Below are positions 1 to 64,000 of a DNA stretch of 64,000 bases, one piece after another (the stretch's first letter is position 1; every line of letters starts with the position of its first letter). The stretch covers positions 1-64,000 of the forward strand of contig CACNXC010000004.1 of assembly GCA_902624315.1 (NCBI GenBank), read 5' to 3'. The position numbers and the translations under genes were made by a program. Source of the stretch: an uncultured Pelagibacteraceae bacterium (GTDB taxonomy: Bacteria > Pseudomonadota > Alphaproteobacteria > Pelagibacterales > Pelagibacteraceae). The notes under the pieces were generated by a model. That model was given only the letters and a program-made list of their open reading frames with translations. It ran no database searches and was not told the DNA's origin.

Positions 1-104
1 AAGAAGTTTCCTGTAATTATCGCCACTGGATAAAGTCCAATTAAAAAAAGACTTAAACTGTCAATAAAATTATAATTGTTATATTTAAATTTTATTTCAG
101 TCAT
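1..104 (-). CDS. N-terminus of a membrane protein, cut by the window edge
   Basis: An open frame begins with ATG at 104 and runs off the left edge (34 complete codons). It starts MTEIKFKYNNYNFIDSLSLF and continues with LIGLYPVAIITGNF. A short polar stretch followed by a hydrophobic segment is the usual entry to a multi-pass membrane protein; the style resembles O-antigen polymerase/ligase-like proteins, but this is only an impression. Its start lies 4 nt beyond the CCA end of the initiator tRNA on the same strand, so the two are probably co-transcribed. Too little is present for a functional call. Confidence 0.5.
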   Translation of the reverse strand, partial: MTEIKFKYNNYNFIDSLSLFLIGLYPVAIITGNF

Positions 105-108
105 TAAT

Positions 109-185
<77 letters not shown>

Positions 186-191
186 ATATAA

Positions 192-398
192 CTAAATTCT
201 ATTTTTTAATTTGTTAAGTTTTTTAACTCTCTTAATATTTTCTTGAAGAATTCTTTTTTTCTTTTCAGAGGGTTTTTCGTAAGTATTTTTTAATTTTATC
301 ACCTTAAAAAAACCATCTCTTTGAAGTTTTCTTTTTAAAACTCTAAGAGCTTGTTCTACATTATTATCTTTAACTTCTATTTTAATAAATACCTCCAA
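192..398 (-). CDS. rpsU: 30S ribosomal protein S21
   Basis: Small, very basic protein with the S21 signature: DNNVEQALRVLKRKLQRDG, then the YEKPSEKKKR segment and a Lys/Arg-rich tail. S21 binds the small subunit near the anti-Shine-Dalgarno region and acts in initiation. The start is uncertain. The first ordinary start codon is TTG at 398, used here, but a perfect GGAGGT lies at 391-396 inside that reading, pointing to a start at or after codon ATT at 386, which would give MKIEVKDNNVEQ. No ATG exists in the region. It precedes the initiator tRNA by 6 nt. Confidence 0.93.
   Translation of the reverse strand: MEVFIKIEVKDNNVEQALRVLKRKLQRDGFFKVIKLKNTYEKPSEKKKRILQENIKRVKKLNKLKNRI
391..396 (-). 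promoter_or_regulatory. perfect Shine-Dalgarno GGAGGT inside the nominal rpsU start
   Basis: The minus strand reads nine T, then GGAGGT, ATTT, then codons ATT AAA ATA GAA. The site is one of the strongest ribosome-binding sequences in the window and overlaps the second and third codons if translation began at TTG 398. Its position fits initiation at the non-standard codon ATT at 386 (4 nt spacing). Confidence 0.6.
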
Positions 399-460
399 AA
401 AAAAAGTGTAGTTAACATTTTTATATTTTTATGTCCATTAAATTTATTCACAATTAACAA

Positions 461-1030
461 TTATATTGATTGTTTTTGTTTTTCTTTCTCTTTTTTTTCT
501 CTTTTAATTCGTCTTTCAGCTTTTTCTAATGCTTGAACCAAATCTTTTTGAGTAAATAAATTTAAAGCAACTGGATCTTTTGGATTTAAGTTATTAAAGT
601 TCCAATAACTTTTATTTCTTATTGAAGTAACAGAATTTTTAGTAACACCCACAAGCTTTGCAATTTGCGAATCTTTTAAAATATTATGATTTTTAATAAG
701 CCATAATGCTGAGTCTGGTTTGTCTTGTCTTTTTGATAGGGGAATATATTTTTTAATTTTTTTTTCTGAATTTGATATCTCAATGTCAGTATTTTTTATT
801 TCTAAAGGCCTAGATTGATCTTTTGAGGATAATTCAATTTCTTCTCTAGAAAGTTGTCCTGAGATTATTGGATTATAAGCTTTAATTCCTTTTGCAACTT
901 CTCCATCAGCTATCCCTTGAACCTCTACTTCATGCAAATTACAAAAATCGGCTATCTGTTTAAAAGTAAGTGTTGTATTTTCTACTAGCCATACAGCTGT
1001 TGCCATAGGCATTAAGGGAGCGTTTGTCAT
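461..1030 (-). CDS. trcR: DUF1013 family protein, TrcR-like transcription regulator
   Basis: 189 aa matching the alphaproteobacterial DUF1013 family: N-terminal NAPLMPMATAVWLVENT block with a helix-turn-helix-like FKQIADFCNLHEVEVQGIADG, a variable linker, then a second block with KRQDKPDSALWLIKNH, an SQIAKLVGVTKNSV helix-turn-helix and a SYWNFNNLNPKDPVAL ending. In Caulobacter the family member TrcR associates with RNA polymerase and influences cell-cycle transcription; the same role here is inference from family. It overlaps the rpmE stop by one base (TAATG) and is the last gene of the long minus-strand run before rpsU. The C-terminal tail is highly charged. Confidence 0.88.
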   Translation of the reverse strand: MTNAPLMPMATAVWLVENTTLTFKQIADFCNLHEVEVQGIADGEVAKGIKAYNPIISGQLSREEIELSSKDQSRPLEIKNTDIEISNSEKKIKKYIPLSKRQDKPDSALWLIKNHNILKDSQIAKLVGVTKNSVTSIRNKSYWNFNNLNPKDPVALNLFTQKDLVQALEKAERRIKREKKEKEKQKQSI

Positions 1031-1260
1031 TAACTTTTATTTTCTGACCTAAAATTTTGGAATTTTTTATTAAATTTACTTATTCGACCTTTATCTAATA
1101 ATTTTTGTTTTCCGCCCGTCCAAGCAGAATGTGATTTGGGATCTATTTCTAGTTTAAGAACATCACCCTCTGCGCCCCAAGTAGACTTTGTCTCAAATTG
1201 AGACCCATCAGTCATTTCGACTTTTATAGTATGGTAATTAGGGTGTATTTTTTTTTTCAT
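1030..1260 (-). CDS. rpmE: 50S ribosomal protein L31, zinc-free form
   Basis: 76 aa from ATG at 1260, beginning [20 protein letters not shown] and containing [24 protein letters not shown], typical of type A L31. It has no cysteine, so the zinc-binding CxxC pairs of the E. coli protein are absent (a C-minus form, common in alphaproteobacteria). A GTG three bases upstream could add one residue, but ATG gives the canonical start. The start codon is followed by a run of ten A. The stop overlaps the trcR start by one base. Confidence 0.96.
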
Positions 1261-1295
1261 CACGAGACTTATAACAAAAGAAATTTTTAAAACAA

Positions 1296-2033
1296 TTAAA
1301 AGTTGCCCAGTTTTTCAATGAATTTGGCATTTATTTCAGATGATGAAGCTAAAACTTTTATATTCTTAATACTATTGAGATCAATATCATTAATTATTCC
1401 ACCAGCTTCTTTAATTAAAACTATACCTGCGGCTATGTCCCATAAATTTAAGTTACTTTGTGCGTATCCATCTAGTCTTCCAGATGCTACGTATGCAATA
1501 TCAAGTGCAGCACATCCGGATCTTCTATAAGTAAAGCCTGGTTCATTCTTTAATTTTCCAACTGCAAACAAACATTCATCTAAATTATTTTTTTTTGAGA
1601 CTCTTATTCGCTGATTGTTAAAAAAAGCTCCATTATTCTTTTCAGCATAAAACATTTCGTCCTTAATAGGATCAAAAATCAATCCACATATAATCTCATT
1701 GTCTGATTTCAAAGCAATAGATATTGCAAAATGTGGTATTCCATGTAAAAAATTAATTGTTCCATCAATAGGATCAATTATCCACGAATTAGAAATATCT
1801 TTATTCTTTTCTACACCGTTCTCTTCACTAATGATTGAATAGTTTGGTCTTGCCTTTTTAAGCTCCTCAATAATTATTTTTTCTGCTTTAACATCAGAAT
1901 TAGTTACAAAATCTCTTGGTCCTTTTTTGGATACTTGTAATTTCTCTAATTCACCAAAATCTCTTATTAAAATTTTAGATGCTTTTTCACATGCCTTTAT
2001 CATCACATTGAGATTTGCAGATATTGAATTCAT
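1296..2033 (-). CDS. suhB: inositol monophosphatase family protein (SuhB)
   Basis: 245 aa. The Li-sensitive Mg-dependent phosphatase motifs are present: [21 protein letters not shown] with its metal-binding aspartates, and the C-terminal [17 protein letters not shown]. Members hydrolyse myo-inositol-1-phosphate; in E. coli SuhB also takes part in rRNA transcription antitermination. Its place between efp and rpmE suits a translation-linked role, but that is inference. It lies 3 nt downstream of efp and within the same operon. Confidence 0.93.
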
Positions 2034-2036
2034 AAA

Positions 2037-2597
2037 TTAAATTTTTTTGATGTATTCTAAATTTCTGGTATCTACGACAACATTATCTCCCGCTTCAATA
2101 AATGGTGGTACCTGAATACTTAATCCATTTTCTAAAACTGCAGGTTTATAAGATGATGAAACAGTTTGACCTTTTAATGCAGCGTCTGTGGTTTCAATTT
2201 TACAAGTTACCTGGTTTGGTAAATCTACAGAAATCGGGTTTTCATTATAAAAACTTATTGTTACCTCAAGATTTTCAGTCAATAACTTCCCTTTTTCACC
2301 AATTAAACTTTTTTGAATTTCTGTTTGTTCAAATGTTTTTGGATTAATAAAAAAGTACTTTTCTTGGTTCTCATATGAAAATGTAAAATTAGTATCCTCT
2401 AATGAGGCCTTTTCAATTGTTTCATTGGATCTAAATCTTTCATTAATTTTGGTATTTTTGTTTACACTCTTCATCTCCACTTGTGCAAATGCTCCACCTT
2501 TTCCAGGTTTGACATGCTGTGTTTTCAGCACCTGCCACAAATCATTTTTATATTCTAGCAACATGCCTACTCTAATTTCACCTGCATTAATTTTCAT
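2037..2597 (-). CDS. efp: translation elongation factor P
   Basis: 186 aa, standard three-barrel EF-P. The tip loop reads HVKPGKGGAF, with Lys33 at the position lysylated in E. coli EF-P (whether it is modified here cannot be seen). The OB-fold regions LPNQVTCKIETTDAALKG and the C-terminal VPPFIEAGDNVVVDTRN match the family. EF-P relieves ribosome stalling at polyproline. The start overlaps the thiE stop by four bases (ATGA), indicating translational coupling. Confidence 0.97.
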   Translation of the reverse strand: MKINAGEIRVGMLLEYKNDLWQVLKTQHVKPGKGGAFAQVEMKSVNKNTKINERFRSNETIEKASLEDTNFTFSYENQEKYFFINPKTFEQTEIQKSLIGEKGKLLTENLEVTISFYNENPISVDLPNQVTCKIETTDAALKGQTVSSSYKPAVLENGLSIQVPPFIEAGDNVVVDTRNLEYIKKI

Positions 2598-3208
2598 ACT
2601 AATTTTTTAATCGCGTTCTTTGGTTTAAGTTTTTTATTTTTCCAAATGTAGCCTGAAATAGCTAAAAAGTTTGCTTTATTCAACAAAAGATTTTTATAAT
2701 TATTAAAGTTAATACCACCGATTGCAACAATTGGGGTGTTAGTGATCTTTTGAGCTTTTTTAAGTAAACTTACGGATGCTTTATATTTAACTTTTTTTGT
2801 TTTAGATGAATTAAAAGCTCCAAAAGCTAAATAGTCAGCTTCATTTTTAATCGCAATTTTTGCGAGTTTAATTGAGTTATGACATGTAATTCCAATTATT
2901 TTATTCCCAATTAATTTTCTTGCTTCTCTAATTTTCATATCACTTTGACCAAGATGGCATCCATCGGCATTTAATTTTTTTACAAGGTATACATCATCAT
3001 TTATTATAAATTTTACCTTAAATTTTTTACATATCTTTTGAATTTTACGTCCAATTATTAATTTTTTTTCGAAACTATTTTTTTTAAGTCGTAGTTGAAA
3101 AAAACTTGTTTTTTTTTGCTCTAAAACTTCATTTAAATGTTTGAAAAAATTTTTTTCAATTTTAGGTGGGGATATTAGGTAGATAAATCTTTTTTTATTA
3201 TATCTCAA
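2594..3208 (-). CDS. thiE: thiamine-phosphate synthase (ThiE-like TIM barrel)
   Basis: 204 aa of the TMP/TENI family. Visible motifs are FFQLRLK, FIINDD, DGCHLGQSDM, IIGITCHNS, YLAFGAFNSSKTK and PIVAIGGI, which line the pyrophosphate and thiazole-phosphate sites. The enzyme joins HMP pyrophosphate and thiazole phosphate. The start is TTG at 3208, overlapping the fba stop by 11 nt; no ATG occurs before SDMKIREA, so TTG is the only full-length start. A TenI-type paralogue cannot be fully excluded. thiD lies at 21991 in this window; thiC is not seen. Confidence 0.85.
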   Translation of the reverse strand: MRYNKKRFIYLISPPKIEKNFFKHLNEVLEQKKTSFFQLRLKKNSFEKKLIIGRKIQKICKKFKVKFIINDDVYLVKKLNADGCHLGQSDMKIREARKLIGNKIIGITCHNSIKLAKIAIKNEADYLAFGAFNSSKTKKVKYKASVSLLKKAQKITNTPIVAIGGINFNNYKNLLLNKANFLAISGYIWKNKKLKPKNAIKKLV

Positions 3209-4205
3209 GATCTTTTGACCATTTTCCCTGAGCAGCCAATGTATTCATTTTAGCTCGGTGGTTAAAAATCTGCTGAGTGCCTTCAATATTCTTAATATCT
3301 TTGGACCAATATTTTAAGGCACCTTGTTGCAGAGCTCTCCCGTAAGAATAGCTCATGATAAAGCTGCTATCATTGTGTTTATTAATTAAATTCAAATTTT
3401 CTGTTGCTTCTATTTCGGACTGACCTCCAGATAGGAAAGCTATACCTGGAACTTCTGATGGCACTGAGGATTTTAAACATTCTAAAGTTAATTTTGCCAC
3501 TTCCTCATTATTAATTTTTTCTTTAGATTTATCTCCTGCTAAAATCATATTAGGTTTTAGTATAATTCCCTTCAAATCTACTTTGTGAATTATTAGTTCT
3601 TCAAAGCATTTTTTGATAACTTCAGATGTTTTTTCTAAACACTCTTTAGCGGAATGATCACCATCCATTAAGACCTCAGGCTCAACTATTGGAACCATAT
3701 TGCATTCTTGAACTAATGCAGAGTATCTTGCTAATGCATGTGCATTAGATTGTATTGAGAGTTTGCTTGGATAATTTCTAGTAATATTATAAACACCTCT
3801 CCATTTAGTAAATTTTGCACCTAATTTGTAATATTCTTTTAATCTTTCCCTTAATCCATCAAGACCCTCAGTAATTTTTTCATCTGGAGAACCAGCTAAA
3901 ATTTTTGCTCCTGTGTCTACTTTGATACCTGTCAACGAGCCAGTATCTGATATTAATTCTGGGATTGTATTTTTTTTTGATGATGTTTGTTTAATTGTTT
4001 CATCGTAAAGAATTACACCTCCAATACAATCTTTCATTGAAGATGAGCTGAAAAGTGTTTCTCTGAACAACAATCTGTTTTCTGGAGTTGAGGGGACATT
4101 TACACTGTCTAATCTTTTAGTCATTGTTGCAGTACTTTCATCTGCAGCTAAAATTCCTTTACCGTTTTCTAAAATTTTTAATGCTGTATTATTTAGTTCT
4201 GACAT
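3198..4205 (-). CDS. fba: fructose-bisphosphate aldolase, class I
   Basis: 335 aa, Schiff-base (metal-independent) aldolase of the eukaryote-like class I. N-terminal GKGILAADESTATMTKRL is diagnostic; the Schiff-base lysine is Lys217 in GIILKPNM; the phosphate-binding AFLSGGQSEIEAT and the C-terminal KYWSKDIKNIEGTQQ are intact. It interconverts fructose-1,6-bisphosphate with the triose phosphates. It is one base from pgk and overlaps thiE, inside the tkt-gap-pgk-fba run. Confidence 0.96.
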   Translation of the reverse strand: MSELNNTALKILENGKGILAADESTATMTKRLDSVNVPSTPENRLLFRETLFSSSSMKDCIGGVILYDETIKQTSSKKNTIPELISDTGSLTGIKVDTGAKILAGSPDEKITEGLDGLRERLKEYYKLGAKFTKWRGVYNITRNYPSKLSIQSNAHALARYSALVQECNMVPIVEPEVLMDGDHSAKECLEKTSEVIKKCFEELIIHKVDLKGIILKPNMILAGDKSKEKINNEEVAKLTLECLKSSVPSEVPGIAFLSGGQSEIEATENLNLINKHNDSSFIMSYSYGRALQQGALKYWSKDIKNIEGTQQIFNHRAKMNTLAAQGKWSKDLEI

Positions 4206-4206
4206 T

Positions 4207-5385
4207 TTAGTTTAGGGCTTTTATACCAGGAAGTTCTTTTCCTTCAAGATATTCTAAAAAAGCACCACCAGCAGTTGAAACAAAATTAAAATCATTAATT
4301 GCATTTAGTTGATTAACAACTGCCACAGTATCTCCTCCACCAATTACAGAATAAATCGAATTATCTTTATTTTTTTTAATAATTGTTTTCGCAATCTCAA
4401 TACTACCTTTGGCAAAGTTTGGATTTTCAAAATAACCAGCAGGACCATTCCAAAGAACTGTTTTACTTTCCTCAATTATATTTTTTATTTTTTTAAGTGT
4501 TTTAGGTCCCACGTCTAAGATTAAATCACCATCTGTTATGTCCTTAAGATCTTTTATCTGAGCATCGTCATTTACACTTTTGCCTATTATGACATCTTCT
4601 GGATAAGTAACGTCACAGAGTGTATTTTTTGAAATTTCAAAAATTTCTTTTATTATACTTTCGCAATTTTCCTCACAAATTGATTTTCCAATTTTATTAC
4701 CTTTAAATCTTAGAATATTGTTAGCCATTCCTCCCACAAAGATTATGTTGTTAAATTTAGGTATTAAATTTTTAATTATATCTATTTTTGTAGAAATTTT
4801 TGATCCACCAATAATACAAGTAATTGGTTTCTTGATTTCAATAGTAACTTTTTTTAAAGCATTTACTTCAGTCTCAAATTGTAATCCAGCAAATGATGGC
4901 AGAAATTCTGTAATTTTGCACACTGAAGCATGTGTTCTATGTGAGCAAGAAAAAGCATCGTTTACGTACAAATCTGCAAAACTAGCTAGGTGTTTTGAAA
5001 AATTTGACTCATTCTTTTCTTCTTCTGCATAAAATCTTATGTTTTCAAAAAAGATGACTTTCTCCTCAGGATCTTTAAATAAATCATCTCTTTTGATTTT
5101 TAAAATGTCTTCACTTATAAAATTGATTCTAGTTTTTATTTTTTTTTCTATGTAATCACAAATTGGTTTAAGGGAGAGATCTTTATTAAATTTGCCTTTA
5201 GGACGTCCGACATGAGAAATTATCAAAACTTTTGCATTTCTTTTAATTAAAAATTCGATAACAGGTATAATTTTAATAATTCTAGTCTCATCAACAATTT
5301 CACCATTTTTCAAAGGGACGTTAAGATCTAATCTTAATAAAACTCTCTTACTACTAAGATTTTCATAATCTTTAATATTGTTCAT
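4207..5385 (-). CDS. pgk: phosphoglycerate kinase
   Basis: 392 aa, full length. Motifs: RVLLRLDLNVPLKNGEI near the N-terminus, VLIISHVGRPKGK, NDAFSCSHRTHAS, the hinge GGSKISTKI and the nucleotide-binding VIGGGDTVAVVNQ and STAGGAFLEYLEGK at the C-terminus. It transfers phosphate between 1,3-bisphosphoglycerate and ADP. The start shares its first base with the gap stop region (both use 5385), and fba follows after one base. Confidence 0.98.
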   Translation of the reverse strand: MNNIKDYENLSSKRVLLRLDLNVPLKNGEIVDETRIIKIIPVIEFLIKRNAKVLIISHVGRPKGKFNKDLSLKPICDYIEKKIKTRINFISEDILKIKRDDLFKDPEEKVIFFENIRFYAEEEKNESNFSKHLASFADLYVNDAFSCSHRTHASVCKITEFLPSFAGLQFETEVNALKKVTIEIKKPITCIIGGSKISTKIDIIKNLIPKFNNIIFVGGMANNILRFKGNKIGKSICEENCESIIKEIFEISKNTLCDVTYPEDVIIGKSVNDDAQIKDLKDITDGDLILDVGPKTLKKIKNIIEESKTVLWNGPAGYFENPNFAKGSIEIAKTIIKKNKDNSIYSVIGGGDTVAVVNQLNAINDFNFVSTAGGAFLEYLEGKELPGIKALN

Positions 5386-6386
5386 TAAGAATTCTTATGA
5401 AGATATTCTACAATATCACACATTCTATTTGAGAAACCCCATTCGTTATCATACCAGGCTGAAATTTTACCCATATTTTTACTCACTACTTTTGTCAAGC
5501 TTTCGTCTATTATTGAAGAAGCAGGATTATGATTAAAGTCGATTGAAACAAGTTTTTCTTTTGTAGTTTCAAGAATTTTGTTTTTTTTGCTAAAATTTTG
5601 AAATGCTAAATTAATCTTATCAATACTAACATCTTTTTTTGTGCAAAAGACGAATTCAATTAATGAAACATTGGGCGTAGGGACTCTCATGGCCACACCT
5701 TCTAATTTACCTTTAAGTGAAGGTATAATCTCACTAATTGCTTTTGATGCACCTGTTGAGGTTGGCACAATAGACTGGCTTGCTGATCTAGCTCTTCTTG
5801 GGTCTTTATGAGAATTATCTAATATTCTTTGGTCACTTGTAAAGGAATGAATTGTAGTCATAAAACCTTTTTCAATTTCAAAATTTTCGTTTAAAACATG
5901 AGCCACTGGGGCAAGACAATTTGTTGTGCAAGAAGCAGCAGATATAATCTTATCCTCTTTTTTTAATTCCGTCTCATTAACTCCAAATACAATAGTTTTG
6001 TCAGCATTTTTACACGGAGCAGAAACAATAACTCTTTTTGCACCATTATTAATATGTGCTAGTAATTTTTCTTTTGAGTTAAATTTTCCTGTACACTCAA
6101 AAACATAATCCACTCCATATTTATTCCAATTAATATTATTTAAATCTGTTTCTTGGCCAAATAAAATTTTATTTTTGTTAATAATAATATGATTTTCATC
6201 AAAATCTATTTGTGCATCAAATTTTCCATGTATAGAGTCATATTTTAATAAAGATGAACATGTTTCAGAATTAGTTCTATTATTGATATATTTAATTTCT
6301 ATATTTTTATTTTTGTTCTCGATAATTGATCGAACAATCATTCTTCCAATCCTACCCATTCCATTTATACCAACTTTGACTGTCAT
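5385..6386 (-). CDS. gap: glyceraldehyde-3-phosphate dehydrogenase, type I
   Basis: 333 aa. Rossmann start [12 protein letters not shown], catalytic Cys153 in [12 protein letters not shown], His180 in MTTIHS, and the C-terminal [14 protein letters not shown] are all present, so it should be active. The residue that normally fixes NAD specificity (Asp in the IND motif) is Asn36 here, in YINNRTN, followed by Arg37; this may loosen or change cofactor preference. The gene overlaps the tkt stop by four bases and is followed by pgk. Confidence 0.97.
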
Positions 6387-8314
6387 AATCTTTTTTTAAT
6401 TTTTTTTACTATAATTTCTGAGCTTAATCCAAAGTGATTATATATATCTTTATATGGTGCACTTTTTCCAAAATCATCAATTCCAAAATTAAGTCCTTTG
6501 CTGCCAGTATATTTTTTCCAATAACCAGTTTCAGAGGCCTCTATAGAAATTACAAGCTTAGTTTCATTTAAAATTTTATTTTTGTAGATTTCACTTTGTT
6601 GATCAAATAATTCCTGGCAAGGCATTGATATTACTTTTGAGTAAATGCCATCTGTGGCTAATTTATGACTAACGTCTATTGCAAGACTAGTTTCGGATCC
6701 TGTTGCTATAATGGTTGTACTTATTCTATTACTCGTTCTTAAAACTTCATAAGCGCCAGCTGTAGACAAATTTTTTGATGATTTTTTTGTTCGAACTGGA
6801 TTTAAGCTTTGTCTTGTGAGAGCTATTACGCTTGGAGAACTTTTACTTTTTAATGCTAATTGCCAACACTCAAAAGTTTCTATTAAGTCAGAAGGTCTAA
6901 AAATATTCAAATTTGGTATTGATCGCAAACTTGTCAATTGTTCTATAGGTTGATGGGTAGGTCCATCTTCTCCAAGACCAATTGAGTCATGTGTAAAAAC
7001 ATAAATAACTTTTTGTTTCATCATAGCTGCTAGTCTTATTGATGGTTTACAGTAATCGCTAAATATTAAAAAAGTTCCACCATAAGGAACAAGCTCACTA
7101 TGAAGTGAAATACCATTCATAATACCACACATTGCATGTTCTCTTACTCCAAAATGGATATAATTTCCGGAAAAATCATTTGATTGAATAATTTTATGAT
7201 TTTTGGTTTTGGTATTATTGGATCCTGCTAAATCTGCTGATCCACCAATTAAGTTTGGAAGTTTGGATGCAATTTCTAAAAATTTTTCTGAACATTTTCT
7301 AGTAGCCATTGGATGTAATTTTTTTAAGTAGTCTGATTTTGCTTTGTCTATTTCTGCATTGAAAGTATTTTTATTAAATCTTAGTGAAAATTTTTTCTTA
7401 TTTTTATTAGCTTTAATTGATGCTTTTTTTCCGATTGATCTCCATTGATCCATTAAGTTTTTTGGAATTTCAAAGGTATTGTGTGGCCAGTTCAATTTTT
7501 TTCTGACTAATCTTATTTCATCTTCACCTAATGGACTGCCATGAGATGAGGCTTTACCACCCTTATTTGGAGATCCGTATCCAATCGTTGTTTTACAAGA
7601 GATTGCTATAGGTTTTTTTGATTTTTGTGCTTTTTGAAGAGCCTTTGTTATTTCTTTGAAATTATGTCCATTAATTTTTAAATAATTCCACCCATAGCTT
7701 TTAAACCTTTTTTCATGATCATCAGAGACCGCTAAGCTAGTTGGACCATCTATTGAAATTGAATTGTTATCAAAAAGTAATATCAGGTTTTTAAGTTTTA
7801 GGTGTCCAGCAAGACTTAAAGCTTCATGACTTATTCCCTCCATCAAGCAGCCATCACCCGCTAAAACGTAAGTTTTATGATTGATAATTTTTTTTCCCAA
7901 TCTTTTTTTTAAAATTTCTTCTGAGATTGCAAAACCAACTGCATTTGAAATCCCCTGTCCTAAAGGACCTGTTGTAGTCTCAATGCCAGTGCTTGGATGA
8001 TATTCGGGGTGACCTGCACATATTGAATTTAGTTGTCTAAATTTTTTAATTTCTTTTAAAGAAATACTTTTATAACCTGTCAGATAGAGGAGCGAGTAAA
8101 GTAGCATAGAACCATGTCCTGCTGACAGAACAAATCTATCTCTATTAATCCAATCTGGATTTTTAGGATTAAAGTTTAAGAAATCTTTAAAAAGAACAGT
8201 TGCAACATCAGCCATTCCCATAGGCATACCTGGATGCCCAGAATTAGCTTTTTGGACAGCATCCATAGATAAAAATCTGATACAATTCGCTAATTCTTTA
8301 TAAAGTTTACTCAA
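6383..8314 (-). CDS. tkt: transketolase
   Basis: 643 aa. The thiamine diphosphate site is intact: [48 protein letters not shown], and the C-terminal-half [14 protein letters not shown] and [13 protein letters not shown]. It moves two-carbon units in the non-oxidative pentose phosphate pathway. The start is TTG at 8314, with an AGGA seven bases upstream on the minus strand; no nearby ATG fits. It heads the long minus-strand run and is divergent from the coiled-coil gene at 8370, sharing a 55 bp promoter region. Confidence 0.97.
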
Positions 8315-8354
8315 GTAACTATCCTGCCTAGACTAAGAAGATTCTATTTAATAA

Positions 8355-8360
8355 TATAAT
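8355..8360 (+). promoter_or_regulatory. consensus -10 (TATAAT) just before the 8370 gene
   Basis: TATAAT ends nine bases before the ATG at 8370, so the predicted transcription start falls almost on the start codon and a leaderless or near-leaderless mRNA is expected. I could not identify a good -35. The 55 bp region 8315-8369 must also hold the divergent tkt promoter. Confidence 0.4.
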
Positions 8361-8369
8361 CATATATAT

Positions 8370-8693
8370 ATGAATTCTGTGATCGAAAAAGAAAAAAAAC
8401 TTAATTTAGCTTTAGCAAAATTAAAAAATTTAAACTTAAAAAACCCTGACGTTAAAAAAAATATAGAGAATTTAAGTAGTCAAAAAAATCAATTAGAAAT
8501 TGAAAAGCAAGAAATAGAAGAAAAATATAAAAGTTTAATTAATGATTATAATAGTTTAAGTAAAAAATTAGACGAATTACAAAATCAAGAAAAAGCTGAA
8601 CAAAAAAAACAGATTGAGTTTTCTGAAAAAATTGATGAATTAAATCAAGAAACAGATATTTTGTTAGATGAGATAGATAAATGGCAAACGTAA
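8370..8693 (+). CDS. small coiled-coil protein upstream of zapA (DUF4164-like)
   Basis: 107 aa, almost entirely Lys/Glu/Asn/Leu-rich heptads with no Pro, Gly or Cys, so one long coiled coil is expected. Low complexity prevents assignment from sequence alone. Position is informative: in other alphaproteobacteria a small coiled-coil DUF4164 protein lies between tkt and zapA, as here. It overlaps zapA by 13 bases, so translation is probably coupled. A role in Z-ring or division bookkeeping is inferred from context only. Confidence 0.75.
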   Translation: MNSVIEKEKKLNLALAKLKNLNLKNPDVKKNIENLSSQKNQLEIEKQEIEEKYKSLINDYNSLSKKLDELQNQEKAEQKKQIEFSEKIDELNQETDILLDEIDKWQT

Positions 8694-9127
8694 GTATAAA
8701 GTTTAACGGGAAAGAATTTTTGTTGTCTTGTGAGGACGGCCAGGAAGAGCATCTTGAAGAATTATTAATTCAAATCAATCAGAAATTTAATAATCTTAAA
8801 AATGATCTTGGAAACCTTGGAGAGAATAAACTTCTGTTAATCACAGCTGTTAAAGTAATGGATGAATATTATGAAACTAAAAAAAAAGTAGATCAAAAAA
8901 AGAATGAGTTGAGAGATCTTTCAAATAAATTTAAAGAGCTTAAAACTTTAATTTATGAGTATAAAGATAAGAAAGAGCTGGAAATAAACTCACTAAATAA
9001 AGATCACCTTAAATTAAAAAATGAAATTGAAATAAATCAAAAGAGTTATGAGAAGTTGATTGACGAAGCTGCTGATGAAATTTCAAGTTTTGTTGAAAAA
9101 GCAAATTTAGAAAATATTTCTAAGTAA
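8681..9127 (+). CDS. zapA: cell division protein ZapA
   Basis: 148 aa. The first part, MANVSIKFNGKEFLLSCEDGQEEHLEELL, matches the ZapA globular head, followed by NLGENKLLLITAVKVMDEYYE and a coiled-coil stalk from about residue 65 onward. ZapA cross-links FtsZ protofilaments at the division site. The tail is longer than in E. coli ZapA (109 aa). In many bacteria 6S RNA separates zapA from the next gene; only seven bases lie between them here. Confidence 0.9.
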   Translation: MANVSIKFNGKEFLLSCEDGQEEHLEELLIQINQKFNNLKNDLGNLGENKLLLITAVKVMDEYYETKKKVDQKKNELRDLSNKFKELKTLIYEYKDKKELEINSLNKDHLKLKNEIEINQKSYEKLIDEAADEISSFVEKANLENISK

Positions 9128-9134
9128 AATTCTA

Positions 9135-9677
9135 GTGAATAAATCTGAGATTAGAAAAAAATTATTAAAAGCAAGAAAACTAAATAACAATAAAAATTTA
9201 ATCATAAAATTTAGTAATATTGTAAAAATTTTAAAAAAAGAAAAAGTAAAAAGAAAAATAATTGGTGGTTATTATCCATATAATCATGAAGTTGATTCAA
9301 TTCAAATTCTAAATAAACTTGAAAAACTTGGTTATCAAATAGCATTGCCAAAAATTAAAAAAAATAATCAAATGGATTTTTTATACTGGTCAACAAAAGA
9401 GCCTCTATCAATAAATAAATATGGAATACCTGAACCTTCATCAAATCAAATTGTCTACCCAAGTATTCTTTTAGTACCACTTGTAGCTTTTGATAATCAT
9501 TTAAATAGAATAGGTTATGGTGGTGGTTATTACGATAGGTATATTAAGAATGTAAAAAAAAACAAAAAAATTATATTAATTGGGTTAGCTTATTCTTTTC
9601 AAAAAGTAAAAAAAATACCAGCTAACAAATATGATATGAAACTCGATTTTATTGTAACAGATAAAAATTTTATATGA
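9135..9677 (+). CDS. fthC: 5-formyltetrahydrofolate cyclo-ligase
   Basis: 180 aa with the 5-FTHF cyclo-ligase pattern: basic N-terminus NKSEIRKKLLKARK, IIGGYYPYNHEVD, ILLVPLVAFD and the signature RIGYGGGYYDRYI. It converts 5-formyl-THF to 5,10-methenyl-THF using ATP. The start is GTG at 9135, seven bases after the zapA stop. The stop overlaps the next start (ATGA). Known by the synonym ygfA in E. coli, where it also follows zapA. Confidence 0.93.
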   Translation: MNKSEIRKKLLKARKLNNNKNLIIKFSNIVKILKKEKVKRKIIGGYYPYNHEVDSIQILNKLEKLGYQIALPKIKKNNQMDFLYWSTKEPLSINKYGIPEPSSNQIVYPSILLVPLVAFDNHLNRIGYGGGYYDRYIKNVKKNKKIILIGLAYSFQKVKKIPANKYDMKLDFIVTDKNFI

Positions 9678-10477
9678 GAATTTTATTTTTAGGAGATGTG
9701 GTAGGGAACTCAGGTTGTTCGAAAATTTTGAATAATCTTTTAAGCCAAAAAGAATTGAATAAAATTGATTTTGTAATCGTCAATGGAGAAAATGCAGCTG
9801 AGGCAGGAGTTGGATTAACAAAAGAAATCTGTGAGGATTTTTTTAAATGTGGTGTTGATGTCATCACCACTGGTAATCATGTTTGGGATCAAAAAGATAT
9901 TATGAAGTTTATCGATAATGAAAATAGGTTACTTCGCCCAAAAAATTTATTTGAGCCAGCACCAGGTAAAGGATTTGAAGTTTTTCAAAATGAAAAAAAT
10001 ATAAAAATTGGTGTCTTAAATTTAATGGGCAATGTTTTTATGAAAAAATGTGATGACGTATTTGAGATTTCAGAAAAATTTTTAAAAGAGCATAAACTAA
10101 AAGAGGATTATGATTTTCTAGTTGTTGACTTTCATGGAGAAATTACTAGTGAAAAAAATGCGATAGGATATTTTTTTGATGGAAAAGCTACTCTAGTAGT
10201 TGGAACACATACACATATTCCAACAAATGATGCGAGAATTTTGAAAAATGGGACAGCTTATCAAACAGATGCAGGTATGTGTGGTGATTATGACTCAGTT
10301 ATTGGAATGAATAAAGATAACTCTTTGAACAGATTTATGAAAAAAGAGTCAACCAAACATTATCCAGCAACTGGTGATGCTACTTTAAGTGGAGTAATTG
10401 TTGATTGTGATATAAAAACTGGTTTAGCAAATAAAATTGAAAGCTATGTTTTTGGAGGTCAGCTAAAGAATACTTAA
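9674..10477 (+). CDS. YmdB-family metallophosphoesterase
   Basis: 267 aa of the TIGR00282/YmdB family. Metal ligands are visible in RILFLGDVVGNSGC, VNGENAAEAGVGLT, ITTGNHVWDQKDI, VVDFHGEITSEKNAIG and VVGTHTHIPTNDARIL. Bacillus YmdB hydrolyses 2',3'-cyclic nucleotides and affects RNA turnover and development; the substrate here is unknown. It is coupled to the upstream cyclo-ligase by a four-base overlap and precedes yebC. Confidence 0.9.
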   Translation: MRILFLGDVVGNSGCSKILNNLLSQKELNKIDFVIVNGENAAEAGVGLTKEICEDFFKCGVDVITTGNHVWDQKDIMKFIDNENRLLRPKNLFEPAPGKGFEVFQNEKNIKIGVLNLMGNVFMKKCDDVFEISEKFLKEHKLKEDYDFLVVDFHGEITSEKNAIGYFFDGKATLVVGTHTHIPTNDARILKNGTAYQTDAGMCGDYDSVIGMNKDNSLNRFMKKESTKHYPATGDATLSGVIVDCDIKTGLANKIESYVFGGQLKNT

Positions 10478-10484
10478 TTAGTTT

Positions 10485-11207
10485 ATGGCAGGACATTCTC
10501 ATTGGGCAGGAATAAAACATAAAAAAGGTAAAGCCGATAAGCAAAGATCTAAAATTTTTTCAAAGTTGTCGAAAGAAATTACTGTTGCAGCAAAACTTGG
10601 TGACAAAGATCCAGCAATGAATCCAAGATTAAGATCCGCGATTCAAGCTGCAAGATCAGCAAATATGCCCAAAGAAAATATAGAAAGAGCGATTGATAAA
10701 TCTTCGGTCAATACCGAGTCGAATTTTGAAAATTTAAGATATGAGGGCTTTGGACCAGAAAAAGTAGCAGTGATAATAGAAGCATTAACAGATAATAAAA
10801 ATAGAACAGCGTCCAGTATTAGAACAATTTTTCAAAAAGCAGGTGGCAGTTTAGGAACCCAGGGTTCTGCTTCTCATAATTTTAATCAATTAGGAATAAT
10901 AAAGATCGATAAAAAAGAGGTTTCTGATGATCAAATTTTTGAGCTAGCTACAAATGCTGGAGCTGATGAATGTAAATCGGAAAATGATTTTCACGAAATA
11001 CAATGTCCTGTCAGTGAAATTTATAATGTTAAAAAAGAATTAGAAAAAGAAATAGCTAATTTCATCTCAACAGAAATTGAATGGGTGCCACTCAATAGTG
11101 TAAAAATTTCTAAAGAAAAAAATGAAGATTTAATAAATTTCTTTGAATTACTTGAAGACAATGATGATGTACAAAATGTTTATTCTAACGCTGAATTTGT
11201 AAATTAA
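10485..11207 (+). CDS. yebC: YebC/PmpR family protein
   Basis: 240 aa starting MAGHSHWAGIKHKKGKADKQ, the invariant start of the family, with NMPKENIERAIDK, YEGFGPEKVAVIIEALTDNKNRT and GSLGTQGSASHNF following. Members have been described as transcription regulators and, more recently, as ribosome-associated factors aiding difficult peptide bonds. It precedes the RuvC-like gene, as yebC precedes ruvC in most proteobacteria. Confidence 0.96.
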   Translation: MAGHSHWAGIKHKKGKADKQRSKIFSKLSKEITVAAKLGDKDPAMNPRLRSAIQAARSANMPKENIERAIDKSSVNTESNFENLRYEGFGPEKVAVIIEALTDNKNRTASSIRTIFQKAGGSLGTQGSASHNFNQLGIIKIDKKEVSDDQIFELATNAGADECKSENDFHEIQCPVSEIYNVKKELEKEIANFISTEIEWVPLNSVKISKEKNEDLINFFELLEDNDDVQNVYSNAEFVN

Positions 11208-11210
11208 ATT

Positions 11211-11705
11211 ATGTTAATAATAGGTATAGATCCTGGAATTTCTGGTTCAATTTGTTTTTTAGATAATGGAAAAATCCTAGACGTTATTGAAATGCCCATA
11301 ATGACAGACGGAAAAAAAAATAAAAAACAAGTAAATGGTTCGCAAGTTTATAATGAATTTACCAAACGAATTAAACAATTTGAAAAAAATCAAATTAGAG
11401 TTGTTATCGAACACGTTTCTGCAATGCCTGGTCAAGGCGTTACTAGTATGTTTAATTTTGGACAATCATTTGGAATTTTAAAGGGTATTTGTACCGCGAT
11501 GCAATTACCCATGTACTTTGTAAGGCCTGCAAAATGGAAAAAATATTTTAACCTTTTAAACTCTGAAAAAGATGCCAGCAGGACAAGAGCAATAGAAATA
11601 TTTCCTTATTTTTCATCTCAATTATCTAGAAAGAAAGACTCAAATAAAGCTGATGCGATTTTGATAGCAAGTTTTTATCATGAAACTTACAAAATTGATG
11701 AATAG
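11211..11705 (+). CDS. RuvC-like Holliday junction nuclease, phage-type branch
   Basis: 164 aa with an RNase H fold: Asp7 in IIGIDPGISGS, Glu67 in VVIEHVSAMPGQG, and C-terminal Asp143/Asp148 in KKDSNKADA. The middle (VTSMFNFGQSFGILKGICTA, RPAKWKKYF, SEKDASRTRAIEIFP) looks like the RuvC-like proteins of phages and mobile elements rather than housekeeping RuvC. It occupies the normal ruvC place after yebC, but ruvA and ruvB, which normally follow, are absent and tolQ comes next. Probable function: cleavage of four-way DNA junctions. Confidence 0.85.
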   Translation: MLIIGIDPGISGSICFLDNGKILDVIEMPIMTDGKKNKKQVNGSQVYNEFTKRIKQFEKNQIRVVIEHVSAMPGQGVTSMFNFGQSFGILKGICTAMQLPMYFVRPAKWKKYFNLLNSEKDASRTRAIEIFPYFSSQLSRKKDSNKADAILIASFYHETYKIDE

Positions 11706-11755
11706 CTTTAATTATTCAGACAAAATCATGACACATTTAAGTGTGAGAAGACGAT

Positions 11756-12430
11756 ATGGAAGCTGATATCACGTCTCAAGCAGTTGGGCTGGCCTCAAGT
11801 GCTGATTTTTCTTTAATAAATTTATTTATTAGAGCTGACATAGTTGTCAAGTCAGTTATCATAATGTTAATAGCTTGTTCTATATATTCATGGGCAGTAA
11901 TAATTGAAAAATATAGATTGTTTAAAAAAATAAATCAATCTACAGAAGAGTTTGAAACAAAGTTTTGGAATTCTAAATCTGCAGAAACTTTTTATAATAA
12001 TCTACCAGCTAACGTTCAAGACCCAATGGCTTTAATTTTTAAAGATGCGATGCAAAACTTATTGAAGAGAAGATCTAGAACAGATTTAAACAATAGGATG
12101 ACTACAATGTTAGAGACGGGTATTGAAAAACAAATATCAAAAATCACTAAAGGTTTTACTTTTTTAGCAACAGTAGGATCAACAGCTCCATTCATAGGCT
12201 TATTCGGAACAGTTTGGGGAATTATGAACTCTTTTCAATCTATAGCAATTTCAAGAAATACGAGTCTGGCAATTGTTGCACCTGGAATAGCTGAAGCACT
12301 ATTCGCAACTGCTTTAGGTTTACTAGCAGCAATACCTGCGGTTGTTGCATATAATAAATTTAATAATGACTCGATTAAGTATTCCCAAAAATTAGAAAAT
12401 TTCTCAAAAAGATTTTTAACGATTATCTAA
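11756..12430 (+). CDS. tolQ: TolQ, Tol-Pal proton channel subunit
   Basis: 224 aa of the MotA/TolQ/ExbB family. One membrane segment lies near residues 25-47 (VVKSVIIMLIACSIYSWAVI) and two more flank the conserved GFTFLATVGSTAPFIGLFGTV loop and LAIVAPGIAEALFATALGLL. With TolR it forms the inner-membrane channel that energises TolA during envelope constriction. First gene of tolQ-tolR-tolA-tolB-pal; tolR follows after one base. ybgC, often first in this operon, is missing. Confidence 0.97.
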   Translation: MEADITSQAVGLASSADFSLINLFIRADIVVKSVIIMLIACSIYSWAVIIEKYRLFKKINQSTEEFETKFWNSKSAETFYNNLPANVQDPMALIFKDAMQNLLKRRSRTDLNNRMTTMLETGIEKQISKITKGFTFLATVGSTAPFIGLFGTVWGIMNSFQSIAISRNTSLAIVAPGIAEALFATALGLLAAIPAVVAYNKFNNDSIKYSQKLENFSKRFLTII

Positions 12431-12431
12431 A

Positions 12432-12848
12432 ATGGCTTTTAAATTAAATCGTTCATCAAAAGAACCAATGAGCGAAATAAATGTAACACCATTTGTAGAT
12501 GTAATGTTGGTGCTTTTAATTATTTTTATGGTGACTGCACCTTTGTTAACTGTTGGAGTTCAGGTTGATTTACCAGAAAGTTCTGCAGACTCTCTTCCCG
12601 AAGAAGCTGAACCACTGACTTTAACAATAAACTCTAAGGGTGAAATTTATATTCAAGAATCAAAAGTTGAATATGAAAAAATAATAGCAAAAGTTTTAGC
12701 GGTTTCAAAAAATAGAACTGATACAAGAATTTACGTGAGGGGTGATAAAACAATTAATTATGGAAGAGTATTAGAAATTATGGGCCTACTATCTGGGTCT
12801 GGTTTCACTAAAGTAGCACTTATATCCGAACCATATAAAGAAAGGTAA
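12432..12848 (+). CDS. tolR: TolR, Tol-Pal inner-membrane protein
   Basis: 138 aa of the ExbD/TolR family. A short cytoplasmic start (EPMSEINVTPFVDVMLVLLI) leads into one membrane helix containing the Asp used in proton transfer, followed by a periplasmic domain with IYVRGDKTINYGRVLEIM. It partners TolQ. It is three bases from tolA. Confidence 0.97.
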   Translation: MAFKLNRSSKEPMSEINVTPFVDVMLVLLIIFMVTAPLLTVGVQVDLPESSADSLPEEAEPLTLTINSKGEIYIQESKVEYEKIIAKVLAVSKNRTDTRIYVRGDKTINYGRVLEIMGLLSGSGFTKVALISEPYKER

Positions 12849-12851
12849 GAA

Positions 12852-13661
12852 GTGAATAGAAGTATAATTATATCTTCTGTATCACATCTGGTTTTAATAA
12901 TGATTACAGCTTTTAGTTTACCTTTCTTAGCTAAAAAACCAATTGATCTTCCCCCAATTGTATCTGTAGAATTAATACAGATTACAGATAAAACGAATAT
13001 TCCATACGCACCTAAAGCAAAAAAAATTATTGAAAAAATTAAAGAGAAAGAAAAAAAGTTGGTATCTGAACAAGCTCCCCCAAAAAAAGTAAAAAAGATT
13101 AAACCAGATGCGGTTCCAATGCCAGATGATAAGCCTAAAAAGGTTAAGAAAATAAAAGAGGATAAACAAAATCCAGAAAAAATTGATAATGAAGTTAAGC
13201 AAGTTTCTGAATTTGAAAAAAAAGAGTTATTCGATCCAAATAATATTGCAGCCTTAATTGATAAATCTAAAGTTGAAAGTGCTGAAACGATAAAAAAAAA
13301 TAACAAAATTACGCAAGATCAAAAAAAGAATGTTGAAAATGCAGGTTTATCTTTAAGCGAAGAGGATGCTTTAAAAGCTCAAATATTTGGTTGTTGGAGT
13401 ATTCCTTTAGGTCTGCCTTACAATGAAAATTTATTAGTAAGAATCAAACTTCAACTGAATCCAGATGGAACAATTCAAGAGTCAGAGATTTTGGATCATG
13501 CAAGAATGAATAAACCTGGTCAGGGTTTTTATAAGGTTTTGGCGGAAAGTGCTCTTAGAGCAATAAAATTATGCCAGCCCTTAAGAGTTCCAACAACTGG
13601 TTATGAAAGATGGAAAGAATTACAATTAAATTTTGATGCAAGAGAAATGTTAGAGGGATAG
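12852..13661 (+). CDS. tolA: TolA, periplasm-spanning link of the Tol-Pal system
   Basis: 269 aa from GTG at 12852, short for TolA. An N-terminal membrane anchor (SIIISSVSHLVLIMITAFSL) precedes a Lys/Pro-rich stretch with repeated PKKVKKIK units (about residues 75-110), a charged linker, and a C-terminal TolA/TonB-like domain from about residue 170 (FGCWSIPLGLPYNENLLVRI). It carries force from TolQR to Pal and TolB. The short helical stalk may reflect a thin periplasm or genome streamlining (inference). Confidence 0.92.
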   Translation: MNRSIIISSVSHLVLIMITAFSLPFLAKKPIDLPPIVSVELIQITDKTNIPYAPKAKKIIEKIKEKEKKLVSEQAPPKKVKKIKPDAVPMPDDKPKKVKKIKEDKQNPEKIDNEVKQVSEFEKKELFDPNNIAALIDKSKVESAETIKKNNKITQDQKKNVENAGLSLSEEDALKAQIFGCWSIPLGLPYNENLLVRIKLQLNPDGTIQESEILDHARMNKPGQGFYKVLAESALRAIKLCQPLRVPTTGYERWKELQLNFDAREMLEG

Positions 13662-13670
13662 AATATTTTA

Positions 13671-15011
13671 ATGAGAAATCTAATTATTTTATTTTTAATA
13701 TTTATAATACCTACTAAAGCATTAGGTCTAATTGAGGTAGATATTACACGAGGAAACTTGAATCCACTGCCTATTGCAGTGTCACCATTATCAATTGATG
13801 ACGAGTCAAAAAAGAGTTTTGAGAAAACTTTAAAGAAAAAAGATATTGGGTCAGAAATTTCTAAAGTTATCGAAAAAAATTTGAAAACTTCAGGTCTTTT
13901 TAATCCGTTAGATAAAAATGCTTTTCTTCAAGCACCTGATATTGCTCACCTAAAACCACGTTTTGAGGATTGGAATTTAATTAAAGCTCAAGCTTTAATA
14001 ACAGGTAAAGTTAAAAATGTTGATGATAAACTAAGAGTTGAGTTTAGATTATGGGATGTGCTTGCTGGAAAAGAAATGATGGCTCTAGCATTTACGACAG
14101 TGCCAAACAACTGGAGACGTGTTGGTCATATAATAACAGATAAAGTTTACGAGAGATTAACTGGAGAAAAAGGTTATTTTGATACGAGGATAATCTATGT
14201 TGCTGAAGAGGGTCCAAAAACAAAGAGAATTAAAAAATTAGCCATCATGGATCAAGATGGTGCAAATAACAAATTTTTAACTTTAGGAAATGAACTTGTT
14301 TTGACACCAAGGTTTAATCCTACAAGCCAAATGGTAACATATCTATCTTATTTTAGAAATTTACCTAGAGTTTATCTTCTTGATATAGAAACAGGTATTC
14401 AAGAAGTTGTAGGAGATTTTCCAGGAATGACTTTTGCTCCTAGATTTTCTCCAGATGGAAAAAAAATTATAATGAGTTTTGCTAAGGATGGAAATTCAGA
14501 TATTTATACAATGGATTTAGAAAATAGAATTGTAGAGAAAATTACCAATCATCCCTCTATAGATACTTCACCATCTTATTCCCCGGATGGAAAATTTATT
14601 TGTTTTAACTCTGACCGAAGTGGGTACCAACAAATTTATGTCATGAAAAGTGATGGCAGCAATGTTAAAAGAATTTCTTTTGGAAATGGTTTATATGGTA
14701 CTCCTGTTTGGTCTCCAAGAGGTGATTTAATCGCTTTTACAAAATTACATAAAGGTAAATTCTACATCGGTGTGATGAGAACTGATGGATCTGGTGAGAG
14801 ATTGTTGACAGAAAATTTTTATCAAGAAGCTCCTTCCTGGTCGCCTAATGGAAGAGTTTTAATTTTTTATAGAGAGACTAAAACTGATGATAAAGGAGAG
14901 GGTTTTTCTGCTAAATTGTGGTCAATTGATTTAACAGGCTATAATGAGAGGCTTGTAGATACCCCTACTGATGCATCAGACCCATCATGGTCATCTTTAT
15001 TAAGTAATTAA
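13671..15011 (+). CDS. tolB: TolB, periplasmic beta-propeller
   Basis: 446 aa with an N-terminal signal peptide ([19 protein letters not shown]), the TolB N-terminal domain ([34 protein letters not shown]) and propeller repeats with the pattern [30 protein letters not shown] and [10 protein letters not shown]. It binds Pal and releases it from peptidoglycan when energised. Lies between tolA and pal in the operon. Confidence 0.97.
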
Positions 15012-15096
15012 CTTAAAATATCTTGATTTTTTACCTTGAAACATTTAATTAGTTGTGAAAAAGTTAGTTTTAAGAAATATTGACCAAGGAGCATTA

Positions 15097-15576
15097 ATGA
15101 AATTAAACAAAATTTTAAAGAACACTTTTTTAGTATTATTTGCATGTTTAGTGTTGTCTGCTTGCGCAACATCAAAAAAATCTACAGGACAAATGCAAGG
15201 GGATGTTTACACTGGAACTGATACAGTTGAATATTTAGCTTCAGGTGTTCCTGACAGAGTTTTCTTTGCAACTAATGAGTCAGTTTTGACTACCGCATCA
15301 AGAGAAACTTTAAGAAAACAAGCGGCATGGTTAAGAAAAAATTCTGACATTACAATCGTGCTTGAAGGACATGCTGACGAAAGAGGAACAAGAGAATATA
15401 ACTTAGCATTAGGTGAAAGAAGAGCTAATGCTGCTAAAGATTATTTAATGACTTATGGGATTTCCTCTAACAGAATTTCAGTTCTAAGTTATGGAAAAGA
15501 AAGACCAGTTGACTCTGGTTCTAATCCTTTGGCTTGGTCAAAAAACAGAAGATCTGTTACAGTAAAAGCAAATTAA
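15097..15576 (+). CDS. pal: Pal, peptidoglycan-associated lipoprotein
   Basis: 159 aa from ATG at 15097, chosen because an AAGGAG lies five bases upstream (15086-15091) and it yields a clean lipoprotein signal ending in the lipobox LSAC with Cys23. An in-frame GTG at 15055 would add 14 residues and spoil the signal. The OmpA-like domain is complete (ILEGHADERGTREYN is close to the diaminopimelate-binding site; RISVLSYGKERP). Pal ties the outer membrane to peptidoglycan. A strong terminator follows directly. Confidence 0.94.
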   Translation: MKLNKILKNTFLVLFACLVLSACATSKKSTGQMQGDVYTGTDTVEYLASGVPDRVFFATNESVLTTASRETLRKQAAWLRKNSDITIVLEGHADERGTREYNLALGERRANAAKDYLMTYGISSNRISVLSYGKERPVDSGSNPLAWSKNRRSVTVKAN

Positions 15577-15588
15577 TTTTAAAAATTT

Positions 15589-15629
15589 AAGACCCTTAAT
15601 TAATTCAATTAGTTAAGGGTCTTTTTTTT
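15589..15629 (+). terminator. Rho-independent terminator after pal
   Basis: A perfect 11 bp stem, AAGACCCTTAA (15589-15599) with TTAAGGGTCTT (15613-15623), a 13-base loop, and an eight-T tract. It is the clearest intrinsic terminator in the window. It separates tolQRAB-pal from cpoB, so cpoB is read through or has its own promoter in 15630-15658. Confidence 0.92.
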
Positions 15630-15658
15630 GCCATTATTTTAATCATAAGATTATTTTA

Positions 15659-16654
15659 ATGCGACACATTTTAAGAAAATTTAATATTATTACATTTTGT
15701 TTTAGTAATTTTTTTTTGATAACTTATTCTTACGCTGACAATCATAATATTTATGAAATAATAGATCAACTTCAGAAAGATATAAAGACACTAGAAAAAG
15801 CAGTATACTCAGGATCAATAGAATTAAATAGTGATAGCTCCATAAATTTAAATTCAAATTTAGATAGTAGTTCAGAAGATGTTCTTACAAGACATTTATT
15901 AAAACTTACAGAAATTGAAAATCAATTTCAGGAACTTACAAATAAGTTTGAGGAAATAAATTTTAAGTTAGACAAACTATCCAGCAGAATGTCAAAAGTG
16001 CAAGCAGATAATCAAATAAGATTTCAGGACTTAGAAAGTGTTGTGTCTTCTGATGAAACTATAAATAAATTAACAAAAAAAACAAATAATGAGCAGTTAG
16101 AAGTTTTACCTGGAAGTTCTCAACCTCAAGATTTGGGATCGATATCATATAAAGATACAGCGACCAATGAAACATCACAAAAAACAAATTCTGTAGACTC
16201 AACAGCTTTAGTAGTAACTGAAACTTTTCAAGCTGAAGAGAAAATTCTTCCAAATGAGTCTCCAGATAAACAATATCAGTTTGCTACAAGCTTTTTAAAA
16301 GTTGGTGATTATTCAACTGCTGAAAGAGCATTCAGAGAGTTCGTTGACACAAATCCTGAACATAATTTGGCTGGGAATGCTCAATATTGGTATGCAGAAA
16401 CTTTTAGGATACGACAATTGTATACGGATGCAGCCTCAGCATATTTAGAAGGTTATCAAAGATACCCTAAAGGTGAAAAAGCACCTATAAACTTATTAAA
16501 GCTTGGTGTATCAATGGTACAAATTGGAGAAAAAGATCAAGGTTGCAAAATGATCAATGGTGTTGAAGAACAATATCCAGAGGCAAACCAATCTGTGATA
16601 CAAAAAGCTAAATATGAGTCTCAGAAATTCGAATGCAACAACCAAAATTCCTAA
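15659..16654 (+). CDS. cpoB: CpoB/YbgF, Tol-associated periplasmic coordinator
   Basis: 331 aa. Signal peptide at the start (hydrophobic IITFCFSNFFLITYSYA), a coiled-coil region about residues 75-125 (LKLTEIENQFQELTNKFEEI), a Ser/Thr-rich linker, and a C-terminal TPR domain beginning DKQYQFATSFLKVGDYSTAE. In E. coli CpoB links Tol action to PBP1B during division. The end overlaps tilS by 41 nt. Confidence 0.93.
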   Translation: MRHILRKFNIITFCFSNFFLITYSYADNHNIYEIIDQLQKDIKTLEKAVYSGSIELNSDSSINLNSNLDSSSEDVLTRHLLKLTEIENQFQELTNKFEEINFKLDKLSSRMSKVQADNQIRFQDLESVVSSDETINKLTKKTNNEQLEVLPGSSQPQDLGSISYKDTATNETSQKTNSVDSTALVVTETFQAEEKILPNESPDKQYQFATSFLKVGDYSTAERAFREFVDTNPEHNLAGNAQYWYAETFRIRQLYTDAASAYLEGYQRYPKGEKAPINLLKLGVSMVQIGEKDQGCKMINGVEEQYPEANQSVIQKAKYESQKFECNNQNS

Positions 16655-17642
16655 ACTTTTAAGAGATAACTTAAATAATAAAAGAATAAATAAGATTTAT
16701 AAAAAATTTGAGATCTCTTTAAATTTAGATGAAAGTTTTGCAGTTGCGGTCTCAGGTGGTCCAGATAGTCTTGCTTTAGCTTTTTTATCTAAAATTTATG
16801 CAATTAAAAAAAATTTAAAATCAAAGTTTTATATTATCGACCATAAACTTAGACCTGAGTCTACAAAAGAGGCTAAACTCGTTTTAAATTTGCTTAAAAG
16901 AAACTTTATAAAATCAGAAGTATTAACCTTGAAAGGAAAGAAACCAAAGAAAAGCATCCAGTCAATTGCTAGGACAAAAAGATATGAAATACTTTTCAAG
17001 AAATGTAATCAATTAAAAATCAAAGATATTTTAATGGGACATCACGAGGATGATTTTATTGAAAATTTTTTTATAAGACTTCTGAGGGGTAGTGGAATTA
17101 AAGGTCTCACATCTCTAGATATAAAGACAACAATAAAAAAAAAGAACATATTAAGACCTTTAATTGATATAAAAAAAGAGGATTTAATTTTTATTTCAAA
17201 AAAAGTTTTTAATTTTTATGTAGAAGATCCAACAAACTATGATGAAAAATATCAAAGAGTTCGAGTAAGAAAATTAATGGAAAATCTTGAAAGAGATGGG
17301 TTAGATAAAAATAAATTAAAAAAAACGATTAAAAATTTAAAATATGCAAACAAAGTAATTGAGTTTTATGTTGATAAAAATTTACGAGAAAATACTTCTT
17401 TTTTAAACAATAAAAAAAGATTAGTCATCAATAGTGATTTTTTTCTTCAACCCCAAGAGGTTACTTTTAGAGCTTTTTCGGAATCATTAAAGTTAATTGG
17501 TAAAAAATATTATTCTGTGAGAGGAAAAAAATTAGAAAAAATTATCTGGGAAGTTGAAAATAATCGATTGAATAGAGCTACATTAGGTGGTTGTATTATT
17601 GAAAAGGTCAATCAATCAATAATTATCTCTAAAGAGCCCTAA
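16614..17642 (+). CDS. tilS: tRNA(Ile)-lysidine synthase
   Basis: 342 aa. The PP-loop is SGGPDS at residues 47-52, followed by FYIIDHKLRPES, MGHHEDDFIENFFIRLLRGSG and NILRPLIDI. It changes C34 of the CAT-anticodon tRNA-Ile to lysidine. No ATG lies between the start used and the PP-loop, so the 41 nt overlap with cpoB appears genuine. The C-terminal part is reduced compared with E. coli TilS (432 aa). Neighbour of ftsH, a common linkage. Confidence 0.94.
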   Translation: MSLRNSNATTKIPKLLRDNLNNKRINKIYKKFEISLNLDESFAVAVSGGPDSLALAFLSKIYAIKKNLKSKFYIIDHKLRPESTKEAKLVLNLLKRNFIKSEVLTLKGKKPKKSIQSIARTKRYEILFKKCNQLKIKDILMGHHEDDFIENFFIRLLRGSGIKGLTSLDIKTTIKKKNILRPLIDIKKEDLIFISKKVFNFYVEDPTNYDEKYQRVRVRKLMENLERDGLDKNKLKKTIKNLKYANKVIEFYVDKNLRENTSFLNNKKRLVINSDFFLQPQEVTFRAFSESLKLIGKKYYSVRGKKLEKIIWEVENNRLNRATLGGCIIEKVNQSIIISKEP

Positions 17643-17645
17643 AAT

Positions 17646-17698
17646 AATGCCACTTTATACAAAATGCCACTTGTTAAATTGATAATAATTCTTATTTT
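17646..17698 (+). promoter_or_regulatory. ftsH promoter with a duplicated AATGCCACTT element
   Basis: AATGCCACTT occurs at 17646-17655 and again at 17663-17672, 17 bases apart start to start. The second copy runs into a candidate -35 TTGTTA (17671-17676); a -10 TATTTT lies at 17693-17698 (16-base spacer), six bases before the ftsH ATG. The repeat spacing suggests a protein bound on nearly the same DNA face, but no regulator is identified. A heat-shock (sigma-32) consensus is not obvious. Confidence 0.4.
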
Positions 17699-17704
17699 AA
17701 GCCT

Positions 17705-19606
17705 ATGAATATGAAAAACATTGCAATGTGGGCTATCATAGTTTTTTTAACTATTGGTCTTTATAATATGTTTAAAAATCCCCAAACAAATATTAGAGGT
17801 GGGGACAAGGTTATATTCTCAGAATTCTTGACATCTGTAGAAAACGGAGAAGTATTAAAAGTAGAAATTCAAGGTAACAATATCAAAGGTGTGTATTCAA
17901 ATGGAAAATCATTTACAACTTATTCTCCTAACGATCCAAATTTAATTGAAAAACTTTCAGAAAAAGGAGTGAGTATTTCAGCTGCACCTATTGAAGAAAA
18001 AATGCCATCATTATTTGGTGTCCTGCTTTCATGGTTTCCTATGTTGTTATTAATTGCTGTTTGGATTTTTTTCATGAGACAAATGCAAGGTGGTAAAGGT
18101 GGAGCTATGGGTTTTGGAAGATCAAAAGCAAAAATGATGAATGAACTTAAGGGTAAAGTTACATTTAATGACGTTGCAGGTGTAGAAGAAGCAAAGGAAG
18201 AAGTTGAAGAAATTGTAGAATTTTTAAAAGATCCAAGAAAATTTAGTAGACTTGGGGGAAAAATACCTAGAGGTGCTTTATTGGTCGGTCCACCAGGCAC
18301 TGGAAAAACTTTATTAGCTAGAGCGATAGCTGGTGAAGCTGGAGTACCATTTTTTACGATCTCAGGATCAGATTTCGTTGAAATGTTTGTAGGAGTTGGT
18401 GCTTCTAGAGTGAGAGATATGTTTGAACAAGGAAAAAAAAATTCCCCTTGTATAATTTTCATAGATGAAATTGATGCTGTTGGAAGAAGTAGGGGCGCTG
18501 GTTTAGGTGGCGGAAATGATGAACGAGAACAAACTCTTAACCAGCTTTTAGTTGAGATGGATGGTTTTGATACAAATGAAGGAGTAATAATTATTGCTGC
18601 AACAAACAGACCAGATGTATTAGATCCCGCTTTATTAAGACCAGGTAGGTTTGATAGACAAGTGGTTGTATCCAATCCTGACATAATTGGACGAGAAAAA
18701 ATTTTAAAGGTTCATGTTAAAAAAATAAAAATGGCACCGGATGTTAATTTAAGAACTATTGCGAGAGGTACTCCTGGTTTTTCTGGGGCGGATTTAGCTA
18801 ATTTAGTAAATGAGTCGGCTTTATTGGCTGCTAGAAAAAATAAGAGAATTGTTACGCTAAATGAGTTTGAGGAGGCAAAGGATAAAGTAATGATGGGAGC
18901 TGAAAGACGTTCGATGGTGATGACCGAGGATGAAAAAAAATTAACAGCTTATCATGAAGGGGGTCATGCGCTCGTATCTTTTAACATGCCAAGTTATGAT
19001 CCTATACATAAAGCAACTATAATTCCCCGAGGTAGAGCATTAGGTATGGTTATGAATTTGCCAGAAAGAGATAAACATGGTCATTCTATAAAATATTTAA
19101 AAGCAAGGTTAGCAGTTTGTTTTGGTGGAAGAGTTGCAGAAGAAGTAATTTTTGGAAAAGATAATATATCAACAGGAGCAGGTGGAGGTAGTGGATCAGA
19201 TATAAATCAAGCTACGCAGCTTGCTAGAGCAATGGTAACTAAGTATGGAATGAGCGAGGAAATGGGACCTGTTGAATACGGCGAAAATCAAGAAGAGGTT
19301 TTTTTAGGAAGATCAGTAACGCAAACACAGTCAGTTTCTGAGGAAGTAGCACAAAAAATAGACAAAGAAATCAGAAAGCTTATAGATGAGGGTTACAATA
19401 CTGCAAAGAAAATTTTGACCGAAAAAGTTGAAGATTTACACAAAATTGCTAAAGCTCTTATGACTTATGAGACATTAACTGGAGAAGAGATTGAAAATAT
19501 AATCAATAAAAATATATACCCAGCAGACAAACAAGACTTGAAAGTAGAAGATGATAAAGGGTCAGCAATGGGTGCTCTAGGCCTAAAACCAAAAATTGTT
19601 CATTAG
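17705..19606 (+). CDS. ftsH: ATP-dependent zinc metalloprotease FtsH
   Basis: 633 aa. Two membrane segments (about residues 5-20 and 100-123) frame a periplasmic domain; the AAA module has Walker A GPPGTGKT, Walker [13 protein letters not shown] and the SRH ([18 protein letters not shown]). The zinc site is HEGGH, fitting HExxH though most FtsH have HEAGH. It degrades membrane and regulatory proteins and is regulated by HflKC, encoded at 45225-47205. A second ATG six bases on is an alternative start. Confidence 0.98.
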
Positions 19607-19611
19607 ACTTA

Positions 19612-20664
19612 ATGTCTAGATATTACACTAGAGTGTGTAATTTCTATTATGGTGCAAAATCTAAATTATTAGTTAAGAAAAAAAAGACTTTACCACTTCA
19701 TAATAATTCTGAAATTTCTTTTGATAAAATAGAAATAATAACAAGAAATTCAAAAAAATTAATTTCTCTAAATGAGGTGAACAAATTACATGTAAATTTA
19801 AAGACAAAAGTAAAAAAAGATCTAAGATTAATTACAAAAAAAAAAAGAAATATTAAAAATTTAAATTTTCAAAATATTCCTCAAATAATGGGTATTTTAA
19901 ATATTACTCCAGACAGTTTCTCAGATGGAGGAAAATTTTTTAATTATGCATCAGCCAAAAAACAATTAAATTTTCTTTTAAACTCTGGCGCAAACCTTGT
20001 TGATATTGGAGCAGAGACCACTAAACCTGGATCTAAAGCTATTAAATCAAAAATAGAATGGAATAGACTCAAAAATATTTTAAAATTAATTGATAAAAAA
20101 AATTTTATATCTCTAGATACTAGAAAATCAGAAATCATGGAAAAGGGAATTAAACTAGGAGTAAAATTGATTAATGATGTTTCTGGTCTTAATTTTGATA
20201 AAAACTCAATCAAGATTTTAAAAAAGTATAACATACCTTTCGTACTCCAACACTCACTTGGTAATCCTGACGTAATGCAAAAAAATCCAAAATATAAAAA
20301 TGTATTATTAGATATTTACGATTTTTTTGAAGAAAAATTAAATAATTTACGTCAAAATGGAATTTATCATAATAATATAATCTTAGACCCTGGTATAGGT
20401 TTTGGAAAAAATTTGAAACATAATATGACGATAATTAAAAATATATCAATTTACCATTCTTTGGGTTTACCTATATTGCTTGGTATTTCCAGAAAAAGAT
20501 TTATAAAAGATTTATCTGGAAGTAATGATAGTTCTTTAAGAATTGGAGGAACAATAAGTAGCAGTATTTTTGCAATGTTACAGGGTGTACAAATGTTGAG
20601 AGTTCATGATGTCAACGAAGTTAATCAAGCTATAAAAGTTTTCAAAGCACTTATAAATAAATAA
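19612..20664 (+). CDS. folP: dihydropteroate synthase with N-terminal extension
   Basis: 350 aa. The DHPS core starts near residue 90: IPQIMGILNITPDSFSDGG, GANLVDIGAETTKPGS, FISLDTRKSEIM, LINDVSGL, ILDPGIGFGKN and LLGISRKRF. It makes 7,8-dihydropteroate from pABA. The roughly 85-residue N-terminal extension (start MSRYYTRVCNFYYGAKSK) is of a kind seen in other alphaproteobacteria. A run of eleven A at 19836-19846 lies in the extension, just upstream of the core. The stop overlaps glmM by one base. Confidence 0.94.
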   Translation: MSRYYTRVCNFYYGAKSKLLVKKKKTLPLHNNSEISFDKIEIITRNSKKLISLNEVNKLHVNLKTKVKKDLRLITKKKRNIKNLNFQNIPQIMGILNITPDSFSDGGKFFNYASAKKQLNFLLNSGANLVDIGAETTKPGSKAIKSKIEWNRLKNILKLIDKKNFISLDTRKSEIMEKGIKLGVKLINDVSGLNFDKNSIKILKKYNIPFVLQHSLGNPDVMQKNPKYKNVLLDIYDFFEEKLNNLRQNGIYHNNIILDPGIGFGKNLKHNMTIIKNISIYHSLGLPILLGISRKRFIKDLSGSNDSSLRIGGTISSSIFAMLQGVQMLRVHDVNEVNQAIKVFKALINK

Positions 20665-21989
20665 TGAAGTATTTTGGCACTGATGGAATTAGAGGGCAGG
20701 TAAATAGTGGAAACATTAATGGAGATATGTTCTTTAAGTTTGGACTAGCAGCAGGAAAATATTTTACAAATTTAAAAAAAAGAAAACAAACAGCAATTAT
20801 TGCTAAAGATACTAGACTTTCAGGATACGCATTAGAACCAGCATTAGTTTCTGGTTTAGCTTCTGCAGGAATGCATGTTTATACACTGGGTCCATTGCCT
20901 ACTAATGGCCTTGCAATGTTGACAAAATCAATGAACGCAAATCTTGGTATTATGATCACTGCTTCGCACAATTTATTTTATGATAATGGTTTAAAGTTAT
21001 TCGGTCCTGATGGATTAAAACTATCTGATAAAATTCAAAAAAAAATTGAAAATTTAATAGATAGCAAAGTTCAAAAACACTTATCAAATCCAAAAAAATT
21101 AGGAAGGGTTAAAAGGCTAGAGACTGGAACTGATGAATATATTAAAATTTGTAAAAAAAAGTTGTCAAGAAACTTTAAGTTAAATAACTTGAAAGTAGTT
21201 CTAGATTGTGCAAATGGAGCTGGATATAAATCTGCACCAAAATTAATCAGATCACTTGGAGCAAAATTGAAAGTTATAGGCAATAAACCAAATGGTTTTA
21301 ATATTAATAAAAATTGTGGCTCAACTTTTCCAGAAAAACTACAAAGAAATGTTAAAAAATTCAAAGCAGATTTGGGTATATCTTTAGATGGAGATGCTGA
21401 CAGAATAATAATGTGTGATGAAAAAGGATCTATAATTGATGGTGATCAAATTATTGCTGCATTGGCTTTACAATGGAAAAAGAGAAAAATTCTTAAAGGA
21501 GGCGTTGTCGGGACATTAATGTCAAACTATGGTTTAGAAAAATTTTTAAAAGAGAAAGGTATTAAATTTTTAAGAGCTAATGTTGGGGACAGATATGTTA
21601 AGGAATTGATGCAAAAGAAAAAATTCAATTTAGGAGGAGAACAGTCGGGTCATATTATTTTAGGAAAATTTGCAACAACTGGCGATGGTGTGCTTGTTGC
21701 TTTAGAGATTATCAAATCAATGAATAGAAAAACTAAAGCCAGTGATTTTTTTAACGTCTTTAAAAAAATTCCACAAATTTTAGAAAATATAAAAATAAAA
21801 GATGATAAAATACTTAAAAATCACTCTGTTAAAAGATCCGTTAAAATTGCAAAAAAATTGATTAAAAATCAAGGTCGAATTCTTGTAAGAAAATCAGGCA
21901 CTGAACCAAAGATAAGAATAATGGGTGAGAGCGAAAATAAAATTTTGCTTAAAAAATGTATAAAAATGATTTCAAAAGAATTTAAATAA
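20664..21989 (+). CDS. glmM: phosphoglucosamine mutase
   Basis: 441 aa. Phosphoserine Ser101 in MITASHN, metal-binding DGDADRI, sugar-binding LGGEQSGHII and C-terminal phosphate-binding VRKSGTEPKIRIM are present. It interconverts glucosamine-6-phosphate and glucosamine-1-phosphate for peptidoglycan and lipopolysaccharide precursors. ftsH-folP-glmM is a common proteobacterial linkage. Starts at the folP stop (TAATG). Confidence 0.97.
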   Translation: MKYFGTDGIRGQVNSGNINGDMFFKFGLAAGKYFTNLKKRKQTAIIAKDTRLSGYALEPALVSGLASAGMHVYTLGPLPTNGLAMLTKSMNANLGIMITASHNLFYDNGLKLFGPDGLKLSDKIQKKIENLIDSKVQKHLSNPKKLGRVKRLETGTDEYIKICKKKLSRNFKLNNLKVVLDCANGAGYKSAPKLIRSLGAKLKVIGNKPNGFNINKNCGSTFPEKLQRNVKKFKADLGISLDGDADRIIMCDEKGSIIDGDQIIAALALQWKKRKILKGGVVGTLMSNYGLEKFLKEKGIKFLRANVGDRYVKELMQKKKFNLGGEQSGHIILGKFATTGDGVLVALEIIKSMNRKTKASDFFNVFKKIPQILENIKIKDDKILKNHSVKRSVKIAKKLIKNQGRILVRKSGTEPKIRIMGESENKILLKKCIKMISKEFK

Positions 21990-21990
21990 A

Positions 21991-24985
<2,995 letters not shown>

Positions 24986-24993
24986 AATGAGTT

Positions 24994-25021
24994 TATCTAA
25001 TTAATTATTTATATTTTTCAA
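24994..25021 (-). promoter_or_regulatory. rpoH promoter, near-leaderless
   Basis: On the minus strand a -35 TTGAAA (25021-25016) and -10 TAGATA (24999-24994) are 16 bases apart. The -10 ends eight bases before the rpoH ATG, so transcription should start at about the first codon. Confidence 0.45.
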
Positions 25022-25025
25022 TGAT

Positions 25026-26006
25026 TTATTTATTAGTATTTCTTAGTATTTTTAAAATATTCTCAAGTTCCAAAGGTAAATTTGAGTTGAAAGTCATTTC
25101 TTTGTCTTTCGTGGGGTGAATGAATCCTAGAGTCTTAGCATGAAGAAATTGTCTATTAAGACTATTTAAATTTTGCTCTATCAACGGATTAATGTTTTTA
25201 ATTTTCTTAAACTTTTTTTTATATTTATCATCACCAACAATACTATTTCCTAAAAAATTCATGTGAACTCTAATTTGATGGGTTCTACCTGTTTCTAGTT
25301 TGCATTCTACTAAACTTAAAGTTGGTGTGTGTTTATTTTCAAAAATTTCAATAGTTCTATAATTGGTTATTGCTTTTTTTCCTTTAGTCTGACTAACTTC
25401 CATCATTTGTCTATTCTTTGAACTTCGTGTTATTAAAGTTTCAATTTTCCCCTTAGAAGGTCTTACTTTTCCCCATATTAATAATTGATAAACTCTTGTT
25501 ATAGAGTGTTTATTAAACTGATTAGATAAGTTTTCATGTGATAGATTATTTTTTGCTATGACTACTAAACCTGATGTATTTTTGTCTATCCTGTGTACTA
25601 TTCCCGGTCTAAGTTCATCACCAATACTTGAAAGAGAGTCTTTATCGTAATCTACTAACGCATTTACAATTGTATTGTCAAAATTTCCAGCTCCTGGATG
25701 CATCACAATACCTGCTGGTTTGTTTAGCACTATTATATCTTTATCCTCATGAACAATATCTAATTTGAATTTAAATGGTTTCAGCGAAGCTTTTTTAGGC
25801 TCTGGAATTATTAATTCAATAGCATCGTCTTTTAAAACCTTCTTAGCAGGATCTAAAATAACTTTATCATTAATCTTAAGTTTCTTGCCTAATATTAAGT
25901 TTTTTATTCTAGTTCTACTTATCTCATTTTCCTTACTATTAATAAAAACATCCACACGCATATTTTTATTACTTTCTTTTACAATCAAATTTATTTTTTT
26001 TTTCAT
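25026..26006 (-). CDS. rluD: 23S rRNA pseudouridine synthase, RluD type
   Basis: 326 aa. An N-terminal S4 RNA-binding domain (about residues 15-70, SRTRIKNLILGKKLKIND) precedes the RluA-family catalytic domain with Asp141 in HRIDKNTSGLVV, plus NKPAGIVMHPG and GRTHQIRVHM. It should isomerise uridines in helix 69 of 23S rRNA. RluC is an alternative but the order of motifs fits RluD. Divergent from tRNA-Arg. Confidence 0.92.
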   Translation of the reverse strand: MKKKINLIVKESNKNMRVDVFINSKENEISRTRIKNLILGKKLKINDKVILDPAKKVLKDDAIELIIPEPKKASLKPFKFKLDIVHEDKDIIVLNKPAGIVMHPGAGNFDNTIVNALVDYDKDSLSSIGDELRPGIVHRIDKNTSGLVVIAKNNLSHENLSNQFNKHSITRVYQLLIWGKVRPSKGKIETLITRSSKNRQMMEVSQTKGKKAITNYRTIEIFENKHTPTLSLVECKLETGRTHQIRVHMNFLGNSIVGDDKYKKKFKKIKNINPLIEQNLNSLNRQFLHAKTLGFIHPTKDKEMTFNSNLPLELENILKILRNTNK

Positions 26007-26029
26007 AAAATGATATATTACTATTATAT

Positions 26030-26106
26030 GCGCTTGTAGCTCAACTGGATAGAGCGCCTGACTTCGGATCAGGAGGTTCTGGGTTCGACTCCTAGCAGGC
26101 GCACCA
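26030..26106 (+). tRNA. tRNA-Arg (TCG anticodon)
   Basis: A complete cloverleaf: acceptor GCGCTTG/CAGGCGC, D stem GCTC/GAGC, anticodon stem CCTGA/TCAGG with loop CTTCGGA (anticodon TCG), T arm CTGGG-TTCGACT-CCTAG, encoded CCA. It reads CGN arginine codons. It is squeezed between the divergent rluD start (23 bases away) and the convergent ABC permease stop (one base away). Confidence 0.97.
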
Positions 26107-26107
26107 A

Positions 26108-26899
26108 TTATTCACCCATATTAATTAATGTTCCTTTAATTCGAGCTCTCAAAAAAGATAAATAAAATAGAATTATTCCGATGATTAAATAGATCAGGTT
26201 TAACAAGTATGCTTGTTTTAAATTTGTATAATCAATTGAACCATTTAAAAGTATGTTTCTAGTCTCATCGAAAATATAAACAAGTGGTAAACCTTTTGCT
26301 ATGAATTGAAATAATTCTGGTAGAATTTCTATTGGATAATATATGCATCCTAAAGGAGCTAGCAAAAATAGGGATGACCATGCAATATTTTCAAAAGATG
26401 GACCAAATCTAATTAGTCCTGAACTCACAAACAACCCAAGTGTTATTCCAAAAAGATATAAACTAAGGAATAGGAATAAAAGTGGTATTCCTAATTTTAA
26501 AATTGATACACCAAATAGAGGAGAGGTAAGCATTATCGCAGGAACCAATCCTATCAAAGTCCTTATCAAAGCTGTAAAAATTAATGAAATAATAATTTCT
26601 TTAAGCTTTAGGGGAGCAATAAACAAATTTGTGAAATTTCTACTCCAGATTTCTTCTAAAAAAAGCATGTTAAAACTAATACTTGATCTAAAAAGAATAT
26701 CGTAAAGTATTGCGCAAGTTAAAATTACTCCCAAAGTATTGCTATAGTAGTCACTATGTATTGAGAAGAACTTCGAGATAAAACCCCATAAAATTATTTG
26801 AATTGTCGGCCAATAAATTAAATCCAAAATTCTTGGTAAAGAACTTTTAATTAAATAAAAGTGTCTTAGAAAAAGACCATACATTTTATTGAAATTCAT
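26108..26899 (-). CDS. ABC-2 type transporter permease
   Basis: 263 aa with about six hydrophobic segments typical of ABC-2 permeases (IQIILWGFISKFF, TLGVILTCAILYDILF, TALIRTLIGLVPAIML, LLFLFLSLYLFGITLGLF, IAWSSLFLLAPLGCIYYPIE, LLNLIYLIIGIILFYLSFLR). The LGCIYYPIEILPE segment is characteristic of this permease group. It forms an exporter with the ATPase upstream, whose stop it overlaps by four bases. Substrate unknown. Confidence 0.88.
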   Translation of the reverse strand: MNFNKMYGLFLRHFYLIKSSLPRILDLIYWPTIQIILWGFISKFFSIHSDYYSNTLGVILTCAILYDILFRSSISFNMLFLEEIWSRNFTNLFIAPLKLKEIIISLIFTALIRTLIGLVPAIMLTSPLFGVSILKLGIPLLFLFLSLYLFGITLGLFVSSGLIRFGPSFENIAWSSLFLLAPLGCIYYPIEILPELFQFIAKGLPLVYIFDETRNILLNGSIDYTNLKQAYLLNLIYLIIGIILFYLSFLRARIKGTLINMGE

Positions 26900-27624
26900 A
26901 CTTTTTCCCTTGTTAGTTTTAAAAAAACTTCTTCCATATTTTTTCTTCCATGTTTTTTAATTAATTCCTCTGGTCTACCCTCATCAATAATTGACCCTTT
27001 ATTCATCATTAAAACTGAAGAACATAGTCTCTCTACCTCTGCCATATTGTGTGATGCTAATAGAATAGATGTTTTATTTTCCTGTTGATATTCCTCTAAA
27101 AAACTTCTAACAAAATCACCTGTTTCAGGATCAAGTGATGCCGTAGGTTCATCAAGAAGTAAAACTTTTGGATTATTAATTATTGATTTTGCAAGACTAA
27201 CCCTATTTTTTTGACCAGATGACAACTCCCCAGTTAATTTATCTATAAATTCGTAGAGTCTTAATTTTTCACACAGATATTCAATTTTTTCCTTATGATT
27301 GTTTACATCATAAAGCCTCCCATAAACTTCTAAATTTTGTCTAACTGTCAATTTTTTTGGCAACTCTATATAAGGTGATATAAAATTTAATTGATTTAAT
27401 AAATCTACACGTTGATTTTCAATTTCGACACCATTTATTAAAACTTTTCCTTTTGATGGTTTTAACAAACCTAAAATCATACCGATTGTAGTAGTTTTTC
27501 CACAACCATTAGGACCAAGTATACCAATAATTTCATTTTGATTTACTTTAAAAGAAACTTCTTTTACTGCTTCTTTTGTATTATAAGTTTTTGATAATCC
27601 TATTACTTCAAGTGGTTTTTTCAT
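26896..27624 (-). CDS. ABC-2 type transporter ATP-binding protein
   Basis: 242 aa. Walker A GPNGCGKTT, signature LSSGQKNRVSLAKSI (Ser in place of the usual Gly in LSGGQ), Walker B VLLLDEPTASLD and switch His in LLASHNMAEVERL. Family members of the CcmA/NodI/DrrA kind drive export of lipids, polysaccharide or drugs. It overlaps the tsaC gene by 17 nt and the permease by four, so all three are probably co-transcribed. Confidence 0.93.
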   Translation of the reverse strand: MKKPLEVIGLSKTYNTKEAVKEVSFKVNQNEIIGILGPNGCGKTTTIGMILGLLKPSKGKVLINGVEIENQRVDLLNQLNFISPYIELPKKLTVRQNLEVYGRLYDVNNHKEKIEYLCEKLRLYEFIDKLTGELSSGQKNRVSLAKSIINNPKVLLLDEPTASLDPETGDFVRSFLEEYQQENKTSILLASHNMAEVERLCSSVLMMNKGSIIDEGRPEELIKKHGRKNMEEVFLKLTREKV

Positions 27625-28555
27625 TGAATCTTGATGCTCTTAATAACCTATCATTAATTGTTTTACCATATCCTCTATCAGGAATTTTACATACTGCAAT
27701 CGAGCTGTATTTCTTTTTTTTTATTTTTCTTAAAGTAGAATATAAATTTTTTGCAGCTTCTTTTAGATTTCCTTGTTGTGACAAAAAATAATAATTTGGT
27801 TTACTTACTTTTTTCTTTCTAATCAATAAGTATGCCTCATCTTTACGAATATTTTTTGCATTAAGTCTGATGGGCAAACCTGGCGAATAATGAACCTTAA
27901 ATTGGCCGGGTGAAACGATTTTTGAAGGTTTGTTATTTATTGTTATTTTTTTTCCTAATATTTTTTGAATAGTTGAAACATTTAAGCCTCCCAATCTTAA
28001 GATTTTAGGTTTCTCTCTAAGGTCAATAATTGTTGATTCTACCCCAATAGATGATTTTCCGCCCTCAAGTATGTACTTAATTTTTTTTCCAAAATCTTCT
28101 TTTACATGATTAGATGTAACAGCACTAACCCTAGATGAGGGATTAGCACTTGGAGCTGCTAAAGGAAATTCTAAAATTTTTAGTAATCTTCTCGTGACTG
28201 AGTGCCGCGGAAATCTTACTGCCAATGTATTTTTTTTGTTAGTAATCATTTTTGAAATTTTTGATGATTTTTTAAGATTTAGTATAAAAGTTAAAGGACC
28301 AGGACAAAATTTTTTATATAGTTTAATAAAGTCATTGTTTAAATGACAATCTTTTTTCAACCTTTGAATATTCAGATAATGAACTATTAGAGGGTTATTT
28401 TTTGGTCTTTTTTTAAGTTTATATATTTTTTGACAGGCTTGGTCTGAGTAGGCATTACCCGCCAAACCATAAACTGTTTCTGTAGGTATAGCAATACACT
28501 CCCTTTTATATAGAAGTTTTTTTGCTTTTTTAATATTTGCAAGATTAATTTTCAT
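27608..28555 (-). CDS. tsaC: L-threonylcarbamoyladenylate synthase, Sua5 type
   Basis: 315 aa. The YrdC domain has AIPTETVYGLAGNA, KRPKNNPLIVH, CPGPLTFIL, LAVRFPRH and PLAAPSANPSS; the longer length comes from a C-terminal Sua5 domain after SPGQFKVHYSPGLP (about residue 218). It makes the TC-AMP used for t6A37 in tRNAs reading ANN codons. Divergent from xseB with only 20 bases between. Confidence 0.95.
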   Translation of the reverse strand: MKINLANIKKAKKLLYKRECIAIPTETVYGLAGNAYSDQACQKIYKLKKRPKNNPLIVHYLNIQRLKKDCHLNNDFIKLYKKFCPGPLTFILNLKKSSKISKMITNKKNTLAVRFPRHSVTRRLLKILEFPLAAPSANPSSRVSAVTSNHVKEDFGKKIKYILEGGKSSIGVESTIIDLREKPKILRLGGLNVSTIQKILGKKITINNKPSKIVSPGQFKVHYSPGLPIRLNAKNIRKDEAYLLIRKKKVSKPNYYFLSQQGNLKEAAKNLYSTLRKIKKKKYSSIAVCKIPDRGYGKTINDRLLRASRFNEKTT

Positions 28556-28575
28556 GTATTATCTGAGAGTATTAT

Positions 28576-28830
28576 ATGAAAGATAAAGATTTACCAAATG
28601 ATTATGAATCTTCGTCTCTGGAGGAATTAACTCTCGAAGCTAATAAGATAATTGAGGATTTAGAAAGTCAAAAAGATTTACAAAATTCAATTGAAAAATA
28701 TCAAAATTTGATAAAACTTAACAATATCATCGAGAAAAAATTTAAAAAAAAAGTCACCGATATTAATTCAACAACAAAAGATAATATATCTAAGATAACC
28801 TCAAAAAATAATGCAAAAAAAACTAAATAA
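28576..28830 (+). CDS. xseB: exodeoxyribonuclease VII small subunit
   Basis: 84 aa; the SLEELTLEANKIIEDLESQKDL start and helical NSIEKYQNLIKLNNIIEKK match XseB, followed by a Lys-rich tail. With XseA (not in the window) it degrades single-stranded DNA. xseB-ispA-dxs is a classic proteobacterial order, and it overlaps ispA by 20 nt. Confidence 0.88.
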   Translation: MKDKDLPNDYESSSLEELTLEANKIIEDLESQKDLQNSIEKYQNLIKLNNIIEKKFKKKVTDINSTTKDNISKITSKNNAKKTK

Positions 28831-29683
28831 AATTGCTAAAGACACAAATATTTTTTTAAAAAGATTTATAAAAAAGCAAAAAAAATCAGAACTGATTGTC
28901 CCAATGCAATATGGATTATTTTCGGGTGGCAAAAAAATAAGATCAAAAATACTAGTTGATGTTGGTTCAATATTTAATTTAAATTATAGAACCTTACTAA
29001 TTATTGGTGCTGCTGTTGAATGTATTCATGCTTATTCACTTATTCATGACGATTTACCATGTATGGATAATGATTTAATAAGACGAGGTAAGCCTTCTAC
29101 TCATATCAAATTTGGAGAGTCTACAGCTGTTCTTGCTGGAAACTCACTCTTAACTATGGCATTCGAAATTTTGAGTCACAAAGACTTGAATGTTAATGAA
29201 AAAACAAAAATTAGATTAATTAATAAAATTTCTGAGAGTTCTGGACATCTAGGGATTGCGGGTGGTCAATATTTAGATCTTAGCTATGAACATAAGAAAA
29301 TTTCGGAAAAAAAAATAATTGAAATGGAAATAAAAAAAACTGGAAAACTATTTAGTTTTTGTTGTGTAGCTCCATTAATTTTAAAGAACAAAAGTAAAAA
29401 AGATATCCAAAAATTTGAAAATATTGGAGCTGATATAGGATTACTATTTCAAGTTGCTGACGATTTAATTGATTATAATGGAAGTCTTTCTGCTGCAGGA
29501 AAAAAAACTGGAAAAGATAAGAAAAAAGGTAAAGCAACTCTTATTAGTTTACTGGGAGATAAAAATACTATTAAATATGCGAATAAACTAATTTTAAAAA
29601 TAAATACTAAGTTAAAAAAGTATGGACCAAAATCTAAGAATTTAACCGAAACTCTAAATTATATTTTAAATAGAAATAAATGA
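28811..29683 (+). CDS. ispA: farnesyl/geranyl diphosphate synthase (IspA)
   Basis: 290 aa. FARM motif DDLPCMDND ([12 protein letters not shown]), [22 protein letters not shown], and the second Asp-rich motif VADDLIDY. The pair DDx4D with short-chain IspA context points to farnesyl diphosphate synthesis. It sits between xseB and dxs; the stop overlaps dxs (ATGA). Confidence 0.94.
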
Positions 29684-31593
29684 AAAAAAATTACGAATTT
29701 TTAGATCAGATTAATTTTCCATCAGACTTAAAAAAAGTTCCTGAAACAAAACTGCAAAAGGTTGCTGATGAATTAAGAGAGGAAATGATCGATGCAGTAT
29801 CAGTTACTGGAGGACATTTGGGTGCTAGTTTAGGTGTAGTAGAATTAAGCGTAGCATTACATTATATTTTTAACACACCAAGTGATAAATTAATTTGGGA
29901 TGTAGGACACCAATGTTATCCACATAAAATTTTAACAGGAAGAAAAGATAAAATAAGAACACTTCGGCAAGGAGGGGGTCTCTCAGGATTTACTAAGCGT
30001 TTAGAAAGTGAATATGATCCTTTCGGAGCTGCGCATAGTTCTACCTCAATTTCATCAGCTTTGGGAATTGCAGAAGCAAATAAATTATCAAAAAAATCAG
30101 AGAATGTTATAGCAGTGATTGGTGATGGTGCAATAAGTGCAGGTATGGCTTATGAGGCCATGAACAATGCAGGTGCCTCTAAGACTAAAATGATTGTGAT
30201 ATTGAATGATAACGACATGTCAATTGCAAGGCCTGTTGGAGCAATGGGAACATATTTAGCTAAAATTTTTTCTGGTAAAATTTATTTTAGTTTAAGAGAA
30301 ACTATAAAATTGATTACATCAGCATTTTCAAAAAGATTTAGTGCAAAAGCGGGTAAAGCTGAAGATTTATTAAGATCAGCTGTAACTGGTGGAACTTTAT
30401 TTAGTTCATTAGGTTTCTATTATATTGGTCCTATAGATGGCCATGACCTTTCTTCATTGATTCCAATTTTAAGAAATGCAAGAGACTCAAAACACCAAGG
30501 TCCTATATTAATTCATATAAAAACGAAAAAAGGAAAAGGTTATTCTTTTGCTGAGGAGGCAAAAGATCATTATCATGGGGTATCCAAATTTAATGTTAAG
30601 ACTGGAGAACAGGAAAAAAGTTCCAGTAAAGTACCATCATACACTAAAGTTTTTGCTGATACTCTGATACAACACGCAAAAAAAGATAGTAAAATAATTG
30701 CAATAACAGCAGCAATGCCAGATGGAACTGGATTAAGCAATTTTAGAAAAGAATTTCCAGATAGAACTTATGATGTTGGTATTGCAGAACAACATGCTGT
30801 TACGTTTGCAGCTGGTTTAGCGACTGAGAATTACAAACCTTATGCAGCAATTTACTCAACATTTCTTCAGAGAGCATATGATCAAGTCGTTCATGATGTT
30901 GCAATTCAGAGTTTACCTGTAAGATTTGCAATAGATAGAGCAGGATTAGTTGGAGCTGATGGACCTACACACGCTGGTAGTTTTGACACGACTTATTTAG
31001 CAACACTACCAAATTTTATTGTAATGGCTGCAAGTGATGAGGCCGAGTTGGTAAGAATGATTAATACTTCTACAGAAATTAATGATAGACCTTGTGCATT
31101 CAGATATCCAAGAGGGACTGGTATTGGATCAATATTGCCATCAATTAATGAAAAGATAGAGATTGGTAAATCAAGAATTATTCAAGATGGAAAAAAGTTA
31201 GCTTTAATAAACTTTGGTGCAAGATTAAGTGAAAGTTTAAGGGCATCAGAAAATTTAAAAAAAAAAGGTGTTAATATTACAATAGTGGATGCAAGATTTG
31301 CCAAGCCATTGGATGAAAATTTGATATGGCAATTAGCAACAACACACGAGGCAATTGTAACTATTGAGGAGGGGTCAATTGGTGGATTCGGTTCTCATGT
31401 GATTGATTTTTTAACAAAAAAGGGACTAATGGACTCAAATTTAAAATTTAGATCAATGAAACTTCCAGATATTTTTATTGATCAAGACAAACCTGAAAAC
31501 ATGTATAAACTCGCAAATTTAGATAGCATTTCTATTGAAGAACAAATTTTAGATGTATTAAATTCAAATATTATCTTACAAAAACAAAAATAA
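29680..31593 (+). CDS. dxs: 1-deoxy-D-xylulose-5-phosphate synthase
   Basis: 637 aa. Thiamine diphosphate motif [57 protein letters not shown], and [16 protein letters not shown] with [17 protein letters not shown]. It makes DXP from pyruvate and glyceraldehyde-3-phosphate, first step of the non-mevalonate isoprenoid pathway. Convergent with aroC, five bases apart and without a terminator. Confidence 0.98.
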
Positions 31594-31598
31594 AGTGG

Positions 31599-32681
31599 TT
31601 ATCCACATTGAGCTTGATTCAATAAATAATGATCAAGTAAAACGCATGATAGCATAGCCTCACCCACTGGAACTGCTCTAATTCCAACACACGGATCATG
31701 TCTTCCCTTAACAGATATGCTAGTATTTTTTCCAAATTTATTAATTGTCTTTCTGCTCTTTAAAATTGATGATGTAGGCTTTACTGCAAATGAAACAATT
31801 ATTTGCTGACCAGAGGAGATGCCACCAAGAATTCCACCTGCATTATTTGAGTTAAACTTTAATTTATTTTTTGATTTTGAAATTTCATCTGAATTTTCTT
31901 CTCCAGACAATTGAGCGGAATTCATTCCAGAGCCAATATTAACTCCTTTTACAGCATTAATACTCATCATTGCAGATGCAATATCAGAGTCTAGTTTTGA
32001 GTAAATTGGTGCCCCCAGTCCTGCAGGAATACCATTAGCTCTAATTTCAATTATAGCACCACAAGACGAACCTGCCTTTCTAATACTTAAAAGATATTTT
32101 TCCCAGATTTTAAGCATAGATTTATCAGGACAAAAAAACGGATTTTTATAAATTATCTTATCATCCCACTTGTTTGTATCGCATCCAAGAATTCCAAGTT
32201 GTGTAACTGCACCAGAAATTTTAAATTTTTTACCTAATTTTTTTTCCAAAACTTTTTTTGCTACCGCTCCTGCTGCAACTCTAGAAGCAGTCTCTCGTGC
32301 AGAAGACCTTCCACCACCTCTATAATCTCTAATGCCATACTTTTTAAAGTAAGTAAAATCAGCATGACCTGGTCTGAATTTATCCTTAATATCACTATAA
32401 TCTTTTGAGCGCATATCCTCGTTATAAATTATTAAAGAGATTGGAGTTCCAGTTGTTTTACCTTCAAAGACTCCTGAAAGAATCTCTACTTTATCACTCT
32501 CTTTTCTTTGAGTAGTAAATTTAGATTGACCAGGTTTTCTTTTGTTGAGTTCTATCTGAATATCTCGTTCATTGAGGTTTATTAGTGGTGGACAACCATC
32601 TATTATACAACCAATTGCAGGACCATGAGATTCTCCCCATGTAGTGAAACGAAAAACCTTTCCAAAAGTATTAAATGACAT
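31599..32681 (-). CDS. aroC: chorismate synthase
   Basis: 360 aa. Signatures [39 protein letters not shown] and [18 protein letters not shown] are complete. It converts EPSP to chorismate with reduced FMN, last step of the shikimate pathway. A -10-like TACAAT (32694-32689) lies seven bases before the ATG. Divergent from pdxH across 33 bases. Confidence 0.98.
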
Positions 32682-32714
32682 TATTTATATTGTATAGATT
32701 ATTTTGTTAAAATT

Positions 32715-33341
32715 ATGAATGAAAAAAACTCACTAGGGCTTAATAAATGCTTTCTGGATTTAGATGATCCTTTTAAATTATTTGAAAGTTGGTACGAAGA
32801 GGCAAAAAAGAATGAAATTAATGATCCAAATGCTTTAGCTCTTGGAACTGCAACAAAAAAAGGCGTTCCATCAGTAAGGATGGTGCTTCTTAAAGCCTAC
32901 GATAAAAATGGATTTGTTTTTTATACTAATCTTAATAGTCAGAAAGGAAACGAAATAAAAGAAAACCCCAATGCTACAATGTGTTTTCATTGGAAAAGTT
33001 TGCTTAGGCAAATTAGAATTGTAGGTACTTTGAGCCAAGTAGAAGATGAGGTAGCTGATAATTATTTTAATTCTAGAGCTTACGAAAGTAGAATTGGGGC
33101 TTGGGCATCAAAACAAAGTAGTGAATTAGTCAATAGGGAAGAATTGATAAAATCACTAGAAAAATTTAAAAATAAATACCAAGATCAAAATAATGTTCCA
33201 AGACCAAATCATTGGTCAGGCTGGAATTTAAAACCTACGAGCATAGAATTTTGGTTAGATGGAGATAATAGAATACACGAAAGACTAAAGTATAAATTGA
33301 CAGCAAATAATGATTGGACAAAAAGTCTTTTAAGCCCCTAA
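32715..33341 (+). CDS. pdxH: pyridoxamine 5'-phosphate oxidase
   Basis: 208 aa. FMN and substrate motifs: ALGTATKKGVPSVRMVLLKAYD, FYTNLNSQKGNEI, FHWKSLLRQIRIVG, SRIGAWASKQSS and the C-terminal RPNHWSGWNLKP with IHERLKY. It oxidises PNP/PMP to PLP. Its end overlaps the convergent prenyl synthase by four bases. Confidence 0.97.
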   Translation: MNEKNSLGLNKCFLDLDDPFKLFESWYEEAKKNEINDPNALALGTATKKGVPSVRMVLLKAYDKNGFVFYTNLNSQKGNEIKENPNATMCFHWKSLLRQIRIVGTLSQVEDEVADNYFNSRAYESRIGAWASKQSSELVNREELIKSLEKFKNKYQDQNNVPRPNHWSGWNLKPTSIEFWLDGDNRIHERLKYKLTANNDWTKSLLSP

Positions 33342-34351
33342 AAATTTCTTGATAAACTAAAAGACGTTAAATTTTCGAGGATATTTTTTTCTTCAGAGTC
33401 TTTAAATACCGACAATGAATTTGATGACAAATTAATGTAGTGCTTGGCCTTTTGATAACAACTATTTATAATATCGTATTTTTTTATTAAAGATAAAGTA
33501 TAATTTAAATCACTTTGATTTCTCTCTTCTTTTGCGAAAGTTTTCTTAAGAGTTTCTTTTTCATCTTTATTAGCTTTTTGAAACAGAAGAATTATTGGTA
33601 GTGTAATTTTTCCCTCATAGAAGTCTTGACCGATATTTTTTCCAAATAGTTTTAATTCTGAGTTATAATCTAAAGTATCGTCAGCAATTTGAAAAGTTAG
33701 ACCTAAATTCCTACCATAAAACTCTAAAGCTTCTTTCTCTTTAGTTTTCATTTCTGATAAAATTGCTCCTACTTTAGTTGCAGCAGCAAATAACTCAGCC
33801 GTTTTAGAAGAAATTATTTTCAAATAAGTTTCTTCAAGCATATCAACTTCACCTCTATGCTGGAGTTGCAAAATTTCACCTTGAGCAATTATTGATGATG
33901 TTGACGATAATAGTTTTAAAACTTCAATATTTCCATCTTCTACCATCATTTCAAAACACCTACTTAGAAGATAATCGCCAGCCAGAACAGATGAGTGGTT
34001 ACCCCAAATTTTATTTGGTGTTTTTTTACCTCTTCTAATTGAACCATTATCTATAACATCATCATGCATCAAAGTTGCAGCATGAATTAGTTCTACACAA
34101 GCTGCTAAATTAATATCTCTGGTACCTTTTGTATAACCACATAACTTTGATGAACCCAAAGTTAATAAGGCTCTTAACCTTTTGCCACCAGTATTTAAAT
34201 GATAATCTGTCATTTTTTTAACTAGCTCAACATTACTATCTAGTTTTGATTTAATTTTTTCTTCAACAAGCATTAACTTATTTTCAACTGAGTTTTTAAG
34301 TTGAAAGTAAGAGTTATTAATTTGTTTTTTAAGTTGAATTACGCTTCCCAT
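33338..34351 (-). CDS. ispB: long-chain polyprenyl diphosphate synthase
   Basis: 337 aa. GGKRLRALLTL, first Asp-rich motif LMHDDVIDNGSIRRG (DDxxD, unlike the DDx4D of ispA in this window), and second motif IADDTLDYN. Such enzymes make the octa- to decaprenyl tail of ubiquinone. Product length cannot be read here. Divergent from the S49 peptidase. Confidence 0.94.
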   Translation of the reverse strand: MGSVIQLKKQINNSYFQLKNSVENKLMLVEEKIKSKLDSNVELVKKMTDYHLNTGGKRLRALLTLGSSKLCGYTKGTRDINLAACVELIHAATLMHDDVIDNGSIRRGKKTPNKIWGNHSSVLAGDYLLSRCFEMMVEDGNIEVLKLLSSTSSIIAQGEILQLQHRGEVDMLEETYLKIISSKTAELFAAATKVGAILSEMKTKEKEALEFYGRNLGLTFQIADDTLDYNSELKLFGKNIGQDFYEGKITLPIILLFQKANKDEKETLKKTFAKEERNQSDLNYTLSLIKKYDIINSCYQKAKHYINLSSNSLSVFKDSEEKNILENLTSFSLSRNF

Positions 34352-34368
34352 AATGTGAGCAAATTAGT

Positions 34369-34424
34369 GTAATAAGTTTCTTTTGATACTTATCAATTGA
34401 CGCACCTAAATCTTCAATTATAAG
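34369..34424. promoter_or_regulatory. back-to-back divergent promoters of ispB and the S49 peptidase
   Basis: Minus: -35 TTGATA (34396-34391), -10 TATTAC (34374-34369), 16-base spacer, toward ispB. Plus: -35 TTGACG (34397-34402), -10 TATAAG (34419-34424), 16-base spacer, toward the peptidase. The two -35 boxes abut with no base between them, so the two polymerases probably compete. A weak CACCT/AGGTG inverted repeat spans the plus spacer. Confidence 0.45.
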
Positions 34425-34464
34425 GTGTCTTTATATTAATACAAAAATTCTATAAAGTTTTGTT

Positions 34465-35271
34465 ATGCTCTCAATTTTTAAAAAGAAGAAAATTATTCCT
34501 CATATTAAATTAGCTGGTGTTATCGGAAACGTAGGTAAATTTAAACAAGGTATAGATTTTTCAGGTCAAGAAGATATTATTTTAAAGGCTTTTTCTGTAA
34601 AAAAAGCACCATGCGTTGCTATTACAATTAATTCTCCTGGTGGATCACCTGTTCAATCACACTTAATCTTTAATTTTATAAGACAACAAGCGAAAAAAAA
34701 TAAAAAAAAGGTAATAGTTTTTGCAGAGGATATTGCTGCATCAGGAGGCTATTTGATTGCGTGTGCTGGTGATGAAATTTATGCAAACTCTAGTTCAATT
34801 ATTGGATCTATAGGTGTAATTTATTCATCATTTGGTTTTACAGAATTAATTAAAAAAATTGGAGTTGAAAGAAGAGTTCATACTGCTGGTAAAAATAAAA
34901 GCACTCTCGATCCGTTTCTTGAAGAAAAAAAAGAAGATATAGAAAGATTAAAAAATATACAATTAGATTTGCATAAAGATTTCATTAATGTTGTTGAAAA
35001 AAGTAGAGGTGAAAAACTTAAGAAATCAGAAGTTGAGTTATTTTCTGGAGAGTTTTGGTCTGGAACTAAATCCAAAGAACTTGGTTTGATTGACGAAATA
35101 GGTGATGCCAATCAAGTGTTGAGAGAAAAATTTGGAGAAGATGTAATAATCAAAAAATTTGAAAAATCTAAAAGTTGGTTAAGTAAAAAATTATCATCAT
35201 CTAACGATCACGTCGATCAGGTTGCAAATATATTAGAAGAAAAATCTATTTGGCAAAAATATGGCCTCTAA
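34465..35271 (+). CDS. S49 family serine peptidase (SppA/SohB-like)
   Basis: 268 aa. The S49 core is seen in [17 protein letters not shown], the nucleophile serine in [19 protein letters not shown], and [12 protein letters not shown]; the general-base Lys is probably in the [10 protein letters not shown] stretch. There is no signal peptide or clear membrane helix, so it is likely cytosolic or peripheral, in contrast to E. coli SppA. It overlaps glyQ by 11 nt. Target unknown. Confidence 0.88.
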
Positions 35272-36142
35272 AAAAAGTAAAAAAAAACCAAAATTTCAAA
35301 CTTTCCAGGATACAATTTTAAACCTCCAAAAATATTGGAGTAAACATGGTTGTATAATTTTACAACCATATGATATGGAGGTTGGGGCAGGAACTTTTCA
35401 TCCAGCCACAACTCTGAGGTCACTTGGACCGAAACCATGGAAAGCAGCTTATGTACAACCTTCTAGAAGACCGACTGATGGAAGATATGGAGATAACCCT
35501 AATAGACTTCAGCACTATTATCAATTTCAAGTTATAATTAAACCTTCTCCATCAAATATAAAAAAACTTTATTTAAATAGTTTGTCTACAATTGGTATTG
35601 ATCATAAAAATCATGATATTAGATTTGTTGAGGATGATTGGGAAAGTCCAACTCTAGGTGCAGCAGGTCTTGGTTGGGAAGTTTGGTGTGATGGAATGGA
35701 AATAACTCAATTTACATATTTTCAACAAATGGCTGGCTTTGAATGTAAACCTGTTTCAGTAGAAATTACCTATGGCTTAGAAAGAATTTGTATGTTCACA
35801 CAACAAAAAAATAATGTTTATGATTTAATTTGGAATAACGAAAATGTTGAATACAGAGAAGTTTTTCATCAAGCGGAGAAAGAATTTTCGGCTTATAACT
35901 TTGAACATGCTAATACTTCGAATCTGTTTAAAATATTTGATATGTTCGAAAATGAGGCTAAATCATTAATAAATAAAAAAATATCGCTCCCAGCTTATGA
36001 TCAATGCTTAAAAGCAAGTCATGTATTTAATATACTCGATGCAAGAGGAGCTATCAGTGTTGCCCAGAGAGCAGAATATATTGGACGTATAAGAGAAATT
36101 ACAAAATCTGTTGCTTCAATTTGGATTGATACACAAATATAA
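35261..36142 (+). CDS. glyQ: glycyl-tRNA synthetase alpha subunit
   Basis: 293 aa. Class II motifs: [76 protein letters not shown] and GLERICMF. The alpha subunit of the alpha2beta2 enzyme holds the aminoacylation site. One base separates it from the glyS ATG. Confidence 0.98.
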
Positions 36143-36143
36143 A

Positions 36144-38216
36144 ATGGCAGAATTTTTTTTAGAATTATTTAGTGAGGAAATTCCAGCTAATTTACAACAA
36201 AATTTTCGTGAAAAACTTTTAGAGGAATTTAGAGAATATTTTATCAATAAATCTATAAAATCAAAAAAAAGTTTTTCATTATCAACTCCAAACAGAGTAA
36301 TTATCGTATTTGAGGGTTTACAAAAAAAAATTAAAGTTGGGTCTAAGGAAATAAAAGGACCCAAAACTAGTGCTCCTGTAGAAGCAATTGAGGGTTTTTT
36401 GAGATCAAATAAAATTGACAAAAAACAACTTATTAAACGTGATACAGAAAAAGGAGAATTCTACTTTTTTAAAACACCCTCGAAAACATTGAACACTTCA
36501 GATTTGTTAAAAGATTTAATACCAAAACTTTTAGGTAGCTACCAATGGAAAAAATCAATGAAATGGGGTGAATTTAACCTTAATTGGGCGAGACCACTAA
36601 AGTCTATTTTATCAGTGTTTGATGAAAAAATAATAGATTTTAAATTTTACCATCTAACTTCTTCTAATAGGACCTTTATTGATAAGGATTATGAGGAAAA
36701 AACAGGAGTATTTAAAAATTTCAAATCTTATGAAAGATTTATGAAAATACATGGAACGATTGTTGATCAAACTAAAAGAAAACAAATTATTCAAAAGGAA
36801 TTCACAAAGATATTAAGTAAAAAAAAATTATTTATTTTAGAAAATTTAAAATTATTTGATGAGGTTGTAGATTTAGTTGAATGTCCAAACGTTTTACTAT
36901 GTGATTTTGACAAAAAATTTTTGTCGATTCCGAAGGAAATACTTATTTTGACTATGCAGTCACATCAAAAATATTTTCCTACGATTGATAAAAATAATCA
37001 AATTACAAATCAATTTTTACTCGTTGCAAATAAAAAAGACCAAAAAGGGTTAATCAAACTTGGAAATCAAAGAGTTGTTGATGCTAGATTGAGCGATGCA
37101 GAATTTTTTTGGAATAAAGATAAAACACAAAATTTAGTGAAAAAGGTATCTGAATTAAAAAAAATTAATTTTTTCAAGGGACTTGGAACCTATTTTGATA
37201 AAGTTCAGCGAATGAGAAGATTAGGTGGAATGATATCTGATGAATTATTAATTAGTAAAGAAAAAGTAGAATTATCAGCATCTATTTGTAAAACAGATTT
37301 AACTTCTGATTTAGTTGGTGAGTTTCCTGAATTACAGGGAATTATGGGAGGCTATTTTTCTGCACAACAAGGTTTTGATAAAGATATTTGTTTATCAATA
37401 ACTGAACAATATTTACCGATTGGATTAGTTTCAAATGTACCAAAAAAACCTTTCAGTATTGCTTTATCGATGACAGACAAAATAGATAATCTTGTTGGTT
37501 TTTTTGGGATTGATGAAAAACCCACAAGTTCAAAAGATCCGTTTGCACTTAGAAGAGTGGCGCTTGGTATTATAAGAATAATAATTGAAAATAAAAAAGA
37601 TTTAAAATTAAACGATTTATTGAATTATTCTATTGGTTTATATCAAGAACAAAATTTTACTCTCGTAAATGATGATTTAAAAAAAGATTTAAGTAATTTC
37701 TTAAAAGATAGATTTAGATATTATCTTAAAGAAAAAGATATTCGATTTGATATCATTGAGGCAACGATTTCAAATTTTTCAACTAATAAATTGTTTTCAT
37801 CTTTCGAAAAAGCAAGATGTGTAAATAGAGTAATAAATAATCAAATTGGTATAGATATAACATCAAGTTATAAAAGGGCTTCCAATATACTTCAAAGTGA
37901 AATGGAAAATAAAGAAATTGAAATAACTAATTCAACTGATCCTGGTATTTTTAAAAGCGATTATGAAAAAAATTTGTTTAAAAAGATTACTGATATAAAG
38001 AAGTATTATTCAGATATAGATAATAATGAAAATTTTGAAGAATCTTTATCGATCTTAGCTGGAGCAAAAAAAGAAGTTTTCGAATTTTTTGATAATGTCA
38101 AAGTGAATGAAGATAATGAAGATTTAAGAAAAAATCGTTTGGAACTTATAAATATGTTATGTAAAACCTTTCAAAATTTTATGAATTTTCAATTGTTAAA
38201 AGCAAATAATGAATAA
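36144..38216 (+). CDS. glyS: glycyl-tRNA synthetase beta subunit
   Basis: 690 aa from ATG at 36144, chosen because MAEFFLELFSEEIPANLQQ is the family's usual start; an upstream TTG at 36111 would overlap glyQ. Further motifs are MKWGEFNLNWARPLKSIL, QSHQKYFPTID, RVVDARLSDAEFFWNKD and DLVGEFPELQGIMGGYFS. It binds the tRNA. The stop overlaps the ppdK start by eight bases. Confidence 0.97.
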   Translation: MAEFFLELFSEEIPANLQQNFREKLLEEFREYFINKSIKSKKSFSLSTPNRVIIVFEGLQKKIKVGSKEIKGPKTSAPVEAIEGFLRSNKIDKKQLIKRDTEKGEFYFFKTPSKTLNTSDLLKDLIPKLLGSYQWKKSMKWGEFNLNWARPLKSILSVFDEKIIDFKFYHLTSSNRTFIDKDYEEKTGVFKNFKSYERFMKIHGTIVDQTKRKQIIQKEFTKILSKKKLFILENLKLFDEVVDLVECPNVLLCDFDKKFLSIPKEILILTMQSHQKYFPTIDKNNQITNQFLLVANKKDQKGLIKLGNQRVVDARLSDAEFFWNKDKTQNLVKKVSELKKINFFKGLGTYFDKVQRMRRLGGMISDELLISKEKVELSASICKTDLTSDLVGEFPELQGIMGGYFSAQQGFDKDICLSITEQYLPIGLVSNVPKKPFSIALSMTDKIDNLVGFFGIDEKPTSSKDPFALRRVALGIIRIIIENKKDLKLNDLLNYSIGLYQEQNFTLVNDDLKKDLSNFLKDRFRYYLKEKDIRFDIIEATISNFSTNKLFSSFEKARCVNRVINNQIGIDITSSYKRASNILQSEMENKEIEITNSTDPGIFKSDYEKNLFKKITDIKKYYSDIDNNENFEESLSILAGAKKEVFEFFDNVKVNEDNEDLRKNRLELINMLCKTFQNFMNFQLLKANNE

Positions 38217-40866
38217 GTTAATTTTAAATTTTAAATCTAAAGATTCTAAAAAAATTAAAAATCCCAAAAATTTTTTAGGGGGTAAAGGTGCTAATTTATC
38301 GGAAATGGGAAGAATGGGTCTTCCAGTTCCGCCTGGATTTACAATTTCAACAAACGTCTGTGATCTTTTTTACCAAAATAAAAAGAGATTGAATTCTTCA
38401 TTGATAAATCAAATTAAAAAAGAGTTAAAGATAATTGAAAAAGATGTAAAAAAAAAATTTGGGGATCTAAAAAATCCACTTTTATTGTCTGTGAGATCTG
38501 GTGCTAGAGTATCTATGCCCGGTATGATGGATACAATACTTAATCTTGGTTTGAATGACAAAACTGTTAAGGCACTAGCAAACAAAACCTCTAACGGAAG
38601 ATTTGCAAAAGATAGTTATAGAAGATTTATTCAAATGTATGGAAATGTTGTTCTTGGAGTAGAAAGTTATCATTTTGAGGAACTTATAGAAAATTATAAA
38701 TTAACCAAAGGAGTTTTGCTGGATACAGAACTTGATGAAGATGATTGGGATGGTTTAATAAACGATTTTAAAAATATTGTTAAAGAAAAAACAAAAAAAG
38801 AATTTCCTCAAGATGTTTATCAACAATTATTTGGAGCAATAAGTGCAGTATTTCTATCTTGGGAAAGTAATAGAGCTAAAATTTATAGAAAGTTAAATCA
38901 TATACCTTCTGAATGGGGCACAGCAGTTAACGTGCAATCTATGGTTTTTGGAAATATGGGAAATGATTGTGCTACTGGAGTTGTTTTTACAAGAAATCCG
39001 TCAGACGGATCAAATAATATTTATGGAGAGTATTTAATTAATGCTCAAGGAGAGGATGTAGTAGCAGGAACAAGGACACCGCAATATATTACGAAAAAAG
39101 CCAAACGAGAGGCAAAAGTTGAAGCACTTTCTATGGAAGAGTCTATGCCAAAAGTTTATTTACAGCTTCATAAGATTTTAAAAAAGTTAGAGGCGCATTA
39201 CAAAGATATGCAAGATGTAGAATTTACAGTTGAGAATGAAAAATTATGGATACTACAAACCAGGTCAGGTAAAAGGACTGCGAAATCAGCAGTTAAGATT
39301 GCTGTAGATATGGTTAAAGAAAAATTGATTTCAAAAAAACAAGCTATTTTAAGAATTGATCCAAATTCTTTGGATACATTATTGCACCCAACTTTGGATG
39401 AAAAAAGCTCTATAGAAATAATTGCAAATGGTTTGCCTGCTTCACCAGGGGCTGCTAGTGGAAAAGTAGTGTTTACATCTGAAGAAGCTGAAAGACTTAA
39501 TAATATGATGCAAGATGTAATATTGGTTAGAGTAGAAACTTCTCCAGAAGATATTCAGGGTATGCACGCTGCTAAAGGAATATTGACTGCTAGGGGAGGA
39601 ATGACTAGTCATGCAGCTGTTGTTGCAAGAGGGATGGGTAGACCATGTGTTTCAGGCTCAAGTGAAATTGATATTGATTATGAAAAAAAAATTTTCAAAA
39701 CTGCTTCATTGGAAATTAAAGAAGGTGATATAATCACAATTGATGGGTCCTCTGGAAGAATTATTTTAGGAAGCGTACCAACAGTAAAACCCGAAATTTC
39801 TGGTGACTTTTCAAGGTTAATGGGTTGGGCTGACAATCTTAGAAAACTTAAAGTTCGAACAAATGCAGAAACTCCATTAGATACAAAAGTTGCAAGAGAT
39901 TTTGGAGCAGAGGGAATTGGCTTATGTAGAACGGAGCATATGTTTTTTGATGAGGAAAGAATTATTTCTGTTCGAGAGATGATACTTTCTAAAACTAAAG
40001 ATGATAGATTAAAAGCACTCTTAAAGCTTTTACCACATCAAAAAAAAGATTTTGTTGAAATATTCAAAATTATGCATGGATTACCAGTTACAGTTCGTTT
40101 ACTTGATCCTCCATTGCATGAGTTTTTACCAAAATCTGAAAAGGAAATTTCAGAGGTTGCAGAAGTGGTTGGTACAAGTGTTAAAGAAGTAAAATCTAGA
40201 ATTGATGAACTTCATGAACAAAATCCCATGCTTGGACACAGAGGTTGTAGATTAGGTATTTCATTCCCTGAAATTTATGAAATGCAATGTGAGGCAATTT
40301 TTAAAGCTTTGTCAGAGCTTAAAAAAAATAAACAAAAATTTGCATTCCCTGAAATAATGATTCCACTTGTGTCGACTGAGGCAGAAATCAAAATAATGAA
40401 AGACCTTGTAATTAATACCGCAAGAAAAGTACAAAAAGAAAATAAAGTAAAAATAGAATTTTTAGTCGGAACAATGATTGAGCTACCAAGAGCAGCAATT
40501 AAAGCAAAAGATATAGCAAAACATGCTGAGTTTTTTAGCTTTGGGACTAATGATTTAACGCAAACTACTTTTGGTATTAGCAGAGATGATAGTGGAAAAT
40601 TTCTGAATGATTATATTGAAAACAAGATTTTTTCAATTGATCCGTTTATTTCAATAGATGAAGGTGTAGAAGATTTAGTTGAGATAGCTGTTACTAAAGG
40701 AAAAAAACAAAACAAAAAAATTAAGTTAGGTATTTGCGGTGAACACGGAGGTGATCCTAAAAGTATATATTTTTGCTCAAAAATAGGTCTTAATTATGTT
40801 TCATGTTCTCCATATAGAGTTCCAATAGCAAGACTGGCTGCAGCCCAGGCTGAAATAAATAAATAG
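38209..40866 (+). CDS. ppdK: pyruvate, phosphate dikinase
   Basis: 885 aa. N-terminal nucleotide domain (FLGGKGANLSEMGRMGLPVPPGF, SVRSGARVSMPGMMDTILNLG), phosphohistidine in GGMTSHAAVVARGMGRPC, C-terminal PEP/pyruvate barrel with FGAEGIGLCRTEHMFF, GHRGCRLGI, SFGTNDLTQTTFG and LGICGEHGGDP. It interconverts pyruvate and PEP with ATP and phosphate and can serve gluconeogenesis together with the pgk/gap/fba set. Glycine synthetase genes precede it, an order seen in other alphaproteobacteria. Confidence 0.98.
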   Translation: MNKLILNFKSKDSKKIKNPKNFLGGKGANLSEMGRMGLPVPPGFTISTNVCDLFYQNKKRLNSSLINQIKKELKIIEKDVKKKFGDLKNPLLLSVRSGARVSMPGMMDTILNLGLNDKTVKALANKTSNGRFAKDSYRRFIQMYGNVVLGVESYHFEELIENYKLTKGVLLDTELDEDDWDGLINDFKNIVKEKTKKEFPQDVYQQLFGAISAVFLSWESNRAKIYRKLNHIPSEWGTAVNVQSMVFGNMGNDCATGVVFTRNPSDGSNNIYGEYLINAQGEDVVAGTRTPQYITKKAKREAKVEALSMEESMPKVYLQLHKILKKLEAHYKDMQDVEFTVENEKLWILQTRSGKRTAKSAVKIAVDMVKEKLISKKQAILRIDPNSLDTLLHPTLDEKSSIEIIANGLPASPGAASGKVVFTSEEAERLNNMMQDVILVRVETSPEDIQGMHAAKGILTARGGMTSHAAVVARGMGRPCVSGSSEIDIDYEKKIFKTASLEIKEGDIITIDGSSGRIILGSVPTVKPEISGDFSRLMGWADNLRKLKVRTNAETPLDTKVARDFGAEGIGLCRTEHMFFDEERIISVREMILSKTKDDRLKALLKLLPHQKKDFVEIFKIMHGLPVTVRLLDPPLHEFLPKSEKEISEVAEVVGTSVKEVKSRIDELHEQNPMLGHRGCRLGISFPEIYEMQCEAIFKALSELKKNKQKFAFPEIMIPLVSTEAEIKIMKDLVINTARKVQKENKVKIEFLVGTMIELPRAAIKAKDIAKHAEFFSFGTNDLTQTTFGISRDDSGKFLNDYIENKIFSIDPFISIDEGVEDLVEIAVTKGKKQNKKIKLGICGEHGGDPKSIYFCSKIGLNYVSCSPYRVPIARLAAAQAEINK

Positions 40867-40884
40867 AATTTAGTTAAGTTATAA

Positions 40885-41667
40885 ATGTTACCAAATTTTT
40901 TAAAACCTTATCATACAGCTTTATCTAATTTAATTAGGCTTGGAAGAAAATCAGATGGTGGATATGTTATAGACAAACGTGTTATAAGTAAAACTAGAGC
41001 AATTATTACTTGTGGACTTGAAGCCGAATGGAGTTTTGAAAAACAATTCCAAGAATACAATAAAAATTGTAAAATTTTAGCTTTTGACCACACAGTCAAC
41101 AATAAATTTTGGGCTGATAGATTTTTAAAAGATTTTATTTCTTTATTATTGTTGAGAAAAATTAAACCTTATCAAATATTAGATGTTTTCAAATTTGTGC
41201 AATACTTAACTTTTTTCAAGGGTAAAAATAAACATTATTTAAAAAAAATTGTTTCAAAAAAGACAAAACAAAATAATCAAATCACAATTTCTGAGGCAAT
41301 CGGAGACAATAAGGATATTATCTTAAAAGTAGATATTGAAGGTGATGAATATAAGGTTTTAAAAGAAATTAATGAAAATTTTAACAAACTAAATTTAGTA
41401 ATTATAGAATTTCACGAACTTCAAAAAAATTTAAAAAAAATAAAAGACTTCATAAATCAAACAAAGCTAAGAAATATTCATATAAGTGCAAATAATTATG
41501 GTATGGTAGACAATAAGGGTATCCCCCAAGTAATTGAAATGACATTAATAAATCCAAAAAAATTTAAGATAAAAAAACAAAAAACGACAAGAAATTATCC
41601 TATTCAAGGTTTAGATTATAAAAATCGTAAAAGAGGACCTGAAATTAAAATCTCTTTTAAAAAATAG
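40885..41667 (+). CDS. FkbM-like methyltransferase family protein
   Basis: 260 aa. The N-terminus (LIRLGRKSDGGYVIDKRVI, IITCGLEAEWSFEKQF) and the central DIILKVDIEGDEYKVLKEI match the FkbM-type SAM methyltransferase fold; the acidic IEGDE loop is characteristic. The motif between is divergent and the Lys-rich tail is unusual. FkbM proteins methylate sugars or lipids, often of surface glycans. It follows ppdK after 18 bases and is convergent with the next gene, nine bases away. Confidence 0.7.
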   Translation: MLPNFLKPYHTALSNLIRLGRKSDGGYVIDKRVISKTRAIITCGLEAEWSFEKQFQEYNKNCKILAFDHTVNNKFWADRFLKDFISLLLLRKIKPYQILDVFKFVQYLTFFKGKNKHYLKKIVSKKTKQNNQITISEAIGDNKDIILKVDIEGDEYKVLKEINENFNKLNLVIIEFHELQKNLKKIKDFINQTKLRNIHISANNYGMVDNKGIPQVIEMTLINPKKFKIKKQKTTRNYPIQGLDYKNRKRGPEIKISFKK

Positions 41668-41676
41668 ATATAACAA

Positions 41677-43041
41677 TTAGCTATTTTTTCTTAAAACCGA
41701 TATTGAACTTGTAGATTCTAAAAAAATTATAATTAATTTTTTATCTTTAGAGATTATCATATCACGAACTCTTTCATTTAGTAAAAAGTAATCATGTTTA
41801 ATAACTTTATCTCTATTCTCATTTAGCTTAATGTAGTGAAGTCCTAAATCCTGATCGGCAATCTCATTTCCCATTGCTCCAATTAAAAATTCTGTATCTG
41901 CTTCATTAAGGGAAATTGTTTGACTAATACCAATTGATGGATCAAAATATTTAATAGGTTCTTCAAAACCAAATTTTTTATGAGATTTATTAAGTGGTGC
42001 TTCTTTCAATATTTTGTCTGAATAATTCTTTGCATAATGTTCTCCATACGATGAAATCGGCCATCCGAAATTTTTAACTTTTAAAAAAGGTTTATTATTA
42101 ATATTGATTTCGTCACCACCTTTTGGTCCATGCTCAGTAGATAAAATAAAGTCAAATTTTTTACTGTAATATAAACCTTGTGGATTTCTATGGCCCATGG
42201 ATACAATCTCTGAATTTTTATTTTGAATGTTAATTTTTAAAATTTTTCCAAAGTCGCTTTTAAAATCTTGTGAAAGGGGTCTATTTCTAAAATCTCCTGT
42301 AGTAAATAATAGGTTTGAACTATCAAGATTTACAATTCTTCCGCCTGCACCTTGGTGAGCCCAAAATCCATGATTGTTATTTTTATCAACGCAATTTAAT
42401 GTTTGATAAAATAAATTAAAATCTAAAAATTTTTCATTTAATTCGCTAAAAATAATTTTAAGATCGTAACAATTATCTTTTCTTTCACCAATATATGAGA
42501 CGTATAATTTATTATTGTCTATATGAATGTCCTTAATACCATATTGCTCATGAAAATAAAATTTATCATATTTTATTATTGAATTAATATTTGAGTCGAT
42601 TTTTATAAAATTTTCTAAGTTATTAAGATTAGTAAATGCAAAAATTCCATCATAAGTTGCGATCAATAAATTTTTATCATTATTATAAAAGTCAATATAT
42701 GCTGTCCCAGTAGCACCACGATTACCATTAAATAAAATATCCTTAGTTGAATATTTTGAATAAGAAAAATTATTCAATCCATCAAGTTTTTTATCTTTAA
42801 ATATATTTTTAAAAGTGATCCCTTTTTTATTAATTATATCATTTAAGTTTTTTCCGTCTTCGAATAATTTTTTTTGTATTTTAGCTAGCTGATTATTTCT
42901 AGTTTTAAGTTGATTTACTATGTTTGAAATCTCATTTTTTTTGGATGCTGAACTCTTCTTGTTAATTTGGTGACCAATAATTAATAAAGCAATTAAAAAT
43001 GCTATTATTATAAGATAAATAAAATTTGCTTTAACTTTCAT
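41677..43041 (-). CDS. membrane-anchored glucose/sorbosone dehydrogenase-like beta-propeller
   Basis: 454 aa. One N-terminal helix (FIYLIIIAFLIALLIIGH) anchors a short coiled coil (about residues 35-70) and then a propeller resembling PQQ-dependent soluble aldose dehydrogenase: NNHGFWAHQGAGGRIV, MGHRNPQGLYYS, STEHGPKGGDEIN and NFGWPISSYGEHY. The substrate and whether PQQ is used are unknown. SD AGGAAAG (43053-43047) five bases before the ATG. The gene lies on the minus strand downstream of tmRNA. Confidence 0.8.
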   Translation of the reverse strand: MKVKANFIYLIIIAFLIALLIIGHQINKKSSASKKNEISNIVNQLKTRNNQLAKIQKKLFEDGKNLNDIINKKGITFKNIFKDKKLDGLNNFSYSKYSTKDILFNGNRGATGTAYIDFYNNDKNLLIATYDGIFAFTNLNNLENFIKIDSNINSIIKYDKFYFHEQYGIKDIHIDNNKLYVSYIGERKDNCYDLKIIFSELNEKFLDFNLFYQTLNCVDKNNNHGFWAHQGAGGRIVNLDSSNLLFTTGDFRNRPLSQDFKSDFGKILKINIQNKNSEIVSMGHRNPQGLYYSKKFDFILSTEHGPKGGDEININNKPFLKVKNFGWPISSYGEHYAKNYSDKILKEAPLNKSHKKFGFEEPIKYFDPSIGISQTISLNEADTEFLIGAMGNEIADQDLGLHYIKLNENRDKVIKHDYFLLNERVRDMIISKDKKLIIIFLESTSSISVLRKNS

Positions 43042-43118
43042 TTAAACTTTCCTACACTTTATATTTAAATTTTACTAAATAAATTTTAAAAATTTTAAGC
43101 GACAAAAAATACTTTATA

Positions 43119-43380
43119 GGGGGGGCGTTCTGTTGCCAGGTGCCCCAAACCCCGTTTACTCAATTAATAAATTAATTAAGCAGCAATTGCGTAACTTTCG
43201 TTAGCATTTATAAATTAGCCCTTTACGGAGGAACAATTCCGAACGAAAGAATAGCCTTTAGTCACCCGTCGAATCTAGTTCACCCCCATAAGTTGTAATT
43301 GGTGGAGGTGGTGGGTACTGCCCCCACGTCCGCAATGGTTATTACGAAATTCGTTTATCGTCATAGTTGGAAAACCAACT
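43119..43380 (-). ncRNA. ssrA: tmRNA, circularly permuted two-piece form
   Basis: Read on the minus strand, the acceptor half comes first: hairpin AGTTGG-TTTT-CCAACT (43380), then GTGGG-GGCAGTA-CCCAC and CACCTCCACCA ending at 43300. A 12-base spacer (43299-43288) follows, then the coding half from 43287 (GGGGGTGAACTAG, ATTCGACGGG). The two ends pair as a seven-base acceptor stem with G3-U70, the alanine identity pair. The tag frame is at 43205-43176. The coding piece ends near the G-run/C-run pairing (43155-43119), followed by TATTTTTT. Permutation is typical of alphaproteobacteria. The T-loop lacks the usual TTC. It rescues stalled ribosomes with SmpB. Confidence 0.95.
43176..43205 (-). other. 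tmRNA proteolysis tag frame, ANESYAIAA-stop
   Basis: Codons GCT AAC GAA AGT TAC GCA ATT GCT GCT TAA encode ANESYAIAA. The hydrophobic Ala-Ala end matches degradation tags of other bacteria, recognised by ClpXP and FtsH. GCT is the resume codon. Confidence 0.92.
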
Positions 43381-43385
43381 TTATT

Positions 43386-43413
43386 AATATAAAAGGAATC
43401 GCAAGAGATTCAA
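43386..43413 (-). promoter_or_regulatory. tmRNA promoter
   Basis: Minus strand -35 TTGAAT (43413-43408) and -10 TATATT (43391-43386), 16-base spacer; the -10 ends five bases before the AGTTGG hairpin, giving a transcript starting at about 43380. A plus-strand TATAAA (43388-43393) overlaps the same -10 and could serve thyX. Confidence 0.5.
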
Positions 43414-43421
43414 TAACAATC

Positions 43422-44369
43422 ATGAAATTAACTAAAGAACAATCTGCGGAAATAAAGAGTCAGCAGTCTCAAAATAATAAAACAAAAAGGGTTGTAGTAT
43501 CAGAGTTGGAAAATATTCTTTATGAGGCAATACCAGCTTTAGATCATGGTTTTGTAAGGGTAGTTGATTACATGGGTGATGATACATCCATCGTTCAAGC
43601 TGCAAGAGTTTCTTATGGAAAAGGAACTAAACAAGTATCAACTGATGCCGGATTGATAAAATATTTGATGCGTCATTGGCATAGCACACCATTTGAAATG
43701 TGTGAAATTAAATATCACATCAAATTACCAATTTTTATAGCACGTCAATGGATAAGACATAGAACTGCAAATGTTAATGAATATTCTGCAAGATATTCTA
43801 TTTTAGATAAAGAATTTTACTTACCAACCTCTGAAAATTTAGCAGCTCAATCAACAAGTAATAGACAAGGAAGAGGGAATGTCCTTGAAGGAAGTCAAGC
43901 AAAAGAGGTTTTAGAGCTTTTGAAAAATGATGCTGAAAGAACTTATTCCAATTATGAAATCATGCTTAATGAAAGATATGATGGATCTACTATAGATGAT
44001 AATAAAAAAGGCTTAGCTAGGGAACTTGCTAGAATGAATTTAACATTAAACACTTATACTCAGTGGTATTGGAAAACAGATCTTTTAAATTTAATGAATT
44101 TTTTAAGACTCAGAGCAGATCACCATGCTCAATATGAAATTAGAGTTTATGCCGACATTATGTTGGATACATTAAAAAAGTGGGTGCCAATAACTCATGA
44201 AGCTTTTATGGATTATAGAGTAGGTGGTACAGAGGTTTCTGCTAAAGGAAATGTCGTTATTCAAAAATTAATTAAAGGTGAAGACGTCTCTTTAGAAAGC
44301 TCCGGTTTGTCCAAAAGGGAGTGGAATGAGTTAATGGAGTCTTTTAATCTAAAAGATAAGTTGATTTAA
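43422..44369 (+). CDS. thyX: FAD-dependent thymidylate synthase ThyX
   Basis: 315 aa from ATG at 43422 ([14 protein letters not shown]). The open frame extends upstream to 43299, but that part is tmRNA acceptor sequence, so the start is placed after it. The ThyX motif RHR-x7-S is present in [18 protein letters not shown], along with [10 protein letters not shown] and [15 protein letters not shown]. It makes dTMP using FADH2 and replaces ThyA. The 3' end overlaps the convergent mrp gene by 26 bases. Confidence 0.96.
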
Positions 44370-45174
44370 TTTTATTAGCAAAATCTATATAAATTTTTGA
44401 AATTTCACAATTTGGATCTTCCTCAACTATTGGTTTTCCATTATCACTTGTCTTTGCTATTTCAGAATTAATTGGTATTTCTCCTAAAAATTCTTTATTA
44501 AATTCTTCTGAGGTTTTGCGAACTCCACCCTCACCAAATATTTTATATTTTTTATTATCATCTCCAATGAAGTAACTCATGTTATCAACAAGTCCTAAAA
44601 TTTTTATCCCTAATTTATCAAACATTTTAATTCCTCTTTTTACATCTAACAAAGCCACTTCTTGAGGTGTAGAAACTATGATTGCTCCGTCCATTTTTAT
44701 CTCTTGTGAGAAAGTTAACTGCGTGTCTCCTGTGCCTGGAGGCATATCTACAATTATGAAGTCCAAATCTTTCCAATTTACTTTTTGAGTAAAAGTTCTT
44801 ATTGCACTGGTTACCATTGGACCTCTCCAAATCATTGGAGTTTGCTGATCGGTAAGAAAACCAATAGACATACACTGAATATCATATTTAATTATAGGAT
44901 CTAGTTTTTGGCCATCACTTTTTGGTTTTTCATCTATACCAAACATTTTTGGAATTGAAGGTCCATAAATGTCTGCATCTAACAAACCAACTTTACATCC
45001 AATATGTTTTAAAGCTAATGCAAGGTTGGATGCGAAAGTTGACTTTCCAACCCCTCCTTTTGCACTCGAAATTGCAATAGTAAATTTTGTTCCAATAATT
45101 GGTTTTTTGGTGAATACCTTTCGTCCATTATCTTTACTCGTTGCGGCACTAAGTTCTGGCTTTTTATCAGACAT
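44344..45174 (-). CDS. mrp: Mrp/ApbC/Nbp35 family P-loop ATPase
   Basis: 276 aa. Deviant Walker [53 protein letters not shown] and [22 protein letters not shown]. These proteins carry Fe-S clusters to apo-targets. The CxxC that normally follows NMSYF is absent (GDDN in its place), as in several alphaproteobacterial Mrp proteins. The N-terminal DUF59 domain found in longer Mrp is also lacking. Confidence 0.94.
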
Positions 45175-45188
45175 TTTTTGATCTTAGC

Positions 45189-45216
45189 TTGTTTTTGTGA
45201 AATTAGACACTATATA
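45189..45216 (+). promoter_or_regulatory. hflK promoter, near-leaderless
   Basis: -35 TTGTTT (45189-45194), 16-base spacer, -10 TATATA (45211-45216), eight bases before the hflK ATG at 45225. Transcription should begin at or within two bases of the start codon. The same 50 bp region must serve the divergent mrp gene. Confidence 0.45.
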
Positions 45217-45224
45217 GATAGTCT

Positions 45225-46334
45225 ATGTCAGATGATTTTCAACAAAGAGGTGGAAGTCCCTGGGGATCACCTCCAGGTGGAGGTGGTAGTGGTAATGGCT
45301 CTGGAAGAGGTCCGAGGCCACCTGATGTAGATAAAATCATAAAAGAGTTTCAAGAAAAAATTAAAAAATTTTTACCAGGTGGAAGTTCCTCTGGAGGAAA
45401 GCAAGCAGTTTTAGTATTAATTATTTTAGGCTTTATTTGGTTAGCAAGTGGTCTTTATAGAGTACTTCCTGATGAACAAGGAGTTGTTTTAAGATTTGGA
45501 AAATTTGTCAAAACAACTCAACCAGGTTTGAATTATCATATTCCTTTTCCAGTAGAATCCGTTTTAACTCCAAAAGTAACTAAAGTTAATAGAATTGATA
45601 TTGGTTTTAGGTCAGAAAGAGATAGTGGTTTTTCTTCTGCAGCTGGAGGAGTAGCAGATGTACCACAAGAAAGTCTTATGCTTACTGGTGATGAAAATAT
45701 TGTGAACATAGATTTTTCTGTTTTTTGGGTAATTAAAGATGCAGGTAATTTTTTATTTAAGATTCAAGATCCTGAAGGAACTGTTAAAGCTGCAGCAGAA
45801 ACAGCAATGAGAGAAGTAATTGCAAGATCTGATATTCAGCCAATTTTGACAGAGGGAAGATCATTAATTGAAACAGATACCCAAGAAATAATCCAAAAAA
45901 TTTTAGATGAATACACATCAGGAATTCAAATTACTCAAGTTCAAACTCAAAAAGCAGATCCACCAGACCAAGTAATTGATGCGTTTCGTGACGTGCAAGC
46001 AGCAAGAGCTGACATGGAAAGATCTAAAAATGAAGCTGAGGCATATGCCAATGATGTAATCCCAAGAGCACGAGGGGAAGCTGCAAAAATTTTACAAGCC
46101 GCAGAAGCTTATAAAAAAGAAGTGGTAGCTAAAGCTGAGGGTGAAGCAAGCAGATTCTTAGCTATTTATAATGAATATAAAAAGGCAAAATCTGTAACTC
46201 AAGAAAGAATGTACCTAGAGACAATGGAAAAAGTATTGGCTGACATTGATAAAGTTATAATTGAGAAAAATGCTGGCTCAGGCGTGGTTCCATATTTACC
46301 ATTACCAGAATTAAAAAAGAAAGTGACGAATTAA
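45225..46334 (+). CDS. hflK: HflK, FtsH-modulating membrane protein
   Basis: 369 aa. A Gly/Ser/Pro-rich cytoplasmic start (residues 1-50), one membrane helix (AVLVLIILGFIWLASGLYRV), the SPFH/prohibitin domain (DEQGVVLRFGKFVKTTQPGLNYHIPFP) and a long C-terminal helix with DVQAARADMERSKNEAEAYA. With HflC it cages FtsH and limits its proteolysis. hflC follows after one base. Confidence 0.97.
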   Translation: MSDDFQQRGGSPWGSPPGGGGSGNGSGRGPRPPDVDKIIKEFQEKIKKFLPGGSSSGGKQAVLVLIILGFIWLASGLYRVLPDEQGVVLRFGKFVKTTQPGLNYHIPFPVESVLTPKVTKVNRIDIGFRSERDSGFSSAAGGVADVPQESLMLTGDENIVNIDFSVFWVIKDAGNFLFKIQDPEGTVKAAAETAMREVIARSDIQPILTEGRSLIETDTQEIIQKILDEYTSGIQITQVQTQKADPPDQVIDAFRDVQAARADMERSKNEAEAYANDVIPRARGEAAKILQAAEAYKKEVVAKAEGEASRFLAIYNEYKKAKSVTQERMYLETMEKVLADIDKVIIEKNAGSGVVPYLPLPELKKKVTN

Positions 46335-46335
46335 G

Positions 46336-47205
46336 ATGAAAGCAGGAAAAATTATAGCAGGTCTAGCTGTTTTTATTGCAGCAACGTTATTCTTCTCAAT
46401 ATTTATTGTTAAAGAAGTTAATCAAGCAATTGTACTTCAATTTGGTGATCCAAAAAGAATAATTTTAAAACCTGGTTTGAACTTTAAATTACCATTTATT
46501 CAAAACGTCGTATTTCTTGATAAACGAATTTTAAATTTAGATACACCACCTGAAGAGGTGATAGCTTCAGATCAAAAACGATTAATCGTTGATGCTTTTG
46601 CAAGATTTCAAATTGTAGATCCTCTTAAGTTTTATATCTCAGTTGGAAATGAGAGAGTTGCAAGATCTAGATTAGCAACAATTATCAATTCAAGAATTAG
46701 AAATGTTTTAGGTCAGCAAGAGCTACAAACACTTTTATCAGAGGATAGAACGAAACAAATGGCTTTAATCCAAGAGGGTGTAAACAATGAAGCACAAAAC
46801 TTTGGTATTGAAATTGTAGATGTAAGAATTAAACGTGCTGATCTTCCTCAAGCAAATAGTGATGCGATCTTTAGAAGAATGCAAACAGAGAGGGAGAGAG
46901 AGGCAAAAGAGTTTAGGGCAAAAGGTGCTGAAATGGCGGTCACGATAACATCGACTGCTGATAAAGAAGTGACAGTTATTTTAGCAGATGCACAAAAAAA
47001 ATCTGAGATTATGAAAGGTGAAGGCGATGGAAAAAGAAATAATATTTTCGCTAATGCTTTTGGCCAAGATCCAGAATTCTTTGCTTTTTACAGAGCTATG
47101 CAGGCTTACGAAAAAGCTCTAATTGGTGGAGAGACTTCATTAATATTATCTCCTGATAGTGAGTTCTTTAAATTTTTTGGAAATATAAAACCAAATTCAC
47201 AATAA
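46336..47205 (+). CDS. hflC: HflC, FtsH-modulating membrane protein
   Basis: 289 aa SPFH protein: N-terminal helix IIAGLAVFIAATLFFSIFIV, VNQAIVLQFGDPKRIILKPGL, IVDVRIKRADLP and REREAKEFRAKGAEMA. Partner of HflK. Followed after seven bases by a DUF2065 gene and degP, the order found in many alpha- and gammaproteobacteria. Confidence 0.97.
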   Translation: MKAGKIIAGLAVFIAATLFFSIFIVKEVNQAIVLQFGDPKRIILKPGLNFKLPFIQNVVFLDKRILNLDTPPEEVIASDQKRLIVDAFARFQIVDPLKFYISVGNERVARSRLATIINSRIRNVLGQQELQTLLSEDRTKQMALIQEGVNNEAQNFGIEIVDVRIKRADLPQANSDAIFRRMQTEREREAKEFRAKGAEMAVTITSTADKEVTVILADAQKKSEIMKGEGDGKRNNIFANAFGQDPEFFAFYRAMQAYEKALIGGETSLILSPDSEFFKFFGNIKPNSQ

Positions 47206-47212
47206 ACTATTC

Positions 47213-47398
47213 ATGAAAGAATTGATCATTGCCTTTGGTCTATTCTTGTTTATTGAGGGAATTTTATATGCCATATTTCCATCAAAAATGAAAAGTATGT
47301 TAAAAAAATTAGAACTTATTAAGGATAGTCAGTTAAGATCAGGTGGATTAATCTTTGCAGTCATAGGTTTTATAATTGTTTATTATATGAAGAACTAA
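47213..47398 (+). CDS. DUF2065 small membrane protein
   Basis: 61 aa with two membrane helices (IIAFGLFLFIEGILYAIFP and LIFAVIGFIIVYY) around a basic loop, matching DUF2065. Genes of this family sit beside hflKC in many genomes, so a function with FtsH-HflKC is plausible but unproven. One base before degP. Confidence 0.88.
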   Translation: MKELIIAFGLFLFIEGILYAIFPSKMKSMLKKLELIKDSQLRSGGLIFAVIGFIIVYYMKN

Positions 47399-47399
47399 A

Positions 47400-48803
47400 A
47401 TGAGCAGAATAAATACATTATTTATAGCGATTATTTTGATTATAGGCCCTCAATTAAAATCGTTAGCTCAAAATCACCCTAGTTCTTTTGCTGATTTAGC
47501 AGAAAAGTTGATGCCATCTGTAGTAAATATATCAACAACTACAACAGTTAAAACACAAACCAATCCTTTCCCTTTTCAATTTCCCCCCGGTTCACCATTT
47601 GAAGACATGTTTAAGGAATTTGGAACACCACAAGAAAGACCATCAGCAGCTTTAGGATCAGGATTTATCATAGATGAAAAAGGTATTGTTGTTACAAACA
47701 ATCATGTAATTCAAGATGCTGATGATATTATTATAAGAGTAGGTAACAAAGAAATTAAAGCAAAAGTTTTAGGTGCTGATCCTTTGTCTGATATTGCGGT
47801 ACTCCAATTAGAAACAAATGAGAAGTTTAAACCTGTAAAATTTGGCGACTCTGATAAAGCAAGAATTGGTGATTGGGTAATAGCAATTGGTAATCCCTTT
47901 GGTCTTGGAGGGACTGTAACTTCAGGAATTATTTCTGCAAGAAATAGATCTATAGGTTTATCTAGATATGAAGATTATATTCAGACAGATGCATCGATCA
48001 ACCAAGGAAATTCTGGTGGGCCCTTATTTGATATGAACGGAGATGTGATTGGAATTAATACAGCTATCCTTGGAAGGAATGGATCAATTGGAATTGGTTT
48101 TTCAATTCCTTCAAATAGTGCAAAAATAGTTATTGATCAGTTAATAGAGTTTGGAGAAACAAAACGTGGTTGGTTAGGTGTAAGAATTCAAGATGTCACA
48201 AAAGAAATTGCTGAAGTCGAAAAATTAGATAAACCACGTGGGGCACTAGTTGCAAGTGTTGCAGAGAATAGTCCATCTGCCCAAGCAGGAGTAAAAGCCG
48301 GTGATATTATTTTAGAATTTAATGGTGAAAAAATAAATCAGATGAAAGAACTTCCCATGATTGTAGCAAGAACTGAAGTTGGTAAGAAAGTGGAAGTTAA
48401 AATCTGGAGAGATAAAAAAGAAATTGTTAAAATTGTTAAACTTGGAAGATTAGAAACTTCAGAAGATTTTAAAGTTTCAGAAAAATCAGAAAGTCCGAAA
48501 GAAACAGAAATAAAAGATTTAAAAGTAACAGTAAGACAAATTACCAAAGATGATATCAAATCACGAAACTTACCTAATCAAACCTCTGGATTAGTTGTAA
48601 CTAAGATAGCAAATGATAGTCCTTTATTAAGTTCTGTTGAAGCTAATAGTATTATTTTAGAAGCCCAAAAAAAAAAGATAAGAAACGTAAATGATCTAAA
48701 CCAAATCGTGAAACAAGTTTTAAATAGTAATCAAAAAACTATTTTATTAGTTATCTACAATAGCCAAAATCAGAGACGATATATTGGAGTTAAATTAGAT
48801 TAA
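47400..48803 (+). CDS. degP: DegP/DegQ-type periplasmic serine protease (Do family)
   Basis: 467 aa. Signal peptide (LFIAIILIIGPQLKSLAQ), trypsin-like domain with catalytic His102 (TNNHVI), Asp131 (LSDIAVLQL) and Ser205 (GNSGGPLF), then a PDZ domain (GWLGVRIQDV, AGVKAGDIILEFNG) and a second, weaker PDZ (VTKIANDSPLLSS). It handles misfolded periplasmic proteins. Within hflKC-DUF2065-degP, four bases before miaA. Confidence 0.96.
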   Translation: MSRINTLFIAIILIIGPQLKSLAQNHPSSFADLAEKLMPSVVNISTTTTVKTQTNPFPFQFPPGSPFEDMFKEFGTPQERPSAALGSGFIIDEKGIVVTNNHVIQDADDIIIRVGNKEIKAKVLGADPLSDIAVLQLETNEKFKPVKFGDSDKARIGDWVIAIGNPFGLGGTVTSGIISARNRSIGLSRYEDYIQTDASINQGNSGGPLFDMNGDVIGINTAILGRNGSIGIGFSIPSNSAKIVIDQLIEFGETKRGWLGVRIQDVTKEIAEVEKLDKPRGALVASVAENSPSAQAGVKAGDIILEFNGEKINQMKELPMIVARTEVGKKVEVKIWRDKKEIVKIVKLGRLETSEDFKVSEKSESPKETEIKDLKVTVRQITKDDIKSRNLPNQTSGLVVTKIANDSPLLSSVEANSIILEAQKKKIRNVNDLNQIVKQVLNSNQKTILLVIYNSQNQRRYIGVKLD

Positions 48804-48806
48804 TTA

Positions 48807-49715
48807 ATGGATTTAAAATCCAAAATTATTTTAATTTATGGCCCAACTGCATCAGGAAAGTCAAATTTTGCAATTAAACTTGCTAAAAAGATTAAAGGAG
48901 AAATTGTTAATGCTGATAGCATGCAGGTATATAAAGAATTAAAAATTTTATCTGCAAGACCTTTTCCAAAAAATTACATGAATATAAAGCATCATTTATA
49001 TGGATTTCAAAGTGTAAAAAAAAACTTTTCCTCAGGAGATTGGTTAAAATTAGTTAATAAAAAAATTCTAGATATAAAAAAGAGAAAAAAAACTCCTATT
49101 CTTGTGGGTGGTACCGGATTGTACTTTAAAGCAATAACTGAGGGTTTAGTAAATATTCCAAATATCCCAATTCGATTAAGATCAAAAATTAGGTTGTTTC
49201 ATAAAAAAATTGGAACAAAGAAGTTTTTTTCAGAATTAGTAAAGCTAGATCCTATATCAAAAAACTTTGTTAAGCCTACGGACACGCAAAGAGTAATTCG
49301 AGCTTATGAAGTTAAATCATTTACAAAAAGATCAATTTACGATTGGTTCAAAAGTACACGATCAGATTACGAAAAGGACGATTTTTTTAAAATTTGTATT
49401 GATTATCCCAGAGTTGAGTTGATTAAAAGAATTAGTGATCGTACAGAAGATATGATTAAAAATGGAGCAATTTCAGAGGTAAAAAAATTTATAAGATTAA
49501 AAGTTCCAAGAGTTAAAACTGCCTCAAAGGCGATCGGAATTGCAGAAATTAGAGAATATCTTGAGAAAAAAATTGAGATATCAGAGGTAATTGAGAAAAT
49601 ATCAATAAAGACTAGGCAATATGCAAAGAGACAATCTACTTGGGGCAGAGGGAATATGATTGACTGGAACAAAATAAATTCAAAGGACCTAAATAAATTT
49701 TTAAAAAAGATTTAG
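48807..49715 (+). CDS. miaA: tRNA dimethylallyltransferase
   Basis: 302 aa. P-loop GPTASGKS (residues 11-18), NADSMQVYKEL, PILVGGTGLYFKA, DTQRVIRAYEV and RQYAKRQSTW. It adds the isopentenyl group to A37 of tRNAs reading UNN codons, using DMAPP from the dxs-dependent pathway. Last gene of the hflK run. Confidence 0.97.
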   Translation: MDLKSKIILIYGPTASGKSNFAIKLAKKIKGEIVNADSMQVYKELKILSARPFPKNYMNIKHHLYGFQSVKKNFSSGDWLKLVNKKILDIKKRKKTPILVGGTGLYFKAITEGLVNIPNIPIRLRSKIRLFHKKIGTKKFFSELVKLDPISKNFVKPTDTQRVIRAYEVKSFTKRSIYDWFKSTRSDYEKDDFFKICIDYPRVELIKRISDRTEDMIKNGAISEVKKFIRLKVPRVKTASKAIGIAEIREYLEKKIEISEVIEKISIKTRQYAKRQSTWGRGNMIDWNKINSKDLNKFLKKI

Positions 49716-49732
49716 ATATCACGTAGTAATTC

Positions 49733-49762
49733 TTGACCAATAAGCACAACTTCAGCTAGATT
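49733..49762 (+). promoter_or_regulatory. ilvB promoter, predicted leaderless transcript
   Basis: -35 TTGACC (49733-49738), 18-base spacer, -10 TAGATT (49757-49762). The ATG is at 49769, six bases after the -10, so the transcript should begin at the start codon. There is no room for a leader peptide, attenuator or T-box. Confidence 0.55.
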
Positions 49763-49768
49763 GCATTA

Positions 49769-51535
49769 ATGTCTAAATTATATACAGGTGCTGAAATTGT
49801 ATTTAAATGTCTAGAAGACCAAAATGTTGAATTTATTTTTGGTTATCCAGGTGGTGCAGTGTTACCCATTTATGATGAGTTAAAAAATCATAATTCAATT
49901 AAACATATTTTAGTTAGACATGAACAAGGCGCAGGTCATGCTGCAGAAGGTTATGCCAGATCATCTGGCAAACCAGGTGTTGTACTTGTAACTTCTGGAC
50001 CTGGAGCAACTAATGTTGTTACAGCATTAACAGATGCATATATGGACTCTGTTCCATTAGTTTGTATCTCGGGACAAGTGCCAACGCATTTAATTGGCAC
50101 TGATGCATTTCAGGAATGTGACACAACTGGAATTACGAGACCATGCACAAAACATAATTGGTTAGTCAAAGATATTAAAGATTTATCTAAAACTCTTCAT
50201 GAGGCATTTAAAGTTGCAACTACAGGAAGACCTGGACCAGTTTTAGTAGATATACCTAAAGATATCCAGTTTGCAAAAATTAGGTATTCAAAACCTAAAG
50301 TTGAAAAAAAACTAAATGGAAAATCATCGAATCATTTTTCACAAAAAGACATTGATACTTTGATCGGTTTAATGAATAAATCAAAAAAACCTATCATTTA
50401 TTCTGGTGGTGGAGTCATTAACTCTGGACCAGAGGCGAGTAATGTTTTACGAGAACTTATTGAACTCACAGGTTTTCCAATCACCTCTACGTTGCAAGGT
50501 CTGGGAGCATACCCAGGAGATGATAATCAATTTTTAGGCATGCTTGGTATGCACGGAACCTATGAAGCTAATAACGCAATGCATGATTGTGATTTATTAA
50601 TAAATATTGGTGCTAGATTTGATGATAGAATAACTGGTAAAATTGACGAGTTCTCTCCAAAATCGAAAAAAGTTCACATCGATATTGATCCTTCATCAAT
50701 AAATAAAATCATTAAAGTTGATTTAGCATTAGTTGGTGATGTTAAGGAGGTTTTAAAAGGAATTACCAAAACTCTAAAGAAAAAAAACTTAGATTTGAAA
50801 AAATCTAATAAGCAACAAATTGCTAAATGGTGGGAGCAAATACAAAAATGGCGAACCAAAAATTCTCTTCATTTTAAAAATAGTGATGAAACCATAAAAC
50901 CTCAACATGCAGTTCAGAGATTGTACGAGCTTACAAAACATAAAGACACTTATGTCACGACCGAGGTGGGTCAACATCAAATGTGGGCAGCTCAACATTA
51001 CAAATTTAATAAACCAAATCGTTGGATGACTTCTGGTGGTCTTGGAACAATGGGATATGGATTACCTGCCGCTGTGGGTGTGCAAATAGCTCATCCAAAA
51101 AAATTAGTAATTGATATTGCAGGTGAAGCTTCAGTTTTAATGACAATGCAAGAGATGTCTACAGCAGTTCAATATAATCTACCTATTAAAATTTTTATTT
51201 TGAATAATCAATACATGGGAATGGTGAGACAATGGCAAGAATTGTTACATGAGAAAAATTATTCTGAAAGTTATACAGAGGCTTTACCTGATTTTATAAA
51301 AATGGCAGAGGCTTATGGTTGTAAGGGTATAATGGCTGAAAAACCAGATGAATTGGATGAAAAAATTAGAGAAATGGTTGAGTTTGATGGACCTGTTATT
51401 TTTGATTGTCGAGTAGATCCAAATGAAAATTGTTTTCCAATGATCCCTTCAGGAAAACCTCACAACCAAATGATATTAGGGCCAAGTGAAAAAGAGGAAA
51501 ATAAAATTACCGGTAAAGGTAAAGCTTTAGTTTAA
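49769..51535 (+). CDS. ilvB: acetolactate synthase large subunit
   Basis: 588 aa thiamine diphosphate enzyme: [17 protein letters not shown], catalytic Glu in [56 protein letters not shown] and the C-terminal diphosphate site [16 protein letters not shown] with [11 protein letters not shown]. It condenses pyruvate for valine/leucine or pyruvate plus 2-oxobutyrate for isoleucine. First gene of ilvB-ilvH-ilvC. Confidence 0.97.
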
Positions 51536-51537
51536 GT

Positions 51538-53126
<1,589 letters not shown>

Positions 53127-53165
53127 ATTTTAGTTCCAAATTGGGACAAATTCAGTATTTTACTT

Positions 53166-53193
53166 TTGCAATCTAAACGAGAGGTTGTATATT
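53166..53193 (+). promoter_or_regulatory. leuA promoter candidate
   Basis: -35 TTGCAA (53166-53171) and -10 TATATT (53188-53193), 16-base spacer, in the 89-base gap after ilvC. The ATG is 22 bases downstream of the -10, so this transcript would have a short leader. Confidence 0.4.
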
Positions 53194-53215
53194 TCAAAAA
53201 CAAAAAATTTTTAAT

Positions 53216-55827
<2,612 letters not shown>

Positions 55828-55832
55828 GAGTA

Positions 55833-57062
55833 ATGGCCTCTAGCAGAGATGATTTTATAATAGCAATTCGTTCTGCTTTTTTAAAAAAAAGCACTCAGCA
55901 AAAATTTTCTCTACTTACTTTAGTATTTATTTCTATATTTATTATCCTTTTATCAAGCCTAGACTTTAAGGCAGTAAGATATCTGAAGGCTGGATTAAGT
56001 GAGGTGGTTTATCGATCATCTTTTATTGTCTCTATACCTGAAAACTTTGTCAGGAATTCATTTATTAATATAATTGAATACACAACATTTTTTAATAGAT
56101 ATCAAAATAATAGAGATGAATTGGATAAACTTAAATCTGATTTTGTATCTAACGAAATTATTCAGTATGAAAATCAAGAACTGAAGGTACTAATTGATGA
56201 TTATATTTCAAGTTCAAATAAAATTTTAGCAAAAATAATTGTTGATCATGATAGTCCCTTTCTAAAGAGCATAATCATAAATAAAGGAAGTAAAGACGAT
56301 ATAAAAATTGGTACAAATATTTATGATCAATCTTATTTAGTTGGTCGGGTAATTGAGGTGAATTATAAAACATCAAGGGTATTATTGTTATCAGATTTAA
56401 ATTCTAATGTTCCAGTAACAATTGCCCCTCAAAATATTCAAGCAATAGTCACAGGGAGCGGAGACAATTTTGGACAAATTAAATATATTAAAGCGGGTTT
56501 GTCAGAGGAGTTAGTTGATGAAAGTATAGTTTACACCTCAGGTACTGGAGCAATATTTAAAAGTGGAGTACCAATAGGCAAATTAAGATCTAAAAAAATT
56601 GGTTCTTCTAATAGATACAACGTTGAATTCTACAGCGACTTTACACAATTAAAATATGTTTTTGCAGAAACAATCACTCAAATTGAAATTCCTCAAGTTG
56701 AACCAGAAATAGTTCCAATTGAAGATAAAAGTGAAGAACTTGAAGAGTCAAAATTAAAGATTTTAGAAGATGAACTTAAAATTATTGAGGAGACTAATTC
56801 AAAATTTATAGAAGAAAATGAAAATTTAACTAGTGAAATTAATGATTTAAACAATCAAATTTCAGTTTTAAATAATGAAATTTTTTTACAAAAGCAAAAA
56901 ATCAATCAATTCAATATTGATACTCAAGAATTAGAATTTTTAAAGTTAAACTTAGAACATGGTCATAAATGTAGAAAATCTTTTTTTAATGCTGATGGTT
57001 TTAATGTTGGAACTGAAGAGTACAAGAGTTGTGTTTTAAATGGAGGTAGAACAGGTGGCTAA
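55833..57062 (+). CDS. mreC: rod-shape protein MreC with long C-terminal extension
   Basis: 409 aa, against roughly 270-370 for most MreC. A membrane helix (residues 26-42), a coiled coil (about 90-120) and the beta domain (IVDHDSPFLKSIIINKGSKD, LVGRVIEV, VTGSGDNFGQIKYI) make the normal protein to about residue 285. An acidic coiled coil follows (about 295-365), then a terminal motif with Cys380, GF 389-390, GT 393-394, Tyr397 and Cys400. The tail should lie in the periplasm; the two cysteines could form a disulfide. Confidence 0.93.
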   Translation: MASSRDDFIIAIRSAFLKKSTQQKFSLLTLVFISIFIILLSSLDFKAVRYLKAGLSEVVYRSSFIVSIPENFVRNSFINIIEYTTFFNRYQNNRDELDKLKSDFVSNEIIQYENQELKVLIDDYISSSNKILAKIIVDHDSPFLKSIIINKGSKDDIKIGTNIYDQSYLVGRVIEVNYKTSRVLLLSDLNSNVPVTIAPQNIQAIVTGSGDNFGQIKYIKAGLSEELVDESIVYTSGTGAIFKSGVPIGKLRSKKIGSSNRYNVEFYSDFTQLKYVFAETITQIEIPQVEPEIVPIEDKSEELEESKLKILEDELKIIEETNSKFIEENENLTSEINDLNNQISVLNNEIFLQKQKINQFNIDTQELEFLKLNLEHGHKCRKSFFNADGFNVGTEEYKSCVLNGGRTGG

Positions 57063-57561
57063 CTTAAAGACAAAGGGAACATTTTCTAAATTATATACCT
57101 GGTTACCAATAATTTTCTTATTTGTCTCAGTGCTCAATGAATTTGATTTTAATTATTTAAAACTTGAGTATTTTTCTTTTAATTTCCCATTTATTTTGAT
57201 CTTTTTCTTTACCTTAAAAGATTTTAAACATTTTGATTATCTTTTTGTATTTTTTGCAGGTTTGCTCAACGACACTGTTATAGGTTTGCCCCTAGGTATT
57301 AGCAGCTTGTCTTATACACTAATTTGTATTGCTACGGCATATATTAGAAATATAACAATTAGGCCAAGTCCCATGAAAGATTGGTTCTACTTTTTATTTA
57401 TAATAAGTTTGATTAACTCTTTAAATTACTCAGTTTTAAGTTTATTCTTTTCGTACAATTTGGTTTTAACGAGTTATCTAGTTAACACGACTTGTACATT
57501 TTTACTTTATATAATTTTTGTATCAATATTTAAATATTACATGAAAGGAATTAATGATTAA
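57055..57561 (+). CDS. mreD: rod-shape protein MreD
   Basis: 168 aa from GTG at 57055 (MANLKTKGTFSKLYTW), chosen because GGAGGT lies seven bases upstream (57042-57047); an in-frame ATG at 57040 would overlap that site and mreC more deeply. Five or so membrane segments (WLPIIFLFVSVLNEF, FPFILIFFFTL, YLFVFFAGLLNDTVIGLPLG, WFYFLFIISLINSLNYSVL, TCTFLLYIIFVSIF). The FFAGLLNDTVIGLPLG loop is characteristic. Confidence 0.92.
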   Translation: MANLKTKGTFSKLYTWLPIIFLFVSVLNEFDFNYLKLEYFSFNFPFILIFFFTLKDFKHFDYLFVFFAGLLNDTVIGLPLGISSLSYTLICIATAYIRNITIRPSPMKDWFYFLFIISLINSLNYSVLSLFFSYNLVLTSYLVNTTCTFLLYIIFVSIFKYYMKGIND

Positions 57562-59428
57562 TTCTTCAAGTGATAATGTAAAGAAACTTAACTCTATTAA
57601 TAGAAGAATGTTCATTACAGGTTCATTAAAATTTTTTGTAATGATAGGAATAGTCAGTAGATTATTCTTTTTACAAGTTAAAGAAAATAAAAAGTATTTA
57701 ACTCTTTCCGACAAAAATAGAATTAGAGAATGGAAGCTAGCTCCTGTGAGAGGAGAATTTCATGATTATTTTGGTAATGTTATTGCAGGAAATTTTGAAG
57801 CTTATCAACTCCACGTGATACCAGAACAAGTTGAAGATTTTAGGTATGTTATATATCGATTAAAAGACTTACTAGAATTATCAGATAACGAATTTAAAAA
57901 AGTATTAAAAAAGAAAAATGAGATAAAGCCTTGGGAAACTTTAATTGTTTCTGATAATTTAAGTTGGCAAAAGTTTTCAAAGATCAATAATCATTTGTAT
58001 GATTTAAATGGGGTAAAACCAGTTATATCTATTTCTAGAAACTATCCTTTTAAAGAAAATTTCACACACTTAGTCGGCTATGTCAGTCAAGCAAACCAAG
58101 ATGATATCGAATCAACACAAGCCATAAAAAAGAATTTTGTCCCAGGTTTAAAAGTTGGAAAAGTAGGTTTAGAAAAGACATTTGAGGAAAAACTAATAGG
58201 TACCAACGATATTGAGAGATATGAAGTAAATGCTTATGGCAGAAGAATAAGTCAATTGGAATTTCAAAAAGGTGAAAAAGGTAAAACTTTAAGACTAACC
58301 ATAGATACAGAGATACAAAAGTTAGCTAATGAATTATTAAAAGATAAAGCAGGTTCTATCTGTGTAATGGATATTTATACAGGTGCAGTAATTGCAATGC
58401 ATTCTTCACCATCGTTTGATCCAAATTTATTTGTATTTGGTATTAGTCAAGATGATTGGCAATTAATTCGAAATGATCCAATGAAACCATTAGTTAATAA
58501 AACTTTACAAGGGAATTACTCACCAGGTTCAACGATTAAACCAATTGTTGCCTTATCTGCTTTAGAGAATGGAATAATTAATACAAGTTTTACAGTTAGA
58601 TGTACTGGTAAAACAGAAATGTATGGCCAAACTTATCATTGCTGGAAGAAAAAAGGCCACGGTTATGTAAGTTTAAGAAATGCCATGAAGCAATCTTGTG
58701 ACACCTATTTTTATGAAGTTGCTCGTAAACTTGGTGTTGATAAATTGAGCGAAACTGCAAAAAAATTTGGCCTTGGAGAAAAAGTTTTTGGTGATTTATT
58801 TGATATTGAAAAAAAAGGATTAATTCCAAATACTCAATGGAAAAAAAATGCTCTGGGTAAAGGATGGTTATTAGGTGAAACAATAATAACAGGAATTGGA
58901 CAAGGCTACATACAAACTACCCCAATTCAATTATGTTTAATGACAGCGCAAATTGCAAATGGTGGTTATAAAATTTATCCTCATCTTGTTGTAGATGACA
59001 AAGTTAAAGATCAGCCTATTGATAAATTTATACCACTCTATAAAAATTCAAAAAATATTAAAATTGTCCAAGATGCTATTTTTGGATCAACTAATGAGGT
59101 GATGGGTACATCTTATCGTTCAAGAATTGATAACCCAAAATATCAGTTTGCTGGAAAAACCGGTACAGCGCAGGTTAAAAAAATTACTGAGGAAGAAAGA
59201 GAATTAGATCTTAAAACATTCCAGATTCCATACGAGCAAAGAGATCATGCTTTGTATGTAGCCTTTGGTCCATATAAAAATCCTAGATATGCATTAAGTA
59301 TCATTGTAGAACACGGAGGAAATGGAAGTACAACGGCTGCACCCATGGCAACTAAATTATTTAAATTGATTATTGATCGGCACAAGATGAGAGAGTCATT
59401 AGGAAATAAAAAGTATTTGGAGATATAG
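57554..59428 (+). CDS. mrdA: penicillin-binding protein 2 (elongasome transpeptidase)
   Basis: 624 aa class B PBP. One N-terminal helix (FFVMIGIVSRLFFLQV), pedestal domain with APVRGEFHDYFGNVIAGN, transpeptidase with Ser326 in SPGSTIKP, Ser381 in QSCDTYF and KTG in AGKTGTAQV. It cross-links wall during elongation with RodA. Overlaps mreD by eight bases; rodA begins right after the stop. Confidence 0.97.
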   Translation: MINSSSDNVKKLNSINRRMFITGSLKFFVMIGIVSRLFFLQVKENKKYLTLSDKNRIREWKLAPVRGEFHDYFGNVIAGNFEAYQLHVIPEQVEDFRYVIYRLKDLLELSDNEFKKVLKKKNEIKPWETLIVSDNLSWQKFSKINNHLYDLNGVKPVISISRNYPFKENFTHLVGYVSQANQDDIESTQAIKKNFVPGLKVGKVGLEKTFEEKLIGTNDIERYEVNAYGRRISQLEFQKGEKGKTLRLTIDTEIQKLANELLKDKAGSICVMDIYTGAVIAMHSSPSFDPNLFVFGISQDDWQLIRNDPMKPLVNKTLQGNYSPGSTIKPIVALSALENGIINTSFTVRCTGKTEMYGQTYHCWKKKGHGYVSLRNAMKQSCDTYFYEVARKLGVDKLSETAKKFGLGEKVFGDLFDIEKKGLIPNTQWKKNALGKGWLLGETIITGIGQGYIQTTPIQLCLMTAQIANGGYKIYPHLVVDDKVKDQPIDKFIPLYKNSKNIKIVQDAIFGSTNEVMGTSYRSRIDNPKYQFAGKTGTAQVKKITEEERELDLKTFQIPYEQRDHALYVAFGPYKNPRYALSIIVEHGGNGSTTAAPMATKLFKLIIDRHKMRESLGNKKYLEI

Positions 59429-60556
59429 ATGTATCAACATACAAGACTTACAACAAACAGACTTGGCTTTTTTCAAAAATTTAGAAACTTTGATTATATA
59501 TTGTTGGTTTGTATATTGTTACTTGGCTTTATTAGTTTAGCAACTATGTACTCCACAGATGGTGGTGAGGTTAAATTTCATACCAAAAGTCATTTTACAA
59601 AATTAGCGGTTTTTACTTTGATGATGCTAGTAATGTCATTTATAAATATCAAATATTGGTTCTCAGTAGGTTATTTAGCATATATAGCAGTTGTAGGTTT
59701 ATTGGTTGGGACTTATTTATTTGGAATTACCTCATCAGGATCTCAAAGATGGATTAATTTATATTTTATTAATTTACAGCCATCTGAATTAATGAAAATA
59801 TTTATCATTGTTTGTTTGGCTAAATTTTTTCATAGAATGAAGTTAGAAAATGTAAATTCAATTTATACAATTTTAACTTCTTTAATAATTATTTTGTTAC
59901 CAATGGGGCTGGTAATTGTGCAACCAGACCTTGGAACTGCAGTGTTAATCGCAATTAGTGGAATAGCAGTGTTGTGGTTTGCTGGAATAAATTATAAGTA
60001 TTTTATTTATACTATTTTAGGTTTCGTAATCTCCTTACCTTTTGTCATAGCTTTTTTAAAACCCTATCAAAAATTAAGAGTGTTAACATTTTTAAATCCT
60101 GATAAGGATCCTCTAGGTGCTGGTTATCAAATCATACAATCAAAAATAGCTGTAGGATCTGGAGGAATATTTGGTAAAGGTTTTTTAAAAGGCACTCAAA
60201 GCTATCTTGAGTTTTTACCAGAAAAACATACTGATTTTATTTTCACACTTTTCTCAGAGGAATTTGGTTTTGTGGGATCTGCAATACTTTTAATAATTTA
60301 TGCGATTATTATTTATAGAATTGTTGCAATAGGAGCTAATTCCAGAAGTTATTTCGCAAAAATTTTTTGTTATAGTTTTGGTGCAGCAATTTTTGTATTC
60401 ATCACTATTAATATGAGCATGGTCTTGGGTTTACTACCTATAGTAGGTTCCCCTTTACCAATTATGTCTTATGGTGGTTCCTCAATGCTGGCAACTATGA
60501 TTGGCTTTGGAATTGTCATGAGTGCTAGAGTTCACAATCAACAATTGATTGCCTAA
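59429..60556 (+). CDS. rodA: RodA, SEDS peptidoglycan glycosyltransferase
   Basis: 375 aa with about ten membrane helices. SEDS motifs: FINLQPSELMKIFIIVCLAK, VIVQPDLGTAVLIAISGIAV, YQIIQSKIAVGSGGIFGKG, LEFLPEKHTDFIFTLFSEEFG (catalytic-loop region) and LPIVGSPLPIMSYGGSSML. It polymerises glycan strands from lipid II. End of the mre cluster. Confidence 0.97.
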   Translation: MYQHTRLTTNRLGFFQKFRNFDYILLVCILLLGFISLATMYSTDGGEVKFHTKSHFTKLAVFTLMMLVMSFINIKYWFSVGYLAYIAVVGLLVGTYLFGITSSGSQRWINLYFINLQPSELMKIFIIVCLAKFFHRMKLENVNSIYTILTSLIIILLPMGLVIVQPDLGTAVLIAISGIAVLWFAGINYKYFIYTILGFVISLPFVIAFLKPYQKLRVLTFLNPDKDPLGAGYQIIQSKIAVGSGGIFGKGFLKGTQSYLEFLPEKHTDFIFTLFSEEFGFVGSAILLIIYAIIIYRIVAIGANSRSYFAKIFCYSFGAAIFVFITINMSMVLGLLPIVGSPLPIMSYGGSSMLATMIGFGIVMSARVHNQQLIA

Positions 60557-60605
60557 GTATAATTTGTCGCTTAACTTATTTGACAGATAGATTGTATATT
60601 TTTTT

Positions 60606-61847
60606 ATGAGTAAAAATTTACATGTAGGAATTGTTGGCTCAGGAATTCAAGGGGTTTCAAACGCGTTATTTCTTCAAAAAAAAGGTTTTAATGTAACTAT
60701 ATTTGATAGAGATAACCCTGGCAGTCCAGCGGCTTCATATGGAAATGCGGGTCACTTTTCACCTTATGCTTCATTATCATTGAATAGAACTGATGTTCTT
60801 GCTGATGTTCCAGCGATGTTATTAAGTTCAACAGGCCCTCTAGCTCTTAAATGGAATTATGTGCCAAAAATGTTGCCTTGGTTTTTTAAATTCATTTTAA
60901 ATACCAGTAAAAACAAGATGATGCACACTGCAAGAAATATGCATCAAATTTTAGATTTAGCATTACCTGCATATGATGAACTTTTTGATGAAATTAATTT
61001 AGAGGGTCTCGTTGAAAATAAAGGAATTCTCTATATTTGGAATGATAAAGACTTAAAAAGCAGAGAATTAGAAATTAAAGTAAGAGATGAACTCGGTGTA
61101 AAACAACAACTAGTCAATAAATCTGAAATTCACGATCTAGAACCTAACATAAAACCTTTTTATCATGCAGGAGTTTATTATCCATATGCACGACATGCCC
61201 GAAACCCTAAAAAAATCTTACTTAAATTATTTGAATTATTTTTAAAAAAGGGTGGAAAGTTTGAAAAGAAAAATATTAATGATATTGAGTTTGATACAGA
61301 AAAACCAGTTTTTGTAACAGATGGGGAAAGATATACTTTTGATAAAATTGTAATTGCTTGTGGAGCTTTCTCAAAAAAATTAACAGACAATTTAGGTGAA
61401 CGAATTCCACTTGATACTGAAAGAGGTTACCATGTTCACTTTAAGGATTGTGATCATCTTTTAAGTAGACCAGTCATTTTTTCTAATAGAGGATTTGGTA
61501 TTACTCCTATGGAACAGGGATTAAGAGTGGTTGGCACAGTTGAGTTTGGTGGATTAGACAATCCCCTTTCAAAATCTAGAATAAAAAATTTGATTAATAA
61601 TGCAAAGTATATGTTAGGCGATCTTCCAGAACATGAAGATGAATGGTTAGGTTTTAGACCTACACTGCCAGATTTTTTACCTGTAATGGGACCCTCAAAA
61701 AATTATAAAAATGTATTTTATTGTTTTGGACATCATCATTTAGGATGGACATTAGGTCCGATTTCTGGAAAGATTGTCTCTGGAATGATAGCTAAAGAAA
61801 ACACAAATCTAAATTTAGATCCTTATAGCTCAGTAAGATTTAGTTAA
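60606..61847 (+). CDS. FAD-dependent D-amino acid dehydrogenase-like oxidoreductase
   Basis: 413 aa DAO family protein: FAD-binding VGIVGSGIQGVSNALFLQKKG, FDRDNPGSPAASYGNAGHFSP (as in DadA), GVYYPYARHARNPKKILLKL, IACGAFSKKL, GITPMEQGLRVVGTVEFGG and RPTLPDFLPVMGPS with GHHHLGWTLGPISGKI. It should oxidise a D-amino or secondary amino acid; substrate unknown (D-hydroxyproline oxidase is an alternative). A TATAAT at 60558 may be its -10. It begins a cassette with a transporter and a hydroxyacid dehydrogenase. Confidence 0.88.
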   Translation: MSKNLHVGIVGSGIQGVSNALFLQKKGFNVTIFDRDNPGSPAASYGNAGHFSPYASLSLNRTDVLADVPAMLLSSTGPLALKWNYVPKMLPWFFKFILNTSKNKMMHTARNMHQILDLALPAYDELFDEINLEGLVENKGILYIWNDKDLKSRELEIKVRDELGVKQQLVNKSEIHDLEPNIKPFYHAGVYYPYARHARNPKKILLKLFELFLKKGGKFEKKNINDIEFDTEKPVFVTDGERYTFDKIVIACGAFSKKLTDNLGERIPLDTERGYHVHFKDCDHLLSRPVIFSNRGFGITPMEQGLRVVGTVEFGGLDNPLSKSRIKNLINNAKYMLGDLPEHEDEWLGFRPTLPDFLPVMGPSKNYKNVFYCFGHHHLGWTLGPISGKIVSGMIAKENTNLNLDPYSSVRFS

Positions 61848-61851
61848 TCAA

Positions 61852-62745
61852 ATGCAAAATACTAAGGCGTACATAATGCTAGTATGTGCAACATTATTTT
61901 GGGCAGGAAACTTTACGTTAGCAAAGCTTGCTTATTTAGAAAATATACCTCCCAACTCACTCGCATTTTTAAGGTGGTGCCTAGTATGGATAATATTACT
62001 TCCCTTCACCTATAAAGAGATATTAAAATTAAAAAATCAAATTAAAGGAAATTTATCATTATTTCTTATTCTAGGTTCTACTAGTGTATGTATATTTACT
62101 TCTTTTACTTATAACGCTTTAAATTACACTCAAGTAATTAATGCATCACTTTTTAATACCGCAATACCCGTAACAATAATTTTAGTTTGTTTTTTATTAA
62201 AAATTGAAAAAACAAATATTTTTCAAATATCTGGATTAGTCATTTCAGTTTTAGGAATTTTAGCTATTATTACTAAACTTGATCTAAATATTTTACTTAC
62301 CTTAAATTTTAACAAAGGCGATTTATTTATGGTTGGAGCAATTATTGCTTGGGGAATATATTCTGCATATTTGAGAAAAAGAACCTTTGAAGTATCTTTA
62401 CTTGCTCTTGTCCATATAATTTGCACATTTGGATTAATTTTTCTTTTACCTCTATTTATTTTAGATATGACACAAGGCAAAATTATTGAGATGAGTAGTA
62501 ATTTTTTTTATATTTTAGCTTATGTTGCAATATTTCCAAGTATTGGCTCTTACTATTGTTGGGCTGGCGCTGTTTCAATCATTGGGGCAAATCGAGCTGG
62601 AATATTTTTATCTTTAATTCCATTATTTAGTACTTTGATGGCGATATTCTTTTATAATGAGCAGTTTCAATTTTTTCACTTGATTGGGGCAATTTTAATT
62701 ATATTAGGTTTATTTTTATCAAATAAAGAAATTAAAAATGCTTAA
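61852..62745 (+). CDS. EamA-family (DMT) transporter
   Basis: 297 aa, ten hydrophobic segments in two EamA repeats; first repeat has MLVCATLFWAGNFTLAKLAY and FLRWCLVWIILLPFTY, second has LFMVGAIIAWGIYSAYLRKR and ANRAGIFLSLIPLFSTLMAI. DMT proteins often export amino acids or metabolites; direction and substrate are not readable. Four bases after the oxidoreductase; overlaps the next gene by eight. Confidence 0.92.
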   Translation: MQNTKAYIMLVCATLFWAGNFTLAKLAYLENIPPNSLAFLRWCLVWIILLPFTYKEILKLKNQIKGNLSLFLILGSTSVCIFTSFTYNALNYTQVINASLFNTAIPVTIILVCFLLKIEKTNIFQISGLVISVLGILAIITKLDLNILLTLNFNKGDLFMVGAIIAWGIYSAYLRKRTFEVSLLALVHIICTFGLIFLLPLFILDMTQGKIIEMSSNFFYILAYVAIFPSIGSYYCWAGAVSIIGANRAGIFLSLIPLFSTLMAIFFYNEQFQFFHLIGAILIILGLFLSNKEIKNA

Positions 62746-63688
62746 AGTTGCAATATTAGACGACTATCAAAATGTTTCTCAACAATTTGTTGATCTTGAA
62801 AAACTTGCAGGAAAATATGAAATTAAAATTTTTAGTGAGCCATTTGAGGATGAGGCTGATGTCATAGATAAATTGGCTGATTTCGAGGCATTATTAGTCA
62901 TGAGAGAAAGAACACCAATTACAAAAAATATTATAGAAAATTTGTCTAAGCTAAAATTTATAATCACCAGTGGGTTGAGAAATAAATCAATTGACTTGGA
63001 TGCTGCAAAAAAAAGAAAGATTATAGTTAGTGGAACCGAAAGTAATTTAAACCCAACTCCAGAATTAACTTGGACTTTAATTCTTGGGTTAGCCAGAAAT
63101 ATTAAAGAGGAAATAGATAATATGTATCAGGGATATTGGCAAACCACAGTTGGTGTTGAACTCAAAGGGAAAATCCTAGGATTAATTGGGCTTGGAAAAG
63201 TAGGCTCTCAAGTAGCAAAGATAGGCAAAGCTTTTGGTATGCAAGTAATGGCTTGGAGTGAAAATCTTAATCTTGATAAATGTAAAGAGCTCGATGTTTT
63301 ACCTTGCACCAAAGAAGATTTAATTAAAAATTCTGATTTCTTATCTATTCATGTTCAGGGTGGCAAAAGATATAAAGATTGTATTACTTTAAAAGAACTA
63401 GATAAAATGAAAAAAACTGCTTTTTTGATTAATACTTCAAGAGGCCCAATAGTAAACGAGGACGATTTGATAATTGCTTTATCTACAAATGTAATCGCAG
63501 GCGCTGGATTGGATGTTTATGAAAAAGAACCTTTACCAGAGAATAACAAACTAAGATTTTTACCTAATGCTTTATTAACACCTCACTTAGGATATGTGAC
63601 TGCAGAAAATTATAATGTTTATTATAGTCAAATGATAGAGTCACTTGAAGCTTGTGCATCGGGTAAGCCAATCCGAGTAATTGAATAA
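62738..63688 (+). CDS. D-isomer-specific 2-hydroxyacid dehydrogenase
   Basis: 316 aa. NAD-binding LGLIGLGKVGSQVAKIGKAFGMQ region, catalytic Arg in LINTSRGPIVNEDDL, Glu in DVYEKEPLPENN and His in LTPHLGYVT. It reduces a 2-oxoacid to a D-2-hydroxyacid or the reverse. Next to a D-amino acid oxidoreductase it could process the oxoacid product (inference). SerA-type 3-phosphoglycerate dehydrogenase is unlikely given the length and lack of an ACT domain. Confidence 0.92.
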   Translation: MLKVAILDDYQNVSQQFVDLEKLAGKYEIKIFSEPFEDEADVIDKLADFEALLVMRERTPITKNIIENLSKLKFIITSGLRNKSIDLDAAKKRKIIVSGTESNLNPTPELTWTLILGLARNIKEEIDNMYQGYWQTTVGVELKGKILGLIGLGKVGSQVAKIGKAFGMQVMAWSENLNLDKCKELDVLPCTKEDLIKNSDFLSIHVQGGKRYKDCITLKELDKMKKTAFLINTSRGPIVNEDDLIIALSTNVIAGAGLDVYEKEPLPENNKLRFLPNALLTPHLGYVTAENYNVYYSQMIESLEACASGKPIRVIE

Positions 63689-63690
63689 TT

Positions 63691-64000
63691 ATGGATTTAT
63701 CAGTTGTCAATCACGAGGATTATTTTGCAAAAATTGGTGATGATCATAAGTTCCCAATTAATAAATTTGGAGAACTTGCAAAGTATTTAATTGATAAAAA
63801 GATAATTAAAAAATTTCATCAGCCGTATGCATGCTCTGATGAAACTTTAAAAAGAGCTCATTCTGAAAAATATATTAATGATGTTAAAAATAAAACCTTA
63901 GACCAAAATACAATTAAGAAAATTGGATTTCCATTAGTGGATAGTGTCATTCAAAGATCATTAGTTGCAACCGGTGGAACAGTGCTTGCTACAAAGCTTG
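63691..64000 (+). CDS. histone deacetylase-family hydrolase, N-terminal part
   Basis: 103 codons from ATG at 63691 to the window edge. The fragment has KIGDDHKFPINKFGELAKYL, RAHSEKYINDVKN, KKIGFPLVDSVIQRSLVATG and GGTVLATKL, which match the start of AcuC/HDAC-like zinc amidohydrolases (the H-to-F-P start and RAHSxxYI are typical). The catalytic His-His and Asp ligands lie beyond the edge. Bacterial members deacetylate amines or small amides. Two bases after the hydroxyacid dehydrogenase, so same operon. Confidence 0.85.
   Translation, partial: MDLSVVNHEDYFAKIGDDHKFPINKFGELAKYLIDKKIIKKFHQPYACSDETLKRAHSEKYINDVKNKTLDQNTIKKIGFPLVDSVIQRSLVATGGTVLATKL

What the first reader, a model, noticed from the sequence alone, without database searches (positions are those of the whole stretch)
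55833..57062. MreC with a second coiled coil and a terminal two-cysteine motif
After the normal beta domain (to about residue 285) the protein continues about 120 residues: an acidic coiled coil and a C-x(8)-GF-x(2)-GT-x(2)-Y-x(2)-C motif (Cys380 to Cys400). Similar GF..GT..Y..C endings occur in small exported alphaproteobacterial proteins. Appending this to the elongasome scaffold suggests an extra periplasmic docking site, possibly redox-sensitive.
Basis: partly seen in the sequence, partly recalled or inferred. Interest (0 to 1): 0.52.

Follow-up and report, generated by a model that had tools for sequence, protein, structure and literature searches.

The report
MreC with a disulfide-capped helical rod
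In one group of the ocean bacterium Pelagibacter (SAR11), the cell-wall scaffold protein MreC carries an extra flexible linker, a long helix and a small tail with the protein's only two cysteines; the add-on is conserved and most likely gives the wall-building machine one more contact point in the periplasm, but its partner is unknown.

Summary
Window 55833-57062 encodes a 409-aa MreC in an ordinary mreB-mreC-mreD-mrdA-rodA cluster. The MreC core ends near residue 281. About 125 extra residues follow: a variable acidic linker (282-305), a predicted helix (300-380) and a conserved tail, FLxLNLxxGHKC-x8-GFxVGTxEYxxC (Cys380, Cys400). All 79 extended relatives read have exactly two cysteines, both in the tail; 22 unextended relatives have none. 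Helix and tail are under purifying selection (dN/dS 0.13 and 0.11; linker 0.51). The extension occurs in only one genus (69 of 397 genomes of the order) and only in part of it (7 of 18 in a sample). The tail alone is predicted with high confidence (pLDDT 94) as helix, turn, short helix. DsbA-like and DsbB genes are present, so a structural disulfide is the simplest reading; nothing supports a redox switch. Best explanation: a tethered helical rod capped by a disulfide-stapled hairpin, acting as an extra periplasmic docking or self-association arm. New variant of a known kind; partner unknown.

The parts
55833..57062 (+). mreC gene, 409 aa, with C-terminal extension
55905..55961 (+). predicted transmembrane helix, residues ~25-43
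   Evidence: hydrophobic stretch in the translation; helix 27-42 in a low-confidence model
56010..56222 (+). N-terminal periplasmic coiled-coil region of MreC, residues ~60-130
   Evidence: position between TM helix and beta core; helices in model; dN/dS 0.109
56235..56663 (+). MreC beta core (PF04085), residues 135-277
56676..56747 (+). acidic variable linker, residues 282-305
   Evidence: 9 of 25 residues D/E (counted over 282-306); identity 23% among relatives; dN/dS 0.51
56730..56972 (+). predicted continuous helix (second coiled coil), residues 300-380
   Evidence: model pLDDT 69-89 by ten-residue block, 94 overall for residues 344-409 modelled alone; identity 56% over 306-362; dN/dS 0.13 over 306-368
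56937..57047 (+). conserved terminal cap FLKLNLEHGHKC-x8-GFNVGTEEYKSC and following residues, 369-405; Cys380 at 56970-56972, Cys400 at 57030-57032
57055..57561 (+). mreD; likely GTG start at 57055 overlapping the mreC stop (the ORF list starts it at ATG 57040)
   Evidence: alignment with relatives whose mreD begins at this point; sequence
57554..59428 (+). mrdA (PBP2), usual MreC partner
54793..55827 (+). mreB

Best explanation
This is a genuine elongasome MreC whose last beta domain is followed by a flexible acidic tether, a roughly 80-residue helical rod (about 12 nm if straight) and a small terminal cap. In the cap the end of the long helix and a short second helix are stapled by a Cys380-Cys400 disulfide formed in the periplasm by the Dsb system, with the GFxVGT segment as turn and helix start. 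The arm most likely gives MreC an extra attachment point, either pairing MreC molecules through the rod or binding a partner on the wall or outer-membrane side through the cap, while the core keeps its usual roles with MreB, MreD, PBP2 and RodA. Shown: sequence, conservation, selection, restriction to part of one genus, motif sharing with exported proteins, a high-confidence helix-turn-helix model of the tail alone, and Dsb genes. Inferred: the disulfide bond, rod length in the cell, and the docking or self-association role.
For: MreC identity and core. All 79 extended relatives have exactly two Cys, both in the tail; 22 unextended ones have none. Purifying selection on rod and cap with a relaxed linker. 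Tail model pLDDT 93.8: helix to Cys380, turn, helix 395-402 holding Cys400. DsbB and a DsbA-like thioredoxin in the same genome. The same kind of cap on other exported SAR11 coiled-coil proteins and the end motif in small lipoproteins. MreC is known to use separate surfaces for different partners and to self-associate (PMC5626683, PMC8137920).
Against: No partner identified. MreD, PBP2 and RodA show no matching cysteine change. Heptad periodicity is weak. Many close relatives do without the arm. The Cys-Cys distance could not be read from the model, and the full-length model was poor (mean pLDDT 54).
Confidence: 0.5

Rival explanations
1. The rod and cap serve only MreC-MreC assembly: the second coiled coil dimerises or caps MreC filaments and the cap is just a stabilising terminus, with no outside partner.
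For: MreC self-associates into filaments and tubes in other bacteria (PMC8137920, PMC8804602); rod under purifying selection; the cap also ends or interrupts coiled coils in other SAR11 exported proteins.
Against: The linker is long and variable, which would uncouple the rod from filament geometry; the cap is at least as conserved as the rod.
Confidence: 0.28
2. A redox-sensitive switch: the cysteine pair opens and closes to control MreC binding or elongasome activity.
For: Two invariant cysteines in a periplasmic protein.
Against: No CXXC; the same paired-Cys motif occurs in unrelated lipoproteins, which fits a structural staple; no matching Cys change in neighbouring partners.
Confidence: 0.06
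3. A near-neutral tail: a helix acquired by fusion, kept without a specific function.
For: Absent from many relatives, including some of the nearest clades.
Against: dN/dS about 0.11-0.13 in rod and cap, invariant cysteines in 79 of 79, retention in streamlined genomes, tail divergence proportionate to core divergence.
Confidence: 0.1

Closest known systems
MreC (PF04085, TIGR00219), e.g. Pseudomonas aeruginosa 6ZLV and Escherichia coli 7EFT
   Same: N-terminal membrane anchor, coiled coil, beta core, mre cluster order
   Different: P. aeruginosa MreC ends in a flexible Ala-Pro-rich region (PMC8137920); here there is an acidic linker, a long helix and a two-cysteine cap
Unnamed small alphaproteobacterial lipoproteins with C-x3-G[FY]-x2-GT-x2-[YF]-x2-C (e.g. 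L155, L158, L161)
   Same: G[FY]xxGTxx[YF]xxC ending, two cysteines, flanking helix-like sequence, exported location
   Different: C-x3 spacing there against C-x7 to C-x11 in MreC; free lipoproteins rather than a tail on MreC
Exported SAR11 coiled-coil proteins with the same cap (G456 protein L065:5526-6515; G086 trypsin-like protease L064:4220-5764; G090 protein in L172)
   Same: charged, helix-like stretch followed by the cap motif, signal peptide
   Different: no MreC core; the cap is internal there and further sequence follows

Membership tests
MreC | beta core domain PF04085 above curated cut-off | tested here: met
   103 bits against 28
MreC | whole-protein family model TIGR00219 above cut-off | tested here: met
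   96.8 against 92.75 bits
MreC | located in the mreB-mreC-mreD-mrdA-rodA cluster | tested here: met
MreC | binds PBP2 and MreD, supports rod shape | not testable with these tools
   needs experiment
Alphaproteobacterial C-GF-GT-Y-C lipoprotein motif | G[FY]xxGTxx[YF]xxC | tested here: met
   window residues 389-400; a profile built only from non-MreC proteins finds the MreC tail in G000 and G003 at E 0.001, though those proteins had been picked by a pattern of the same shape
Alphaproteobacterial C-GF-GT-Y-C lipoprotein motif | first Cys three residues before GF | tested here: not met
   eight residues here, 7-11 among relatives
Alphaproteobacterial C-GF-GT-Y-C lipoprotein motif | lipoprotein signal peptide | tested here: not met
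   MreC is membrane-anchored by its own TM helix; most motif carriers have a lipobox
Thioredoxin-like redox switch | CXXC or thioredoxin domain | tested here: not met
   no Pfam match above cut-off; cysteines 20 residues apart
Known peptidoglycan-binding tails (LysM, SPOR) | Pfam match | tested here: not met
   none listed at E <= 1 for the extension or at E <= 10 for three tails

The most novel reading that the evidence does not exclude
The arm is a periplasm-spanning strut that ties the elongasome scaffold to the outer membrane or to an outer-membrane lipoprotein through the disulfide-capped hairpin, and the same hairpin is a general helix-capping adaptor of alphaproteobacterial envelopes.
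Probability: 0.15. Interest if true: 0.6.

Novelty: new variant of a known kind. Interest (0 to 1): 0.42.

Why it matters
MreC is a core scaffold of bacterial wall elongation; where described, its C-terminal end is a flexible Ala-Pro-rich region. Streamlined SAR11 genomes rarely keep extra sequence, so a conserved 125-residue arm in part of an abundant marine genus suggests a lineage-specific contact in the wall-building machine. It also points to a two-cysteine hairpin motif that recurs in alphaproteobacterial envelope proteins and found no Pfam family here.

Tried and rejected
Full-length structure prediction gave a poor core (pLDDT 54, shallow alignment), so its fold search was meaningless. 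The tail model had no match in solved structures, and the tail profile only noise there (E 0.67). Viral contigs and plasmids held no relative of the tail. Coevolution with partners: PBP2 lacks a 10-35 residue transpeptidase-domain loop in the main extended clade, which looked like a correlated change, but the extended G074 keeps the long loop, so the link was dropped. A recent transfer of the tail alone to G074 was considered; its tail is about as divergent as its core, so there is no support. Single origin of the extension: not rejected by the MreC core (AU p 0.55), but the PBP2 tree puts extended G074 beside unextended G026 with full support; left unresolved. The profile-profile match between the MreC tail and the lipoproteins (hhalign 96%) is not independent evidence, because those proteins were chosen by a pattern with the same letters.

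Full report
What is there. The ORF at 55833-57062 (+) encodes 409 residues and lies in the order mreB, mreC, mreD, mrdA (PBP2), rodA. Pfam and NCBIfam place it in the MreC family above curated cut-offs, and solved MreC structures are its nearest sequence matches in the PDB. The core domain ends at residue 277 by Pfam, and the last residue aligned to unextended relatives is about 281. The remaining ~125 residues match no Pfam family above its cut-off.

The extension is real. A search of 118 genomes of the family found a match to the query in 103; only 7 of 18 genomes of the same genus carry the extension, and the unextended ones read end near residue 280 with mreD directly after. A scan of named genomes returned 80 loci from uncultured Pelagibacteraceae, Pelagibacterales single cells or 'Candidatus Pelagibacter ubique', all matching through residue 402 or further. 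The window's protein is identical to that of isolate AG-905-M18. Of 79 read in full, every one has exactly two cysteines, both in the tail; 22 unextended MreCs have none. Across 397 genomes of the order the tail profile matches 70 at E <= 1e-5, all of one genus: 69 lie in MreC-length frames and one is the separate G456 protein. None of 289 genomes drawn from the class matched outside that genus at E <= 0.01.

Selection. Over 233 pairs of relatives (not independent), dN/dS is 0.07 in the beta core, 0.11 in the first coiled coil, 0.51 in the linker, 0.13 in the second helix and 0.11 in the tail. Mean identity among extended MreCs is 76, 64, 23, 56 and 64% for the corresponding parts. So the arm is a constrained rod and cap on a freely varying tether.

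Structure. A model of residues 344-409 from 42 sequences is confident (pLDDT 93.8): one helix up to Cys380, a turn, and a helix at 395-402 that contains Cys400. In the full-length model the helix runs from 300 to 380, but the core there is unreliable. Heptad periodicity is only weakly supported, so 'coiled coil' is likely rather than shown. I could not read the Cys-Cys distance; a disulfide is inferred from the invariant pair, the helix-turn-helix arrangement and the presence of DsbB and a DsbA-like protein.

The motif elsewhere. C-x3-G[FY]-x2-GT-x2-[YF]-x2-C occurs 12 times in 142 alphaproteobacterial genomes against 3 for the reversed control, mostly in short lipoproteins with the motif between helix-like stretches. 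In SAR11, G[FY]-x2-GT-x2-[YF]-x2-C occurs 10 times in 118 genomes against 0. Five of these are MreC tails; the others are a trypsin-like exported protease, an exported coiled-coil protein with two copies, a small exported protein, an enzyme that I read as orotidine phosphate decarboxylase, and a frame without a visible export signal. A further exported coiled-coil protein with the cap was found by profile. A profile built from non-MreC carriers finds the MreC tail as the only match in G000 and G003 (E 0.001). MreC differs in the spacing after the first cysteine (7-11 residues rather than 3), so I call it a look-alike cap, not a member. Whether it is homologous or convergent is open.

Origin. 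The MreC core tree allows one origin of the extension (AU p 0.55), but the PBP2 tree needs two changes with full support: extended G074 sits beside unextended G026. The tail of G074 is about as diverged as its core, which argues against a recent transfer. Gain-and-loss against two gains is unresolved.

Function. The best-supported reading is an extra periplasmic arm for docking or self-association. MreC is known to present separate surfaces to PBP2 and to another MreC (PMC5626683) and to form filaments (PMC8137920; PMC8804602). A redox switch is not supported. Two paper searches, in an open-access library only, found none that describes a C-terminal module of this kind or treats MreC in SAR11.

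Strain names from memory. I did not verify this with a tool.

Noticed in passing
57040-57062: mreD overlaps the mreC stop. The ORF list starts mreD at ATG 57040, but relatives align from GTG 57055, so the true start is probably 57055.
   Followed up: partly
57554-59428 (PBP2, near residues 480-495): PBP2 of the main extended-MreC clade lacks a 10-35 residue transpeptidase-domain loop that unextended relatives have; extended G074 keeps it, so it tracks ancestry, not the MreC arm.
   Followed up: yes
L064:4220-5764 (-): Exported trypsin-like protease of another SAR11 genus carrying the same two-cysteine cap between a charged helix-like region and the protease domain.
   Followed up: partly
L065:5526-6515: Exported coiled-coil protein at a contig end in G456 with the cap motif; function unknown.
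   Followed up: no
L191-L220: Unnamed two-cysteine motif C-x3-GF-x2-GT-x2-Y-x2-C in many small alphaproteobacterial lipoproteins, sometimes in tandem; eight carriers gave no Pfam match above its cut-off.
   Followed up: partly
L187 (G074): G074 has the MreC extension but its PBP2 groups with unextended G026 at full support, so extension history and neighbour-gene history disagree.
   Followed up: partly
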